Shown here one piece after another: positions 1 through 64,000 of a DNA stretch of 64,000 bases. A program made the position numbers and the translations under genes. Within the stretch, counting starts at the first letter, position 1. Every line of letters starts with the position of its first letter. The DNA comes from Sphingorhabdus wooponensis. Its GTDB lineage: Bacteria; Pseudomonadota; Alphaproteobacteria; Sphingomonadales; Sphingomonadaceae. Under the pieces are notes generated by a model. It was not told where the DNA came from. It saw only the letters and a program-made list of their open reading frames with translations, and searched no databases. The stretch lies in assembly GCF_003933235.1 (NCBI RefSeq), contig NZ_RWJI01000001.1, forward strand, positions 1,494,001-1,558,000, in the 5' to 3' direction.

Positions 1-1286
1 TGGACGAAGTCTACCGGCTTGTTGAACCGCTGCACGAAGCCGACATTGCTGACCTTCTCGAATTGACGCCATCCGAACGGCGCGGCTTACTCGCAATCAG
101 CCTGGGCGATCTTATGAGCGCCGAGGTGCTGGCCGAGGTCAATGATTATGTCCGCGAAGACATTATCGATGCCCTCCCCGCATCTCAAGTTGCGGGGCTT
201 GCCGGACAGCTCGACACCGATGACGCGGTCGCGATTATCGAGGATATGGAGGAAGAAGACCAGCAAGCCATTTTGGCCGAGCTGGACCCCGAAGACCGCG
301 CCGTCATTGAAGATGCTTTGTCGTACCCCGACGAATCCGCTGGACGTATCATGCAGCGCGAATTGGTCGCGGTGCCGGAACATATGACCGTCGGGCAGCT
401 CATCGATTATCTGCGCGATCACCAAGAGCTGACCACAGAATTCTGGGAAGTTTTTGTCGTCGATCCGCAGCATAAGCCCGTTGGCACATGCAAATTGAGC
501 TGGATTATGCGCAGCCAGCGCAAGGTTCCCGTCAGCGAAATTATGAAGCATGAACAGACGCTCATCCCGGTCGATATGGATCAGGAAGAGGTTGCCTTAC
601 GCTTCCAGAAATATGCGCTGATCTCCGCCGCCGTTGTGGATGGAGCAGGACGGTTGGTAGGCGTCATCACTGCCGATGACATCGTCCATATTATTCAGGA
701 AGAAGCCGACGAGGATATCTTACGGCTGTCGGGCGCCGGCGAAGGTGACATTAACGAGCCGATTTCGGACAGCTATAAAGCGCGCGTGCGTTGGCTGATT
801 GCCAATTTGGGCACGGCTATGGTCGCAAGCTTCATCATTGCCCAATTTGGCGCGGCGATTGAAACGATGGTCGCACTCGCGGTTCTCATGCCCATCGTCG
901 CGTCCATAGGTGGCAATGCAGGGACGCAGACATTGGCCGTGACGGTGCGCGCGCTGGCGACCAATCAGTTGACCCAATCCAACACCATGCGTTCAATTTG
1001 GCGTGAAATACGGGTCGCTTTGCTCATCGGCGCAACAATCGCGGTGATTGCGGGTCTCGGCGCTGGCTTGATTTTCGAAAATTGGCGGCTCGCGAGCGTC
1101 ATTGCGGTGGCGATATTGTGCAACATTTCGCTCGCGGGATTGTCCGGCGTTGCCATTCCGGTGCTGCTGGACCGCTTGGATCAAGACCCCGCAGTTTCAA
1201 GCTCCATCTTCGTGACCATGATTACCGATTCGATGGGTTTTCTCATCTTTCTGGGCCTCGCGGTCTTTAGTGGCCTTGCTGGTTAG
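1..1286 (+). CDS. mgtE: Magnesium transporter MgtE (5' end outside window)
   Basis: Mg2+ channel/transporter of the inner membrane. The reading frame is already open at base 3 (DEVYRLVEPLHEADIADLLE), which belongs to the helical MgtE N domain, so the true start lies upstream; the TTG at 63 is internal. The order is an acidic N domain, two CBS domains (roughly from ESAGRIMQRELV to VITADDIVHIIQ), then about five membrane helices beginning near RWLIANLGTAMVASFI. The conserved pore-region motif GGNAGTQ is present. In the family the cytosolic N and CBS domains bind Mg2+ and close the pore. Nothing looks damaged apart from the window cut. Confidence 0.95.
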   Translation, partial: DEVYRLVEPLHEADIADLLELTPSERRGLLAISLGDLMSAEVLAEVNDYVREDIIDALPASQVAGLAGQLDTDDAVAIIEDMEEEDQQAILAELDPEDRAVIEDALSYPDESAGRIMQRELVAVPEHMTVGQLIDYLRDHQELTTEFWEVFVVDPQHKPVGTCKLSWIMRSQRKVPVSEIMKHEQTLIPVDMDQEEVALRFQKYALISAAVVDGAGRLVGVITADDIVHIIQEEADEDILRLSGAGEGDINEPISDSYKARVRWLIANLGTAMVASFIIAQFGAAIETMVALAVLMPIVASIGGNAGTQTLAVTVRALATNQLTQSNTMRSIWREIRVALLIGATIAVIAGLGAGLIFENWRLASVIAVAILCNISLAGLSGVAIPVLLDRLDQDPAVSSSIFVTMITDSMGFLIFLGLAVFSGLAG

Positions 1287-1310
1287 CCGCACGGTTCCCA
1301 AATAAATCCC

Positions 1311-1715
1311 ATGCCATTGAACATGACCAAAATCGCCTTTGGCGCGGAAAGCCCGCAGCATTTGCGCGAGCGGCTTGCGGCTTATGCCCAAGACGGCGAA
1401 GTCCGCTTAACCACGCGGTATTTGCCCAAGCGCGTTGCAGAAATGGCGGGTGGTTCGCTCTATTGGATTCACACGCATACAATCATCGGCAGAAGCCCGA
1501 TCATCGGCTTCATGGAAAATGGCGCAGGTCGGCATTGGATCCGTATTCGACCCCAGCTCATCGCCGTCCGCTCCACCCCCAAGCGCGCGCATCAGGGCTG
1601 GCGCTATCTCGAAGAAGCCAACGCCCCGCCCGATCTCGACTCGGTCGAAACCGACGGCCGCGACGAAATGTCGCCGAAGATGCTCAATGAGCTGATGAAA
1701 ATGGGTTTGGTTTAA
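1311..1715 (+). CDS. DUF1489 family protein
   Basis: A 134-residue cytosolic protein of unknown function. The family is recognised from the MPLNMTKIAFG start, the central IGRSPIIGFMENG/HWIRIRPQLI segment and the late GWRYLEEANAPPDL segment, which match DUF1489 proteins of alphaproteobacteria as I remember them. It starts 24 bases after mgtE and could be co-transcribed with it. Its last codon overlaps the stop of the convergent dsbA-like gene by 4 bases. No membrane segment, signal peptide or catalytic motif is visible. Confidence 0.75.
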   Translation: MPLNMTKIAFGAESPQHLRERLAAYAQDGEVRLTTRYLPKRVAEMAGGSLYWIHTHTIIGRSPIIGFMENGAGRHWIRIRPQLIAVRSTPKRAHQGWRYLEEANAPPDLDSVETDGRDEMSPKMLNELMKMGLV

Positions 1716-2386
1716 GCAGCCGCGCGCTTCGTCAGCACCTTGTTAATCACATCGGCAAAGGTCTCAGCGCTTTGGGCGCCGGGGACCATATATTTTTGAT
1801 CGAAGATGATTGCCGGAACGCCGGTGATATTTTGGTCAGTCCAATGCGCCATTTCCGCCCGCACACTGGCAGTAAGCGCGGCATCGTTAATCCATGCCAA
1901 GGCCACGGCGCGGTCCATGCCTTGCGCAGCGGAAATGTCGCACAAGACGTCAACATCGCTCACATCACGGCGGTCCTGAAAATAGGCCGTGAAAAGCGCC
2001 ATTTTTAGCGCCGTCTGCGCACGCCATCCGCGTTCGCTGCCGAATATCGTCAGCAATTTATGCGCGTTGAACGTGTTATAAATGCGCATGCCTTCGCCAT
2101 AATTAAACGCGAAGCCGACATTGTTGCCGATGTCCGACAGTCTGCTCCGGTTGGCGCGGCTTTGTTCGGGCGTGCTGCCATATTTGCGCGCGATATGCTC
2201 GGCGGTATCTTCGCCTTCGGGCGGCATGTTCGGGTTCAGTTCGAACGGATGCCAGTAAGTTTCGGCGGCAATATCTTGCCCCACAAGAGTAAGCGCTTTC
2301 TCCACTTGTTTCAGGCCAATGATGCACCATGGGCACACCACGTCCGACACAATGTCGATGCGCAACGGCACTGCGTCGGCCGTCAT
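1712..2386 (-). CDS. DsbA/FrnE-family oxidoreductase
   Basis: Thioredoxin-fold protein of the FrnE / 2-hydroxychromene-2-carboxylate isomerase type, 224 residues, with no signal peptide, so cytosolic. The CPWC redox motif lies near the N-terminus (DIVSDVVCPWCIIGL), followed by an alpha-helical insertion and a C-terminal GVPAIIFDQKYMVPGAQ segment with the cis-proline loop (GVPA) of the fold. The start at 2386 is preferred over 2398 because its ATG overlaps the nudC stop as ATGA. It ends the minus-strand run mutY-serine hydrolase-nudC-dsbA. Substrate unknown. Confidence 0.85.
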   Translation of the reverse strand: MTADAVPLRIDIVSDVVCPWCIIGLKQVEKALTLVGQDIAAETYWHPFELNPNMPPEGEDTAEHIARKYGSTPEQSRANRSRLSDIGNNVGFAFNYGEGMRIYNTFNAHKLLTIFGSERGWRAQTALKMALFTAYFQDRRDVSDVDVLCDISAAQGMDRAVALAWINDAALTASVRAEMAHWTDQNITGVPAIIFDQKYMVPGAQSAETFADVINKVLTKRAAA

Positions 2387-3264
2387 TGCGACACCCAATG
2401 GCGCAATAAGCTATGCGCGATAGCAAAGGGCGGCGGCGCGTTGAAACGACGGTCGGCGTCGCCCTTTAGAGCAGCGATGGCCTCATCCTTCGTCACCCAC
2501 ATCGCATCTTCAATCTCGTCCGTGTCGAGCGTGAGTGCGTCGTCCAACGCATCTGCGGTGCAGGCAATCATCAATTGTGATCCGCCAAAGGGCCAAGGCT
2601 GGCTGGTGACATAACGCACCGCGCCGCAGGTCACGCCTGCTTCTTCATGAATTTCGCGGCGGACGGCCTCTTCAATGCATTCGCCGGGTTCCAAAAAGCC
2701 CGCCAGCGCCGAATAATTGCCCGGCGGAAAACGCGATTGCCGTCCAACCAAAGCCTTGCCTTCAAATTCAGCAAGCATGATGACCACAGGGTCGGTGCGC
2801 GGAAAATGTTCTTTTTCGCAATTGCCACATTTGCGGCCCCAGCCTGCACGGAACAACACCGTCGCCGCGCCGCAGCGTCCGCAGAAACGATGGCCATTAT
2901 GCCATTCAATCAGGCTGCGTGCCGTGCCATAGATTGCGGCATCTTCGGCGGGTAGCATCGACAAGGCCCGCCAGATAGCAGGCGAACGAAACGCATCGCC
3001 AGCGGCGTCGACCAACGCCACAAAATGCGGCTTTCCATCGGACAGGCCAAGCAGGATAAGCTCTTCTGAACCTTCAAGCTCCGCCAAAGAATGCCAGTGC
3101 AGGCCGCCTGCATCGCTGACCCGCGGGTCAAGCCCGTCCAGCCCCAAAACCCGCGCCCGCCAATCCCCCAGCAACAGGCCATAAGCCTCTACATCATTGC
3201 GCACGCGGTCCGCGCGGTCGAGCGGTGAGCCGGTAAATCCAGGAGCCATCATCGGATCATCCAC
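2383..3264 (-). CDS. nudC: NAD+ diphosphatase / NADH pyrophosphatase NudC
   Basis: Nudix hydrolase of 293 residues that cleaves NAD(H) to NMN(H) and AMP and, in E. coli, removes NAD caps from RNA. A four-cysteine zinc ribbon is present (FCGRCG then KCGNC), followed by the Nudix box GFLEPGECIEEAVRREIHEE and, downstream, SQPWPFGGSQLM, which corresponds to the SQPWPFPxS signature of NudC. The N-terminal half is the usual poorly conserved NUDIX-like domain. It starts 4 bases after the serine hydrolase stop and overlaps the following dsbA-like gene as ATGA. Confidence 0.93.
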   Translation of the reverse strand: MDDPMMAPGFTGSPLDRADRVRNDVEAYGLLLGDWRARVLGLDGLDPRVSDAGGLHWHSLAELEGSEELILLGLSDGKPHFVALVDAAGDAFRSPAIWRALSMLPAEDAAIYGTARSLIEWHNGHRFCGRCGAATVLFRAGWGRKCGNCEKEHFPRTDPVVIMLAEFEGKALVGRQSRFPPGNYSALAGFLEPGECIEEAVRREIHEEAGVTCGAVRYVTSQPWPFGGSQLMIACTADALDDALTLDTDEIEDAMWVTKDEAIAALKGDADRRFNAPPPFAIAHSLLRHWVSQ

Positions 3265-3268
3265 CCGA

Positions 3269-4570
3269 TCAAGCGGGCAAGCCTAAGTCCTTCAGGACCC
3301 ATTTGGCGAAATCTGCGTGGAACGGATAGACGTTGCTGGGCATATATTGCGCCATGCAAACGGCGCGTAATTTGCTTCTTGGATCGACAAACGCCACCGT
3401 GCCAGCCGCACCGCCCCAGCCGAACACGCCTGCATTCACGCCCTTCCCGACACGGCCACCCGCGCCAAAGCCCGCGCCGTCGGCATAAGTGCCATCGGTT
3501 GAGACCGCCGATGGCAGTAAATCGGACATGGCAAGTTTCGCGGTTGCCGTCGACATGATGCGGACGCCGTCCAATTCGCCATAATTGGCCAACATGTTGA
3601 GGAAACGGTCATAATCGCGCGCAGACGTCACCATGCCAGCGCCGCCAAAGGCAAAAGCTGGTTTGTCGAGGTAAATGCTCGTCGCTGCAGGGTCGATGGG
3701 GAACAACACGCCATTCACAGGGGCGTAATTGGATACAAAGCGTTTGGTTTCCGACTTGGGCACTTGGAAATAGCTGCTGGTCATTTTTAGCGGTTCAAAA
3801 ATGCGGGTTTTGAGAAAAGCCTCAAAATCCATGCCGCTCGCAACTTCAATCACGCGGCCCAGCAAATCGAGCGAGATGGAATAGCTCCATTTCGTGCCCG
3901 GTTCGGCAATCAAAGGAAGCTTTGCAAGCCGTTCGGAAAATGTCTTAAGATCTGGCGTTGGCGCACTTGCGGCTTGGCCCGGAATGGGAAAACGGCTGAC
4001 GATGCCCGGCGTAATGCCATTGTCCAGATAGGCCTGAAGCAATGGCCCTTTGGTAACGATGGAATATCCAAGGCCAGCGGTATGGGTCAGCAAATGGCGA
4101 ACGGTAATCTGGGTCTTAGCAGGCACCGCATCGAGGCTTTTGTCCGGGTCAGTCAGCACGGTCATATTGGCAAATTCTGGCAAGAAATCGGCAATCGGCT
4201 GATCGAGCTTCATCTTGCCTTCGCCGACAAGGATCATGGCGGCGATGCCGGTGACAGGCTTGGTCATCGAATAGATGCGCCACAATGTGTCGATATTCAC
4301 AGGCGTTGTTTCGCCCAGTCCTTGCGTGCCCATAGCGATGACATCGGGCATTCCGGCCGCGCGGCCAATGGTGGCAAGAACACCGGGCAGCTTGCCCGAA
4401 GAGACATAGCTTTGAAACTGCGTCCGGATGGTCGGATATAAATCGGCCGCCTGAGCCCATGCGCGTGCCGGTGCCAATGCACCCATGGCACCCAAAGCTG
4501 CCAATTGACCGCCCCATGCCAAAAACCCGCGCCGACCAATCATCGCCTGTTCGCTATCCTGCATATTCAT
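3269..4570 (-). CDS. Tat-exported serine hydrolase (class C beta-lactamase/esterase family)
   Basis: Penicillin-binding-protein-fold hydrolase of 433 residues. The N-terminus has a twin-arginine signal (GRRGFLAWGG, then a hydrophobic stretch and ARAWAQA cleavage region), so the enzyme is probably periplasmic. The catalytic SxxK is SMTK in RIYSMTKPVTG; the second motif is YSIS (family YxN/YxS) and the third is in the FGWGGAAGT segment. Such proteins act as esterases, D-amino-peptidases or transpeptidase-like enzymes; true beta-lactamase activity cannot be claimed. The start at 4570 is chosen because GGAGAG precedes it and its ATG overlaps the mutY stop as ATGA. Confidence 0.85.
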   Translation of the reverse strand: MNMQDSEQAMIGRRGFLAWGGQLAALGAMGALAPARAWAQAADLYPTIRTQFQSYVSSGKLPGVLATIGRAAGMPDVIAMGTQGLGETTPVNIDTLWRIYSMTKPVTGIAAMILVGEGKMKLDQPIADFLPEFANMTVLTDPDKSLDAVPAKTQITVRHLLTHTAGLGYSIVTKGPLLQAYLDNGITPGIVSRFPIPGQAASAPTPDLKTFSERLAKLPLIAEPGTKWSYSISLDLLGRVIEVASGMDFEAFLKTRIFEPLKMTSSYFQVPKSETKRFVSNYAPVNGVLFPIDPAATSIYLDKPAFAFGGAGMVTSARDYDRFLNMLANYGELDGVRIMSTATAKLAMSDLLPSAVSTDGTYADGAGFGAGGRVGKGVNAGVFGWGGAAGTVAFVDPRSKLRAVCMAQYMPSNVYPFHADFAKWVLKDLGLPA

Positions 4571-5643
4571 ACTCTCTCTCCTGCGCGCATTACCGCCTCT
4601 GCTGCTTTTCTGAATAGGGTCGGCAGACCAGCCTTGTCGAGCGATTTTAGTGGCCACCATTCACCTATATTTAGGTCATCTGCCCCCGCTGGCCATGCCG
4701 TAACGGCAATGTCGAGCAGAAGCGAAAAATGGGTAAAAACATGCGACACTTGGCCGGGCAATTTTTGCCATTTGGAAGGGACAGGCGGCGTCTTATGACC
4801 ATCCAATCGGGCGGTCCATTGGTCATCGGGCAAGGCGCGCATACCCGCCAACAGGCCTTTGTTGTCACGGCGCACCAGCCAGACATGACCATCCCGCTGT
4901 ATCCAATAAACAGTGCCTGTGCGCTGCGGCTTGGCCATCTTGGGCGTTTTGGCGGGATAGATTTCGGGATTGCCAAGCCTTTTGGCATCGCAGGCAAAGG
5001 CCAGCGGGCATAATTGGCAAGAGGGCGCACGCACCGAACATATCCCTGCCCCTAAATCCATCATTGCCTGCGCAAAGTCGCCAGCGCGCCCCTTGGGCGT
5101 AATGCTGTCCATCGCATCCCGAATAAGCGGCTTTGACTGCGGCAAGGGTGGCGCAATCGCAAACAAACGCGACACGACCCGTTCGACATTGGCATCGACG
5201 ACGACAGCCCTTTGCCCAAACGCAATCGCGGCTATGGCGGCGGCGGTATAAGGGCCAATACCTGGCAGCTTCAACAATTCCGCCTCGGTCTCCGGTAAAC
5301 GACCTGCATGCTCCACCACAACCACCCGCGCGCATTTCAACAAATTGCGTGCGCGGGCATAATAACCAAGGCCGGCCCATGCTGCCATGACATCAGCGTC
5401 ATCCGCCGCCGCCAGCGCCGCAAAGTCCGGCCAGATTTGGGTAAATGTGTGGAAATAGGTTCCCACCGCCGCAACGGTCGTCTGCTGCAGCATAATTTCT
5501 GACAGCCAGACATGATAGGGATTGGCAAAGCCTTGCCCCGGCGGCGTGCGCCAAGGCAGCGTCCGCGCATGCGCGTCATAATGCGCGAGCAAGGCCGGCG
5601 CGATATCCCCAGAATTATGGATGCTATGTTGGACGACTGGCAT
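4567..5643 (-). CDS. mutY: A/G-specific adenine DNA glycosylase MutY
   Basis: Removes adenine mispaired with 8-oxoguanine. The order is a helix-hairpin-helix glycosylase domain with catalytic Glu in SEIMLQQTTV and the HhH-GPD region LPGIGPYTAAAIAAIAFG followed by VDANVERV (catalytic Asp), a 4Fe-4S cluster with the spacing C-x6-C-x2-C-x5-C (from CSVRAPSC to C), and a C-terminal MutT-like domain that reads the 8-oxoG. The ATG at 5643 gives a normal 358-residue protein. The frame is open back to 5724, but that extension is Pro/Gly-rich and runs antisense to dciA. Partner repair genes mutM and nth also occur in the window. Confidence 0.93.
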   Translation of the reverse strand: MPVVQHSIHNSGDIAPALLAHYDAHARTLPWRTPPGQGFANPYHVWLSEIMLQQTTVAAVGTYFHTFTQIWPDFAALAAADDADVMAAWAGLGYYARARNLLKCARVVVVEHAGRLPETEAELLKLPGIGPYTAAAIAAIAFGQRAVVVDANVERVVSRLFAIAPPLPQSKPLIRDAMDSITPKGRAGDFAQAMMDLGAGICSVRAPSCQLCPLAFACDAKRLGNPEIYPAKTPKMAKPQRTGTVYWIQRDGHVWLVRRDNKGLLAGMRALPDDQWTARLDGHKTPPVPSKWQKLPGQVSHVFTHFSLLLDIAVTAWPAGADDLNIGEWWPLKSLDKAGLPTLFRKAAEAVMRAGERV

Positions 5644-6205
5644 GAAAAATGGCATGGAACAGGGGATGGATAAAGGCAAGTCACCACCACCCCCAAAAGG
5701 TACCAAAAAGGCGCTGACGCCCAAAACATTTCAGCGTCCACGTGGTGGTGAGGCGAAGTCTGTATCGTCTTTAATGCCTGATATCGGCCGTGCAGCTTTC
5801 CGGAAATTTGGTTTCGTACAAAGCTCTGTTGTCAGCCGCTGGGACGAGATCGTTGGCGCGCGCTATGCCGCTGTGTCCGCGCCAGAGGCTATTCGCTTTC
5901 CAATTGGCAAGAAATCGGACGGCACGCTGGAACTGACCGTGGAGGGCGCACACGCCACGATGATCCAACATGTGCTTCCGGAAATCATTGAGCGCGTGAA
6001 CCGCTTTTTTGGATATGGGGCGGTTGCGCGAGTCAAAGTCCGCCAAGGCCCGGTCGCGAAGCCAAAGCTGCGTCCGCCAACTGCCGCACCGATGTTAAAG
6101 CCCGTGCCAATGGAATTGGGCGAATCCTTGCGTGAAATTGGCGATCCGGAGCTTTTTGCCGTCCTTGAAAGCCTCGCAAAAAGCCTTGCCAAAGACGGCA
6201 AGTGA
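5642..6205 (+). CDS. dciA: DUF721/DciA-family protein (predicted replicative helicase loader)
   Basis: About 187 residues with a basic, Pro-rich N-terminus and a DUF721 domain (from MPDIGRAAFRKFGF, through SVVSRWDEIVGARYAA, to VLPEIIERVNRFFGYG). DciA proteins load DnaB in bacteria lacking DnaC, so the role fits the dnaA gene found later. The start is uncertain: ATGs at 5621, 5642, 5654 and 5666 are in frame and none has a convincing Shine-Dalgarno. It overlaps the 5' end of divergent mutY or abuts it, leaving essentially no intergenic promoter space. The following dsbA-like genes are on the same strand. Confidence 0.82.
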   Translation: MKNGMEQGMDKGKSPPPPKGTKKALTPKTFQRPRGGEAKSVSSLMPDIGRAAFRKFGFVQSSVVSRWDEIVGARYAAVSAPEAIRFPIGKKSDGTLELTVEGAHATMIQHVLPEIIERVNRFFGYGAVARVKVRQGPVAKPKLRPPTAAPMLKPVPMELGESLREIGDPELFAVLESLAKSLAKDGK

Positions 6206-6249
6206 TACCAGATGCGCAAGATAAATTTCGAAGGATAAGGTCCATCCCT

Positions 6250-6933
6250 ATGTCGCATATGAAAAAATATCTGGGCGCAATTTTGGTGGGTGTTGCGGCG
6301 TTGTCGGCTGGCTTATCTGCGGCGCCTGCGCCAAACAAATGGCTATCAACGGTGACGGTCACGGACAAGGGCGCGCATATTCTGGGCAACCCTGCTGCGC
6401 CAAACAAAGTGGTCGAATATCTAAGCTACACTTGCGGACATTGCGCGGATTTTGAAATGAAGGAAGCACCTGCCTTCAAAACGCGGTTTGTCGCCACTGG
6501 CAAGGCCAGCCTCGAAATTCGCAACATGGTGCTCAATCCAATTGACTTAACCGCCGCTATGCTCGCGCGCTGCGGCGGCAAGGCAAAGTTTTTTGGTAAT
6601 CAACGGCACTTGTTCGCAACCCAAGCCACTTGGGCAGGAAAGGCCAAAAATATTAGCGCGGCCACCCGCGATAAATTGAAGGCCGAAGATTATGCCGGTT
6701 TCATGATCGGCGCTTTTGACGAAATCGGCCTTGGCCCCATCATGCAACAACGCGGGATCACCCCCGCGCAGGCAAAAACCTGCTTGGCCAACAAAGCGGC
6801 ATTCAATGCCGTTATTGGCATGACCGAAGGGGGATCTGCTTTGGGTGTACGCGGCACGCCGGCATTTTTGGTCAATGGCGTTTTGCAGGACCATATTCAT
6901 AACGTTGCTGAATTACAGGCGGCAATGAAGTAA
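6250..6933 (+). CDS. Periplasmic DsbA-family thiol-disulfide protein
   Basis: Secreted thioredoxin-fold protein of 227 residues. The signal peptide MKKYLGAILVGVAALSAGLS ends near AAPAP; the redox motif is CGHC (about residues 62-65, SYTCGHCADF); the C-terminal cis-Pro loop reads GVRGTPAFLVNG. It belongs to the thioredoxin_4/DsbA type of single-domain oxidoreductases. The start at 6250 is selected because AAGGATAAGG lies about 10 bases upstream; 6259 is a possible alternative. It is followed 28 bases later by a second protein of the same fold, so the two probably form a periplasmic pair. Confidence 0.88.
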   Translation: MSHMKKYLGAILVGVAALSAGLSAAPAPNKWLSTVTVTDKGAHILGNPAAPNKVVEYLSYTCGHCADFEMKEAPAFKTRFVATGKASLEIRNMVLNPIDLTAAMLARCGGKAKFFGNQRHLFATQATWAGKAKNISAATRDKLKAEDYAGFMIGAFDEIGLGPIMQQRGITPAQAKTCLANKAAFNAVIGMTEGGSALGVRGTPAFLVNGVLQDHIHNVAELQAAMK

Positions 6934-6961
6934 ACTGAGATTCCAGACAGAAGGATATCAC

Positions 6962-7699
6962 ATGCGTATCAAGACATTCATTTTGACAACTGCTGCCGCA
7001 TTCGCACTTGCGGCTTGTGGCGGCGCCGACACGGCTGGCGCACCAAAGGGTGAACCGTTGGCCAAGGTTGCCGCCCCTGCGGACAAGGCATGGGTCGATG
7101 TTGTCACCAAAACCGAATTTGGTGGCTATCAAATGGGCAACCCCGATGCGAAATTGAAGCTGGTCGAATATGGCGCCATTACCTGCCCAGGCTGCGCACA
7201 ATTTTCGATGCAGTCGACCGAGGAATTGCACAAGCTCGTCAATGACGGCACTGTCTCAATGGAATTCCGGCCATTCCTTGTCCATGGTATTCAGGACGTT
7301 CCTGGCTTTCTTTTGGCGCAATGCAGCGGGCCTGAGGCGTTCTTCCCGCTGACTGACCAGCTCTATGCGGAGCAGGCTTCGTGGCTTGGTAAAATCAGCA
7401 CGGTGACGGAGGCGGATCAACAAGCGATGCAGAAAATGTCCCCAGAACAGATCGCCACTTTGCTCGGCACCAAAATGGGCTTGATCGAATTTGTGAAATC
7501 ACGCGGCATTAGCGAAGACCAAGCCAAAGCGTGCTTGTCGGACAAGGCCGCGATTGACGCACTGATCAAAACCACGGAGCGTGGAACGAAGGAAGATAAT
7601 GTGTCAGGCACGCCTTTCTTCTTGCTCAACGGCGCGAAGCTGGACGCCAGCTCATGGGTGCAAGTGAAAAGCAAGCTGGTCGAGGCCGGCGCACGCTAA
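6962..7699 (+). CDS. DsbA-family thioredoxin-domain lipoprotein
   Basis: Second DsbA-like protein, 245 residues. The lipobox ALAAC places the lipidated Cys at residue 19, so it should be membrane-anchored and periplasmic. The redox motif is CPGC (residues 76-79) in YGAITCPGCAQF, and the cis-Pro loop is VSGTPFFLLNG. It is clearly a paralogue of the preceding gene but has the different dipeptide between the cysteines (PG instead of GH) and a lipid anchor, implying a different redox role. A pair of such genes upstream of smc is an arrangement I associate with sphingomonads. Confidence 0.87.
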   Translation: MRIKTFILTTAAAFALAACGGADTAGAPKGEPLAKVAAPADKAWVDVVTKTEFGGYQMGNPDAKLKLVEYGAITCPGCAQFSMQSTEELHKLVNDGTVSMEFRPFLVHGIQDVPGFLLAQCSGPEAFFPLTDQLYAEQASWLGKISTVTEADQQAMQKMSPEQIATLLGTKMGLIEFVKSRGISEDQAKACLSDKAAIDALIKTTERGTKEDNVSGTPFFLLNGAKLDASSWVQVKSKLVEAGAR

Positions 7700-7751
7700 A
7701 TATGACGCGCAGGGGGCCTGACATCGCTTTAGCCGCAACGGGGTTCACCCC

Positions 7752-10700
7752 TTGCGGATAAAGAAGCTGAAACTTGTCGGCTTCAAAAGCTTTGTCGAGC
7801 CCGCTGAACTCCGGATCGAAAGCGGGCTAACCGGTATTGTCGGGCCAAATGGCTGCGGCAAATCCAACCTGTTGGAGGCCATCCGTTGGGTGATGGGCGA
7901 AAGCAGCGCAAAATCAATGCGCGGCGCGGGCATGGAAGATGTGATCTTCGCCGGAACCGCGTCCCGCCCGCCGCGCGATTTTGCCGAAGTCACAATATTG
8001 GCCGAACGCAGCGATGATAGCGCCGACAGTGACAGTGGCGACGAATTAGAAGTCACCCGCCGGATCGAACGGGGTGCGGGTTCCGCGTATCGGTCCAATG
8101 GCCGCGATGTGCGCGCGAAAGACGTTGCGCTTATCTTCGCCGATGCCGCAACGGGCGCGCATTCCCCTGCCTTGGTCAGCCAAGGCCGCATTGGCGCCAT
8201 CATCTCCGCCAAGCCGCAAGAACGCCGACAGATGCTGGAGGAAGCGGCTGGCATCTCCGGCCTGCACGTCCGCCGCAAAGATGCCGAACAGAAACTGCGC
8301 GCCGCCGAAAGCAATTTGGTGCGATTGGCCACGATCCTTGCCGATATGGAGGCACGCGCCAGCCAGTTGCGCCGCCAAGCCAAGCAGGCCGAACGCTATC
8401 GCACGCTGACCAAAGACATTTTACAAGCAGAAGCCCGATTAATTTTTGTCCGCTGGCGTGAGGCGAAGGCTGCGGCCGATGTCGCACGCGCCGAGGCCAA
8501 TATAGCGGCAAAAGCCGTTGAGGACGCTGCCGTTGCGCAACGCGTCCTCACCGAAAAGCAACAAGAGGCGGTGCGCCAGCTTGCCGATGCGCGGGCCGTG
8601 GCCATGGCGGCGCGCGATGCGGCCAGTGATGTGTCGAACAAGCTCGTGCAACTGACGGGCGAATATGAACGGATTATTCAGCGTGAATCCGACCTCGCGG
8701 CGCAAGCGGCACGCATGGCCGATGATGGTGCGCGCGAAGGCAAGCTCACGCATGACGCAGCCGATGCGCTAGCCCGGTTGCAGGCGGAAAGCGTCAAGCT
8801 CGCCGACCAGATTAAAGCGCAAGAGGAAGAGCGCCCTGCCCTTCTGCGCACCGCGGAAAATGCCGAACGGCAAGCGCGCGAAAGCGAAATTGCCTTAGCC
8901 AATGCATCCGCCGAGCAAGCGCGCGCAGACGCCGAATTGCGCGTGGCCGATGCCGCGCTGGCGGCAGCGACAACGCGTGCAGGACGCGCTGAACAGGTCT
9001 GTGCTCGCATTGCCAGTGAACAAGACGCATTGGGGTATGAAGCGGAATATGTGTCGGCCAAAAACCAAGCCGATGCGGATGTCCAAAAGCTGCAAACACA
9101 ATTGCAAGCGGACAGCAACGCGCATGAAGCCGCAGAAGCGGAGCGTGCCGCGCTAATCTCCGCCCGCGATGCCGCCCAAGTCGCCATCGCCAGTGCCAAG
9201 GCCGAACTCGCCGCATTGTTAACCGAGCAAAACGCGCTGCAGCGTTCCTTGACCAAGGGCCAAGGCAATAAAGCCATCGACCGTATTTCGGTGAAGCCCG
9301 GTTATGAACGCGCGTTGGCCGCTGCACTGGGCGATGACGCGGACGCCAGCATTGGCGGCGAAACCGGACGCCGCTGGCTTGGCGGGACGGCCGCGCTGGG
9401 CAAGGCCGCCGACACCGCCCTGATCCATTTTGTCGATGCCCCGCCCGAGCTTGCGGCGCGATTGTCTATGGTGCGTGTGGCCGAAACCGATGATGGCCAA
9501 GCCCTCACCCCCGGCGAACGTCTGGTGACCTTAGCGGGCAGATTGCGCCGCTGGGACGGCTTTGCCACCGATGGCGATGGCGCGACGATTGCCGAACAAT
9601 TGGTCCGCGCCAACCGCTTGGCCGAATTGAATGCGCTCATCGCGCCCGCGCAAGCCGCGCTCGATGCACAAGCGCAAAGCCTGTTGCAGATGACAGATAA
9701 AATCGACAAGGCGCAGGACGCAGTCCGCACGGCAGCCGCAGCGCGTGTGGCAACCGAAGGCCAATTGCGCCACGCCCTGCGCGCGGTCGATCAAGCTGAA
9801 GACGCGTGGACGCACCTAAAATCTGCGAAGGCCGCACTTGGAGACCGAATGGCCGCAGCCGCGCAGGATTTGGCCGAAGCGCAAGCGGAACGCACAGCGG
9901 CCGAGACGGCACGCAACGCCCTGCCCGACGGGTCGCATCATGCGGACCTCGTCCAAAACCTCACAGACGCGCATGAGGCAACGCGCGATCTGTTGGCGCG
10001 TAATCAGGCGGACCTGTCGGCGCTCGAACAACGCATAGCGCAAAGCCGCGAGCGCCGCGCCGTGGCGATGGCCGAAATTCGCAGTTGGCAGGAACGCGCA
10101 GGCGAAGCCGAACGCCGGATCGCCGAGATGAACAAACGCAGCGCCGACATAGCGACCGAGCAGGAAGCGATGGCGGGAAGGCCGGAAATATTGGCCCGTG
10201 ACATAGCCAATTTGCGTGCGGACAAAGAGCAATTGGCCGAGAAGCTTGCTGGCCTGCAAACCGCTGAAACAGCGCATGAAACAACGCTGCGCGCGCTGGA
10301 AAGCGAATTGTCGGCGGCGGCCGAACAGCTTTCTGTAGCCCGCGAAGCCCGCGCAGGCGCCGAAGCCCGCGCCGAAAATCAGGAGCATCGCCGCATCGAA
10401 ATGGGCCGCATTTCGGGGGAACGCTTCGAATGTCCACCCCCCGTACTGCCGGAAAAACTGGGCTTTGACGAAGATGCGATGGACGATGCAGGCGTGGAAT
10501 CGAGCCGCCTCGACCGCCTACAAAACGAACGCGAGCGTATTGGCCCCGTCAACTTGATCGCCGCCGACGAACTGGCCGAACTGGAATCGCAGCAAGGCAG
10601 TGGCCTTGCCGAAAGCGAAGAGCTCACCCTTGCCATCAACCGCTTGCGCGGATCTATCGGCAGCCTGAACCGCGAAGGCCGCGCGCGGTTGCTCACCGCA

Positions 10701-11165
10701 TTTGAGGCGGTAGACGGCCACTTCCGCCGCTTGTTTTCAACCTTGTTCAATGGCGGACAAGCGCATCTGGCGTTGATTGACAGCGATGATCCGTTGGAGG
10801 CTGGCCTTGAAATTTTCGCGCAACCACCGGGAAAAAAGTTGCAATCGCTCACCTTGCTATCGGGCGGTGAACAAGCGCTGACGGCGGTCGCGCTGATTTT
10901 CGGATTGTTCCTGACCAACCCCGCGCCAATTTGCGTGCTCGACGAAGTCGACGCGCCGTTGGACGACGCCAATATCGAACGCTTCTGCGACTTGCTCGAC
11001 GCCATGACGCAGGAGACCGAGACGCGTTACCTCATCGTCACCCACAATGCCGTGACGATGAGCCGGATGCACCGTTTGTTTGGTGTGACTATGGTCGAAC
11101 AAGGCATCAGCCGACTGGTATCGGTTGACCTTGGGGGCGCAGAGCAATTACTGGCCGCAGAATGA
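7752..11165 (+). CDS. smc: Chromosome segregation ATPase SMC
   Basis: Condensin subunit of 1137 residues. The order is N-terminal head with Walker A (GPNGCGKSN, residues about 31-39), a long coiled coil rich in Ala/Glu/Arg, a hinge around residues 500-620 (near KGQGNKAIDRISVKPGYERALAAALGD in part), a second coiled coil, and a C-terminal head with the ABC signature LLSGGEQALTA and Walker B VLDEVDAPLDD. Translation must begin at TTG 7752: MRIKKLKLVGFKSF is the canonical SMC start and no ATG fits. The last codons overlap the next gene as ATGA. ScpA/ScpB genes are not in this window. Confidence 0.96.
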   Translation: MRIKKLKLVGFKSFVEPAELRIESGLTGIVGPNGCGKSNLLEAIRWVMGESSAKSMRGAGMEDVIFAGTASRPPRDFAEVTILAERSDDSADSDSGDELEVTRRIERGAGSAYRSNGRDVRAKDVALIFADAATGAHSPALVSQGRIGAIISAKPQERRQMLEEAAGISGLHVRRKDAEQKLRAAESNLVRLATILADMEARASQLRRQAKQAERYRTLTKDILQAEARLIFVRWREAKAAADVARAEANIAAKAVEDAAVAQRVLTEKQQEAVRQLADARAVAMAARDAASDVSNKLVQLTGEYERIIQRESDLAAQAARMADDGAREGKLTHDAADALARLQAESVKLADQIKAQEEERPALLRTAENAERQARESEIALANASAEQARADAELRVADAALAAATTRAGRAEQVCARIASEQDALGYEAEYVSAKNQADADVQKLQTQLQADSNAHEAAEAERAALISARDAAQVAIASAKAELAALLTEQNALQRSLTKGQGNKAIDRISVKPGYERALAAALGDDADASIGGETGRRWLGGTAALGKAADTALIHFVDAPPELAARLSMVRVAETDDGQALTPGERLVTLAGRLRRWDGFATDGDGATIAEQLVRANRLAELNALIAPAQAALDAQAQSLLQMTDKIDKAQDAVRTAAAARVATEGQLRHALRAVDQAEDAWTHLKSAKAALGDRMAAAAQDLAEAQAERTAAETARNALPDGSHHADLVQNLTDAHEATRDLLARNQADLSALEQRIAQSRERRAVAMAEIRSWQERAGEAERRIAEMNKRSADIATEQEAMAGRPEILARDIANLRADKEQLAEKLAGLQTAETAHETTLRALESELSAAAEQLSVAREARAGAEARAENQEHRRIEMGRISGERFECPPPVLPEKLGFDEDAMDDAGVESSRLDRLQNERERIGPVNLIAADELAELESQQGSGLAESEELTLAINRLRGSIGSLNREGRARLLTAFEAVDGHFRRLFSTLFNGGQAHLALIDSDDPLEAGLEIFAQPPGKKLQSLTLLSGGEQALTAVALIFGLFLTNPAPICVLDEVDAPLDDANIERFCDLLDAMTQETETRYLIVTHNAVTMSRMHRLFGVTMVEQGISRLVSVDLGGAEQLLAAE

Positions 11166-12031
11166 CTTTGCATGGGCCCATCACCAACAGCTTTATCTCG
11201 CAACGCCTTCGGCTGAATTATGTCGACTGGGGCAACCCCGATGCGCCGCCATTGCTCTTGGTCCATGGCGGCCGCGATCATGCGCGCAGCTGGGATTGGG
11301 TGGCCGAGGAATTGCGCCATGACTGGCATATCATTGCACCCGATTTAAGGGGTCATGGCGACAGCGCCTGGTCGCCCGATGGCAATTACGAAATGTCTGC
11401 ATTCGTGTACGACCTGGCGCAGTTGATTCATCAACTCAACCTGGCCCCGGTCAGCATCATTGCGCATTCGATGGGCGGCAATATCGCGACCCGCTATGCC
11501 GGCCTCTTTCCTGAAAATGTCCGCAAAATGGTGAACATCGAAGGATTAGGACTGTCGCCAAAGATGCAGGCCGAACGTGATGCCATCGGCATTCAAAACC
11601 GTTTCCGCCAGTGGATCGAGGACAAGCGCAACGCCGCCGGTCGCACGCCCAAGCGCTACCCCAATATCGAAGCCGCCTATGAACGGATGAAAACCGAAAA
11701 CAGCTATCTAACCGACGAACAAGCACGCCACCTGACGGTGCACGGCATTAGCCGCAACGAGGATGGCAGCTGGAGCTGGAAGTTCGACAATTACCTGAAC
11801 ATCTGGGCTATTTTCGATATGCCGCGTGAGGATTTATTGGCCATTTGGCAATCCATCACCTGCCCGATGTTAATGATGTATGGCGCCAATAGCTGGGCCT
11901 CCAACCCCGAAAAAGACGGCCGCATCACGCATTTCCCGACGGCCAAGGTCATCGAATATGAAAATGCCGGCCATTGGTTGCACCATGACCAGTTCGACCG
12001 CTTCATGGCTGACGTGCGGGCGTTTCTGTAG
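11162..12031 (+). CDS. Alpha/beta-fold hydrolase
   Basis: A 289-residue cytosolic hydrolase. The oxyanion-hole HG is in LLLVHGGRDHARSWDW, the nucleophile elbow is Ser in AHSMGGN, and the late His is in NAGHWLHHDQ. This set matches the epoxide-hydrolase/haloalkane-dehalogenase-like group, but the substrate cannot be told. It overlaps smc by 4 bases (ATGA), so it is probably translated from the smc transcript. Its stop is TAG, in which TA is the target dinucleotide and G the first base of an inserted repeat element; the uninterrupted site would have given TAA, so the protein itself is unchanged by the insertion. Confidence 0.88.
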   Translation: MTLHGPITNSFISQRLRLNYVDWGNPDAPPLLLVHGGRDHARSWDWVAEELRHDWHIIAPDLRGHGDSAWSPDGNYEMSAFVYDLAQLIHQLNLAPVSIIAHSMGGNIATRYAGLFPENVRKMVNIEGLGLSPKMQAERDAIGIQNRFRQWIEDKRNAAGRTPKRYPNIEAAYERMKTENSYLTDEQARHLTVHGISRNEDGSWSWKFDNYLNIWAIFDMPREDLLAIWQSITCPMLMMYGANSWASNPEKDGRITHFPTAKVIEYENAGHWLHHDQFDRFMADVRAFL

Positions 12032-12294
12032 GGTCAGGACCACTTAGATTCACCTTCGAGGCGTCAAAATGGCAAAGATATCGCAAGGAAAATGTCCGCC
12101 GCAGGCAGTTATTCTGCCTGCAAGGGCATTTTGTTTCGAGATCGAAGCCATTTTGGCGTCCTTCGGATTTGACCCATATTGTCCATTGCCACGTTGGCAA
12201 GCTTGGACTTAGAACCACTAAGTCCCGCGCTTGCCGCCTTGCACTGAACAAAATGACCTCAAACCGCGAAGATGAATCTAAATGGTCCTGACCC
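12031..12294. mobile_element. MITE-like element, 264 bp, with 24-bp inverted ends and TA target duplication
   Basis: The two ends are inverted repeats: 12031-12054 (GGGTCAGGACCA...) and 12271-12294 match at 22 of 24 positions. Both sides are flanked by TA (ctgTA before, TAacc after), the 2-bp duplication expected of Tc1/mariner-IS630-type transposition. Inside are perfect hairpins: GCAGGCAG/CTGCCTGC with a 5-nt loop (12101-12121) and GGACTTAG/CTAAGTCC with a 5-nt loop (12205-12225), the second extended by GGCAAGC/GCTTGCC (12196-12235). An imperfect longer-range pair lies at 12060-12073 and 12148-12161. No transposase is encoded. It separates two convergent genes and could terminate both. Confidence 0.8.
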
Positions 12295-13862
12295 TAACCA
12301 ATCATTGCGCGTAAATTGGCGATTGTGTCCGCCTCATCCGCTGGCTTGTCACGGCGCAGGCGAGAGATACGCGGGAAACGCATCGCAATGCCGGATTTAT
12401 GCCGTTTGGATTCGTGCACGGCGTCAAACGCAACCTCCAGCACCAAAGATTTTTCCACCTCGCGCACGGGGCCGAAACGCGCGACCGTGTTATCGCGGAC
12501 AAAGCGGTCGAGCCATTTCAACTCCGCATCGCTAAACCCCGAATAGGCCTTGCCCACAGGCAATAAGGCGCCATCGGGCGTCCAGCAGCCAAAGGTGTAA
12601 TCCGAATAATAAGATGAGCGTTTTCCGCTACCGCGCTGTGCATACATCATCACGCAATCGGCCACGAGCGGTTCGCGTTTCCATTTGTACCAAAGGCCAA
12701 CTTTGCGCCCCGCCAGATAAGGGGCATCGCGCCGCTTCAGCATGACGCCTTCAATCGCGGCCTCACGCGCCGCTGCGCGTATTTCCGCAAGATGGTCAAA
12801 GTCGCGCGCCTCGATAATCGCGGACAGGTCAAACCGCACAGTATCAAGTTGCGCCGCGAACCGCTCCAGCCGTTCCCGCCGCGCGTTCCAAGGCTGGCTG
12901 CGCAAATCCTCCGCCCCGTCGAACAATATGTCGTATAGGCGCACGAACACCGGATATTCCGCCTGCATCGCCGCGGTCACATTTTTCCGGCCTAGCCGCT
13001 GTTGCAGTGCATTGAAGCTCGCGGCCTCCCCGCCTTGCACATCGCCGCGCACCAATAATTCCCCATCCACCACACCAATGCCGTTGAAGGCAGCGGCGAT
13101 TTCCGGAAAGGCTCCGGTCACTTCATCACCACCGCGGCTGAACAGCCGCGTTTCCCCGCCTGTGGATGCAATCTGGATACGGATACCATCCCATTTCCAT
13201 TCGGCGGCATATGCGTCGAGATCGACAATGCCATCCTCCAACGGATGCGCCAACATGAAGGGCCGGAAAAACGCGCTGTCGGCGGGGTCGGGGCGCTCGG
13301 ACTTGCCCTCACCCCAGGCAAATAATGCGGCATAAGGCGGGCTAAGTGCGTGCCAGACCTCTTCAACGTCATCGACAGAAACGCCAAAGGCTTGCCCAAA
13401 GGCGGTTTTGGCCAGCCGCGCCGATATACCAACGCGCATCCCGCCGGTTGCCAGTTTCAGCAACGCATAACGGCCATTGGCATCCAGCCGGTCCATCAGT
13501 TCCGCCAGAACATTTGGCGCGCGCGCACGGCTTGTGCTGTTGAGCAGGTCGATGACCTCCGACACTGTTGGTGCCACGGCATCCGCGCTGACCTCTGGCC
13601 ACATCAGCGCGACAGTTTCCGCTGTGTCGCCAACATAATCGCGGCTCATACGGAACAGCATCGGGTCAAAACGTTCCTCGGCCATCGCACGTATCGCGGC
13701 AGCTTTGACCGTTGCTATGCTGAGCGTGCCCGCCAGCGCCGCCAATGCCCAGCCACGATCGGGGTCGGGTGTAGAGCGCAGATAATCGGCAATGAGTCGG
13801 ACCTTATGATCGCGCGAGCGCGTGTAAATCAGCCCATCGATAAGTGCGGAGAAAGCCTGCAT
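12294..13862 (-). CDS. ATP-dependent DNA ligase of the ligase/exonuclease repair cluster
   Basis: Single-strand-break joining enzyme of 522 residues. The N-terminal half is the DNA-binding domain; the nucleotidyl transferase motif I is KWDGIR near residue 222 (adenylated Lys); motif III/IV region reads VVDGELLVRGD; motif V is LWYKWKRE. The C-terminal OB domain follows. There is no polymerase/primase domain and no Ku gene nearby, so this is not a LigD end-joining system. It is translated with the exonuclease gene through a TGATG overlap. The TAG stop is completed by the inserted MITE; without it the frame would have run on into the convergent hydrolase gene. Confidence 0.92.
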   Translation of the reverse strand: MQAFSALIDGLIYTRSRDHKVRLIADYLRSTPDPDRGWALAALAGTLSIATVKAAAIRAMAEERFDPMLFRMSRDYVGDTAETVALMWPEVSADAVAPTVSEVIDLLNSTSRARAPNVLAELMDRLDANGRYALLKLATGGMRVGISARLAKTAFGQAFGVSVDDVEEVWHALSPPYAALFAWGEGKSERPDPADSAFFRPFMLAHPLEDGIVDLDAYAAEWKWDGIRIQIASTGGETRLFSRGGDEVTGAFPEIAAAFNGIGVVDGELLVRGDVQGGEAASFNALQQRLGRKNVTAAMQAEYPVFVRLYDILFDGAEDLRSQPWNARRERLERFAAQLDTVRFDLSAIIEARDFDHLAEIRAAAREAAIEGVMLKRRDAPYLAGRKVGLWYKWKREPLVADCVMMYAQRGSGKRSSYYSDYTFGCWTPDGALLPVGKAYSGFSDAELKWLDRFVRDNTVARFGPVREVEKSLVLEVAFDAVHESKRHKSGIAMRFPRISRLRRDKPADEADTIANLRAMIG

Positions 13863-14800
13863 CAGCCTTCATCCTCTTCTTCACGGCCAACCAGATCAAG
13901 CGCGCGCGCCTTCAATTGGTGCAGCTCGCACCAGCGGCCAAGCGCATCGGTTCGGCCATGGGTAATCCATGTCTCGCTGGGCCGAAGCTCCAACAAAGTT
14001 TCGGTCAACTCGGTCCAATCGGCATGGTCGGAAATAACCAAAGGCAGTTCCACATTACGCTGCCGCGCGCGTTGCCGCACCCGCATCCATCCCGATGCCA
14101 TGGCGGTTATCGGGTCGGGCAGACGTTGGGCCCAACGGTCATTCAGGGCCGATGGCGGCGCAATGACAATCGCGCCTTTCATTTCTGCTTTGGCCAGTCC
14201 CGTTGCCACTATGAGCTCGCCCAAAGGCACATCATGCGCCGCATAGAGATCGCACATTTTCTGCATTGCGCCGTGGATATAAATAGGCGCATCATAGCCC
14301 GCACGCCGCAGTTCCGCGATGACGCGCTGCGCCTTGCCGAGCGCATAGGCCCCTATCAATATGCACCCTTCCTTTTGCGCGGCGCGGGCGGCGAGCAATT
14401 TGGCAATCTCATCCTCAATCGGCGGGTGGGTGAACACAGGCAAGCCAAAGGTCGCCTCGGTAATCAGCACATCGCAATCGACAGGTTCAAAGGGCGCGCA
14501 GGTCGGGTCAAACCGCCGTTTATAATCGCCTGTCACCACCACCCGCTCGCCTGCATGTTCCAGCAGAATTTGTGCAGAACCCAATACATGCCCAGCAGGG
14601 TGAAAGCTTATCTTCACCCCATTTGCTTCAAACCCGTCGCCATAAGGCATGGGCGTGCCCATTTCGGTGCCATAACGCAGCGCCATGATCGCCAGCGTCT
14701 CTGGCGTTGCCCAGACCGCTCCATGCCCACTGCGCGCATGGTCGGCATGGCCATGTGTCACCAACGCGCGTTCGGCGGGGCGCGACGGGTCAATCCACAT
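13862..14800 (-). CDS. Ligase-associated DNA exonuclease (metallo-beta-lactamase/beta-CASP fold)
   Basis: Predicted metal-dependent DNA exonuclease. The metal-binding THGHADHAR motif is near the N-terminus, followed by HPAGHVLGSAQ, VTGDYKRR and, late, SDHADWTEL and WITHGRTDALGRW. Its coupling to the ligase (TGATG) is the standard arrangement. The ATG at 14800 gives 312 residues but cuts into conserved sequence: the same frame upstream still reads like the family N-terminus (HWIEPHAHGIYVKPAD), reaching a TAG at 14885-14887 with no ATG, GTG or TTG between. A start at ATT 14869, or a start-codon lesion, is therefore possible. Confidence 0.82.
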   Translation of the reverse strand: MWIDPSRPAERALVTHGHADHARSGHGAVWATPETLAIMALRYGTEMGTPMPYGDGFEANGVKISFHPAGHVLGSAQILLEHAGERVVVTGDYKRRFDPTCAPFEPVDCDVLITEATFGLPVFTHPPIEDEIAKLLAARAAQKEGCILIGAYALGKAQRVIAELRRAGYDAPIYIHGAMQKMCDLYAAHDVPLGELIVATGLAKAEMKGAIVIAPPSALNDRWAQRLPDPITAMASGWMRVRQRARQRNVELPLVISDHADWTELTETLLELRPSETWITHGRTDALGRWCELHQLKARALDLVGREEEDEG

Positions 14801-14987
14801 ATCGGCTGGCTTGACATAAATGCCATGCGCATGTGGCTCTATCCAATGTTGGGCGGCGGTTCGGGAAATAGCGAATGTCCTTTTCTACTGCCGGATATGG
14901 GACGCGGCAGTGCCGATGTAAACCAATGGCCTCTGCAAAGGTTCGGCAGACGAAAGATGATTATCAGCGTCAACCCTCGAACATGTC

Positions 14988-17162
14988 TCAAACCGCTGAA
15001 GCGTAAAACAGCAAGCAGGTTTCGGGAAATGCGTGCGGCAATTGCAACCCATGATGCATCAATGCCGCGCCGCTGAATATTGCCCCCTCTCCGATCAGGT
15101 TCAGCGTCTCTATCGCCGACGGTCCTTTCACCGCCTGCCAATTGCTTGGCCATATAAGCTGGAGCCGATATGCGCGCTCGGGGTCCAGACCGTCGAACTT
15201 CAAACGCCCCGGCAAAACCTTTGCATCACTGGCGACATAAGCGACCGAATATAATGCTTCGGATTTATCACGCGCGACTGCGCCTTTGGCGATCAACTGT
15301 GGCGCGCTGTTCAAACGATAAAAATCACCATCATGCAGCAACGCACGGTGTTTTTTATGCAAATCTATCGCTTTTTTAAGCACATCAAGGTCCGCCGCCC
15401 GCTCGGTCAGCAAATTCAGCTCAAGCCCCATATGCCCCATAAATACCGATGCCGCGCGCATTTCCATCGACAGCCGCCGTCCCGTCACATGACATTTTGC
15501 GGGACCTACATGACAACCTAACACTTCGAGAGGCAGGGAAAAGCTTGCCCCGCGTTGGATTACTTGGCGGTCTAGCGCGTCATTGCTGTCGGATGTCCAA
15601 ACACGGTCGCTATGCGCCAAAACGCCCATATCGGCGCGCGCACCGCCGGAGGAACAGCTTTCAATTTCCACATGCGGATGCGCGCTGCGGACGCGGTTTA
15701 GCAAGGCGTAAAGCGCCTGAACTTGGGCAAAAGCGCGCGCTGTGCCATCCTGCCCACCGGGATGGCTGAGGTCACGGTTGTTGTCCCATTTGATGTAGCG
15801 AATGTCATGATCGCGCAGAATCGCATCGATCGCATCGAACAAATAATCGGCGACTTCTGGTCGGCTAATATCCAGCGCAAGCTGCGACCGGAACGGGACG
15901 TTTTCGACCCCTTCCAGGCCCAGTACCCAGTCGGGATGCGCGCGGTACAAGTCGCTGTCGGGGTTAACCATTTCGGGTTCGAACCATAGTCCGAATTCCA
16001 TGCCAAGGCCCGTCACATGCGCGACTAAGGGACCTAGCCCATCGGGATAAACGTCCCGCGATACAGTCCAATCGCCCAGTCCCGCGCGGTCATGGCGGCG
16101 CCCACCAAACCAGCCGTCATCTAAAACAAAGCGCTCTACGCCGATCTCCGCCGCGCGGGTCGCGAGTTCTTTCAGCTTGGCGATATCATGGTCAAAATAG
16201 ACCGCTTCCCACGTATTATAATGCACCGGACGGGGCTTGGCCCGCGTTTCAGGCCGCAGCAATTTTGTCCGCACATGGTCATGAAATTTGCGGCTGAGCG
16301 CACTGAGTCCGGTTGCACTATAGGCCGCGACAATTTCCGGACTCGCATAACTTTCGCCCGGCGCAAGGCGGACTTCGCCGGGCAACAACAACGCGCCAAG
16401 GCTGGCCAACACCCGTCCGTCAGTGAGCGAATCGACGCGTAGGCGGTGGTTGCCGCTGAACGCCAAATGAAATCCATAGACCTCGCCCGCGCTTTCGTTG
16501 GTATCGGCGGCGGCTAGCCAGATAGCAGGGTAGCTGAAATGCGATGTCCGTCCGCTGCGGTTCTCGCGCAGATAGGTTGCTGCATAACGCTGCACCCGTT
16601 CCTGCGTAAACTCCTGCGTCCAACGTCCGGTAAAGCCGATGATATCGGTCATCATGTCCGGTACGGGCAGGCACGCGGTCATCATGTCATTCAGTTCAAG
16701 CGGCGTTGCGCCATAATTGGTCAATGTTGACCGGATACGCAGCACGCCACTGTTGCCATCAAAATCAATCTCATATTCCAAACCAAGTCGTGTGCGTTCG
16801 TCACTGCAAACGACCTTCGCGCCCTGGTCGCGCGGTTCAACCTTGGCGACGGTAAATACACTGCCCCAATCCTTGCCTTCCCTATGCGCGGCAAAACCAT
16901 GAAACATCGGATGGCCAAGCCCTGGCTCCATCGCCAAGGACAAAGGCAAGGATATGTCCGCCACGCCGTGCATCCCCTGCCGTTCGGACAGCCCTTCCAA
17001 CGCGGCACCATCCACGCCCAAGGGTAAGGCTGCGCCCCAATACAGCACCGACAATGGCGCACCCTTGGCGCAGGCCAAAATCAAGCAGCTATCTGGCGCA
17101 TCAAATCGGATATGGCGCAAAATATTCTCTCCCTCGGGCGCAATTATGACAATCGCGCGCAT
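14988..17162 (-). CDS. Alpha-galactosidase, glycoside hydrolase family 36
   Basis: Hydrolyses terminal alpha-galactosides; 724 residues from the chosen start. The N-terminal beta-sandwich is followed by a TIM barrel with WFEPEMVNPDSDLYR, the nucleophile Asp in YIKWDNNRD, and the SCSSGGARADMG/TSDSNDALDRQ region carrying the acid-base Asp, all typical of GH36. No signal peptide is seen, so it should act in the cytoplasm on an imported sugar. The ATG at 17162 has GAAAAGG upstream; the frame is open to 17240. The divergent symporter and glycerol kinase suggest the substrate might release glycerol (inference). Confidence 0.9.
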   Translation of the reverse strand: MRAIVIIAPEGENILRHIRFDAPDSCLILACAKGAPLSVLYWGAALPLGVDGAALEGLSERQGMHGVADISLPLSLAMEPGLGHPMFHGFAAHREGKDWGSVFTVAKVEPRDQGAKVVCSDERTRLGLEYEIDFDGNSGVLRIRSTLTNYGATPLELNDMMTACLPVPDMMTDIIGFTGRWTQEFTQERVQRYAATYLRENRSGRTSHFSYPAIWLAAADTNESAGEVYGFHLAFSGNHRLRVDSLTDGRVLASLGALLLPGEVRLAPGESYASPEIVAAYSATGLSALSRKFHDHVRTKLLRPETRAKPRPVHYNTWEAVYFDHDIAKLKELATRAAEIGVERFVLDDGWFGGRRHDRAGLGDWTVSRDVYPDGLGPLVAHVTGLGMEFGLWFEPEMVNPDSDLYRAHPDWVLGLEGVENVPFRSQLALDISRPEVADYLFDAIDAILRDHDIRYIKWDNNRDLSHPGGQDGTARAFAQVQALYALLNRVRSAHPHVEIESCSSGGARADMGVLAHSDRVWTSDSNDALDRQVIQRGASFSLPLEVLGCHVGPAKCHVTGRRLSMEMRAASVFMGHMGLELNLLTERAADLDVLKKAIDLHKKHRALLHDGDFYRLNSAPQLIAKGAVARDKSEALYSVAYVASDAKVLPGRLKFDGLDPERAYRLQLIWPSNWQAVKGPSAIETLNLIGEGAIFSGAALMHHGLQLPHAFPETCLLFYASAV

Positions 17163-17253
17163 CAGACGCGTTGCCTTTTCAAACACATGCTCTAGTTTCG
17201 CAACCAACAAAAGCGCAGAGCCATCTGACGCGTCAAGCAATGGGGGGGTTGCG

Positions 17254-18783
17254 ATGTTTGAAGCCAGTCAATCGGCTGTCCAATTTGGCATTTTTGTGGG
17301 CCTCATGGTCCTCATTGCTGCGTTCACTTGGGCTAAGGTGCGTGGAAAAAATCACGCAAGCGGCGACCAGAGTAAAACCGACAAAGACATATTTCTAGCA
17401 GGCGGCGGGCTGAATTGGTTCTTCGTGGCTGGCGCCATTACCCTCACCAATCTTTCCACTGATCAATTGGTGGGCATGAACGGCAATCAAATGCTATTGC
17501 TCGCATGGTGGGAACTGGCTGGATTTGTAGGGTTGCTGATCTTGGCTTTTGTCTTTGTGCCCATTTACTATCGCAACAATTGCACGACGGTCACCGAATT
17601 GCTGGAAAAACGATATAATGGCGGCAGCATTCGCACCGTCATTTCGGCATTGTTCCTCATCGGCAATATATTCATTTATTTACCCGCTGTCATTTATAGC
17701 GGGTCGCTATTCATGCAGTCATTATTTGGCACGGACATACCCGTCATCGTCATTGCCAGCATCTTTGCAGTCGTTGGCGCGGCCTATGCGATATTGGGCG
17801 GGCTGCGCGCCGTTGCAGTGCTTGATACCTATAGCGGCGTTGGCATATTGGGGCTGGCGCTGGCGGTGGTGTTCTTAGCCTTAGCAGCGGTTAACTTCGA
17901 CCTGTTTACCGGCGTTCCGGCCGAACGTGTATCGATGATTGGCGCATTGGATTCACCCATTCCCTTCCACACATTGTTTACAGGGATGATATTCATTCAG
18001 ATATTCTATTGGTCCACCAATCAGAATATCACGCAAAAGGCATTGGCCGCACCGACAGTGCGTGAGGCGCAAAAAGGGGTCATGGCCGCAGCGCTTGTTC
18101 GCGTGCTTATCATCCCGCCAATCGTCGTTATTCCAGGTGTTGTCGCCTATAAATTGTTCGGCGATGTGGGCGACCGTGCCTATGGCATGGTGGTCGCTGA
18201 AGTATTGCCCAGTTGGACCAGCGGCATGTTCGCCGCGATGATTGCCGCAGCTGTACTTACAACTTTTTCGGCGGTTCTGAACGCGACAATCACGCTCTAC
18301 ACTGTCGATTTCCATCGCAAATTCATTAATGAAAAGACCAGCGCGATTACGCTCAACCGCGCGGTCGGTATTGGGGCAAGCATCGTCGCCATATCTTTGG
18401 TACCGCTGTATGCGGGCGCGAGTAGCATCATCAACTTGTTGCAGGAACTGAACGGCCTGTCGTCCATGCCCATCTTGTCTGCCTTTATCGCGGGGCTGCT
18501 GTTTCGCAATGTCGATGCGCGGGCGGCGATTTTCGGTTTGGTCTATGGTGTTGGCATCTATGCGCTGCACAATTTTGTGCTCTACCGTCCTGACACGCTA
18601 TATGTTGGCGAAACATTTTATCAGCATTTCGGGATGCCATGGCTGCATTATATTGACGTGATGGTCTTTGTGCTGGTTAGTTCGGTGCTGATGGCGCTGG
18701 CGGTCAATCGTTTGGTTTTCGGCAACCGTGCCATATTCATATTTTCAAGAGAGGGACGCGCATTACGCGCGGCAGAAGCATGA
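17254..18783 (+). CDS. Sodium:solute symporter (SSS family, sugar type)
   Basis: Inner-membrane transporter of 509 residues with about 13-14 hydrophobic segments. The first helices contain FGIFVGLMVLIAAFTWAK and the FFVAGAITLTNLSTDQLVGMNG stretch, which corresponds to the broken first core helix of SglT-like Na+/sugar symporters. The ATG at 17254 is preceded by a run of G that can serve as Shine-Dalgarno. It is divergent from the alpha-galactosidase (about 90 bp between starts) and overlaps the glycerol kinase as ATGA. The likely cargo is the galactoside or galactose; glycerol alone is less likely for this family. Confidence 0.88.
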   Translation: MFEASQSAVQFGIFVGLMVLIAAFTWAKVRGKNHASGDQSKTDKDIFLAGGGLNWFFVAGAITLTNLSTDQLVGMNGNQMLLLAWWELAGFVGLLILAFVFVPIYYRNNCTTVTELLEKRYNGGSIRTVISALFLIGNIFIYLPAVIYSGSLFMQSLFGTDIPVIVIASIFAVVGAAYAILGGLRAVAVLDTYSGVGILGLALAVVFLALAAVNFDLFTGVPAERVSMIGALDSPIPFHTLFTGMIFIQIFYWSTNQNITQKALAAPTVREAQKGVMAAALVRVLIIPPIVVIPGVVAYKLFGDVGDRAYGMVVAEVLPSWTSGMFAAMIAAAVLTTFSAVLNATITLYTVDFHRKFINEKTSAITLNRAVGIGASIVAISLVPLYAGASSIINLLQELNGLSSMPILSAFIAGLLFRNVDARAAIFGLVYGVGIYALHNFVLYRPDTLYVGETFYQHFGMPWLHYIDVMVFVLVSSVLMALAVNRLVFGNRAIFIFSREGRALRAAEA

Positions 18784-20246
18784 GCGATTATATACTGGTC
18801 ATTGACGAAGGCACGACATCAACGCGGGCCGTATTATTTACCGCGGACGGGACCGCCGTCGACAGTTGCCAACGCCCGCTCACGCAACATTATCCGCAAC
18901 CTGGTCTTGTTGAACATGATGCCGAGGAAATTTGGAACCTGACGCTGGCCTGCGCGCAAGCGATGGTCGCTAAGGCAGGCGGCGCAGACCGGATCACGAG
19001 CATTGGCATAACCAACCAGCGCGAGACCGTTGTGTTCTGGGATAAACGCACTGGCAAGCCGCTTGCCCCTGCTATTGTTTGGCAAGACCGCCGGACAGCC
19101 GACAACTGCGCCGCGATGAAGGCGCAAGGCGAAGAGCCAGTGGTGCAAGCAAAAACCGGCTTATTGCTTGACCCCTATTTCTCGGGATCAAAAATTGGCT
19201 GGGCGCTTGAGAATTGGCCACAATTGAAGGACGCGGGTGCACATTTGGCGGTGGGCACAGTCGAAAGCTATCTTGTCTACCGGCTCACGGGCGGAAGCCA
19301 TATCAGCGACGCTAGCAATGCCGCGCGCACCGCGCTCATGGCGATTGGCAGCGGCGGATGGGATGACGGGTTGATGGATCTGTTCGGCGTCCCACGCGAC
19401 ATCTTGCCGGAGATTACGGACTGTGCAGGTGACCTTGGCACGACAGTGCCGGAGCATTTCGGCGGCGCAATCCGCATATCGGGCATGGCGGGGGATCAAC
19501 AAGCCGCAACCATTGGGCAAGGTTGCTTTGCCGTCGGGCAGACCAAGGCGACCTTTGGTACGGGCGCGTTTGTGCTCACGCAAACCGGAACCACATTGCG
19601 CCAGTCACGCCACCGTTTGCTCTCGACGATTTTGTACCAATTAAATGGCGAACGTCATTATGCGCTGGAAGGATCGGTGTTTGTTGCAGGTAGCCTTGTG
19701 CAATGGCTGCGTGATGATCTGGGCCTGATTTCGCACGCTGCCGAGACTGAGCCACTGGCGCGCAGCGTGCCGGACAATAACGGCGTTTATCTTGTCCCGG
19801 CGCTTTCGGGTCTTGGCGCGCCACATTGGCGGTCGGATGCCCGCGCCACGATTAGCGGACTGAGTTTTGCCGCGACAAAGGCGCATGTCGCCCGCGCAGC
19901 GCTGGAGGCGATGGCGCACCAGACCTATGACCTGAAAACCGCCTTTGCCGCCGATGGCGCAGATTGGGCCGAATTGCGCATCGATGGCGGCATGGTCGCC
20001 AATGACTGGATGGCGCAGGATTTAGCTGACATGCTCACAATCGATGTGGAAAGACCCGCTTTTGTCGAAACGACGGCTCTTGGCGCAGCTATGCTGGCGG
20101 CGGTGGGTTGCGGACTATTCCCCTCATTGGAGGATGCGGCCAGCATGCGCGGTGGGGTAACGCGTTTTGCGCCGATGCTTGATGCCGCGGCCCGTGAGGC
20201 CCGCTTGGCAGGCTGGGCCGATGCGCTTGCCCGCGTTTTGCAATGA
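18780..20246 (+). CDS. glpK: Glycerol kinase
   Basis: ATP:glycerol 3-phosphotransferase, 488 residues, FGGY kinase family. The start reads ILVIDEGTTSTRAVLF (nucleotide-binding DxGTTS), then GITNQRETVVFWD and IVWQDRRTADNC, and the late GLGAPHWRSDARA segment, all characteristic of GlpK rather than xylulokinases. Translation is coupled to the symporter by ATGA. No glpF, glpD or glpR is visible nearby, so this copy probably serves the neighbouring transporter/alpha-galactosidase rather than a standard glycerol operon. Confidence 0.93.
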   Translation: MSDYILVIDEGTTSTRAVLFTADGTAVDSCQRPLTQHYPQPGLVEHDAEEIWNLTLACAQAMVAKAGGADRITSIGITNQRETVVFWDKRTGKPLAPAIVWQDRRTADNCAAMKAQGEEPVVQAKTGLLLDPYFSGSKIGWALENWPQLKDAGAHLAVGTVESYLVYRLTGGSHISDASNAARTALMAIGSGGWDDGLMDLFGVPRDILPEITDCAGDLGTTVPEHFGGAIRISGMAGDQQAATIGQGCFAVGQTKATFGTGAFVLTQTGTTLRQSRHRLLSTILYQLNGERHYALEGSVFVAGSLVQWLRDDLGLISHAAETEPLARSVPDNNGVYLVPALSGLGAPHWRSDARATISGLSFAATKAHVARAALEAMAHQTYDLKTAFAADGADWAELRIDGGMVANDWMAQDLADMLTIDVERPAFVETTALGAAMLAAVGCGLFPSLEDAASMRGGVTRFAPMLDAAAREARLAGWADALARVLQ

Positions 20247-20326
20247 TGCGCTGCCGAAAACAGCCTTATTGTACCGCCAATGTCTGACTTGTTTTGGCGC
20301 GCATTAATCCGTAACGCCTCCGACTA

Positions 20327-21475
20327 ATGAATAATGCTCTTGCATTGGCTTATGCCCAACGACTGATCGCTTGCGAAAGCGTCACGCCCGCCACTGGCGC
20401 GGTGTTTGACGCGTTGGAAGATATGCTTGTCCCGCTGGGTTTCACGGTCGAACGCTTCATTTCGGGCGAAGACGACGAAAACCCCGCCCATGGCGCACCG
20501 GTGGAAAATCTGTTTGCAATCCGGCTAGCTACAAACGGACGCCATTTTGCTTTTGCCGGTCATGTGGACGTGGTGCCGCCGGGCAATGGCTGGGCAAGCG
20601 ACCCGTTTGTGCCAGAGATCAAAGGCGATTTGCTGCACGGACGCGGCGCTGTTGATATGAAGGGCAGCATTGCCGCCTTTATTGCCGCGTTGCATGACAT
20701 TCCCAAGGATGCAGGCACAATCAGCCTGATTATCACGGGCGACGAAGAAGGGCCCGCCATCCACGGCACGCGGGCACTTATCACTCATATGCAAAAACGG
20801 GGCAGCATCCCAGATTATTGCCTCGTCGGCGAACCCACGAGCGTCAACCGCTTGGGTGACATGATGAAAATTGGCCGTCGCGGATCGGTGAATATGTGGA
20901 TTTCCGTTGCAGGCACGCAAGGCCATGTTGCGTATCCGCATTTGGCGGACAACCCGATCCCCAGATTGATAACCATTTTGGCCGAGATTGAAGCAATTAC
21001 GCTTGACGATGGCACCGACTGGTTTCAGGCGAGCAATATTGAAATTACGGACCTGAACGTCGGCAACAAGGCAACCAACGTCATTCCGGCACAAGCCGAA
21101 GCGCGATTGTCGATCCGGTTCAACGACCTGCAAACTGGCGACGCGCTCGTTTCAAGGCTCCGCACGCTTGTGGAACGCCATGGGGGAAGTCTGACAGCCA
21201 TGATATCTGGAGAGGCCTTTCTCACGCCTCCTGGCGCGTTCTCAGGGGCAATATCAGCGGCGGTGGAGGAAGTCGTCGGCATCGCACCCGAAGCATCCAC
21301 AACGGGCGGCACATCTGACGCACGGTTCCTGACGAATATTTGTCCGGTGGTCGAGTTCGGCCTGTGCAATGCAACGATGCATAAGCTGGATGAAGCGGTC
21401 GCAATTGCGGACCTATCGGCGCTCACGGAAATTTACTGCCGCGTAGCGCTCAAAATGCTGGCGGCTGAGGCCTAG
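20327..21475 (+). CDS. dapE: Succinyl-diaminopimelate desuccinylase
   Basis: Zn-dependent M20 amidohydrolase, 382 residues, which makes LL-diaminopimelate for lysine and peptidoglycan. Metal ligands are visible in FAGHVDVVPPGNGW and RGAVDMKGSIAAF; the catalytic Glu pair is in ITGDEEGPA; GTSDARFL and the final His region (NATMHKLDEAV) complete the set. The companion gene dapB lies at 37.9 kb. It ends in a 4-base overlap with the convergent smr gene. Confidence 0.94.
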   Translation: MNNALALAYAQRLIACESVTPATGAVFDALEDMLVPLGFTVERFISGEDDENPAHGAPVENLFAIRLATNGRHFAFAGHVDVVPPGNGWASDPFVPEIKGDLLHGRGAVDMKGSIAAFIAALHDIPKDAGTISLIITGDEEGPAIHGTRALITHMQKRGSIPDYCLVGEPTSVNRLGDMMKIGRRGSVNMWISVAGTQGHVAYPHLADNPIPRLITILAEIEAITLDDGTDWFQASNIEITDLNVGNKATNVIPAQAEARLSIRFNDLQTGDALVSRLRTLVERHGGSLTAMISGEAFLTPPGAFSGAISAAVEEVVGIAPEASTTGGTSDARFLTNICPVVEFGLCNATMHKLDEAVAIADLSALTEIYCRVALKMLAAEA

Positions 21476-22026
21476 CTCTTCAACATAATGTAGAGCGCGC
21501 CCGCCCCGCCGTGCCGCGGATGGGCGTTGCGCACTGCCGAAATATGCCGGGCGTGCCGCGATGCAGCCAGCCAGTCGCGCACAACCGCCGCAATCGCCCC
21601 CCTGCCCGTCCCACTGGCTCGATCATGTGCACGCGGCTTGCCGGTTACGAGCAATATTACTTTCATTCGCTGCGCAATTGCCTGCTCCAGCGCGCCATCG
21701 AGGCGGTTATACGCCAGCGACAAGGACGCATCATGTAAATCGATGCTGACATCGGGAATGATGCTGCCCCGCGCGATCCGTTTGTCCCAATGCCCGTCGA
21801 GATTATGCGGCATAGGAGCAATTTTACTTTGCGCGGGCATATGCTTCGGCTTTGTGTCGGCAGGGACAGCTTTAGGTTTGGCGCTGAGAAACTTTGCCAG
21901 CGCCGCCTTATCCGCCGCTGGAGTTGTAACCGGCACAGGCTTTGGCTTGCCGCCATGCATGGGCTTTACGGTCGCAATGACCCTGCCCCAAAGCGACTTT
22001 TCCGTGCTGTCGAGAGGCCGCGCCAT
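21472..22026 (-). CDS. Smr/MutS2-C-like domain protein
   Basis: A 184-residue protein with a C-terminal Smr domain: IDLHDASLSLAYNRLDGAL contains the LDxH-type motif (DLHD), then VILLVTGKPR and the TGRGAIAAVVRDWL motif (TGxG). Smr domains are DNA or RNA nicking/structure-binding modules. The N-terminal 90 residues are basic and rich in Ala, Pro and Lys, likely unstructured. It is the last gene of the run timA-mltA-smr (8 bases after mltA), a conserved neighbourhood opposite secB in alphaproteobacteria. Biological role undefined. Confidence 0.87.
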   Translation of the reverse strand: MARPLDSTEKSLWGRVIATVKPMHGGKPKPVPVTTPAADKAALAKFLSAKPKAVPADTKPKHMPAQSKIAPMPHNLDGHWDKRIARGSIIPDVSIDLHDASLSLAYNRLDGALEQAIAQRMKVILLVTGKPRAHDRASGTGRGAIAAVVRDWLAASRHARHISAVRNAHPRHGGAGALYIMLKS

Positions 22027-22033
22027 GCCGGCT

Positions 22034-23245
22034 TTACAGACCTAGCCGCGCAACCGCAGCTTTAGGTAAGAAAATGAGTGCCGTACCCCGCGCTGCCATG
22101 CCGCCCGCAATCTGACGCGCACGGTCGCCAGCACCCCAGAAAGTATCAATGCGGTTTGCCCCCTTGATGGCGCCGCCCGTATCCTGCGCAATCCAAATAC
22201 CATTGGGCTCCGCGCGGTCCATGGACAGCCATACCGGAGCGCCGAGCGGGATGAATTTTACATCCACAGCTATGCTCGCCTCACCCACCACAGGATAGCC
22301 CATAGCACCCAAAGGCCCCGCGCCTGTCAGTTCACGGAAGAAAATATAGCTTTTATTCTCCTGCATAATCTTGCGCCCCTCTTCGGGGTTGGCACGCAAA
22401 AAGGCGACGATACCTTGCATCGATGCGTCGGTAATCAGACCGCGATCGCGCATCAGCTTGCCAATGCCAGTATAGCCACGCCCATTTTGGCTGTCATAAC
22501 CAATGCGCATCACATTACCGTCGGGCAGTTTCAGCCGCCCTGATCCCTGAATTTGCAGGAAGAAAAATTCAATCGCGTCGGACGCATAAGCTATTTCTAG
22601 CCCGCGCCCTGCCAAAGAGCCGTTTTCAATCGCGGCCCGATCGTCATATTGCACAAATTTGGTGCCGTTGACTTTACCGCGGATATTTCGCCCCTTCAGT
22701 TCATCGGAAAACAGGCCAAGATCGACATCAATAAGGTCCGATGGACGTTTATAGACGGGCACATCGCAACCCGCTTGCCGCGTGCGGCAACCGGCGATTT
22801 CCGGTTCAAAATAGCCCGTGGCAAAAGCCCGGCCGGTGCCAACCTGCACCGCATCCATATATTCTGCAAAAAAGGAAATGGCGTCGCCAGTCCATATTTT
22901 AGCGGCATCGCAAGCCGTAAGCCAGTCGCTGCCTTCGGTCAGGCCGCTAGTGTCGGTACGGCGGACAAGGCCAGGGCAACTTGTCCTAAAACTGTCTAGT
23001 GCAAGCGCCGTTTTGCGCGCATCCACCTGCAACGTGGCAATTTGCGGACCGCGCACCACGCCAAGCCCGGCCGCTGTTGTAACGTCGCGCGCCGGTATAG
23101 GTGTAGCTGCGGCCTGTGCCGCAACTGGCGGGGCGGCGACCTTTGCCTCCGACGAGGTTGCAGGGCCGCCATGCGATGACACCCCGCTTGTACAAGCGGA
23201 GAGTGTAAGGGCGGATAGACCGAGAGAGAAAAGGGCGCGTTTCAT
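22034..23245 (-). CDS. mltA: Membrane-bound lytic murein transglycosylase A
   Basis: Cleaves peptidoglycan glycan strands to 1,6-anhydro products. It is a 403-residue outer-membrane lipoprotein: the lipobox LSAC puts the modified Cys at about residue 18. The MltA domain is recognised from FFAEYMDAVQVGTGRAFATGYFEPE and the C-terminal 3D domain with its three aspartates (SMDRAE, IAQDTGGAIKGANRIDTFWG). It starts 12 bases downstream of the Tim44-domain gene and is followed by smr. Confidence 0.93.
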   Translation of the reverse strand: MKRALFSLGLSALTLSACTSGVSSHGGPATSSEAKVAAPPVAAQAAATPIPARDVTTAAGLGVVRGPQIATLQVDARKTALALDSFRTSCPGLVRRTDTSGLTEGSDWLTACDAAKIWTGDAISFFAEYMDAVQVGTGRAFATGYFEPEIAGCRTRQAGCDVPVYKRPSDLIDVDLGLFSDELKGRNIRGKVNGTKFVQYDDRAAIENGSLAGRGLEIAYASDAIEFFFLQIQGSGRLKLPDGNVMRIGYDSQNGRGYTGIGKLMRDRGLITDASMQGIVAFLRANPEEGRKIMQENKSYIFFRELTGAGPLGAMGYPVVGEASIAVDVKFIPLGAPVWLSMDRAEPNGIWIAQDTGGAIKGANRIDTFWGAGDRARQIAGGMAARGTALIFLPKAAVARLGL

Positions 23246-23257
23246 CGCCCAGGTGAA

Positions 23258-23917
23258 TCAGACCGAGTCGGTTTCGTCAAGCTTCCAGTTACGGCCGTCC
23301 GATTTCACATCGCGCATAAATGTCCAAATATCATGCGTTTCGACCGCATCGGTCATCGACCCACCAATGATATTTCCATCGGCATCTTTGACCATCGCGG
23401 CGATATCGGCGTCAAAACGAACCGATATACGGGCCATGAGGTGATCGTAACTTGCATCGACAATGCGTACTTCGTCAATGCGCACCAAACGGTTTTCGAG
23501 GGTCTCTCCGCGCGCAGCACGGCCATCAATAGCTTCGGCAAAGCTTGCATAAACATCATCATCGCACAAAAACTTAAGCGCTTCCTTGTCACCCTTCCAA
23601 TAGGCTTCAAGAACCATTTTATAGGCGGTTTTTGAACCCTCAACGAACGCGCCAAGTTCAAAACCACGATCCGCATTGCTGATAGCTTTGATGCCACTTT
23701 GCGCCGCCATATCAACATTTGACAGGTCATGCGCAGGCAAAGCCGACGCAATGTCGCCACCGGCGACAGGCTGCCGCAACAGTGCCGCTTTATTTGCCTC
23801 AATCGGGCGACGAGCAACGGGTTCTTGTTCATGCCCCGTACGTTTGCCCAGCACGGCGTAAAGGCGAAGGCCCAAGAAGGCTGCAACAAGAGCGAGCAGT
23901 ACAATAGTAAACGTCAC
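23258..23917 (-). CDS. Tim44-like domain protein (TimA-type)
   Basis: About 219 residues: one N-terminal membrane helix (FTIVLLALVAAFLGLRLYAVLG), a charged linker starting GKRTGHEQEPVARR, and a C-terminal Tim44-like domain (FVEGSKTAYKMVLEAYWKGDKEALKFL to DIWTFMRDVKSDGRNWKLDET). The GTG at 23917 is the likely start because GGAGG precedes it by four bases; the open frame further upstream (to 24061) does not look coding and runs over the secB promoter side. Alphaproteobacterial TimA is related to mitochondrial Tim44. It is divergent from secB. Confidence 0.85.
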   Translation of the reverse strand: MTFTIVLLALVAAFLGLRLYAVLGKRTGHEQEPVARRPIEANKAALLRQPVAGGDIASALPAHDLSNVDMAAQSGIKAISNADRGFELGAFVEGSKTAYKMVLEAYWKGDKEALKFLCDDDVYASFAEAIDGRAARGETLENRLVRIDEVRIVDASYDHLMARISVRFDADIAAMVKDADGNIIGGSMTDAVETHDIWTFMRDVKSDGRNWKLDETDSV

Positions 23918-24155
23918 AACGCCTCCATCCGGCAAAAATCTAAATACGGCTTCTGAAACAAATTTTTTCTGAGCCGACTCATTAAAACATATAGGGGTTA
24001 AACATACGGGTTTCAAAGGGCCTTGCCCAAAGAAAAACACGGCGTGGCGCAATCGCAACAATCATTGCCCTTTGGCGGTACGCCTGCTAGTCGCTTCGGC
24101 CATCAAGGGTCGTATCATTGCGGCCAAGACAACCAACAAGAAAGCACGACATATC

Positions 24156-24665
24156 ATGGCCGACGAAACAGGCACCATCGTTTCCGACAAGGTAAAATCA
24201 AATGGCGCAGACACAGCGCCCGCTGTCGGTATGTTGAACCAGTATATCAAGGACTTGTCGGTTGAAAACCCGAACGCCCCGCACAGCTTCAACTGGGAAG
24301 GCGCGCCGCAAATTGATGTGCAGGTCAATATTCAAGCCAATGCCATCACCGACGAAGTGCATGAAGTGGCTTTGCGGCTCGCGATCAAGGCAGAGACCGA
24401 CAATGGCGTTCAGTTCTCCGTTGAGCTGGATTATGGCACCCTATTTGGCTTACGTAATGTGTCCGAAGAGCAAGCCCATCCATTCTTATTCGGTGAAGCC
24501 CCACGCTTAATGTTCCCATTCGCGCGCCGAATCATTGCCGACGCTGTGCGCGATGCTGGCTATCCGCCACTGGTGCTTGAACCCATCGACTTCAACGCGC
24601 TCTACATTCAGCAGCTGTCACAAGCACAGCAAATGGCAGAGACGCAGCCTGCCGGCGAAGCCTGA
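24156..24665 (+). CDS. secB: Protein-export chaperone SecB
   Basis: Tetrameric cytosolic chaperone delivering precursors to SecA; 169 residues. Recognisable segments are LNQYIKDLSVENPNAP near the N-terminus, IDVQVNIQANAI and LCFPFARR-like LMFPFARRIIADAVRDAGYPPL near the C-terminus. The ATG at 24156 (MADETGT) fits the family; the frame is open to 24072 but the extra residues are basic and not conserved. Divergent timA lies upstream; murJ follows 23 bases after the stop. Confidence 0.94.
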   Translation: MADETGTIVSDKVKSNGADTAPAVGMLNQYIKDLSVENPNAPHSFNWEGAPQIDVQVNIQANAITDEVHEVALRLAIKAETDNGVQFSVELDYGTLFGLRNVSEEQAHPFLFGEAPRLMFPFARRIIADAVRDAGYPPLVLEPIDFNALYIQQLSQAQQMAETQPAGEA

Positions 24666-24688
24666 AGCCGACGGCACCAGGTGAACAG

Positions 24689-26293
24689 ATGAGCCTGGTT
24701 CGAAACAGCATCACCATCGGGGGGCTGACTTTGGTCAGCCGCCTCTTGGGCCTAGTGCGCGACATGTTGATGGCGCGCTTTGTAGGTGCAGGCCTTGCGT
24801 CCGATGCCTTCCTGATCGCGTGGCGCTTGCCGAATCTGTTTCGGGCCCTGTTTGCCGAAGGCGCGTTTGCCGCGGTATTCGTACCTTTGTTTAACAAGAA
24901 GATGACGGAGGCCGAGCGCGAAAAGGCGGACCAAGGCCTGATCGCCGCGCGCAATTTTGCCAGCCAAATACTGTCGGTGCTGTTCCCGTTTCTGGTGCTA
25001 TTTACTGCCCTCATGATGCTTGCTGCGGGTCCAATTGTCTGGGCGATGACGGGGGGCTTTCCGGATGGCGGGGCAGAGAAATTCGCGCTGGCACGGCATT
25101 TAACGATTATCACCTTTCCCTATCTGGCGCTGATATCATTGGTGTCATTGCTCGGCGGGATATTGAATTCACTGAACCGATTCTGGGTCAACGCCGCCGC
25201 GCCGATATTGCTAAACGTCTGCATGATTATCGCGCTGATATTTTTCCGCGGCGATACAGAGGTTGAAACAGCGGTCACGCAAGCGGTCGCGGTTACCGTA
25301 TCGGGCGCGCTGCAATTGCTTTGGCTCATCTGGGCCTGTCATCGCGCGGGCGTTAACCTGAAGCTTAGTTTGCCGCGCCTAACGCCGGACGTAAAGCTTA
25401 TGCTGGCGTTGATTGCACCCGCCGCGATTGGCCAAGGCGCGATCCAGTTCAATCTCCTGATCTCTACATCGCTTGCTGCCCGGTTCCTCCCCGAAGGGTC
25501 GGTATCCTGGCTCTATTATGCCGACCGCTTGAACCAATTGCCCTTAGGGCTGATTGGCATAGCAATCGGGACCGCTATTTTACCTGCACTTTCGCGGCAG
25601 ATTGCCGGGGCAGATAACAAGGCTGCATCCGATACGCAGAACCGGGCCGTCGAACTGGCCTTATTCTTCGCTATGCCCGCGACGGTCGCGTTGATTGTAT
25701 CTGCAATCCCAATTGTCCATGGCATATTCGAACATGGCGCCTTCACCGCGGCCGACACGCGCGGAACTGCGGCGGTGCTGATGGCATTTTCGGCAGGCGT
25801 TCCAGCCTATGTGCTGATCAAGGTACTCACTCCAGGATTTTACGCGCGGAGCGACACCAAGACCCCGTTGCGGCTAGCCTTATGGTCGATGCTGGTCAAT
25901 CTCGTCGGCAACCTCATCCTGATCTGGCCCTTGGCGCATATCGGCGTTGGCGTGGCAACGGCCATCTCGGCTTGGGTAAACTTCGCATTGCTGTGGTTCA
26001 CTTTGCGCAAACGCGGCCATATCGCCGTCGATGCCCGGTTGAAGCAAAAGACATGGCGCATAATTTTGGCGGCCGGCATTATGGGCGTCGCGCTCTATTT
26101 CGGAAATGCACTTATCGAAGGTCAGCTTGGCACTGGCTTGTGGCGGCGCATTGCCGTTCTGCTCACTTTGGTAAGTGCTGGCGGCGCGGTCTATGCGCTA
26201 GCCATATTGCTGTTCGGGGCCTACCGGATTAGCGAATTCAAATCCCTTTTCCGCAGACGTGCAACCGCGCCTGCGTCTTCTACAAGCGAGTAA
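24689..26293 (+). CDS. murJ: Lipid II flippase MurJ
   Basis: Integral membrane flippase of the MATE-like MOP superfamily, 534 residues with about 14 hydrophobic helices. The N-terminal block [20 protein letters not shown] and [20 protein letters not shown] is diagnostic. It exports the peptidoglycan precursor lipid II. The gene sits between secB and trpS on the plus strand; trpS follows five bases after its stop. Confidence 0.95.
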
Positions 26294-26298
26294 TATCT

Positions 26299-27297
26299 AT
26301 GCGCGTCGTTTCCGGTATTCAGCCAACGGGTAACCTTCATCTCGGCAATTATCTCGGCGCAATCCGCAACTGGGTGAAGATGCAGGATGAAATGGAATGC
26401 CTGTATTTCCTCGCGGATTTGCATGCCATTTCGATGCCGCATGTTCCGGAGGAGTTGACCGCCAACACCCGCGAGATGGCCGCAGCCTTGCTCGCCTGCG
26501 GGCTGGACACCAATAAGGCGATCCTATTCAATCAGGCGCAGGTCCCTGCCCATTCTGAACTGCAATGGTTGCTGACGGGTACTGCGCGGATGGGTTGGCT
26601 CAACCGAATGACCCAGTTCAAGGACAAGTCGGGCAAGAACCGCGAAGGCGCGAGCATCGCGTTGTTCACTTATCCCGTTTTGCAAGCCGCTGATGTGCTG
26701 CTGTATCAAGCGACGCATGTGCCTGTGGGCGAAGACCAGAAACAACATTTGGAGTTGGCACGCGACATCGCCCAAAAGTTCAACACCGATTTTGGAAAAG
26801 GTACAGAGATTTTTACTTTGCCTGATCCCATCATTCCGAAAGCCACGGCGCGCATCATGAGTTTACGTGACGGCAGCGCGAAAATGTCCAAGTCGGATCC
26901 AAGCGACATGAGCCGTATTAACTTGATTGATGATGCCGACACGATACTAAGCAAAATCAAGAAAGCGAAGACCGATCCAGAGCCATTGCCGTCAGAGGCA
27001 GATGGTCTTGAAGGCCGCCCCGAAGCCAAAAATCTGGTCGGCATATATGCCGCCTTTGCGAATGAGACGGTGGACGAAACGCTGGCACGTTTTGGTGGTC
27101 AGGGCTTCGGTTCCTTCAAGCCTGCACTGGCAGAAATTGTGGTCGAACATCTACGCCCCATTTCGGAACGCTTTAGCGTGCTTAAGGATGACCATGAACA
27201 GATTGACGCGGCATTGGCTAAGGGCGCGGCAAAAGCGCGCGAATTGAGCGCGCCGACGTTAAATGCCGCCTATGCTGCGCTTGGCTTACTGCGTTAA
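26299..27297 (+). CDS. trpS: Tryptophanyl-tRNA synthetase
   Basis: Class I aminoacyl-tRNA synthetase, 332 residues, close to the usual bacterial length. The HIGH-type signature is in [15 protein letters not shown] and the KMSKS loop is present exactly ([12 protein letters not shown]). The dimer/tRNA contact region [17 protein letters not shown] is intact. It follows murJ with a five-base gap, so is probably in the same transcript. Confidence 0.96.
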
Positions 27298-27400
27298 ATG
27301 TTGTTTTTTCGTCGTTCAACCTTAGTTCAGCGAAACCATCCTAATTTTAACAGGTTAATAACAAGTCGGCATTTGGCCGCTTTCGAAGGGATATGAATGG

Positions 27401-28054
27401 ATGAAAAAGGTCGTAACTTTTCTCGCTCCGTTGGCGCTGCTGGCCTTGGGTGCATGCGCAACGCCCTTTAACGCCGATGTGTCCCGCTTTCAGGAACTAC
27501 CCGCCCCTCAGGGTCAAACCTTTGTGATCCGCGCAGCCAATCCGGCCAACTCCGGCGGCATTGAATTTGGCCAATATGCTGCGCTGGTCGCCAAGGAACT
27601 ACAGGAAGTTGGGTATGTGCCATCATCGGGGGCAACCGCCGACATGACCGTATCTCTTGATTATGCCGTTGATGAAGGCAAGGAACGCAACATCGTTCAT
27701 CGGGACCCCTTCTACGATCCCTTTTGGGGTTATGGCGCGTTTTACCGTCCCTATGTCGTCCATACGCGGCGCGGTGCGCGCTATGTTATGGGTTTCTATG
27801 ATCCGTTCCTCTACAGCGGTTTCAATCGTCCCTATGATGTTGACAGCTTCACGGTGTACACAGCCAACCTAGATCTAAAAATTGACCGTAATATTGACGG
27901 CAAGCGTCTGTTCGAAGGCAAGGCGGAAGCCAAGTCGCGTTCAAATAAACTGCTGCATCTGGTGCCAAATTTGATTGAGGCGATGTTCACAGGTTTCCCC
28001 GGTAATGGCGGCGAAACCGTCCGAATTTCCGTCGCTCCGGAGGAAAAACGCTAG
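27401..28054 (+). CDS. DUF4136-domain lipoprotein
   Basis: A 217-residue envelope lipoprotein: signal MKKVVTFLAPLALLALGAC with lipidated Cys at residue 19. The following domain (FNADVSRFQELPAPQGQTF, then a beta-rich YVPSSGATADMTVSLDY block) matches DUF4136. A Tyr/Phe/Pro-rich central section (DPFYDPFWGYGAFYRPY) is notable. Function unknown. The 103 bases ahead of it contain no gene and are AT-rich near the 5' end. Confidence 0.82.
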   Translation: MKKVVTFLAPLALLALGACATPFNADVSRFQELPAPQGQTFVIRAANPANSGGIEFGQYAALVAKELQEVGYVPSSGATADMTVSLDYAVDEGKERNIVHRDPFYDPFWGYGAFYRPYVVHTRRGARYVMGFYDPFLYSGFNRPYDVDSFTVYTANLDLKIDRNIDGKRLFEGKAEAKSRSNKLLHLVPNLIEAMFTGFPGNGGETVRISVAPEEKR

Positions 28055-28065
28055 GCCTAATTAAG

Positions 28066-28093
28066 GCTGCGGCGTGTATTTATACGCCGCAGC
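28066..28093. terminator. Hairpin between convergent genes
   Basis: Perfect 10-bp inverted repeat GCTGCGGCGT / ACGCCGCAGC with an 8-nt loop. It begins 11 bases after the DUF4136 stop and covers the last codons of the convergent SH3-domain gene, whose TAA stop lies in the loop. There is no clear U-tract, so it is a candidate rather than a certain terminator. Confidence 0.5.
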
Positions 28094-29183
28094 TCAATTC
28101 GGTTTTACCATAAGCCGCGCCCTCACCCCGCGTAGCCGCGATACCTGCGTACAGATCAGTCCCTGCGAACAGCCCATCTCGCCCGATATCAAAACCTTGC
28201 GCGCGGAATATTTCCATAACCTTCGCAGGTGGGTCGTCGAAATATAAAGACTGGGATTCATAATGCTGCCCTAGTCCCGTCAACGATAATCCTGCGAAGG
28301 ATCGGCGTAGCCTGAGATATTTGCTTTTGCCTTCAACCACCGCATAAGCCTTTTGACGGGCGGCATCATTGGCAAACTCCTTTGCCTCTAATGCTTGCCA
28401 TTGTGCCCGCAACTGCGCGCCAATCTTGGCAAATTCAGCACCAATTTCTCCGGAAAAGGCGCAAGTTTGGGGATTAAAGCCGATGGTAATGGGTTTGCCC
28501 CCTATGCGCGCCAAGATCGATGGAGCGTCCGCCAGATATCCATAACGACCATCAGCAAGCTTCACCTCAACGAAGTTATCCGCCGTCGTTCCGACGAGCG
28601 TCAATGATGCCCCCGCGCGAAGCCGATCCAACAATGCGCTATCTGCCAAGGTGGTCGCCCATACATCGATAAAACCGTCGGCAACCCAGGGCTGATCGTT
28701 AAGCAACTTTACCAATGCCGGTGGCTTAAATTGCGATAGATTAGCCAAGGCAACAAAACCATTGCCATCACTCAGTTCAAGCCACCCGCCATCGACACCA
28801 GAACCGGGTTGAATTGTACCAGTCACTTGCGAACCACGGGGCAATTTGCCTAAGATTTCGCTACCGCTTATTGTCGGCTTGTTCCGCAAGTTCGCGTCGG
28901 TCATTGCGAAAAATATCTGCGCTTCCGGGTTCGAAGCTTCTCCCACTTCGGTTGTGGACAGGCTTGTGTCGCGTTTCAAATCATCGGCAATGAAGAGCCA
29001 GAAATATAAGGCCGCCATAGCCAAAACAGCGAAGACCGCGACGAATGGCATACGCCATGGGCGATTCGCGGATGGCTTTGCAGGTTTTTTGGCTATTTTT
29101 GGCTTCAACGCATGCCCACAACTGGCGCAAAAAGCGGCTTCTTTGGTCGCAGTCGCTCCGCAGGATGCGCATATATTACTCAT
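28080..29183 (-). CDS. Zinc-ribbon, single-TM, SH3-domain protein
   Basis: A 367-residue protein with an N-terminal zinc ribbon (CASC ... CASC), a basic linker, one membrane helix (PFVAVFAVLAMAALYFWLFI at about 47-66) and then two bacterial-SH3-like segments (DANLRNKPTISGSEILGKLP; RLRAGASLTLVGTTADNFVE). The C-terminal 130 residues contain two cysteines and no recognised domain. Topology suggests ribbon in the cytosol and SH3 part in the periplasm, perhaps binding peptidoglycan. It lies downstream of nothing on the same strand except dnaA (65 bp away). Confidence 0.75.
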   Translation of the reverse strand: MSNICASCGATATKEAAFCASCGHALKPKIAKKPAKPSANRPWRMPFVAVFAVLAMAALYFWLFIADDLKRDTSLSTTEVGEASNPEAQIFFAMTDANLRNKPTISGSEILGKLPRGSQVTGTIQPGSGVDGGWLELSDGNGFVALANLSQFKPPALVKLLNDQPWVADGFIDVWATTLADSALLDRLRAGASLTLVGTTADNFVEVKLADGRYGYLADAPSILARIGGKPITIGFNPQTCAFSGEIGAEFAKIGAQLRAQWQALEAKEFANDAARQKAYAVVEGKSKYLRLRRSFAGLSLTGLGQHYESQSLYFDDPPAKVMEIFRAQGFDIGRDGLFAGTDLYAGIAATRGEGAAYGKTELSCGV

Positions 29184-29248
29184 ACTCGTCCCTCCGACTC
29201 ATGTCATTGGGATAAGCGCTGAAAAGCGACTTGAAAAGAGAGGGAAAT

Positions 29249-30721
29249 TTAGGCTTCGAGCTGACGGAGCAACGCGCGGACATCATTGTCCATATCGCTG
29301 TCCTGCTGGCGCAGTCCCTCAACCAAGCGTACGGCGTGGATCACTGTGCTATGGTCACGTCCACCGAACTTGCGTCCGATTTCAGGGTAGCTGCGCGGTG
29401 TCATCACCTTGGCAAGATACATGGCAACTTGCCGCGGGCGCACGACCGCACGCGCACGGCGCTTTGAAGACATTTCGCTGCGGTCGATGCGATAATATTC
29501 GCACACAGCGCGCTGAATTTCATCGATAGTGATACGGCGGCGGCAAGCGCTCAAAATATCCTTGAGCTGCTCTTCTGCCAAAGTCCGCGTGACTGGCTTG
29601 CCTGTCAATTGGGCATAAGCGAGCAGCTTGTTCAAGCCGCCTTCCAATTCGCGGACATTGCGGCTGATCGTGCGGGCGAGAAACTCGACCACATCTTCAC
29701 CGACCTGCGCCTCTGGCATATTGGCCAGGCGCTGTTCTAAGATCAAACGGCGAAGCTCTAAATCTGCAGGCTGAATGTCGGCGACAAGACCCATCGAAAG
29801 ACGCGACAAGATACGCTGATCCACGCCGTCCAGCGCTTGCGGTGCGCGATCAGCGGAAACCACTAAGCGTTTGCCTGCGCCAATGATCGCATCGATAGTA
29901 TGCAGGAACTCTTCTTGCGTCGACACCTTGCCGATGATGAACTGGATATCGTCGATCAGCAGCACGTCGACAGCACGCAAACGTGCCTTGAACTCCATGA
30001 CTTCCTTGCGCCGCATCGCGGTCACAAATTCCATCATGAATTTTTCGGCGGACATATACAAAATCTGCGCGTCTGGATTAACCTCGGCATAAGCATGGCC
30101 AATGGCATGCATCAGATGCGTTTTGCCTTGCCCAGTTGCCGCTTGCAGATATAGCGGGTTAAACAAGGGCTTGTCTTTCGACGCAACCCGCTCTGCAGCG
30201 CTCAGCGCCAGCACATTGGTTTGGCCTTTCACGAAATTCGCAAAAGTCATGCGCGGGTCAAGCGCCGACCGGGTGGCTTGCGACTCATTCGTTTCTTGCG
30301 CAACCGCACGTTCTGCATTTGTTGAAGCACGCAGCAATTCGACGCGCGGCGCACCGGGGCGGGTGCGGATTTTCAACTGCTTGACGCTGCTATTGGTGCT
30401 AGACCATGCCAAGCGCAAACGGTCGGCATAATGATCGGAAACCCAGCTTGCGGAAAAGTCGGAGGGCAACAAAAGCTCAAGCGTGCCGGTCAGGTCGCAA
30501 TAATCACCCAGGCTGATGGAGCGAATCCATTGTCCGTAAACCTGCGCACCCAAATCACGACGCAAGCCAGAAGAGATATTATGCCAATCAGCGTCAAAAC
30601 GGGCAACTGATGTAGAGACATCATTTCCGTTTCCTGACAGACCGACTGTGCTTTGCGATACTGAATTGCCTTCGGCCAACGTGCCTGCCCCCATTTTCCA
30701 CCCCAACCAGTGCCACATCAC
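29249..30721 (-). CDS. dnaA: Chromosomal replication initiator DnaA
   Basis: AAA+ initiator, up to 490 residues. Domain I spans roughly residues 45-105 (DWHNISSGLRRDLGAQVYGQW, SDHYADRLRLAW), then a linker, the ATPase with Walker A (ATGQGKTHLMHAIG) and Walker B (VLLIDDIQFI), and domain IV with the DnaA signature RKFGGRDHSTVIHA. The first 20-40 residues are not conserved, so the start could be ATG 30721, 30718, 30694 or an alternative codon further in. DciA (5.6 kb) would supply the helicase-loading step that follows DnaA. Confidence 0.95.
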   Translation of the reverse strand: MMWHWLGWKMGAGTLAEGNSVSQSTVGLSGNGNDVSTSVARFDADWHNISSGLRRDLGAQVYGQWIRSISLGDYCDLTGTLELLLPSDFSASWVSDHYADRLRLAWSSTNSSVKQLKIRTRPGAPRVELLRASTNAERAVAQETNESQATRSALDPRMTFANFVKGQTNVLALSAAERVASKDKPLFNPLYLQAATGQGKTHLMHAIGHAYAEVNPDAQILYMSAEKFMMEFVTAMRRKEVMEFKARLRAVDVLLIDDIQFIIGKVSTQEEFLHTIDAIIGAGKRLVVSADRAPQALDGVDQRILSRLSMGLVADIQPADLELRRLILEQRLANMPEAQVGEDVVEFLARTISRNVRELEGGLNKLLAYAQLTGKPVTRTLAEEQLKDILSACRRRITIDEIQRAVCEYYRIDRSEMSSKRRARAVVRPRQVAMYLAKVMTPRSYPEIGRKFGGRDHSTVIHAVRLVEGLRQQDSDMDNDVRALLRQLEA

Positions 30722-31055
30722 CGCGCGCTATCTACCGGACACAGGACGAACTGGTACTGGCCACGCATTTGTTGCCAAATGCAGCCACGCCACTTGTTCA
30801 TTCTCCATGTGAGGCATTGCCCGACTGTCGTCATGCTTTGCTGGAATGCATTTCTTAGACAGCAATAAACGAGTCTATCAAGAGCCGCTCGGCAAAAAAA
30901 TTGAAATAAATGGCATTGACTCGGCAGGACCTAAGCAAATGCGTTATCTATTTATTAAGTATATGATATAATGTTATTTTTTGCAATATAGTGGATTGCA
31001 CACCTCCCGAATCGTGGGAAATCCTCACACTTCACTTTTGTGACAATTGGCAAAG
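30722..31055. promoter_or_regulatory. Non-coding region upstream of dnaA
   Basis: About 330 bases without a plausible gene between dnaA and the rpsT terminator. The stretch from about 30885 to 31000 is very AT-rich (TATCTATTTATTAAGTATAT and similar), unlike the rest of the window. I could not find a perfect TTATCCACA DnaA box in it. It most likely holds the dnaA promoter; a role as origin is not supported by what can be read here. Confidence 0.45.
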
Positions 31056-31084
31056 AAAAACCCGCCGTGATTGCGGCGGGTTTT
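31056..31084 (-). terminator. Rho-independent terminator of rpsT
   Basis: Symmetrical stem CCCGCC(G) / (C)GGCGGG with flanking A-run on one side and T-run on the other; read on the minus strand it lies about 40 bases after the rpsT stop and ends in a run of T. The near-perfect symmetry would also work in the other direction. Confidence 0.85.
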
Positions 31085-31124
31085 GAATGTCTGAAACCGG
31101 AAGGTCCGGTGCAGTCAGAATCGC

Positions 31125-31388
31125 TTAAGCGAGACCGCCGACCGCCTTTGTGAGGCGACCAAATTTGCGCGAAGCTGTGTTCTTGTGAAGGACGCCCTTG
31201 GATACACCGCGCGCCAATTCAGGCTGCGCTGCTGCAAGTGCTGCGGCGGCCGCAGTCTTGTCACCCAGTTGGATGGCCGATTCGACTTTCTTAATAAAAG
31301 TACGGATGCGGCTGACGCGTGCGCCATTGACTTCAGTGCGACGCGCGTTGCGACGGATACGCTTTTTTGCTTGCGGCGTATTGGCCAT
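31125..31388 (-). CDS. rpsT: 30S ribosomal protein S20
   Basis: Small basic protein of 87 residues, the normal length. [17 protein letters not shown] is the typical S20 start, followed by [13 protein letters not shown] and [15 protein letters not shown] near the C-terminus. It binds 16S rRNA early in 30S assembly. A strong terminator follows, so it is a monocistronic unit; dnaA lies downstream beyond it on the same strand. Confidence 0.97.
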
Positions 31389-31496
31389 TTTTGTCCTCGA
31401 ATTTCAATATCTGAGAAGACGTGCCCATGCGGTACGCCCGTTGAAGGAGCGGCCCTTAACCCTGCCCAACAGATTCGTCAACCTCATAATGCCGCC

Positions 31497-32309
31497 TCAT
31501 CGCTGGCATTTCGGGCAGTAGAAGGTGGATCGTCCCGAATCAACACGCCGCAATATGTTGCTACCGCAGATACAAGCCTCACCTTCGCGACCGTATACAC
31601 GCCAGTCTTTAGCGAAATATCCCAGCTCCCCATCTGGCGCTGCAAAATCGCGCAAGGTCGATCCGCCAGCTGCTATCGCGGCGGTGAGCACCTCTTTGAT
31701 AGCGATGACCAATCGGTTCAGCCGCGGCTTGCTAATGCTCGATGCAACAGCAATTGGGTCAATGCCCGCCATATGCAAAGCCTCGCACACATAGATATTG
31801 CCCAAGCCCGCGACGATATTCTGGTTAAGTAGCATCGCCTTGATTGGTGCCTTGCGGCCAAAAAGTGCCTTTTGCAGCACAGACGCATCGAACGCCTCCG
31901 ACAGCGGCTCAGGCCCCATTTGGGCAAAGAAGCGATATTCGTCGACTTGTTGCGAATCGATGATATCCAGCGACCCGAAACGGCGGTGATCATTCAACGC
32001 GACCACCCGGCCACTTGCCGTTTCCAGAATGAAATGGTCGTGCTTTTCAATTTCCGCTGGGTCGACGCGCCAGCGGCCCGACATCCCTAAATGAAAAATC
32101 AACACGTCCTGCCGGTCGGTATAGATTAATCCATATTTGGCGCGCCGGCCCAGCGATTCAACGCGTGCGCCCGTGAGCCGCTGCCGCAAATCGGGCGGAA
32201 GCGGCCAGCGCAGGTCCGCACGGCGCGGTTCCGCGCGCACGATTAATTCACCTTCCAAGACCGACCGCAGGCCGGAGACAGTGGTTTCTACTTCAGGTAA
32301 TTCGGGCAT
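31497..32309 (-). CDS. mutM: Formamidopyrimidine-DNA glycosylase MutM (Fpg)
   Basis: Excises 8-oxoguanine and formamidopyrimidines; 270 residues. The start at 32309 is fixed by chemistry: Pro2 of MPELPEVETT is the catalytic nucleophile, so the upstream in-frame codons to 32321 cannot be used. Lys/Asn conserved sites in the ILLNQNIVAGLGNIYVCEALH region (H2TH) and the C-terminal zinc finger (CICGSNILRR ... TFYCPKCQR) are intact. With mutY it forms the GO repair system; the two lie 27 kb apart. It is divergent from ubiE. Confidence 0.95.
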   Translation of the reverse strand: MPELPEVETTVSGLRSVLEGELIVRAEPRRADLRWPLPPDLRQRLTGARVESLGRRAKYGLIYTDRQDVLIFHLGMSGRWRVDPAEIEKHDHFILETASGRVVALNDHRRFGSLDIIDSQQVDEYRFFAQMGPEPLSEAFDASVLQKALFGRKAPIKAMLLNQNIVAGLGNIYVCEALHMAGIDPIAVASSISKPRLNRLVIAIKEVLTAAIAAGGSTLRDFAAPDGELGYFAKDWRVYGREGEACICGSNILRRVDSGRSTFYCPKCQR

Positions 32310-32367
32310 ATGATTTTGCACCTAACAGTCTTTGCGGCTGGCGCAACAATCGGCTAGAGGCAGCAAG

Positions 32368-33099
32368 ATGAACGACACCGTATCCTTTGGCTATGAGGAA
32401 GTTAGCCCCGAAGAAAAGACGCAGCGCGTTGGCCACGTCTTTTCCAATGTCGCGCGCAAATATGACATTATGAATGATGCAATGTCGGGCGGCATGCACC
32501 GTTTGTGGAAAGATAGCTTCGTGCGCCGCGTTAAACCACGCGCGGGTGAGGATATTCTCGACATGGCCGGCGGCACGGGTGACATCGCATTTCGCATGGA
32601 AAAATCTGGTGCGCAGGTCACTGTCTCCGACATTAACGAAGATATGCTCGATGTCGGCATGGAACGCGCCATGCAGCGCGGGATTGACAGCCTCATCTGG
32701 TCTCCACAAAATGCCGAGACATTAACATTCCCCGATGCGCATTTTGATGCCTATACAATTGCCTTTGGCATCCGCAATGTCACGGATATCCCGAAGGCCC
32801 TGCGTGAGGCACATCGCGTGCTGCGTTATGGCGGCCGTTTTTTCTGCCTGGAATTTTCAACCGTCGAATGGCCTGGCCTTGCGCAAATATACGACATCTA
32901 TTCGGACAAGCTTGTGCCAAAGCTGGGCAAGGCCATTGCGGGCGACGAAGACAGTTACCGCTATCTGGTCGAATCCATCCGCCGTTTTCCCGACATGCAA
33001 AATTTCAAGCGCATGATTGGTGAGGCTGGCTTTGTGCAAACCAAGGTTGAGCCGATATTGGGCGGTCTGGTCGCGATCCACAGCGGCTGGAAAGTTTAA
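32368..33099 (+). CDS. ubiE: Demethylmenaquinone/2-polyprenyl-benzoquinol methyltransferase UbiE
   Basis: SAM-dependent C-methyltransferase of ubiquinone synthesis; 243 residues from ATG 32368 (MNDTVSFGYEEV). SAM motif I is ILDMAGGTGDIAF; the UbiE signatures are YDIMNDAMSGGMHRLWK and the late RYGGRFFCLEFSTV segment. It opens a plus-strand run ubiE-ubiB-coaBC-dut-moeB with spacings of 11 bases or overlaps. The alternative upstream TTG at 32332 adds unconserved residues. Confidence 0.94.
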   Translation: MNDTVSFGYEEVSPEEKTQRVGHVFSNVARKYDIMNDAMSGGMHRLWKDSFVRRVKPRAGEDILDMAGGTGDIAFRMEKSGAQVTVSDINEDMLDVGMERAMQRGIDSLIWSPQNAETLTFPDAHFDAYTIAFGIRNVTDIPKALREAHRVLRYGGRFFCLEFSTVEWPGLAQIYDIYSDKLVPKLGKAIAGDEDSYRYLVESIRRFPDMQNFKRMIGEAGFVQTKVEPILGGLVAIHSGWKV

Positions 33100-33110
33100 C
33101 ACCGCTCGAC

Positions 33111-34661
33111 ATGACGCGTCCACTTACACACATCATTCGCTTGCTCAAATGGGGCCGCATATTGGCACGCCACGGGGCGCTTCGCGCCTTTGAGGCGGAT
33201 CGCAACACCCCAGCGCAAGTCAAGCGCCTGTGCCGCATCGCGCGTTTTGGGACGATTCAGCCAAAGGTGCCGGATTATGCAGGCGCATTTCGCGCGATTG
33301 GGCCCGCTGCCATCAAGCTTGGGCAAACGTTGGCGACCCGTCCCGACATTATTGGCGAAGAAGCGGTGCACAATCTGCTCATGCTGCAGGACCAGTTACC
33401 GCCCGCGCCATTTGACCAAGTCTATGCGCAGATAGATAACAGCCTGAATAAGCCAGCGGCGGCATTGTTTGAATATATCGACCCTGTGCCCGTGGGGGCC
33501 GCTTCCATTGCGCAGGTGCACCGTGCCCGCACGAATGAGGGCAAGGATGTCGCGATCAAAGTGCTTCGCCCCGGCATTCGCGAACAGTTCGCCCGCGACA
33601 TTGAAACCTATGAATGGGCCGCCGCGCATTTAGAAGCGCTTGGCGGCGAAGCAGCACGATTGCGTCCACAACTGGTTATCGCCAATTTGAAACGCTGGAC
33701 CCTGCGCGAACTCGATTTGCGGCGCGAGGCGGCAAGCGCATCTGAATTGAAAGAGGCGATGGTTGCCGTCGAAGGCTATATTATTCCGACCATCGATTGG
33801 GACCGGACGTCTGGCCGTGTGCTGACGCTCGAATGGATCGATGGCATTAAAATTTCGGATATTGATGCGCTCAAGGCGGCGGGCCATGACCTCAATATAT
33901 TGGCTGAAAAGCTTGTCCTTACATTTTTGCGGCAAGCGATTTCGGAAGGCTTTTTCCATGCCGACATGCATCAGGGCAATTTATTCGTCCGCGCCGACGG
34001 CACGATTGTCGCCATTGATTTTGGCATTATGGGCCGGATCAACCGGCAAGCGCGCTTTTGGCTGGCGGAAATTCTCTATGGCTTGACCACGGGCAATTAT
34101 AAGCGGGTGGCAGAAATCCATTTCGAGGCGCAATATGTGCCCAGCTATCACAATGTCGACGAATTCGCGACGGCGTTGCGTGCGGTCGGCGAGCCAACGC
34201 GCGGCAAGCCGGTAAGCGAATTGTCGGTCGGGCAAATGCTCGACAGCCTTTTCGCGATTACCCGCGATTTCGATATGCAGACACAGCCACATTTGTTGTT
34301 GCTGCAAAAAACGATGGTGATGGTCGAAGGCATTGCGACTTCGCTTAACCCAAGCATCAACATGTGGGATGTCGCCGCACCTTATGTGCGGGACTGGATT
34401 CGCGGTGAATTGGGACCGGAAGCCATGCTGGCTGATGGCCTGCGCAAACAAGCCGATACGCTGAAGTTGATCCCCGACCTCATCCGCCGCTTAGATGAAC
34501 AGCTTCCCCGCAAAGGCGGCGCGCCCGAACCGCCCCCCTTGCCGCCTGTCCAACTCATTTGGGAACGCAAAGGTCAAAGCAACGCAGCGCGCTATTTATT
34601 GGTCGCGGCCTTGGCAGGTGTCTTGGGTGCGGCTGGCATGTGGGCGATAGGATTAAGCTAA
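33111..34661 (+). CDS. ubiB: UbiB family atypical kinase/ATPase for ubiquinone synthesis
   Basis: A 516-residue ABC1/ADCK-type protein with C-terminal hydrophobic segment (YLLVAALAGVLGAAGMWAIG), so membrane-associated. The KxGQ motif is KLGQ in AAIKLGQTLATRPD; the Ala-rich nucleotide loop PVGAASIAQVHRA replaces the Gly-rich loop; ADMHQGNLFV carries the catalytic-loop Asp/Asn, and IDFG the metal Asp. It extracts or organises ubiquinone intermediates. It shares one base (TAATG) with coaBC. Confidence 0.95.
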   Translation: MTRPLTHIIRLLKWGRILARHGALRAFEADRNTPAQVKRLCRIARFGTIQPKVPDYAGAFRAIGPAAIKLGQTLATRPDIIGEEAVHNLLMLQDQLPPAPFDQVYAQIDNSLNKPAAALFEYIDPVPVGAASIAQVHRARTNEGKDVAIKVLRPGIREQFARDIETYEWAAAHLEALGGEAARLRPQLVIANLKRWTLRELDLRREAASASELKEAMVAVEGYIIPTIDWDRTSGRVLTLEWIDGIKISDIDALKAAGHDLNILAEKLVLTFLRQAISEGFFHADMHQGNLFVRADGTIVAIDFGIMGRINRQARFWLAEILYGLTTGNYKRVAEIHFEAQYVPSYHNVDEFATALRAVGEPTRGKPVSELSVGQMLDSLFAITRDFDMQTQPHLLLLQKTMVMVEGIATSLNPSINMWDVAAPYVRDWIRGELGPEAMLADGLRKQADTLKLIPDLIRRLDEQLPRKGGAPEPPPLPPVQLIWERKGQSNAARYLLVAALAGVLGAAGMWAIGLS

Positions 34662-35926
34662 TGTCTACCAAACGCATCCTCCTCATCGTCACGGGCGGCA
34701 TCGCCGCCTATAAGTCGCTTGAACTTGTCCGCTTACTCAAACGGCAAGGCCTATCCGTGCGCGCGGTTATGACGCAAAGTGCGACCGAATTCGTCACGCC
34801 TTTGTCCATGTCCGTGATGACCGAAGACCAAGTTTACGGCGATATGTTCGACCTGAAGGAAGAGCGCGAAATTGGGCATATCCAATTGAGCCGTCAGGCC
34901 GACCTGGTCGTCATCTGCCCCGCTACCGCCAACATATTGGCGAAAATGGCGGCGGGCATATCCGACGATCTTGCCACCACCATTTTGCTGGCGACCGATA
35001 AGCCCGTGCTTGCCGTTCCTGCGATGAATGTCCGCATGTGGAACCATCCAGCAACGCAACGAAATTTGGCGCAATTGCGCAACGATGGCATCCACATCAT
35101 GCACCCAGATGAAGGCGCGATGGCGTGCGGCGAATTTGGCCCCGGACGGTTGCCAGAACCACCCGCCATTGCTGAGCAAATTTGCACGATGTTGGGGCAT
35201 CCCTTTGATGCAATGCTGACGTCGGGCCGTTCACCAACGACGGTTCCAAGCGGCGTTCCGCCTGTAACGCAACAACATCGTCCCTTGTCCGGAAAGCGCA
35301 TCTTAGTAACCGCGGGCCCAACGCATGAGGCGATTGACCCCGTGCGCTATATCGCCAACCGTTCTTCGGGGCGTCAGGGCTTTGCCATTGCGGCTGCGGC
35401 AGCAGATTTGGGCGCTGATGTCACGTTGATTGCGGGTCCAGTCCATCTGGCGACCCCGCCAGGTGTCGTTCGGATTGATGTTGAAACCGCACTACAGATG
35501 CAGGCCGAGGTTGAGAAAGCCCTGCCCGTCGATGCCGCCATCATGGTGGCCGCGGTCGCCGATTGGCGCGCGGCGCAAGCACCTGAGCAAAAGATTAAGA
35601 AAGACGGCGGCAATATCCCGGCACTTAACTTAACCGAAAATCCAGATATCCTCGCTAGCCTCGCCACGCACGCCAAACGTCCAAAGCTGCTGATCGGCTT
35701 TGCGGCGGAGACTGAGAAAATTGTGGAGCATGCCCAAACAAAGCTCGCCAAAAAGGGTTGTGACTGGATTGTCGCCAATGACGTGTCCGGCGATGTGATG
35801 GGCGGCGAAAACAATGCGTTTCATATCATCACCAAGGACGGCGTTGATAGCTGGCCCGAAAGTGCCAAGGACGTAATTGCCCGTAAATTGATGGAGAAAG
35901 TGGCCGATGCACTCGCAAAAGGTTGA
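34661..35926 (+). CDS. coaBC: Bifunctional phosphopantothenoylcysteine decarboxylase/synthetase
   Basis: Two steps of coenzyme A synthesis in one 421-residue protein. The CoaC part begins [19 protein letters not shown] and includes the PAMNVRMW (flavin/substrate) segment and [12 protein letters not shown]; the CoaB part begins [24 protein letters not shown]. An unusual, non-conserved-looking linker rich in Thr/Pro ([19 protein letters not shown]) separates them. ATG 34661 overlaps the ubiB stop. The last 20 bases overlap dut. Confidence 0.95.
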
Positions 35927-36356
35927 TATTCGGGTCAAGCGCCTAGATCACGGCGCTGGCCTACCGATGCCCGCATATGCGACATCAGGCGCAGCGGGCA
36001 TGGATATTTGCGCCGCCGAAGACCTGACCTTACGCGCTGGCAAACGCCACGCCGTTGCAACCGGTTTCGCCTTCGCCATTCCCGATGGCTATGAAGTTCA
36101 AGTGCGTCCGCGCTCCGGCCTGGCCCTGAAACATGGCATCACCTGCCTCAACACCCCCGGCACTATCGACAGCGATTATCGCGGCGAAGTGAAGGTCATT
36201 CTCGCAAATTTGGGTGACGAGGATTTCGTCATCAACATAGGCGACCGGATTGCACAAATTGTGGTGGCCCCGGTCACGCAGGGTATCATGATCGAAGTCG
36301 ACGCCCTGGACGATACCGAACGGGGCACCGGAGGCTTTGGTTCCACGGGCATATGA
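35907..36356 (+). CDS. dut: dUTP diphosphatase
   Basis: Trimeric dUTPase of 149 residues hydrolysing dUTP to dUMP. Motif I is AGMDICA, motif [13 protein letters not shown], motif [14 protein letters not shown], motif [23 protein letters not shown] and motif [11 protein letters not shown], all present in order. Coupled to coaBC (20-base overlap) and to moeB (ATGA), the usual coaBC-dut pair. Confidence 0.96.
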
Positions 36357-37117
36357 CGCTTAGCGACCAACAGCTTGACCGTTACGCACGGCATATTGTG
36401 CTGCGCGATATTGGCGGCGCGGGTCAGTCCAAATTGCTATCGAGCCATGTGCTGCTTATCGGTGCGGGTGGCATTGGTTGCCCTGCCATCCAATATCTGG
36501 CGGCGGCGGGCGTTGGGACGATCAGCGTCGTTGATGATGATGTCGTATCGCTTTCCAACCTTCAACGGCAAATTCTGTATACCGAAAGCGACATTGGTAC
36601 CGCGAAGGTCGATGTCGCGGGCGCCGCCGTCGCGCGCTTAAACCCTGATGTAACATTCCGCGGCCTTAAGCAGCGCATTGACAGCTCCACCGCGGTAGAC
36701 ATTCTGAAGGGCGTCGATGTGGTGATTGACGGGTGCGATAATTTCGCCACGCGTCTGATCGTCAACGATCTGTGCCTTGCCGCGAAAGTGCCTTTGGTTA
36801 GCGCCGCGATTGGCCAGTTTCACGGGCAGATTGGCACATTCACCGGATGGCAGGATAATGCGCCCTGTTATCGCTGCTTCGTCGGCGACGCGCATGACCC
36901 CGATGATTGCGACGACTGCGCCACACAGGGCGTCCTGGGGGCCATGTGCGGGTTAATGGGATCCTTTGCCGCGATGGAGGCCATTCGTGCAATGACCGGC
37001 TTTGGGGAGGCGCAGATGGGCAAGCTGCATTTATTCGACGGCATGGCCCCGGCGATGCGGACCATTCGTCTGCCAAAAGATGCAGGCTGCAGAAGCTGTA
37101 GCGGCTTAACCGCCTAA
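36353..37117 (+). CDS. MoeB/ThiF/HesA-family adenylyltransferase
   Basis: E1-like enzyme of 254 residues that adenylates the C-terminus of a ubiquitin-fold sulfur carrier (MoaD or ThiS). Visible are [21 protein letters not shown] (ATP loop), the Arg in [19 protein letters not shown] and the zinc cysteines CYRC ... CRSC. There is no C-terminal rhodanese domain, so it is the short form. Which carrier it serves cannot be read from the neighbours. Its end overlaps the convergent cobB by 12 bases. Confidence 0.9.
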
Positions 37118-37813
37118 AATTTCCTCCACCCATACTGGCACCACTGAGGATGCTGGGCCATGCCGCGATTCTTCGAACCATGACGTGCCATGCGATGGTT
37201 CAAGGTTCAGTTCCAAAGTCCGTATGCCTTTCTGCCGCGCTTCGCGCACTAGGCCCGCGGCGGGATAGACCGCGCCTGAGGTGCCAATGCTGACAAACAA
37301 GTCCGCTTGGTCCAACGCATCGTAAATTTCGTCCATCCGATAGGGCATTTCCCCAAACCAGACGATGTCCGGCCGCAACCGCCCCGTTACGCCGCAAGAC
37401 GGGCAAGCGGGCCGATCCAGCAACGTGCCGCGCCACGGGTGGCGGGCATCACAGGCATTGCACCACGCGTTCAGATGCTCACCATGCATATGCAACAGAC
37501 GCTTTGTCCCTGCCCGCTCGTGCAAATCATCCACATTTTGTGTCACCAGAAGCAGATTGCCCGACCATGCTGCATCCAGCCGTGCGAGCGCATAATGCGC
37601 AGCATTGGGCTCCACCTTTTGAATATGTTCGCGGCGCATGTCGTAAAAACGCAGCACAAGGTCGGGATCACGGGCGAAGGCCTCAGGCGTGGCTACATCT
37701 TCCACCTTATGCTGCTCCCACAACCCGCCAGCGCTGCGGAAGGTATCAATGCCGCTTTCGGCGCTGACGCCTGCACCTGTAAGGATCACAATGTTTTTGA
37801 TGCCTTGTCCCAC
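37106..37813 (-). CDS. cobB: NAD-dependent protein deacylase (sirtuin, CobB type)
   Basis: Sir2-family enzyme of 235 residues. NAD-binding GAGVSAESGIDTFRSAGGLW, the TQNVDDLHERAG motif, catalytic His in HMHGE and two CxxC zinc pairs are visible. The YDMRREH segment has the Tyr-x-x-Arg pair that in CobB/SIRT5 reads succinyl-lysine, so desuccinylase activity is likely. The start is GTG 37813, with AAGGA six bases ahead; the long open frame further upstream is only the antisense of dapB. The gene converges with moeB and is divergent from dapB. Confidence 0.9.
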   Translation of the reverse strand: MGQGIKNIVILTGAGVSAESGIDTFRSAGGLWEQHKVEDVATPEAFARDPDLVLRFYDMRREHIQKVEPNAAHYALARLDAAWSGNLLLVTQNVDDLHERAGTKRLLHMHGEHLNAWCNACDARHPWRGTLLDRPACPSCGVTGRLRPDIVWFGEMPYRMDEIYDALDQADLFVSIGTSGAVYPAAGLVREARQKGIRTLELNLEPSHGTSWFEESRHGPASSVVPVWVEEILGG

Positions 37814-37894
37814 ATGCTTTCCTTCATCTTCACCCAAAACTTGTTTCGGTTGCCTAATATAGTAAGACCCAGACATTAGGTCAGGGCAAGAGAT

Positions 37895-38620
37895 ATGAAA
37901 ATTGGAATAATTGGCAGCGCAGGGCGCATGGGGCAGGCTTTGGTCGATGCGATTGCCGCCGACGGCCACACACATGCAGGCGGCGTCGATAAGGACGGCG
38001 ACCTTGCCGCATTGATTGCTGCATCCGATGTTCTCGTCGATTTTTCGAGCCCCCACGGCCTTGAGGCCAGCCTTGATGTTTGCGTGGCTGCGGGTAAGCC
38101 CATCGTCATTGGCACGACAGGTTTGGAGGAGCGCCACCATTTCCTGATTGATGATGCCGCGCGCGATATTGCCATTTTGCAGACCGGCAATACGTCCTTG
38201 GGCGTGAATATGCTTGCCGCCTTGGTGGAACAAGCTGCGCGTCAGTTGGGCGCGGATTGGGACATAGAAATTCTGGAAATGCACCACAGGCACAAGGTCG
38301 ATGCGCCATCAGGTACCGCCCTGCTGTTGGGTGAAGCCGCGGCAAAGGGCCGAGCGGTCGATTTGAAAGAACACAGCGACCGTGGCCGCGACGGGATTAC
38401 CGGCGCACGCAAGGCTGGCGATATCGGCTTTGCATCGTTACGTGGCGGCAGCGTGGCGGGTGATCACACCGTCATCTTTGCATCTGACAATGAACGGATC
38501 GAGCTTGTCCATCGTGCCGAAAATCGCAGTATATTCGCGCGCGGCGCGGTGAAAGCTGCCGCCTGGCTGACCCGGCAGACACCCGGCCGATACAATATGC
38601 AAGAGGTCCTTGGTCTTTGA
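37895..38620 (+). CDS. dapB: 4-hydroxy-tetrahydrodipicolinate reductase
   Basis: NAD(P)H-dependent enzyme of the lysine/diaminopimelate pathway; 241 residues. GIIGSAGRMGQALVDAI is the nucleotide-binding turn (GxxGRMG) and EMHHRHKVDAPSGTALL carries the catalytic His/Lys motif (HHRHKxDAPSGTA). Coupled to nth through a TTGA overlap. dapE lies 16 kb upstream rather than adjacent. Confidence 0.95.
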   Translation: MKIGIIGSAGRMGQALVDAIAADGHTHAGGVDKDGDLAALIAASDVLVDFSSPHGLEASLDVCVAAGKPIVIGTTGLEERHHFLIDDAARDIAILQTGNTSLGVNMLAALVEQAARQLGADWDIEILEMHHRHKVDAPSGTALLLGEAAAKGRAVDLKEHSDRGRDGITGARKAGDIGFASLRGGSVAGDHTVIFASDNERIELVHRAENRSIFARGAVKAAAWLTRQTPGRYNMQEVLGL

Positions 38621-39285
38621 AGAAGGCCGACATCTTCGAATTTTACCGGCGCTTGGCGGAGGCCAATCCTGATCCGGAAACTGAATTGGCCTATGGCAAT
38701 CCTTACCAATTGCTCGTGGCCGTCACATGCTCAGCGCAATCAACCGATGTGGGGGTGAACAAGGCGACAAAGGCTTTGTTCGAAGAGGTCAAAACGCCCG
38801 CACAAATGGTCGCGCTTGGTCTGGAGGGATTGAAAAACCATATCAAGACCATTGGCCTGTACAATAACAAGGCGAAGAATGTCATCGCTTTGTCGGAAAT
38901 CCTCGTGCGTGATCATGGAGGCGAAGTGCCCGCCGACCGCGACGCGCTGGAGGCTTTGCCCGGCGTAGGGCGAAAGACCGCCAATGTGGTGATGAACACC
39001 GCCTTTGGCGCAGAAACCTTCGCTGTCGACACGCATATTTTCCGTCTTGGCAATCGCACGGGAATCGCGCCGGGGAAAACCGTTATCGCGGTCGAAAAAG
39101 CTCTGGAAAAAAGCACGCCAAAGCCATTCCGCGTGGGCGCGCACCATTGGCTCATCTTACATGGGCGTTATATCTGCAAAGCACGCACGCCCGAATGCTG
39201 GCGCTGCCCCGTCGCCGACCTGTGCCGCTTCAAACCCAAAACGCCCGCGCCCAAAATCAAGTCAGCTAAAGTTCAGACAGAATAG
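38617..39285 (+). CDS. nth: Endonuclease III
   Basis: DNA glycosylase/AP lyase for oxidised pyrimidines, 222 residues. The HhH motif LPGVGRKTANVVMN carries the catalytic Lys, VDTHIFRL the catalytic Asp, and the 4Fe-4S ligands show C-x6-C-x2-C-x5-C (CKARTPEC to C). The start is TTG 38617, overlapping the dapB stop (TTGA); the first residues KKADIFEFYRRLAEANP agree with family length and no ATG fits. A relative, mutY, uses the same fold and cluster. Confidence 0.93.
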   Translation: MKKADIFEFYRRLAEANPDPETELAYGNPYQLLVAVTCSAQSTDVGVNKATKALFEEVKTPAQMVALGLEGLKNHIKTIGLYNNKAKNVIALSEILVRDHGGEVPADRDALEALPGVGRKTANVVMNTAFGAETFAVDTHIFRLGNRTGIAPGKTVIAVEKALEKSTPKPFRVGAHHWLILHGRYICKARTPECWRCPVADLCRFKPKTPAPKIKSAKVQTE

Positions 39286-39318
39286 TTTATGGACGAGTCG
39301 TGATAATGGAGAAGACCG

Positions 39319-39705
39319 ATGCATAAGTTGCTGTTCATCATCCCCGCGATTGCCTTATTTTCAGGTGGCGGCGCTGTCGCACTTTCAAGCAAGAACGCAC
39401 CTGAACCCGTTCGGGCAGTGGGCGAACCGAAAAGCTGCGTCACAATATCGCAGATACGGTCAACGAAAGTCATCGATAGCCGCACCATCGATTTCCGCAT
39501 GGCAGGCGGAAAAACCTATCGCAATATTTTGCCGCAAAGCTGCCCCGGATTGAAGTTCGAAGACCGCTTTTCCTATCGAACGTCACTCAACCAATTGTGC
39601 AACGTCGATATCGTCCACGTATTGCACGACCAAGGCGGTCAACTGCATGAAGGCGCAGGATGTGGACTAGGAAAATTTCAGATGGTGGAGAAGGTTAAGA
39701 GATAA
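39319..39705 (+). CDS. Secreted DUF6491-like protein
   Basis: Small exported protein of 128 residues: signal MHKLLFIIPAIALFSGGGAVA, then a mature domain with four cysteines (SCVTIS, SCPGLKF, LCNVDIV, GCGLGKF) and the pattern RSTKVIDSRTIDF ... YRNILPQSCPG ... FSYRTSLNQLC. I recognise this from DUF6491 proteins common in sphingomonads; that name is from memory. Function unknown. It follows nth by 33 bases and ends just before a palindromic repeat. Confidence 0.7.
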   Translation: MHKLLFIIPAIALFSGGGAVALSSKNAPEPVRAVGEPKSCVTISQIRSTKVIDSRTIDFRMAGGKTYRNILPQSCPGLKFEDRFSYRTSLNQLCNVDIVHVLHDQGGQLHEGAGCGLGKFQMVEKVKR

Positions 39706-39723
39706 AATCTTTTGACCTGCCTT

Positions 39724-39792
39724 GTCATCCTGAACTTGTTTCAGGATAACACGCTAATGTTGCCCGGTATCCTGAAACAAGTTCAGGATGAC
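39724..39792. repeat. Nested palindromic REP-like repeat
   Basis: Two 25-bp arms, 39724-39748 and 39768-39792, are exact reverse complements separated by 19 bases. Each arm is itself nearly palindromic around CCTGAACTTGTTTCAGG. Sequences with this core are, to my knowledge, frequent between sphingomonad genes. Here it lies between the 3' ends of convergent genes and could act as a bidirectional terminator or RNA stabiliser. Confidence 0.85.
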
Positions 39793-39860
39793 GAAAGGTT
39801 ATTTACGGCAACGCCGGCAACATGTGGCCATTCACCTGACCGCGCCGCGCCTGTCCAATT

Positions 39861-40634
39861 TTACTTCCCAGTCCAGTTGCCCGCACGCTTCTCAACAAAT
39901 GCAGCCATGCCTTCCTTCTGATCTTCCGTGCCAAATAGGCCATGGAACAAGCGACGTTCGAACACGACGCCTTGCTGCAATGTCGTTTCAAACGCCGCAT
40001 TGACCATTTCCTTGCACGCAAGCGCGGCTAAAGGCGCCATGGCGGCAATCGCCGTTGCGGTTTTAACGGCTTCGTCGACCAGCTCCGCTGCCGGAACGAC
40101 CTTCGCGACCAACCCAGATCGCTCAGCCTCAGCAGCATCCATCATACGGCCCGTCAGGCACATTTCCATCGCCTTGGCCTTGCCAATCGCACGCGTTAGG
40201 CGTTGTGATCCCCCCATGCCCGGGGTGACGGCTAGTTTTATTTCCGGCTGACCAAATTTGGCATTGTCGCCTGCAATGATGAAGTCAGCCATCATTGCCA
40301 ATTCGCATCCACCGCCCAGCGCAAAGCCGTTTACCGCGGCGATCCATGGCTTGCGGGTGGCGGTTACGCGGTCATAGCCAGCAAAGAAGTTTACACCATA
40401 CATGTCTGCAAAAGACTGCGACGACATTTCCTTAATATCCGCGCCTGCGGCAAAGGCCTTCTCACTGCCCGTCAGGACTGCGCATCTTTGGCTGTCATCG
40501 GCATCAAATGCCGCAAAGGCAGCGATAAGGTCCGCCAAAACCTGGCTATTCAGTGCGTTCAAAGCCTGCGGCCGATTAAGCGTCATTAGCGTCACTGCGC
40601 CGCGTTGTTCGACTAATAATGTTTCGTAGGTCAT
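39861..40634 (-). CDS. Enoyl-CoA hydratase
   Basis: Crotonase-fold enzyme of 257 residues. Oxyanion-hole segments are [11 protein letters not shown] and [17 protein letters not shown], with the catalytic glutamates expected in the latter and in [20 protein letters not shown], both present. It is the third gene of an acyl-CoA dehydrogenase-HIBCH-hydratase operon joined by ATGA overlaps, which suggests it hydrates methacrylyl-CoA in valine breakdown. ATG 40634 is chosen because of that overlap. Confidence 0.9.
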
Positions 40635-41680
40635 AGGGGCTTCCATTCATCCTGCGCCGGCAAGGCGGCGAAAATAGCGTCAATCAAATCCTCAGTCACA
40701 GCTTCTGCTGTCGCCGGATCCCATCGGGGCGCATTATCCTTATCGACAATAACGGCGCGGACGCCTTCGGCAAAATCGGGGCGGACAATCACGCGGCTGG
40801 CGATACGATATTCCATCGCCATGTTCTCGGCAAAATCGCTGAGCTTCAGGCTCTCGGACAATTGACGCAAAGCGACTTTACAGGTTTGCGGGCTTTTGGT
40901 CCGCAAGGTCGCCAATTCTTTCATCGCCCATGCGCTCGCGTCGCCTTCAAGGCTGGCGAGGATGTCCTCAAATGCATCTGAGGCGAAATGGCGATTGATC
41001 TGCACAAGCATCTCGACGATTTTCGACGCAGGCGGCGTTTCCGACAAGGTACGCAATATACCATCAAGGCGCTCTACACCTTCACGGGCAATCCGTGCCT
41101 TGGCTTCGGCGAGCGCACTGCTCGGAAGATAATGGGTAGCAAGTCCAAGCGCGAGGCACTCTGCACCGGCCACGCGTGATCCGGTGAGCGCCAGAAACTG
41201 ACCCATGCGTCCTTCGAGCCGCGATAGATACCAGCCACCACCAACATCCGGAAAAAGGCCAATGCCGGTTTCGGGCATGGCAAATTTGGTATTCTCGGTC
41301 GCCACGCGGAAACGGGCGGGCTGGCTAATACCCACGCCCCCACCCATCGTAATGCCATCCATGAAAGCAACCACAGGCTTAGGATAGGTGAACAATAAAT
41401 GGTTCAGCTGATATTCGTCGTGGAAGAATTTGCGGCCCGATTCTCCGCCATCATTCAGGGCTGAATTACGCAAGAAGGCGATGTCCCCGCCTGCACAAAA
41501 ACCGCGCCCGTCCGCATGATCAATCACCACGCATGTCACCGCGTCATCGTCGCGCCATGCCAGCAATGCCTGCGTCATCGCATGCACCATCGGCAGCGTC
41601 AGCGCATGTAACGCCGATGGCCGGTTCAGGCTTATGAAACCAGCATGCCCTTCAACGCGAACCAAAATATCATCGGTCAT
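40631..41680 (-). CDS. 3-hydroxyisobutyryl-CoA hydrolase (HIBCH type)
   Basis: Crotonase-superfamily thioesterase of 349 residues, about 90 longer than hydratases, as in HIBCH. Visible are [33 protein letters not shown] and [20 protein letters not shown], the last being typical of HIBCH. It releases 3-hydroxyisobutyrate from its CoA ester in valine catabolism. ATGA overlaps link it to the dehydrogenase before and the hydratase after. Confidence 0.9.
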
Positions 41681-42822
41681 TGGCGTAACAAGTCCCGGCC
41701 AATAATCATACGCATGACCTGATTGGTACCTTCCAGAATAGAGTGAACGCGCAAATCGCGCCAGAAACGCTCGATGGGATAATCCCGCAAATAGCCATAG
41801 CCGCCAAAAAGTTGCAGCGCTTGATTAACAATCTCGCTCCCGCTGTCGGTGGACAGCCGCTTGGCCATTGCCGAAAAACGCGACTTGTCAGGGGCGTTCG
41901 CCGTGACTTTCGCCGCAGCGATATAAAGCAAAGCACGCGCAGCCTCCAAATCGGTCGCCATGTCGGCCAGCATGAACTGCGTATTCTGGAACTCGGCCAC
42001 CGGCTGACCAAATTGCTGACGCTCTTTGGTATAGGCAATAGCCTCATCCAAGCACCGCTGCGCGCCGCCCAGTGAACATGCACCGATATTGAGCCGCCCG
42101 CCGTCTAAACCCATCATCGCAAAGCGGAACCCGTCCCCCTCCGCGCCCACACGATTGGCAACGGGCACGCGGCAATCTTCAAAAATAACCTGCGCCGTTG
42201 GCGACGCGTTCCAGCCTAGCTTTTTCTCCGGCGCGCCAAAACTAAGTCCCGGCGTATCCTTGTCCACGACAAGGCAGGTTACACCCTTGGTCTTTTCTTC
42301 GCCGGTGCGCACCATCACGACATAAACATCATTATAGCCCGCGCCCGAAATGAACTGCTTCGTACCATTCAGCACATAATGATCGCCATCGCGCCGCGCG
42401 CTGGTTTTCAGCGCCGCCGCGTCCGACCCACTGCCCGGTTCAGTCAGGCAATAGCTGGCGATTTTATGCATCGACACCAGGTCCGGCAAATAACGCGCCT
42501 TCAACTCTGCACTGCCAAAACAATCGATCATCCACGCGGCCATATTATGGATAGAAATAAACGCGCTGGTGGTGGGGCAGCCATAAGCCATGGCCTCCAT
42601 GATCAACGCAGCCTCCAACCGGCCAAGGCCAGTACCGCCCGATTCTTGCGACACATAAATCGCGCCAAAGCCCAATTCACCGGCGGCTTTCCACACATCG
42701 ACCGGATAATGCGACTTTTCGTCCCATTCAGCGGCAAAAGGTGTGATCGCGTCTGCGGTGAATTTGCGCGCCATATCTTGAATGGCGATTTGATCATCTG
42801 TGAGTTCAAACTGGTTTTGCAT
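41677..42822 (-). CDS. Acyl-CoA dehydrogenase, isobutyryl-CoA type
   Basis: Flavoprotein of 381 residues. FAD/substrate segments YCLTEPGSGSDAAALKT and the catalytic-Glu region SILEGTNQVMRMIIGRDLL are present, with QLFGGYGYLRDYPIERFWRD before it. Together with HIBCH and the hydratase this points to isobutyryl-CoA as substrate (valine pathway); the specificity itself is inferred from context. It is the first gene of the operon. mmsA and mmsB, frequent companions, are absent here. Confidence 0.88.
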   Translation of the reverse strand: MQNQFELTDDQIAIQDMARKFTADAITPFAAEWDEKSHYPVDVWKAAGELGFGAIYVSQESGGTGLGRLEAALIMEAMAYGCPTTSAFISIHNMAAWMIDCFGSAELKARYLPDLVSMHKIASYCLTEPGSGSDAAALKTSARRDGDHYVLNGTKQFISGAGYNDVYVVMVRTGEEKTKGVTCLVVDKDTPGLSFGAPEKKLGWNASPTAQVIFEDCRVPVANRVGAEGDGFRFAMMGLDGGRLNIGACSLGGAQRCLDEAIAYTKERQQFGQPVAEFQNTQFMLADMATDLEAARALLYIAAAKVTANAPDKSRFSAMAKRLSTDSGSEIVNQALQLFGGYGYLRDYPIERFWRDLRVHSILEGTNQVMRMIIGRDLLRQ

Positions 42823-43022
42823 AAGGTCGCCGTAGCATCGCCCTTTTGAGTTATCCAGACATTAGGGCAGGACCACTGATATCGCACATACCGTGCGTCC
42901 GGCAAGTTTCGGCGCAAATGCCCCTGTTTCCATGCGGCATCGTCACAGATAGGGTTAAATAAAAATGGGCCCCAAAAAAAACTTGGCGCAATGGCGTCAT
43001 GCCTGCTAACCGCACTCGGCCC

Positions 43023-43099
43023 GCACCCATAGCTCAGCTGGATAGAGCGCTGCCCTCCGAAGGCAGAGGCCAGAGGTTCGAATCCTCTTGGGTGCGCCA
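43023..43099 (+). tRNA. tRNA-Arg (anticodon CCG)
   Basis: Full cloverleaf of 77 nt: acceptor GCACCCA/TGGGTGC, D-arm GCTC...GAGC, anticodon stem CTGCC/GGCAG with loop CTCCGAA (anticodon 43057-43059, CCG, reading CGG), T-arm AGAGG TTCGAAT CCTCT, discriminator G, and an encoded CCA end. Confidence 0.97.
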
Positions 43100-43189
43100 G
43101 TATTTTTAGGCATTTCGGTATTCTTCGACCATTTTTGGTCCGTTGTAGTTGCGGTGACCCGCCGCACCGCCTCATATGTCAGGCCGCAA

Positions 43190-44677
43190 TCATAATGGCT
43201 TTTTGAAGCTGAGATTAAACGCATTGATGATATAGACCTTCTCGGTCGAAGAGCCGCCATATTGATAATATAAAAGCTCAGGGCCACCATCGGCGTTGAA
43301 ATCGCTCACGGCTAACAAACGTCCCGATTGGTTTTGAGGAAGCGTCACTGCCAAACGCGAAAAGCGGCCAGCCCCCTGATTGAAAAATACAAGCAGTTGG
43401 CCTTTGCTGAGGCCGTAGACAATGTCTTTCAGGCTATCGCCATCTAGATCCTGTATAAACACATCTGGTGACCAGTTGAGGCGCGCCGCGCGGATGTCCG
43501 ATTGATCCTGCGGGAGCGCGTCGGCGGTTATGTCGGTAAAGACGCCCCGATCATTTCTCAGCAGCTGCAGATAATTGCCACCATAATAAGGGACATATCT
43601 GGAATGTTGGATGAGCAGGTCTAAATCGCCATCCTTGTCGAAATCAGCGCTTCTGGTTTCCATATGCAGATTTGTATCAATGCCATAAATGCTGGGTGGC
43701 AAAGCCACGCCTTCATTAAAAGTAAAGCGCCCATTCCTGTTGAAGAAAAGTAGGCTTGGCGTCGACCCATGACCAAATCCAGCCACGAGATCAGCATATC
43801 TGTCGCCGTTCAGATCAGCCAGATGCAGATCGAGAAGAAGGTTGAAGCCTTCATTGCCCTCCGATCTTGGATTGGTCATCGGAACCGAAAGCAATTGTTC
43901 AAAAAATGGGTCGTCTGATGCCGTAAATCGTCCGCTGGACTGCTGCGTGAGCAAGACAGGCCGGAAGCCATCTCCAAAAGCCGTCCAATTTCCAATCAAT
44001 ATATCATCTAAGCCATCACCATTCACGTCGCCCGCTGCCATCGAATGTGCGTCCACCGCATCATCTGGTAATATGTCCTTATGGGGCAAGCGCGGGATCG
44101 TGTTCGCAACGGCCCCAATGGTTCCGGACCTTTGCCCAATCAGGACAGCGCTGCCATGTGCTTTGGGATCGCGATATGAACCCGAAACATTGTGCGCCAC
44201 AAAAAATGCCATAGGTTTCCCCGCAACCTGCAATGCTGCGGCCCGTCGCGCGCCAAAGACAGACGGCAATTGGGCGTTCAATCCAGCATCATAGCGCAGA
44301 CGGCCATCCGCGTTTGACAGCAGCACATAGGGCAAGGCCGCATAAGCGGGTGTACCATAAGCCTTGCTCAGCGGGATAATGACCTCTGGATATCGCCCCC
44401 CTTCAAAATCCAAAGATATGCTGGCTTGAGGGAAAATATCAGCAACGCCACCAGGATAATTTACCCCGGCATAGGTATAAGGCGGCACAAGATCTTTTGT
44501 CGCAAACCTGTGGACCTCATAAGCAAATTTGAGTTCGATAAAGGGCGCGATTGCCGTAACTGGCGATGGGTCGGGCGTGCTTGTGTTCGTCGCGGAGCCC
44601 GAGCTACCTCCACCACAACTTGCCAGTAGGAATGCACAAAAAGGTGCAAGCGTTAAGCTGGTAAAGCTACATTTCAC
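43190..44677 (-). CDS. FG-GAP/VCBS repeat lipoprotein
   Basis: A 495-residue surface or periplasmic lipoprotein: signal ending LLASC (lipidated Cys at about 20), then a Gly/Ser/Thr/Pro linker, then a beta-propeller of FG-GAP repeats with calcium-binding-like loops DVNGDGLDDIL, DLNGDRYADLV, DFDKDGDLDLL, DLDGDSLKDIV and DFNADGGPELL. Such propellers bind proteins or glycans; no enzymatic motif is evident. It is followed on the plus strand side by the tRNA and stands alone, with 170 bases of AT-rich DNA before the POT gene. Confidence 0.85.
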   Translation of the reverse strand: MKCSFTSLTLAPFCAFLLASCGGGSSGSATNTSTPDPSPVTAIAPFIELKFAYEVHRFATKDLVPPYTYAGVNYPGGVADIFPQASISLDFEGGRYPEVIIPLSKAYGTPAYAALPYVLLSNADGRLRYDAGLNAQLPSVFGARRAAALQVAGKPMAFFVAHNVSGSYRDPKAHGSAVLIGQRSGTIGAVANTIPRLPHKDILPDDAVDAHSMAAGDVNGDGLDDILIGNWTAFGDGFRPVLLTQQSSGRFTASDDPFFEQLLSVPMTNPRSEGNEGFNLLLDLHLADLNGDRYADLVAGFGHGSTPSLLFFNRNGRFTFNEGVALPPSIYGIDTNLHMETRSADFDKDGDLDLLIQHSRYVPYYGGNYLQLLRNDRGVFTDITADALPQDQSDIRAARLNWSPDVFIQDLDGDSLKDIVYGLSKGQLLVFFNQGAGRFSRLAVTLPQNQSGRLLAVSDFNADGGPELLYYQYGGSSTEKVYIINAFNLSFKKPL

Positions 44678-44850
44678 GTACAGCTCCTCTTCAGTTCACA
44701 TCAACAATAATCAAAATCAGCAAAAGTAACATGATGTAAAAATACTAATACTGTGCACTTGATAACGCCCATCATTCCCTTGCACCACGCATTTAAGCGG
44801 GCATAGATACGCATGCGACTAGGGCGCACATAAAATCGGGGGGAATAAGC

Positions 44851-46215
44851 GTGGGTAACATTGAACAGACCGCTATTGGCCAGCCATCCGGTCACCCCAA
44901 AGGCTTATTCTATTTATCCTTCACTGAGATGTGGGAGCGCTTTTCCTTTTATGGGATGTCGGCGTTGCTGACGCTCTACATGGTGAAAGAGCTGCTGCTG
45001 CCGGAAAATGCGGCACAGGTCATTGGGCTCGCCACCTTACGCAATCTGTTCGAATTTCGCGGGCCGATGAGCGACGTTGCTTTTTCCGCAATCATTTATG
45101 GTTGGTATGCCGGCCTTGTCTATTTCACGCCAATCGTCGGGGGCTGGGTTGCCGACCGGATATTGGGTGCAAAGCGCACGGTAATGCTCGGCGTCATCCT
45201 GATGAGCGCGGGGCATTTAGCGATGTCCTTTTATGCCAGCTTTCTGTTCGCGCTCTTACTTCTGATCTTGGGGTCAGGATTTCTGAAGGGCAATATTTCT
45301 GCGCAGGTTGGCGCATTATACCCGCAATCGGATGAGTCCATGCGGTCACGCGGCTTCACCATTTTTTCAACCGGTATTTGCATTGGCGCTGCAAGCGGGC
45401 CGCTCGTAACGGGTCTGGTTGCGGCGGTCTATGGCTGGCATGCCGGGTTCGCGGTGGCGGCTGTGTTGATGCTGGTTGCGCTGCTGGCCTATATATTGGG
45501 TCAGCGCCATTTGCCCGATGATCGTCCATTGGCCGGCAAACGCGAAAAATCTGCGCCGATGACCAAGGCTGAGCGCAAGCGCTTATGGATACTCTTACTT
45601 ATCATTGCCCTCACCATTCCCGCCGAAATCGCCTATCCAATGGTGTGGAGCATCGGCATCTTATGGGTCGATCAATATGTGAACTTGGCAACGTCGCTGG
45701 GCGAAGTACCCTCAAGCTGGTTTGCATCGATGGATTCCATCGGCGCCATATTGGCGGCCCCCGCGCTGGTTATGTTTTGGGCATGGCAGGCAAAGCGTGG
45801 CATCGAACCCAGCAGCGTGACGAAGGTCGGTATTGGGTCCGCCATCATTGCCTTTGCCGCGCTTCTTTTCGCTTATGGCAATATGGGACACAGTGGCCCC
45901 GACAGTGTCAACGCCGGATGGGCCATTGCGGGCTGGCTGATCATGGGGCTGGCCTGGATGTATTATTGGCCGACAACTTTAGCCATCGTCAGCCGGGCCG
46001 CCCCTGCGGGCATGGCCTCTATTTTAATGGGCGTCGCCTTCCTCTCCCCCTTTATCGGGCATGTGCTGGCGGGGTGGATAGGAAGCTATTTTGACCAAAT
46101 GCACCCATCGGTTTTTTGGGCAATGGATGCCGCCATCGCTTTGGCTGGCGGCATTCTCATCCTGCTGTTCCGCAAACGCCTTCAAGCGGCGTTGGAATCT
46201 GATCTCGCTTCGTAA
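44851..46215 (+). CDS. POT-family proton-dependent oligopeptide transporter
   Basis: MFS-fold inner-membrane symporter for di- and tripeptides, 454 residues with about 12-14 helices. The first helix carries the EMWERFSFYG motif (ExxERFxYY type) and the second signature is GGWVADRILGAKRTVMLG; GFLKGNISAQVG is the third. The start is GTG 44851 with GGGGGAA just upstream. It converges with the FAD oxidoreductase of the choline locus, nine bases between stops; there is no sign that it carries choline. Confidence 0.9.
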   Translation: MGNIEQTAIGQPSGHPKGLFYLSFTEMWERFSFYGMSALLTLYMVKELLLPENAAQVIGLATLRNLFEFRGPMSDVAFSAIIYGWYAGLVYFTPIVGGWVADRILGAKRTVMLGVILMSAGHLAMSFYASFLFALLLLILGSGFLKGNISAQVGALYPQSDESMRSRGFTIFSTGICIGAASGPLVTGLVAAVYGWHAGFAVAAVLMLVALLAYILGQRHLPDDRPLAGKREKSAPMTKAERKRLWILLLIIALTIPAEIAYPMVWSIGILWVDQYVNLATSLGEVPSSWFASMDSIGAILAAPALVMFWAWQAKRGIEPSSVTKVGIGSAIIAFAALLFAYGNMGHSGPDSVNAGWAIAGWLIMGLAWMYYWPTTLAIVSRAAPAGMASILMGVAFLSPFIGHVLAGWIGSYFDQMHPSVFWAMDAAIALAGGILILLFRKRLQAALESDLAS

Positions 46216-46224
46216 CGGCACGAG

Positions 46225-47589
46225 CTAAAATAGGCGCGCGCCTTGGCGGCGGAGTTCTTGTTGCACGTCGCTAATGTTGACCTCAGAAAAATCGCGATCT
46301 GATTTGACTGCCAACGCCGCGGCTACGCCAGCGCCTTGCCCAGCAACGGCGCAACACATCATGTTGCGGACCGCAGCATGGCTGACCTTATCGCCGCCGA
46401 TCACACGGCCAGCGGTAATCAAATGCCGGACATTTTTGGGTAACATCGACCGGTAAGGCAGATGGAAATAGCGCCCTGTCGTCGGCAATATAAGATAGCC
46501 ATAGCCGTCGATAAATTCCGGAAATATGCCGATGCTATCGTCAAAGCGGCCTTGTTCCATCACATCATCGGCGGTCATATTATACACCGCATCAATCTTG
46601 CGCGTATCGCGAATGCCCAGCGTCATACCAAAGTTGCGCAGCTTAGCATCTTCGCAGCCGGGCATAAACGCTTGCAACGCTGCTATGGCGTGCATCGCCT
46701 GCTTACGCCCCGCCATTTCCCCATGTGTCAGGGCATCGGGGTCTGTGCCGTCCAGATATAAATGACACATGTTGAGATAGGTCAAATCCCCCTGATCCGA
46801 CACTGTGCCCCAAGTGCCAGCCATTGTCTTAACGCTATCGGGTATCAGGCCCGCCTCTAACGCCTTTTGAAAGGGCTTGCGCAAAAAGGGCGAGAACATC
46901 GCATCCTCTTTGCCGCTGGTAATCACTTCCCACTCCCCGCCGACGGCCCAGTCGCCGTAGGTTTGCGGGTCCGCCTTTACGGCGTCAATAAACCGCGTCT
47001 TGTTCACGCCGCACATGGAAAACATGACCGAGACCGACATCATTTCGTCCACGGGGTGCATATGCGTAGGCGCGCCTGCCCGGTGGGCAATGTCGGCATC
47101 CCCTGTTGCGTCAATCACCCGTTTGGCAAGAATCGCTTCACGGCCCGCCTTGCTTTCGACAATGACGCCGCGGATGATATTCCCATCCATGATGGGCGCC
47201 ACACATAGTCGGTGCAGCATGGGAATAACGCCCGCTTCCTCGACAAGCGTATCTGCGACAAATTTGAAGGCTTCGGCATCGAGACTATGGCTGATTGATT
47301 GCGGTTCCGGCATGGCCGCGCCCATCAATTTGGCGCGGTCTTCAAATTCACGCCCGATGCCTTCGCTGTCGATAGTGGCTGGGTGCCGATACCATGCGAA
47401 ACCCTCCACCCCGACCTGCGTGATATTTCCGCCGAAACAGCCATAGCGTTCGAGCAAGGTTGTTTCGACACCCGCCCGCGCCGATGCCAGTGCTGCGGCA
47501 AGGCCACCAGGGCCAGAGCCGACGACGAGAACGTCGGTGTGGCGGATCACATCAATATGGCGGGCTGGCTCAACTATCTTTTCTATCAT
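46225..47589 (-). CDS. FAD-dependent oxidoreductase (FAD_oxidored family)
   Basis: A 454-residue flavoprotein. The N-terminal dinucleotide fold is [21 protein letters not shown] followed by [13 protein letters not shown], and [15 protein letters not shown] is a second FAD contact. This pattern is the pfam12831-type group; its reactions are mostly unknown. It overlaps the choline dehydrogenase gene as ATGA, so it is the third cistron of the bet operon and may act on a choline-derived or osmolyte-derived compound (inference). Confidence 0.85.
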
Positions 47590-49253
47590 CTTTGGGCATC
47601 ATTCCAATTTGGCGCGACGTAAAATGGCGCATTCGACGGGGCGAGCATAGGCTTGCCAAGAATATGATCGGCCGCCTTTTCCCCGATCATGATCGTTGGC
47701 GCATTCAGGTTGCCCGTGGTGATGGTCGGCATCACGCCGCTATCCACCACGCGCAGCCCTTGGACACCGATGACACGCAATTCGGGATCGACCACGGCCA
47801 TCGGGTCGCGTGGGCTGCCCATCTTGCATGTGCAACTGGGGTGCAGCGCGCTTTCGACATGTTCGGCAATGAAGGCGTCAATCTGCGCATCAGTGACGCA
47901 GTCTGCGCCAGGTTGAATCTCACGCCCGCGAAAGGGGGCAAAGGCGGGTTGTTGGAAAATCTCCCGCGTCAGCCGCACACAGGCCCGCATGTCTGTCCAA
48001 TCGTCGGGATGGCTCATATAGTTGAACAAGATTTTGGGCTTGTCGTGCGGATCCGCGCTTTTGAGCGTCACGGTGCCCCGGCTTTTGGAACGCATGGGGC
48101 CGACATGGGCCTGAAAACCATGTTCGGATGCCAGTGACGATCCGTCATAATTGATCGCCATCGGAAAGAAATGATATTGAATATCGGGATATTTGATACC
48201 GGCACGGCTGCGGATAAAGCCACAGCTTTCAAACTGGTTTGACGCCCCCAACCCCGACCGACCCAATAGCCATTGTGCACCGACCATCGCTTTGCCAAGC
48301 AGATTTGCCTTGCCGTACAGAGTGATGGGTTGGGTGCAGGCCATTTGGAAATAAAATTCCATATGATCCTGCAGGTTCGCGCCCACACCGGGGCGGTCGG
48401 CGCGCACTTCTATGCCATGCGCTTTTAACTCCTCTGCGGGACCAATGCCGGAAAGCTTGAGCAGCTGCACCGAATTGATGGGCCCGCCCGACAATATGAC
48501 TTCGCGCCCCGCGTGCACCTGATGCATCTGCCCTGCGCGTTCATACTCCACCCCAATGGCGCGCGTGCCGTCAAAAAGGATGCGCGTCACAAGCGCCTTT
48601 TCTATGACTTTCAGATTGGGTCGCTTGCGCGCTTCGTACAGATAGGCCTTCGCCGCCGAGCAGCGCGTGCCATCCCGCACTGTCATATCCATCCGGCCAA
48701 AGCCTTCTTGGGCATAGCCATTATAATCTTCGGTCAGGCTATAGCCCGCTTGCTGCGCGGCATCGAGCCAGGCCTGATGCAGTGGATTGTCGAGCGGGCC
48801 ATAGCTGGTCGACAAGGGTCCATCGCCGCCGCGATAGGTGTCCCCGCCTTCGGCCCGACCTTCGGCGCGTTTGAAATAAGGCAGTACATCGGCATAGCCC
48901 CATCCAGTTGCGCCTTCCTCTTCTTTCCAATGTTCAAAATCGAGCGCGTTGCCGCGCACATAGACAAGGCCGTTGATGGAGGATGATCCGCCCAGCCCCT
49001 TGCCGCGTGGGCAATTGAGGCGTCGGTTGTTCAAATGCGGCTCCGGCTCGCTTTCATAGCCCCAATTCCACCTTTTGGTGTTCATGGGGTAGGCAAGCGC
49101 GGCGGGCATCTGAATCAAGACCGAGCGGTCACTGCCGCCATATTCCAGCAATATGACCTGATGCGCACCATCGGCGCTCAACCGGTCCGCCAACACGCAC
49201 CCAGCCGACCCTGCGCCAACGATGATATAATCTGCGGCCTCAATAGGGGGCAT
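47586..49253 (-). CDS. betA: Choline dehydrogenase (GMC oxidoreductase)
   Basis: Flavin enzyme oxidising choline to betaine aldehyde; 555 residues. GMC motifs are [18 protein letters not shown] at the start, [38 protein letters not shown] and the C-terminal [13 protein letters not shown] with the catalytic His, then [23 protein letters not shown] 49253 has GGAA eight bases upstream and overlaps the end of the betI-betB fusion gene by 14 bases. Assignment to choline rather than another alcohol rests on this operon context. Confidence 0.9.
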
Positions 49254-51237
49254 CGATTGGTTCCATTGCGACATAGACGCTCTTGAGCTGGGTATAATGT
49301 TCAATCGCCGCCTTGCCATTTTCACGGCCAAGACCCGACTGCTTATTTCCACCAAATGGCATTTCAATCGGGGTGATATTATAGGTGTTTATCCAACATG
49401 TGCCTGCCTCCAACGCCGCGATAACACGATGCGCGCGCGTCAGATTGTTGGTGAAAATACCGGCCGCCAAACCAAATTCGGTGTCATTCGCCCGCGCGAC
49501 AACCTCTACCTCATCCTCGAAATCGAGCACCGCCATGACGGGGCCAAAAATCTCTTCGCGCACAATAGCCATGTCATCGGTGCAGTGCGTGAAGATAGTC
49601 GGCTCGACAAAGGCCCCTTGGGCCATATTGCCATGCACCGCCCGCTTTCCGCCTGTGAGCAAGTTGGCACCCTGCTGCTGACCCAGCGCGATATAGCCCA
49701 AGACCTTTTCCATATGCGCTTGCGAAATCAATGCGCCCATTTGGGTGGCGGGATCGAGCGGATCGCCCATCAATATCGCCTGCGTCCGCGCCTTCAATTT
49801 TGCCAGAAACGCATCACGGACATTTTTATGCACAAAAACGCGGGTCCCGTTGGTGCACACTTCACCCGCCGAATAAAAATTGGCGAGCAATGCGCCCGAT
49901 ACCGCTTCATCCAAATCGGCATCTTCAAAGATGATTAACGCCGATTTTCCGCCCAGTTCAAAGGTAACATATTTCAGCGTGCCTGCCGCGTCGACCATCA
50001 CCTTTTTGCCCGTGCCCACTTCGCCGGTCAGCGATACTTTGGCGATGCCGGGATGAAGGCTCAGCAATCGGCCGGTCTCGGCTTTGCCTTGTACGACCTG
50101 AAACAAACCATCGGGAAGGCCCGCCTCAAGATAGACCTTCTCAAGCTCTATTGCGGTGAGTGGCGTCAGCTCGGCGGGCTTAAAAATCATGGCATTGCCG
50201 CACGCCAAAGCGGGTGCAGATTTCCAACACGCAATTTGTATGGGATAATTCCACGCGCCAATACCCGCAACGACACCCAAGGGCTCCCGCCGGCTGTAGC
50301 CGAATGCACTGCTGCCCAGATCATGATGTTCACCGGCAATGGTGCGCGCAAGCCCTGCATAATATTCGATGCAATCCGCACCAGATAGAATATCGACCGC
50401 GCTGGTTTCTTGAATGGGCTTGCCGGTATCTTGCGTTTCAAGCCGGGCAAGAATGTCATTGCGTTCCACCAACAAAGCAGCAGCGCGATGCAGGATACGG
50501 CCCCGTTCTACACCCGGCGTTTTCGCCCATAGCTTTTGGGCATGGGCCGCGCGGGCGACAGCCTTGTCGACCTCTGCCTGTCCGTCGATGCGAATAGTCG
50601 CAAGCAATTGCCCTGTGGCCGGATTGATTGTGTCAAAATGCGATGCAAGCGGCGCAGGTCGCGTGGTAGACACGTTGCGCGCAATGAAATCAAAAATAAG
50701 GTCGCGCGCCAACCCGTTCTGCAGCGCCACGCCGCCATTCATCGCCGCACGCAGCCAGACACCGTCAATCATGGCCGCTATGGTATGCGCCATTGGCAAT
50801 ATGTCACGCGTGTCGACCAGCTGTCGCAGATCAAATTTCAAATTAGACAACATGCGCTGTTGATGCGCCCTTTGCACGCGGGCCAGTTGCGGTACATGCA
50901 ATGCCTGTCCCCAGAATGACAGCCAAACCCGCGCCATTTCCTCGGAGAAATCATTATGTCCCAAATGCGCGTCCACCAGCGCCTCTATGCGCGCGCGGGG
51001 TCCGGCAGCGAGCCGGAGGCGCGCCGTTGCCTGATGGTTCAACTGCCGCACGACCGTGCGGAAGGCAGCTTCAAGCAAGGCTTCTTTGCTCGTGAAATAA
51101 TGCACTATCAGCGCCGCCGAGATATTAGCATGACGCGCAACTTTATTGAATGTGAATTCAACTATTCCATATTCAGCCAAAACAGCAATTGCCGAAGCAA
51201 TAATATGTTGGCGACGATCAGTTTTAACTTGAGGCAT
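49240..51237 (-). CDS. BetI-BetB fusion: TetR-type repressor joined to betaine aldehyde dehydrogenase
   Basis: One uninterrupted frame of 665 codons. Residues 1-190 are a complete BetI: HTH region [21 protein letters not shown], then [10 protein letters not shown] and [13 protein letters not shown]. After about ten linker residues ([10 protein letters not shown]) the chain passes into BetB at [10 protein letters not shown], lacking only the first twenty or so residues of normal BetB. BetB catalytic residues are present: Glu in FELGGKSAL (about 427) and Cys in [11 protein letters not shown] (about 461), plus EIFGPVMAV. No ATG or ribosome site is seen at the junction. A BetI-like palindrome lies upstream. 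The product would both oxidise betaine aldehyde and bind DNA. Confidence 0.9.
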
Positions 51238-51254
51238 AAGCTGGCGTATCAAAC

Positions 51255-51272
51255 ATTGAACGCTTATTCAAT
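51255..51272. promoter_or_regulatory. Putative BetI operator
   Basis: Inverted repeat ATTGAA-N6-TTCAAT located 18 bases upstream of the fusion gene start. The half sites resemble the BetI boxes described for choline genes (ATTGAAC...GTTCAAT form, from memory). Its place in the promoter region of the gene whose product has the BetI DNA-binding domain suggests autoregulation. Confidence 0.6.
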
Positions 51273-51300
51273 ATCAGCCGTCAGATAGGCTGAATTTGGG

Positions 51301-51879
51301 TTATGACACGCGCTGTTCGGTAGTCATCAAACCCTTTGCCAGCGCCGCGAGCGCCAGCGCGATGATCAAGTGATAGGCATGCCAAGATACCGCCTCATCC
51401 ATCCACGTCGCACGGCGGATGAACAATGTATTGGCAAGCATCACGGCACAGGCAACAGGCACAAGCCATGAAGGCTGCGATAGGCTCGGACGCACAATCG
51501 AAGCCGCACATGCAAGCATAAGGGCCAGCAAGAATAAGGGACCCAGAAAGGGAGGCGCGAACCAGAAGATTGCCAACGCAACGGTGAGTATAAAGGCAAT
51601 TATTACTATCCCGTTTCGGCCCTTCGGCGGGAACAGATAATGCGCCAAAATCGCGAAGGCCCCGGCAAGGCCCAAATATTGCGACGCGCCGGAATGCAAC
51701 GCGGCCAACGCATCCTGCAAGCCGCCGCCAAAGCGCACCACGCCAATACTGGCCGCCACCCCGAAACACGCCATGGCAAATGCAGGCAAAACCTTAATGT
51801 TTCGCCAAAGCGCATGCCCTGCAAATAAGGTGACGAGCACGATGGCCGCATCCGATAATGCGTAATGGGCAGGCATCAT
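51301..51879 (-). CDS. Small polytopic membrane protein, function unknown
   Basis: A 192-residue protein with about six hydrophobic helices (for example AIVLVTLFAGHALW, YLGLAGAFAILAHYLF, GIVIIAFILTVALAIFWF, LVPVACAVMLANTLFI) and a His-containing final helix (AYHLIIALALAALAKG). I do not recognise the family. It overlaps the upstream sterol-desaturase-family gene as ATGA, so the two are co-translated and probably act together. It ends 64 bases before the betI-betB start and on the same strand. Confidence 0.7.
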   Translation of the reverse strand: MMPAHYALSDAAIVLVTLFAGHALWRNIKVLPAFAMACFGVAASIGVVRFGGGLQDALAALHSGASQYLGLAGAFAILAHYLFPPKGRNGIVIIAFILTVALAIFWFAPPFLGPLFLLALMLACAASIVRPSLSQPSWLVPVACAVMLANTLFIRRATWMDEAVSWHAYHLIIALALAALAKGLMTTEQRVS

Positions 51880-52811
51880 GCTCTCGGCAATGGCGCGATT
51901 GCATCATTATGGGGCAGCAAACCCGCCTCACGTTTAATATCCGCTGATGTCAAACGTGATCCATCATGGCTCCAGCCGGGCGGCGCAAAAATATAACAAA
52001 ATCTTTGCCACATACTTAGGCCGCGCTGCGTCGCATCTTGCACGATGCCAACATATTCATGCGTTAAGATGGTGACGGGATTGAATGTCTCCAGATTTTT
52101 GACCAAGCCATAATCAACGGGCACAGCCCGATCTTCCTCCACAAATGTGCCAAACATGCGATCCCAAATGATCAGCGTGCCGGCAAAATTCGAATCTAGA
52201 TATTCTGGATTTCGTCCATGGTGCACACGGTGGTGGCTCGGTGTGTTGAAAATAAATTCAAACCATCGTGGTAAACGGTCGATCGTCTCGGTGTGGAGGA
52301 AGAATTGGTAGGTGGCATTCAGGACGCCACAAAAAATAACCAACACCGGATCAAAGCCGATTAAAATCAGCGGAATTTTCAGCATCATCGTGCCGGTAAA
52401 ATGTTTCATCCAACTTTGGCGCAGCGCAATGGGCATGTTAAAATTGGTGGATGAATGATGCACTACATGCATGGCCCAACCCCACCGGACGCGGTGGCAA
52501 ATGCGATGGTGCAGGTAGAACCGCAGATCATCGAGGACAAAGCACAATAAAAACGACCCCCAAGTGATGGGAATGTCGCCAATGGCAAAGGGAGCTGCGG
52601 CAAACAAAGCGCCAGTAGTGATAAAGGCAAATATCGCGTTAACAGGGTCACTAGCGAGCCCCAGAAAAATTGAGAGCGCGGAGTCTTTCAACGGCACATC
52701 GCCCTTGCGTTTGAATACGCGAATAGCGCCCAGTTCGAGCAATATGCCCAGTGCAAAAGCAGCAAGTGCGATTACAACCCAATTTTGATTGATGAACTGC
52801 CCTATGGTCAC
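51876..52811 (-). CDS. Sterol desaturase/fatty acid hydroxylase superfamily protein
   Basis: Membrane di-iron oxygenase, about 311 residues. The three histidine clusters are HHRICH, HVVHHSS and, further on, HHRVHHG, plus FLHTE; hydrophobic segments precede and separate them. The overall order resembles alkylglycerol monooxygenase-like members as well as sterol desaturases; the substrate is not known. GTG 52811 is chosen because GGGAGAG lies six bases upstream; ATG 52826 and TTG 52853 are in-frame alternatives. Divergent from a LysR gene. Confidence 0.85.
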   Translation of the reverse strand: MTIGQFINQNWVVIALAAFALGILLELGAIRVFKRKGDVPLKDSALSIFLGLASDPVNAIFAFITTGALFAAAPFAIGDIPITWGSFLLCFVLDDLRFYLHHRICHRVRWGWAMHVVHHSSTNFNMPIALRQSWMKHFTGTMMLKIPLILIGFDPVLVIFCGVLNATYQFFLHTETIDRLPRWFEFIFNTPSHHRVHHGRNPEYLDSNFAGTLIIWDRMFGTFVEEDRAVPVDYGLVKNLETFNPVTILTHEYVGIVQDATQRGLSMWQRFCYIFAPPGWSHDGSRLTSADIKREAGLLPHNDAIAPLPRA

Positions 52812-52901
52812 ACGTTTCTCTCCCATTATTAATAACGGGAATAAGCGGATCAAAAATTTATAAAATTGAATAATAAATGCATATTATGTAATTATTGGAA
52901 C

Positions 52902-53789
52902 ATGAATATAAATTTGAACAGACTATCCCGGTTCGTCGCCGTATATCGCCACAAAAGTTTTAGCCGGGCCGCAAATGAGCTTGGCATGACACATTCGGCA
53001 CTCACCAAATCGGTCCAAATGCTCGAACAGGAACTGGGCGCAGAATTGTTTAACAGGACCACGCGCAATGTTGTCCCCACCGATGCTGGCAACCGCCTTG
53101 CGCAAAGGGCTGAGGAGCTTTTGGCTTTAGCCGATCAAATCGGCGATGAGGTCTTATCCGGCACACGACATTTGCGGCTTATTGTCGGACCCGCCGTGAT
53201 GGAAGCATCCTTAGCGCCAGCCCTCACCTCCTTTTACAAGGCATATCCCGACATTCGCGTGACCGCGGAGACCCTTCCTTTAGATATCGCCGCGGACCGG
53301 TTGCGCCAACGCGAAGCGGACATGTTGCTTTTTCATTCCACGAGCGTGAGCGCTATTCCCGAACAGCGGTTGTTTCATATCCATAAGATAATCGACGAGG
53401 CCTATGTTGCCGTGATGCGCCAAGACCATCCAGCGCTACAAGGGACCTTTGGCACAGATGAAATGCTGCAGTATAAATGGGCCATTCCCGGCTATGATAG
53501 AAACTACCGCTCCGCTATTCCGTCAGACATAGAGGAAAAATATCGACGGTCGGGCTTCCCGCATTACCGCGTTCTCAGTCTGGTGTCGTGTCTCGCTCTG
53601 GTCGCGGAAAGCGACATGATTACCTTATTGCCTGCATCCTTTGCTCATCGCGAGGCACGTGCGCTTAACTTGAGTGTCATGCCCATGCCGTTGAGCGACG
53701 GCGCGCGCTATGATGTGAGCGCCATCACGCTTCGAAATGCTAATCCTGATCCTGTGGTGCAAGCGTTGAAAAACACTTTTGCTATGTAA
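52902..53789 (+). CDS. LysR-family transcriptional regulator
   Basis: A 295-residue regulator. The N-terminal winged helix is MNINLNRLSRFVAVYRHKSF and AANELGMTHSALTKSVQMLE, followed by ELFNRTTRNVVPTDAG, all standard; the rest is a periplasmic-binding-fold effector domain. ATG 52902 is used because the recognisable domain begins there. It is divergent from the sterol-desaturase/membrane-protein pair with about 90 bp between them, so it probably controls that pair. Confidence 0.9.
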   Translation: MNINLNRLSRFVAVYRHKSFSRAANELGMTHSALTKSVQMLEQELGAELFNRTTRNVVPTDAGNRLAQRAEELLALADQIGDEVLSGTRHLRLIVGPAVMEASLAPALTSFYKAYPDIRVTAETLPLDIAADRLRQREADMLLFHSTSVSAIPEQRLFHIHKIIDEAYVAVMRQDHPALQGTFGTDEMLQYKWAIPGYDRNYRSAIPSDIEEKYRRSGFPHYRVLSLVSCLALVAESDMITLLPASFAHREARALNLSVMPMPLSDGARYDVSAITLRNANPDPVVQALKNTFAM

Positions 53790-53849
53790 AAGGATGCTGG
53801 CTAAATTTCCGCGCGGCGACAAACATCGTTCGCATCTGCATTGCCCGTT

Positions 53850-54158
53850 TTATTTGCTCTCGCGATACGCGACGGCCTCTACCTCAACCATAGCATCGGG
53901 AACAACCAAGTCCGATACAATCGTTGAACGTGTGGGATAGGGCTCTGCAAAATATCCGCGATACACCAAGATAAAATCGGTCATATAATTGGCATCGGTG
54001 ATCCAAGCGGTCACCTTCACAACATCAGACAATTCCAGACCTGCTGATTTCAGGACGGCCTCAAGGTTAGCCAGGGCTCGGCTTTGAATTTGGAAAAATG
54101 GCATAATCGTCAGATGGTTGACGATAGGAGTAAAATAAGGGACAACGCAAGTCGACAA
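53850..54158 (-). pseudogene. 5'-truncated RidA/YjgF-family gene
   Basis: The C-terminal two-thirds of a RidA (enamine/imine deaminase) protein is recognisable: SRALANLEAVLKSAGLELSDVVKVTAWITD, then FILVYRGYFAEPYPTRSTIV and MVEVEAVAYRE, with the substrate Arg in RSTI present. The first 40 or so residues of a normal RidA (GPYSQA and SGQIP motifs) are missing; the sequence ahead (CVVPYFTPIVNHLTIMPFF) does not resemble them and no such motif is found in nearby frames. It is probably a decayed remnant, although a short product from 54158 or the internal ATG cannot be excluded. Confidence 0.7.
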
Positions 54159-54193
54159 CAGCTTAACTTCAAATTCAGGCGTGAGGAAATGCG

Positions 54194-55057
54194 ATGCACG
54201 TCAATGCCCCAGACAATGACATGGACATTAAAATGGCATCCAAGGGGTGTACAATTCTTCTTGTCGACGACGATCCGGCGTGCCTTGATGAATATTGTGA
54301 TGCGATAGCGAATTTAGGATACGCCGTGCGATCTGCTTCGAGCGCACCTGACGCATTGAAACAAATCGCCGAATCTCCGGAAATCGGCGTGGTCATGACC
54401 GACCTTGAAATGCCGACCATGGATGGCATTTCATTATTGTCTGAGATTTCCAACCGTTTCTCCCCACATCGCCCCATTGTTACCTTATTGCTGACCGCAC
54501 ATTCGGACTTGGAAGTTGCGACCAAAGCGATGCAGTCGCAAGCAACAGATTTGCTCACAAAGCCTGTGTCGACTGAACAATTGGCCGAAGCATTACGTAG
54601 GGCATCTGGGCATTATTTTGCGACAGCCTATCGGTTCCAGATCACAGCGCTAACCAAGCGGCTTGATCCGCCCATCTTGCGCGAAAGCACCTCAAGACAG
54701 GATATAAAACCAACCGAAGAAGAGCTTCAGGCGTTCACACGCATGCTGTTAAAGTTCCAGCACAGCAAAGCCAAATTTTTTGATTCGGCAGTGCTGACGG
54801 GGCCATCATGGGAAATATTGCTGGATATTACGGAAGCCACTTTGCGTGGAGAGGCTGTGCCAGCCTCCAGCGCATCAGCCTCAACACATGTTCCGCTCAG
54901 CACGGCGTTACGCCATGTCAATAATCTGGTTGAGGCGGGCCTCGTCCAGCGATGGACGGACCCAAATGATAAGCGGCGCACTTTATTAAAGCTGCAGCCC
55001 CATGCCGTCAGTACAATGCAGCGTTATTTGGAAACCGCTTGGAAATTGCAACCATGA
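54194..55057 (+). CDS. Receiver-domain regulator with MarR-like winged helix
   Basis: A 287-residue response regulator. The receiver (about 18-135) has acidic pair DDD in ILLVDDDPA, phosphoacceptor Asp70 in VVMTDLEMP, Thr101 and Lys123 (LTKP). The C-terminal half contains a winged-helix domain (LSTALRHVNNLVEAGLVQRWTDPNDKRR) that is clearly related to the separate regulator at 57.7 kb. GAGGA stands seven bases ahead of ATG 54194. It converges with the H-NOX-associated kinase, so it is the likely output regulator of that kinase (inference). Confidence 0.87.
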   Translation: MHVNAPDNDMDIKMASKGCTILLVDDDPACLDEYCDAIANLGYAVRSASSAPDALKQIAESPEIGVVMTDLEMPTMDGISLLSEISNRFSPHRPIVTLLLTAHSDLEVATKAMQSQATDLLTKPVSTEQLAEALRRASGHYFATAYRFQITALTKRLDPPILRESTSRQDIKPTEEELQAFTRMLLKFQHSKAKFFDSAVLTGPSWEILLDITEATLRGEAVPASSASASTHVPLSTALRHVNNLVEAGLVQRWTDPNDKRRTLLKLQPHAVSTMQRYLETAWKLQP

Positions 55058-55097
55058 AGCGTGGAGAGCTTGCCCCGCGCCCGCGCAAAACATCGCG

Positions 55098-56657
55098 TCA
55101 GGCGGATATGAGTTGAAGCAATTTTGCGCTCTCCATGGGTTTGTGCAAAAACAGCCACCCGGGTTGGAGCGCAGCAGAATCCGGCATATAGCCACTCATC
55201 AAAATGACCTTGATTGATGGATGAATGGTGCAGGCAAGCTGCGCCACCTCGGTGCCATTTTGCCCTGGCATGACAACATCGGTTAGCAAAACATCATATA
55301 CCTCTTGCGCTAAGGCAACCAACGCCTCCTCACCCGACGCACATGGTGTCACGGCATAGCCCTCCGCCTCCAGCATTTCGACCAGCGCCTCAAGCGCATA
55401 AGGTTCATCCTCGACCAGCAATATCTTTTGCTTGCAAACAACTTTCGGCGCGTTTTTAGGCATTGCCCCAATGTCGGCGTCCAACATAGGCGCGACTTGT
55501 CCCGCAATAGGCAGTCTCAGATAGGCCGTGGTTCCTTTACCTTCGATCGACTCCAGCCAGACATCACCACCCGTCTCAATCGCAAAATTACGCACCGAGG
55601 CAAGGCCAAGGCCTGTCCCATTTGGCTTTGACGAAAATTGTGGTTCGAAGGCGCGCGCCAATAAGGCCGGGTTCATGCCAGTGCCCGTGTCAGCTATACG
55701 GATGACAATATGCGGAATCGGCGCCGCTCCATGCGCAGCGCCGTCATTATGGATAGGGCCAGCCTCAACCGAAGTAGACACGTCAATTTGTCCACCCAAT
55801 GGCATGGCTTGGCGTGCATTAATCAATAGATTAATCAGAGCATTCAACAGGTCATTATAGCTGACGACAGTTTGGCGACCATCGGCATCTAGTTTCAAAT
55901 TCAGGCTGATATTTGGCCCCAATACACTGTCCAAAATCCCGTAATTATCGTTAATCACTGCGTCCATGCATAGTGGCTGCCGCGTATCGGTACGCTGCAA
56001 CGAAAGGGTCATCAGCGATTGCGTTATGTCTGATCCACGAGAGGCCATTTCCTGAATGATATTCGCCAGCTTCCCAATTTTTGCGTCCTTGCCGAACTGA
56101 CGCACAAGGCGATCGGTATTCAAACGGATTATGGACAGAAGATTGTTAAAATCATGCGCCATATATCCCGCGAGCCGACTTGTGCGCTCCAGAAGATCAG
56201 CGCTGCGCTGGCGTTCATGCGCAAGCTCGATCGCAGTTGCTTGCGATTCCTCCAACATGGCCCGCTGCAGCACAATCAACATGGTGCTGAGGATAACCGG
56301 ATCGGCATGGCCAAAGTCACGGAGGTCCATTGTACTATCGGCAAACATTTCTTCCGACACAGCAAATCGAACCGCAAGCAAGCACCCTCCTTCATGGAAA
56401 ATGGCTGCGCCGTTTAATTGTATATCACCGTCCCGCGCAATCAGGCTCACCGGTTGCACATCACGGCCCTCATGGAAAAATTTGGCCGTATCGAAATTTA
56501 AGATATGAAAGGCTTCATCGCACGGCATCCCGATCCGGACATGCGGCAAATGCCGCGAAATGCCTGGTCCTATGGCGGATATGTTCAACTGCGTATCAAT
56601 ATGCAGGAACGCAGGTAGTAGCGCGCCAATCTGCTTTTCGGAGAGGCTTATAAGCAT
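55098..56657 (-). CDS. H-NOX-associated hybrid histidine kinase
   Basis: A 519-residue soluble hybrid sensor kinase. Residues 1-140 look like an H-NOX-associated domain (AFLHIDTQLNISAIGPGISR, then DLRDFGHADPVILSTMLIVLQ); the DHp helix carries His168 in MAHDFNNLLSI; ATPase boxes are NALINLLINARQAM, ADTGTGMNP and GTGLGLASVRNF; the C-terminal receiver has EDE in LLVEDEPY and phosphoacceptor Asp460 in LLTDVVMPG. It begins three bases after the H-NOX stop, the usual pairing in which haem-bound NO alters kinase activity. Confidence 0.9.
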   Translation of the reverse strand: MLISLSEKQIGALLPAFLHIDTQLNISAIGPGISRHLPHVRIGMPCDEAFHILNFDTAKFFHEGRDVQPVSLIARDGDIQLNGAAIFHEGGCLLAVRFAVSEEMFADSTMDLRDFGHADPVILSTMLIVLQRAMLEESQATAIELAHERQRSADLLERTSRLAGYMAHDFNNLLSIIRLNTDRLVRQFGKDAKIGKLANIIQEMASRGSDITQSLMTLSLQRTDTRQPLCMDAVINDNYGILDSVLGPNISLNLKLDADGRQTVVSYNDLLNALINLLINARQAMPLGGQIDVSTSVEAGPIHNDGAAHGAAPIPHIVIRIADTGTGMNPALLARAFEPQFSSKPNGTGLGLASVRNFAIETGGDVWLESIEGKGTTAYLRLPIAGQVAPMLDADIGAMPKNAPKVVCKQKILLVEDEPYALEALVEMLEAEGYAVTPCASGEEALVALAQEVYDVLLTDVVMPGQNGTEVAQLACTIHPSIKVILMSGYMPDSAALQPGWLFLHKPMESAKLLQLISA

Positions 56658-56660
56658 GGT

Positions 56661-57206
56661 TCAGCCTCTATCCTGATAGCGGATATCAAATAGAATGGAT
56701 TTCTCTCCACGATGTAGAACTTCAATATCGCCGCGCGCCTGAAAGCGGTCCATCAACCCTTGCAGCAACCCCAGCACAAACGACTCCAAACCCGCACGGT
56801 CCGAACGATATTCCACGACAAGGTGACCTGGCGCGTTTTCTAATGTGGCAAAGGAAGGAAGCCGCGCACCCGGCATAGCTGCCCCCACAGCAAGGTGCAG
56901 ACGATCAAGGTTGGAAATGAAACTTGCCAGATTTTGGCCTGTAAATTTCATGATTGATGACAGAGACCCTTGTCCGGCGAAGCGAACCCAATATTGGCCA
57001 AAGGCAAATAGACATTGTTCGACCGAAAGGTTTAATCGCGCAGCAGCTTCAGCAACAATTTGCATCGTAAGTGCATCATCATAGACCATACCGGTCAACA
57101 ACTCGGTAGGCCCTATTGCTAATTTTTGCTCAAGCGCAAGCCAAGCTTCCTCACCCAATTCTTCATGCACCATCTGCCGCATGGCGCGATGGATCATGCC
57201 GTACAT
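56661..57206 (-). CDS. H-NOX haem nitric-oxide sensor
   Basis: A 181-residue stand-alone H-NOX (HNOB) protein. The start MYGMIHRAMRQMVHEELGEEAW is typical; the proximal haem ligand is His104 in LDRLHLAVGAAMPGARLPSF; the propionate-binding Y-x-S-x-R motif is Tyr133-Ser135-Arg137 (VEYRSDR). In the family ferrous haem binds NO and the change is passed to the partner kinase, which lies next door. Whether O2 also binds (a distal Tyr) cannot be decided by eye. Thirteen bases separate it from the preceding 78-residue gene. Confidence 0.92.
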   Translation of the reverse strand: MYGMIHRAMRQMVHEELGEEAWLALEQKLAIGPTELLTGMVYDDALTMQIVAEAAARLNLSVEQCLFAFGQYWVRFAGQGSLSSIMKFTGQNLASFISNLDRLHLAVGAAMPGARLPSFATLENAPGHLVVEYRSDRAGLESFVLGLLQGLMDRFQARGDIEVLHRGEKSILFDIRYQDRG

Positions 57207-57218
57207 GCCGTTATCCTT

Positions 57219-57455
57219 TCAGGCGCCTTCGGCGGATGCATCATCGTCATTGTTCTTCCGCAAATCCTGCAACAGGTCCGTGGCGCGGACCACCTGCTCC
57301 TCTATGCGCATCAGCTTTGCGGTCAGATATTCTGCATCGTCCGTCGAATATTTTCCCATACGCGTGCGGATATTTCCGCAAGAAAGCCGGATGACATTCA
57401 ACGGCTGCAGAACAGCATGCAACGTCTTGGCGTCCAATTCCCGATAGCCACTCAT
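57219..57455 (-). CDS. Stand-alone histidine-kinase DHp-like protein
   Basis: A 78-residue protein that is nothing but a two-helix dimerisation/phosphoacceptor-like unit: TLHAVLQPLNVIRLSCGNIR corresponds to the HExxQPLxxIRL kinase motif, His13 in the phosphoacceptor place and the usual Glu replaced by Ala, then YLTAKLMRIEEQVVRATDLL as the second helix, and an acidic tail DDDASAEG. No ATPase domain follows. It is the first gene of the H-NOX operon. It may accept phosphate from the kinase, or bind and inhibit it; both are inference. Confidence 0.7.
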   Translation of the reverse strand: MSGYRELDAKTLHAVLQPLNVIRLSCGNIRTRMGKYSTDDAEYLTAKLMRIEEQVVRATDLLQDLRKNNDDDASAEGA

Positions 57456-57676
57456 AAGGAAACCGAAGGAATTATTTTAGTTTCATGCTTTAAAATCATA
57501 CACGTCCATATATCATGGTTCCATGTATTGTCGCCTGCGCGCGGCGAGTTGTAATCATGGTACCGGTACCGCGAAAAATTGTCGCGCAAACGGGTAAGAA
57601 GTATCAAGATTTTACAAGATAGCAAATCAGGATTGTTGCAGAGCGCCCAGATTGGACCGCTGGTCAGCGTCAGAAC
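57456..57676. promoter_or_regulatory. Promoter region of the H-NOX operon with palindromes
   Basis: 221 bases without a gene. Three inverted repeats are seen: CATGGTTCCATG (57514-57525), GGTACCGGTACC (57559-57570, fully symmetrical) and CGCGA-N7-TCGCG (57570-57586). The operon start (57455) is to the left, and the end of the winged-helix regulator gene (57677) to the right. They are candidate operators for one of the two regulators. Confidence 0.5.
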
Positions 57677-58198
57677 CTAGGACGCAATCGCCATATCGCT
57701 GAAGTCATCAGTCAACAATGTATGCTGAATCTCGGCAATAGCCTCTTCTGTCAGCCTCAGAAATATGCGGCGCTGATCGACAGGGTCATATTCCCGCTCA
57801 ATGATTTTGCGCTCCGTCAAAATGGCGAGATGCCGCAGCGCAGTCGTCACGGGTGAAAAGGACGCATGGCACGCGCTGGAAACACTGGTCTGCAATCCGG
57901 AATGTTGCCGCACAAACAAATCGAGCAATATGAACCACGCTGGGTCCGCGAAAAGATTAGCCACCGAGGCCAATCGCGAACGTCGCTTTGTAATGGCGAT
58001 GAGTTCCTTCGCCTTTTTCACTGCCATAGCCGTTAAGGCATTACCCGTTTCTGCTGGGCTTGGCTGTGCTTTAACGTCGTTAACGTCCGTCTCTACGGCG
58101 CGCAGCATTTTTTCCAACTGCGCACGCGTCAATTTGATCGGAACGTCAAATGTGTGCATTTGGTCAGTCAGCTCTGCATTGCTCTGTAAATCAAACAT
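57677..58198 (-). CDS. MarR-like winged-helix regulator
   Basis: A 173-residue regulator, ATG 58198 having GGGGG close upstream. The N-terminal part has a helical segment (IKLTRAQLEKMLRAVETDV); the C-terminal winged helix (SPVTTALRHLAILTERKIIE, DPVDQRRIFLRLTEEA) aligns well with that of the receiver-linked regulator at 54.2 kb, including ALRH, the wing (DPxDxRR) and the preceding ILLD segment. It lacks a receiver. It lies upstream of the H-NOX operon on the same strand, 221 bases away. Confidence 0.8.
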   Translation of the reverse strand: MFDLQSNAELTDQMHTFDVPIKLTRAQLEKMLRAVETDVNDVKAQPSPAETGNALTAMAVKKAKELIAITKRRSRLASVANLFADPAWFILLDLFVRQHSGLQTSVSSACHASFSPVTTALRHLAILTERKIIEREYDPVDQRRIFLRLTEEAIAEIQHTLLTDDFSDMAIAS

Positions 58199-58519
58199 AT
58201 TCCCCCAACGGTGTACGTCGTCGAAAATTGGGAGCATGATTTGTAAAAAGTGCGCCCGAATTTCGCATTTATGCCAAATGAACATGACAAAGTATCAATA
58301 TGGCTGAATACTTATGCCTTATATTCAGTCTGTTGCGCGGGTCGCATATGAATGCACGGCATATCGCCGCCGGAACGAGAGCAAATACTACCAATATGAA
58401 ACTATTTTTCAAAACTTCGGCAAAATCTGCGGCCTAGCGGCGTATTGTAAAAAAAAGTAAACTTTTACCGCTTAAAAGTTAGCTACAAAACGCGTTGTTC
58501 TGTTGGCCCAATTTACCCC
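58199..58519. promoter_or_regulatory. Non-coding region upstream of the winged-helix regulator
   Basis: 321 bases with no plausible gene, AT-rich from about 58380. It includes a perfect inverted repeat AACTTTTA-N5-TAAAAGTT (58460-58480). The regulator promoter should lie here; the repeat could be an operator or a terminator for the acyl-CoA dehydrogenase gene, which ends at 58520 reading away from it the other way (toward lower coordinates). Confidence 0.4.
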
Positions 58520-59638
58520 TTATCCGAGCAACAATGGAGCCAATTTTGCACGTTGCCATGCCGCATCACCAAATTGCGACGCATGGAATATCGCGGCGCG
58601 GCGATGCAGGCCCGCATCGCAATCATGGGTAAAGCCAAAGCCGCCATGAAACTGAATCGCCCGGTCAGCGGCAAAGCTATAGGTCGCGTCCGCTGCTGCC
58701 TTGGCCATGCGCACCGCGATTTCGCCAACGCCTTGGTCACTGAAGCTGTTGGCGGCGCTATATAAATGCGACCGCGCCTTTTCATATTCGACATACGCAT
58801 CGACCGTCGGATGCTTCAGCGCCTGATATTCGCCAATAAGCTTTCCAAACTGCTTGCGCGTTTGCAAATAGCTGACGGTATAGTCGATCACGCTTTGCGA
58901 TCCGCCGCACATTTCCGCGCTTTGTAGGAGATTTGCGACCTGTTCGATATGCGACAAGGTCGATATCGCACGGTCGACTTCCAACACCGCCGCGCGCGAT
59001 ATGGCCAATCCATCCAGCGACAAGGCAAAGCTGCGCTTGGTTTCATCAATAATCGCCTCGCGGCGCAGGCGGCCCGCAACATCGGCAGCGGTCAACAAAA
59101 CCAAGGCGGGTTTGCCGTCCAAATGCACCGACGCGATGATGACATCGGCGCTCGCGGCCCATGCGACGAATAATTTCTCACCGGACAGATGCACAGTGTC
59201 ACCCTCCTGCTTTGCGGTCGCTGTAATATTCTGAAGATCCCAGTCGCCATGCGCTTCGGACAAAGCGAGCGTGCCGATTGCGCCTTCTGCAAGCTTCGGC
59301 AACCATGCGGACGTTTGCGCTTCGTTTCCGCCGACGATCAGCGCCTGTGCCGCCAAGGTTGATGATACTAAGGGCGAAGCCATCAAATGCCGGCCCATTT
59401 GTTCCACCACCGGCACCACCTCAGCCACCGTCAGGCCAACGCCGCTATGCGCCTCGGGTATCGATATCGCGGTCCAGCCTAAGGCCGCCATTTCGGCCCA
59501 GACATCGGCGTCATAGCCCAAATCGCTGTCCATCAGCTTACGGACGCGGTCGATGGGCGATTTGTCACGGCAAAAGCTCGTGGCTACATCCAAAAGCTCG
59601 ATCTGTTCTTCGCTATATCCAAGCCCGGCCATTTGCAT
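58520..59638 (-). CDS. Acyl-CoA dehydrogenase family protein
   Basis: A 372-residue flavoenzyme. The middle domain contains LALSEAHGDWDL and the C-terminal domain has RKQFGKLIGEYQALKH and AIQFHGGFGFTHDCDAGLHRRA. The catalytic base position typical of straight-chain enzymes (in the C-terminal region) is not the usual Glu here by eye, and the family resembles the divergent FadE-type subunits used for steroid or aromatic side chains, which often work as heterodimers. No partner gene is seen. Substrate unknown. Confidence 0.8.
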   Translation of the reverse strand: MQMAGLGYSEEQIELLDVATSFCRDKSPIDRVRKLMDSDLGYDADVWAEMAALGWTAISIPEAHSGVGLTVAEVVPVVEQMGRHLMASPLVSSTLAAQALIVGGNEAQTSAWLPKLAEGAIGTLALSEAHGDWDLQNITATAKQEGDTVHLSGEKLFVAWAASADVIIASVHLDGKPALVLLTAADVAGRLRREAIIDETKRSFALSLDGLAISRAAVLEVDRAISTLSHIEQVANLLQSAEMCGGSQSVIDYTVSYLQTRKQFGKLIGEYQALKHPTVDAYVEYEKARSHLYSAANSFSDQGVGEIAVRMAKAAADATYSFAADRAIQFHGGFGFTHDCDAGLHRRAAIFHASQFGDAAWQRAKLAPLLLG

Positions 59639-59726
59639 GTCATTCTCTCCTCACGCTTATGCTGTATCTATGGCGCGAGCTTAGGTACAAAATCAAGGCG
59701 ATTTAACTGACCAGTTAAAAGTGAAG

Positions 59727-61352
59727 CTATGCCTGCTCCAATATCTTCCGACCCGGCCGCACTTTCATTTTATGGCCAGCCTTGGTGGCGAGCGACACGT
59801 CCTTAATCGTCTGCATAAACACCCATTCATTGGTCGCCGCCTGCGGCGTGAGCGACAAATGCATATAGCCACGGTTGGATGTATCTACCCATCGCAGCTC
59901 CTGTTTGCTGGTGCCAAGCAAGCTGCGCGCGACATCGGCTGGGTCCGTGAACGGAATCGCACTTTCAAAGCCCGGCGACGAGACACTGTGGCCGCCAAAT
60001 TCAACACCGGCTGGCTTGCCGCCTTCGGGCAAATCAAAGGCCCAGCCATTGTGGCTATCGCCGGTTACAACGACTAGGTTCGCATCCGCGCGCTGCGCAG
60101 CTGCCAACAGACGTGAACGCGCAGCAGGGTAACCACCCCAATTGTCGAGATTATATGGTAAGCCAGCCTTTGTTGCGGCTATGCCCTGACGCACATAATT
60201 GCGCGCGCGTTCTGGCCCAAATTGGGGAACCCAATCCATCGCGTTTTCTGGCGTGTAATTATAGCCCATATTGGTAGCAGAACCGAGCACTGCCCATGTA
60301 GATTTGTTGCGGCCCATCGCGCGTGACAGCCATGCCTCTTGCTCGCTGCCCAGCATCGTCATGGACGGATTGCGCCACGCGCCATCGCGATATTCGGAAA
60401 GCGCCTTTGCCGGATCACCCGACCGAAGAAGGTCAGCATAAGCATAAGGCTTGGATCGCGCCACGGCCCGCGTGTCGGTGCGATAATAAGTGGCGAGGTC
60501 GCCAATCGGATATTCCTTCCACGGCTGCTCCCCCACAGGTAACCATTCACGCCATACCTGCATCGCGGCGTTGCGCCGTGCATTCCAGTCGCCTTCATCC
60601 ACGCTATGATTTTGCGCGCCGCCTTCCCAACTGTCATTGGCGGTTTCATGATCGTCGGTATTGGCGATCATAGGGAAATTGGCATGTAATGCCTGGAGCT
60701 GCGTGTCCGAACGATAGCTAGCATAGCGCAAACGATAATCCGCCAATGTCAGAATTTCATCCGCCGGAAAAATGCGTGCGGCAAATTTTGCGCCGCCATC
60801 ATAGCCGCCACGGCCATATTCATAGATATAATCGCCCATATGGAGGACGAGATCAATGTCATCGCGCGCCGCAGCATGGCCATAAGCGTTGAATTCACCA
60901 AAGCCCAAATTGGAGCAGGAGAATATCGCGATGTTAAATTTCGCCGCCTTGCCCACAGGCAGGGTCTTGGTGCGTCCAATAGGCGAAATGCTGCCATCGG
61001 GCGCGATGAAGCGGAACCAGTGCCATTTGCCCGGCGCAAGATTATCAACGGTGATTTTCACCGTATGGTCACGCCATGGCCCCGTGACCATTTCGCCACC
61101 GCCCGCGATTTTACCAAAATCCTGACTTTCGGAAATTTCGACCCGCATTTTGGAAGCACCGCCGGTTGGGTTCACATAACGCGTCCACAACAGCACGGAG
61201 TCCGGCCCCGGCTCACCGCTTGCAACATTATGGGTAAATCCGGTGAGGCCCAAAAGCGTCTGCGCCATCGCGACACCGCCCGGCAGCATCAGCCCGCCCA
61301 GACCAAATCCTGCGGTCGTTAGCAATTGGCGGCGATCGATTATAAATGACAT
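59727..61352 (-). CDS. phoD: PhoD-type alkaline phosphatase/phosphodiesterase
   Basis: A 541-residue secreted metallophosphatase. It has a twin-arginine signal (DRRQLLTTAGFGLGGLML, cleavage near VAMAQT). The mature enzyme shows FTHNVASGEPGPDSVLLWTRY, HMGDYIYEYG with metal ligands, NTDDHETANDSWEGG and VVTGDSHNGWAFDLPEGG, a characteristic PhoD set binding Fe3+/Ca2+. ATG 61352 is chosen for the Tat signal and upstream AAGGGGA; the open frame to 61562 is not signal-like. It releases phosphate from esters; no Pho box was looked for beyond a visual scan. Confidence 0.92.
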   Translation of the reverse strand: MSFIIDRRQLLTTAGFGLGGLMLPGGVAMAQTLLGLTGFTHNVASGEPGPDSVLLWTRYVNPTGGASKMRVEISESQDFGKIAGGGEMVTGPWRDHTVKITVDNLAPGKWHWFRFIAPDGSISPIGRTKTLPVGKAAKFNIAIFSCSNLGFGEFNAYGHAAARDDIDLVLHMGDYIYEYGRGGYDGGAKFAARIFPADEILTLADYRLRYASYRSDTQLQALHANFPMIANTDDHETANDSWEGGAQNHSVDEGDWNARRNAAMQVWREWLPVGEQPWKEYPIGDLATYYRTDTRAVARSKPYAYADLLRSGDPAKALSEYRDGAWRNPSMTMLGSEQEAWLSRAMGRNKSTWAVLGSATNMGYNYTPENAMDWVPQFGPERARNYVRQGIAATKAGLPYNLDNWGGYPAARSRLLAAAQRADANLVVVTGDSHNGWAFDLPEGGKPAGVEFGGHSVSSPGFESAIPFTDPADVARSLLGTSKQELRWVDTSNRGYMHLSLTPQAATNEWVFMQTIKDVSLATKAGHKMKVRPGRKILEQA

Positions 61353-61464
61353 TATGGCTTCCCCTTTTGCGTTTTCAGCATTCCCTATGGCGCTTGGTAA
61401 CAACGCTTCGCCATCGGCGCTAATCAAAAGCTGTTGCAACGCTATGACAGGCGCACACGCAGTC

Positions 61465-62061
61465 TCAAATAAAACTGTCCAGCCATTTTTCGGCCAACGC
61501 CTCCGCCTCATCGACGCTGAAAGGTGCATTGCCCAGGCTGAGTTCAAGCCACAGGCCATCAACCAAGGCGGTCAACGCCACGGCGGCCAATCGGGCATCT
61601 GCGGGTGCATTGGGACAGGCCCGAATGAGGCGTTCCATATCCTGCCGATTTTCGGCGTAGATTTCGTCATGAATTGCACCAATTGCGGGTACTGTGCGCG
61701 ACAGGCTCCAAAACGCCAACCATGTCGCGAGCAGCTCCGGATCAGCAATCGGCGCACGGAAACTTGCGGTTACAAAGGCCAGCAACCGACCGCGCGGGTT
61801 ATCTGCCGGAACCGCATCAACCGCAGCATGTAACGCCGCCGCAACACGCGCACCGGTTGCGCGATAGGTTGCGGCAACCAGCGCATCAATGCCGTCAAAA
61901 TAATGCCGCAGCAAACCTGCCGAAACCCCCGCCTCAAGGCAAATAGCACGCACCGATGTCCCATGCGCGCCACGCGTGGACAAGCACCGCGCCGTGGCCG
62001 CAATTAACGCGTCGCGGCGTGTATCCGCACTTTCGCGGGTGAAGACTTGTCGCAATTGCAT
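61465..62061 (-). CDS. TetR-family regulator, BetI type
   Basis: A 198-residue repressor. HTH is TSVRAICLEAGVSAGLLRHYF; the C-terminal ligand domain has LLATWLAFWSLSRTVP and LVDGLWLELSLG, features shared with BetI, including the tryptophans. ATG 62061 leaves the palindrome at 62068-62085 outside the gene; the in-frame ATG at 62076 would put it inside. Divergent from a Rieske oxygenase, whose transcription it presumably controls. Confidence 0.88.
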   Translation of the reverse strand: MQLRQVFTRESADTRRDALIAATARCLSTRGAHGTSVRAICLEAGVSAGLLRHYFDGIDALVAATYRATGARVAAALHAAVDAVPADNPRGRLLAFVTASFRAPIADPELLATWLAFWSLSRTVPAIGAIHDEIYAENRQDMERLIRACPNAPADARLAAVALTALVDGLWLELSLGNAPFSVDEAEALAEKWLDSFI

Positions 62062-62067
62062 GCCGCT

Positions 62068-62085
62068 GTTATACACTCGTATAAC
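62068..62085. promoter_or_regulatory. Operator-like palindrome between tetR and the Rieske gene
   Basis: Perfect inverted repeat GTTATAC-ACTC-GTATAAC in the 36-bp space between two divergent starts. Size and symmetry suit a TetR-family dimer, and the placement would allow control of both genes. Confidence 0.65.
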
Positions 62086-62097
62086 AAGGGGAGCAAG

Positions 62098-63258
62098 ATG
62101 TCCGAATCAGGCGCACATACACCGCACGATCATTTGGAAGGTTGGAGCCTGCCGGCGTGGACCTATGATGATCCTGAATTCGCCGCGCTTGAGGTGGACC
62201 GCATCTTCCGCCCGTCATGGCAAGTGGTGTGCCATGTCAGCGACGTGGCAGGTGCGGGTGACTGGCACAGCCTCGATTATATCAATGAAAGCGTCATCGT
62301 CGTGCGCGGCAATGACGACATATTGCGCGCCTTCACCAATGTCTGCCGCCACCGGGGCAGCCGCCTAGTCGATGGTTCGGGCGGTTGCGCCAAGAAATTG
62401 GTCTGCCCCTATCACGCATGGACTTATGATCTTGATGGCCGCTTGACCGGTGTACCCGACAGCGCCTCTTACCCCACGCTCGACAAGGACAAGGCCGGCC
62501 TTGTCCCCGTCGATATGGAAATCTGGCGCGGGTTTATATTTGTCCGTCTGGAAAGCGGCGGCCCTTCGGTGGCCGACATGATGGCGCCTTATGAAGCGCA
62601 AGTCGCGCCCTACCGTTTTGAAGAATTGCGTGCACTTGGCCGCGTCACCATGCGGCCGCGCGCGGTGAACTGGAAAAATGTCGGCGATAATTATTCCGAT
62701 GGCTTGCACATCCCCGTTGCGCATCCCGGGCTCACCCGCCTGTTCGGCAAAAGCTATGGTGTTGAGGCGGAACCGCATGTGGACCGCATGTGGGGCGACC
62801 TTGTCGACCGACCATCGGCCAATTGGTCGGAACGCGGCTATCAAAACCTACTGCCACCTGTGCCGCATCTGCCCGCCGCCAATCAGAAACGCTGGCTCTA
62901 TTTCAAGCTATGGCCCTCGGTCGCCTTCGACATTTACCCCGATCAGGTAGATTTCATGCAATGGCTGCCCACCGGCCCCGATAGCTGCGTCATTCGAGAA
63001 ATCAGCTATGTGCTCCATGATGACCGCCGCGAAATGCGCGCCGCGCGTTACCTCAATTGGCGGATCAACCGGCAAGTCAATGCCGAGGACACCGTCCTCA
63101 TCACCCGCGTGCAGCAAGGCATGGCAAGCCGTAGCTTTTCTATGGGGCCGCTGTCCGACAAGGAAGTATGCTTGAAAAGCTTCTGCCGCCAAATCCGCAA
63201 CATCATTCCCGAGGCTTGCCTCGAACAACGCCCGGCATCGGGCTGGAGCAAAAAATGA
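62098..63258 (+). CDS. Rieske non-haem iron oxygenase, alpha subunit
   Basis: A 386-residue oxygenase. The Rieske 2Fe-2S ligands are Cys83-x-His85 and Cys103-x2-His106 (CRHRGS ... CPYHAW); the mononuclear iron site reads NVGDNYSDGLHIPVAHPG, with H-x4-H. GGGAG precedes ATG 62098. Regulation by a BetI-type TetR suggests a quaternary-amine or related substrate as in glycine betaine or carnitine demethylating members, but ring hydroxylation is equally possible. The reductase partner is not in view. It overlaps the next gene as ATGA. Confidence 0.88.
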   Translation: MSESGAHTPHDHLEGWSLPAWTYDDPEFAALEVDRIFRPSWQVVCHVSDVAGAGDWHSLDYINESVIVVRGNDDILRAFTNVCRHRGSRLVDGSGGCAKKLVCPYHAWTYDLDGRLTGVPDSASYPTLDKDKAGLVPVDMEIWRGFIFVRLESGGPSVADMMAPYEAQVAPYRFEELRALGRVTMRPRAVNWKNVGDNYSDGLHIPVAHPGLTRLFGKSYGVEAEPHVDRMWGDLVDRPSANWSERGYQNLLPPVPHLPAANQKRWLYFKLWPSVAFDIYPDQVDFMQWLPTGPDSCVIREISYVLHDDRREMRAARYLNWRINRQVNAEDTVLITRVQQGMASRSFSMGPLSDKEVCLKSFCRQIRNIIPEACLEQRPASGWSKK

Positions 63259-64000
63259 CCCAAAAATATGACGCCCTCATCATCGGTGCTGGCCATAACG
63301 GCCTTGTCTGTGCCTTTTATCTCGCGCGCGCTGGCCTAAAGGTCCGCATCGTCGAACGCCGCGATGTCGTCGGCGGCGCGGCGGTTACCGAAGAATTCCA
63401 CCCCGGTTTCCGCAACTCGGTCGCCAGCTACACCGTCAGCCTGCTTCAGCCCAAGGTCATTGCCGATATGAAGCTGGTCGATCATGGCTATCGCGTCATT
63501 GAACGGCCCATCTCCAATTTCCTACCACAAGAAGATGGCGGCTATTTGAAACTCGGTGGCGGGCTGGAACGCACGCAGGCCGAATTTGCGCGCTTTTCAA
63601 AGCATGATGCGGCGGTCCTGCCGCAATATTATGACATGTTGGAAGGCGTCGCCGACGTCCTGCGCGATCTTGCATTGCGGTCGCCGCCTAATGTCGGCGA
63701 TGGCCTAAAGACGCTTATCGATGCCGCTGTACAGGGGCGCGGGCTGATGAAGCTTAACCTGTCGCAACAACGTGATGTGCTGGAACTGTTCACCAAATCG
63801 GCGCGCAGCTTCTTGGATAGCTGGTTCGAAAGCGAGGCGGTGAAGGCTGCGTTCGGTTTTGACGCCGTCGTCGGCAATTATGCCAGCCCCGACACCCCCG
63901 GTAGCGCTTATGTCTTGCTGCACCATGTCTTTGGCGAAGTGAATGGCAATAAGGGCGCTTGGGGCCACAGCATCGGCGGCATGGGTGCGATCACGCAGAT
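63255..64000 (+). CDS. FAD-dependent oxidoreductase, phytoene-desaturase/PYROXD2-like (cut by window)
   Basis: The first 248 codons of a flavoprotein; it continues past the window. The dinucleotide-binding motif is ALIIGAGHNGLVCAFYLARA, followed by VERRDVVGGAA, and the chain goes on without a stop. The later segment GSAYVLLHHVFGEVNG with GAWGHSIGGMGA is typical of the PYROXD2/phytoene-dehydrogenase-like group. The ATG overlaps the Rieske stop (ATGA), so the two act together; it is not a conventional ferredoxin reductase. Confidence 0.85.
   Translation, partial: MTQKYDALIIGAGHNGLVCAFYLARAGLKVRIVERRDVVGGAAVTEEFHPGFRNSVASYTVSLLQPKVIADMKLVDHGYRVIERPISNFLPQEDGGYLKLGGGLERTQAEFARFSKHDAAVLPQYYDMLEGVADVLRDLALRSPPNVGDGLKTLIDAAVQGRGLMKLNLSQQRDVLELFTKSARSFLDSWFESEAVKAAFGFDAVVGNYASPDTPGSAYVLLHHVFGEVNGNKGAWGHSIGGMGAITQ

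Follow-up and report, generated by a model that had tools for sequence, protein, structure and literature searches.

The betIB-betA locus and its gene products

In the 64,000-nucleotide stretch of DNA analysed here (the window), the gene found immediately before betA, designated betIB, consists of one open frame of 665 codons with an ATG start and zero internal stops, in which the domains of the repressor BetI are followed by those of the betaine aldehyde dehydrogenase BetB (Table 1). Enzyme and regulator, the combination that characterizes trigger enzymes, are therefore encoded at the gene level as one polypeptide. The original prediction, made by inspection of the DNA, was that a full-length BetI runs in frame into a BetB deprived only of its first twenty or so residues, with the catalytic Glu and Cys and the DNA-binding helix kept and no ATG at the junction, and these points were borne out. 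Pfam placed TetR_N at residues 12–58, a BetI-type TetR_C_6 domain at 80–187 and Aldedh at 200–654, in that order, and PF00440 and PF13977 both scored above their cutoffs, as expected for a BetI repressor. The BetI half exceeded the cutoff of the NCBIfam BetI model NF001978 (163.9 bits against 118) and stayed below that of TIGR03384 (173.8 against 201.3), a cutoff passed by three further fusions tested (L043, L091 and L148). The betaine-aldehyde dehydrogenase model NF009725 matched with 774.6 bits (cutoff 593), aligning betIB residues 199–665 to model positions 22–488 of 488, and TIGR01804 fell 6 bits short (662.9 against 668.6). Because the NF009725 alignment begins at position 22, about 21 N-terminal residues of BetB are gone, profile positions 1–21 being absent from betIB, and a linker of about 10 residues stands in their place.

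Table 1. Position of genes, domains, codons and predicted operators in the window
Feature	Position	Strand	Basis or remark
betA, choline dehydrogenase	47586..49253	-	family matches
betIB fusion gene, 665 aa + stop	49240..51237	-	open frame; full-length homologous fusions in relatives
BetB half, residues 200–665, minus first ~21 residues	49243..50640	-	NF009725; fold matches
Cys461 codon	49855..49857	-	invariant, 42 fusions
Glu427 codon	49957..49959	-	invariant, 42 fusions
Linker, ~residues 190–199, replaces BetB residues 1 to ~21	50641..50670	-	dN/dS, pLDDT
BetI half, residues 1–189 (TetR_N + BetI-type C-terminal domain)	50671..51237	-	Pfam, NCBIfam
TetR_N helix-turn-helix domain, residues 12–58	51064..51204	-	Pfam
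Operator 2 (probable), within BetI coding region	51145..51162	.	110 bp from operator 1; TTGAAYNNNNRTTCAA at 51146–51161
Operator 1 (predicted), ATTGAACGCTTATTCAAT	51255..51272	.	18–35 bp upstream of betIB ATG

An alignment of 42 fusions revealed that Glu427, Cys461, Asn330 and Lys353 were invariant, of which we take Glu427 to be the general base and Cys461 the nucleophile of the BetB half, with Asn330 and Lys353 presumably having catalytic roles too. The helix-turn-helix of the BetI half was also well conserved among fusions. Pooled over 14 ungapped relatives, dN/dS was 0.081 in the BetI half and 0.037 in the BetB half, compared with 0.364 in the linker, so that by these ratios both halves are under purifying selection and the linker far less. 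Across fusions the linker ranged from roughly 10 to 40 residues and varied widely in sequence too. The AlphaFold2 model of betIB presented two folded domains (mean pLDDT 82, pTM 0.68), the low-confidence parts being the linker, with pLDDT under 50 at residues 192–195, and the dehydrogenase stretches 302–317 and 612–651. The top fold matches of the BetB half were solved betaine aldehyde dehydrogenase structures, with 3r31 as the best sequence match. Between residues 183 and 202 the sole ATG, GTG or TTG codon was a GTG at 189, found at this place only in L006 and L118 besides the window (L059) among the fused loci compared.

The genes betIB and betA share 14 nt, the ATG of betA (49251–49253) lying within the 3' end of betIB. 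After betA, a gene for an FAD-dependent oxidoreductase (PF12831; 46225–47589, reverse strand), whose start overlaps the end of betA by 4 nt, is a possible further choline or betaine enzyme. Directly upstream of betIB and in the same direction, an ORF of 192 aa (51301–51879, reverse strand) had zero Pfam matches at E ≤ 1e-5. At 61528–62022 of the window (G000:C1:1555528-1556022) lies a gene for a further TetR-type regulator, which shares 25% identity with the BetI half.

Distribution and origin of the fusion

Among 45 genomes of the genus, that of the window included, 10 carried a full-length open fusion (88–100% identity), G023 a fusion with one stop inside, and G015 and G017 pieces at contig ends; the remaining 32 had no match better than E 3.6e-118, which is where other dehydrogenases score. 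In the family (397 genomes), the 31 matches at E ≤ 1e-120 comprised 17 full-length fusions (57–100% identity), three BetB-only relatives (67–78%; G108, G123 and G441) and 11 other dehydrogenases (43–47%). The domain order foreseen by the original prediction thus recurs in related sphingomonads. The opposite outcome, relatives in which betI and betB are always separate, was contradicted by the 20 family genomes with a BetB at least 57% identical, 17 being fused, three lacking a joined BetI and none having an intervening stop. With the BetI half as query, further fusions were obtained from the order (G614, G640 and G585; 396 genomes), the class (G1006 and G1005; 385 genomes) and the phylum (G1110; 398 genomes), their fused state being read from the loci. 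Further long frames were seen around weaker BetI-like matches in G1079:C9, G454 and G304.

A scan of 84,980 species retrieved 392 relatives, and among the best 80 of these, a sampling enriched for fusions because the search profile was built from fused BetI halves, BetB was in frame with BetI in 74. Five of the remaining six reached a contig edge before BetB and one (L191) was apparently frameshifted. None of the 74 fused loci had a stop between the two halves, 70 had a betA match, L121 and L184 were broken further on, and L154 and L160 were cut off inside BetB by a contig edge. Records without a metagenome-assembled genome (MAG) label included Sphingorhabdus rigui, Chakrabartia godavariana, Stakelama flava, Ancylobacter mangrovi, four Aureimonas, and plasmids of Komagataeibacter saccharivorans; the fusion was also found in Novosphingobium and in MAGs of Caulobacter, Acetobacteraceae, Steroidobacteraceae and other Gammaproteobacteria. 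Pantoea, E. coli and other records matched in two pieces, corresponding to separately annotated betI and betB. Since the same frame recurs in dozens of independent assemblies, isolates included, a sequencing or assembly error joining two genes through an indel at the junction, the artefact feared at the outset, has a negligible probability and was excluded.

In a tree of the BetI domain (90 rows), one branch parted 60 fused from 30 separate rows (SH-aLRT 97), and in a tree of BetB (95 rows) the 60 fused rows formed one clade together with L044, L047 and L048 (SH-aLRT 97), loci that encode BetB without the BetI half and without the usual N-terminus. Forcing these three outside the fused clade was rejected (p-AU 6.7e-5), and support for the clade was lower (90) in a 124-row BetB tree under a simpler model. 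These trees are quick searches without bootstrap in which long branches were flagged, L222 foremost, and in the BetI tree the tool also flagged long branches joining each other. Given a single clade in both domain trees, the fusion seems to have arisen once and several independent fusions are not needed; a single fusion followed by three losses of the repressor would be the simplest reading. As the fusion is now present in Alpha- and Gammaproteobacteria, it has probably passed between the two classes. By eye, the N-terminal stretch of BetB is still in the linker of eleven fusions (L091, L148, L157, L174, L176, L181, L186, L187, L190, L198 and L222) and is lost in the sphingomonad and most gammaproteobacterial ones. 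At another locus, L017, BetB has its full N-terminus and the DNA upstream of 1398 resembles, by eye, an out-of-frame remnant of the BetI N-terminus.

Predicted operators of fused and separate loci

As with known BetI regulators, a palindromic box lies at the bet gene of the window, though the core of this 18-bp palindrome is 4 bp longer than that of the usual 14-bp BetI box, the form of the published type (PMC12442346). The spacing was scanned with ATTGAAY-core-RTTCAAT, allowing cores of 0–10 bp over 220 bp upstream of 81 fused and 37 separate loci, with a half-site picked after inspecting the sequences, so that only the spacing was open. Among fused loci, a 4-bp core was the sole best in 58 and tied with 0 in 19, a 0-bp core was the sole best in two, and two presented other ties including 4; for separate loci, in contrast, the 0-bp core was the sole best in 24, tied with 4 in 12 (one a three-way tie), and 4 was best alone in one. 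The core is thus mostly 4 bp in fused and mostly 0 bp in separate loci, and the E. coli box scored equally with both. At a threshold of at least 12 of the 14 half-site bases and with a core of 0 or 4, boxes were present within 400 bp in 77 of the 81 fused and 36 of the 37 separate loci, compared with 0.4% and 0.9% of the respective two-base-block shuffles. Because separate loci are also boxed and the E. coli box ties, the re-spacing is a trend between groups rather than an absolute divide. With threshold 11 and cores of 0–10, single-base shuffles reached the threshold often (174/1620 for fused and 195/740 for separate loci), and sites with 11 points are therefore weaker evidence. The best boxes of the BetB-only loci L044, L047 and L048 scored 9, 9 and 10 of 14, and by this measure the three lineages without BetI are also without the palindrome.

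In the 2.18-Mb genome, the 16-bp inner pattern TTGAAYNNNNRTTCAA has just two occurrences, both at betIB, and its reversed control has none. Allowing up to one mismatch, the 18-mer matched twice in the window, where 0.04 matches would be expected; one mismatch gave two extra sites in the genome, one where a frame ends (L228) and one within long frames that overlap each other (L229), and two mismatches gave 27 further sites against three for the reversed control. No promoter-like site overlapping operator 1 was found. Control of the one BCCT transporter of the genome, located on another contig (G000:C2:21829-23286), was considered and discarded, the best box in its 4.5-kb locus scoring 10–11 of 14, far under the bet box.

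The second, in-gene box of the window was placed 110–111 bp from the first in 14 near relatives and was not found at the same threshold in L014, L038 and L131, which belong to that branch. Its six codons ranked sixth lowest in synonymous change among 362 windows of codons: V26 and E27 were synonymously invariant and T29 and F30 hardly varied (0.14), the mean being 0.431, and the spacer codon F28 varied (0.54), as did N31 (0.53), although the last base of the latter belongs to the right half-site. The lowest window comprised codons 660–665, as expected from the overlap with betA. The third lowest, codons 548–553 (about 49579–49596), has no obvious reason.

At least two boxes within 400 bp upstream were detected in 32 of the 81 fused loci versus one of the 37 separate ones, and paired boxes, as predicted sites, are a feature of fused loci. 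Outside this group of 14 relatives, the second box is located upstream, in many cases in the direction of a divergent gene; by crude ORF calls, the nearest long upstream ORF was divergent in 38 of 56 loci, and eight hand-picked divergent ORFs corresponded to seven OpuAC-type betaine/choline ABC transporter genes and one TonB receptor. No helical phasing of the box spacing was observed for periods of 9.5 to 12 (40 distinct distances, 56 loci; lowest p 0.13), and this spacing gives no support to DNA looping through helical phasing. In the branch of L039, L040, L067, L068 and L197, the second box was 221–231 bp from the first. The divergent gene of L197 encodes a TonB-dependent receptor, which suggests that outer-membrane uptake may be part of the regulon there.

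A probable self-repressing enzyme

The fusion is a real, old and widespread variant of BetI and BetB and of self-repressing enzymes. From its domains, conservation and boxes, we consider it probable that betIB acts as a single protein with two tasks, repressing its own operon and catalysing the second step of the pathway from choline to glycine betaine. In the absence of choline, the BetI half would bind the palindrome and repress betIB-betA; choline, by analogy with free BetI, which senses it (PMC12442346), would bind the BetI half and release it from DNA, and the BetB half would then oxidise betaine aldehyde. Because each enzyme subunit bears one repressor domain, repressor and enzyme levels would move one to one, and this fixed dose would build in a negative feedback shutting the operon once choline is spent. 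Such dose coupling is the most economical benefit, and the fusion makes the reason for tying the dose of a repressor to that of its enzyme directly testable.

It is unlikely, although compatible with several observations, that betIB is a true trigger enzyme like PutA, as the original prediction had it, in which binding of betaine aldehyde or NAD(H) at the dehydrogenase site, or the state of assembly, would alter how the BetI half binds DNA and thereby put expression under the control of flux. The single polypeptide has been kept since one fusion, the operator spacing has shifted, and tethering is a prerequisite of such coupling; the linker, however, being variable and relaxed, is a mild argument against rigid coupling by this route, and the choline sensing of free BetI makes the coupling unnecessary.

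Betaine aldehyde dehydrogenases are tetramers, and an enzyme tetramer with two BetI dimers might grip two operators as a bivalent repressor and loop the DNA. The excess of paired boxes at fused loci and the in-gene box of near relatives, with its partly conserved synonymous codons, point in this direction, but the distances show no helical phasing and control of a second promoter is a plainer explanation at loci with divergent transporter genes, an explanation inapplicable to the window, where the upstream neighbour runs in the same direction; on balance, bivalent looping seems quite improbable. A combination of both ideas, in which oligomerisation of the dehydrogenase would make a dimeric TetR protein bivalent on re-spaced, paired 18-bp operators and occupancy by aldehyde or NAD would tune repression, is offered as a speculative proposal of low probability; if true, the pathway would sense not only choline but also its own toxic aldehyde intermediate.

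It is very unlikely that the chain functions as two independent proteins, made by internal initiation of translation or by proteolysis. The three lineages whose BetB lacks BetI and the first ~20 residues indicate that the BetB half can probably stand alone, and several fusions (L174, L176 and L198, for example) have an ATG in the linker; but an internal BetB start there was rejected, since the start codon is not conserved among fused loci, and no stop separates the halves. Decay of the BetI half as a mere passenger is highly improbable: this half does have roughly double the dN/dS of the BetB half and was lost in three lineages, yet the ratio is low, the helix-turn-helix is conserved, and so is the operator, which is absent where BetI is absent. 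Over its history, the fusion lost the enzyme N-terminus in most branches and re-spaced the operator, and three lineages dropped repressor and operator together.

Few natural fusions of a repressor with the enzyme that it controls are known, and this one unites the large TetR family with a dehydrogenase. The betI-betB-betA genes of E. coli K-12 have the same three functions, adjacent and in the same order, with a palindrome upstream, but BetI and BetB are two proteins there. PutA, whose DNA-binding fold is a ribbon-helix-helix and whose redox switching is known, differs from betIB in this fold and in its enzyme. In logic, PutA of Salmonella is nevertheless the nearest system, a proline dehydrogenase repressing put, that is, a catabolic enzyme repressing its own operon as one polypeptide (PMC6978683). 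The group II biotin protein ligases (BirA) are enzymes with a DNA-binding domain at the N-terminus and control the genes of their pathway and of transport, but they contain neither a TetR domain nor a dehydrogenase (PMC4016012, abstract). In Ruegeria pomeroyi, an alphaproteobacterium with a two-BetI system, BetI likewise acts through a palindrome, ATTGACG*CGTCAAT for BetI1, to control betB, but the proteins are separate; the text of that study contains neither ‘fused’ nor ‘bifunctional’, and ‘fusion’ appears for PCR only (PMC12442346). Searches of an open library found no title or abstract that describes a BetI-BetB fusion, most subscription papers being outside this scope. The word ‘fused’ occurs 18 times in a survey of bet and other gene clusters of phototrophs; the passages covered (12 of 14 places) deal with genes for methyltransferases and with a fused osmolyte and not with betI-betB (PMC7824335). 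In the record of a K. saccharivorans plasmid (L222:5037-7067; NZ_CP023037.1), the whole fusion is annotated as a single CDS, betB, betaine-aldehyde dehydrogenase, with the repressor half absent from the product name, so that BetI would be scored as missing there.
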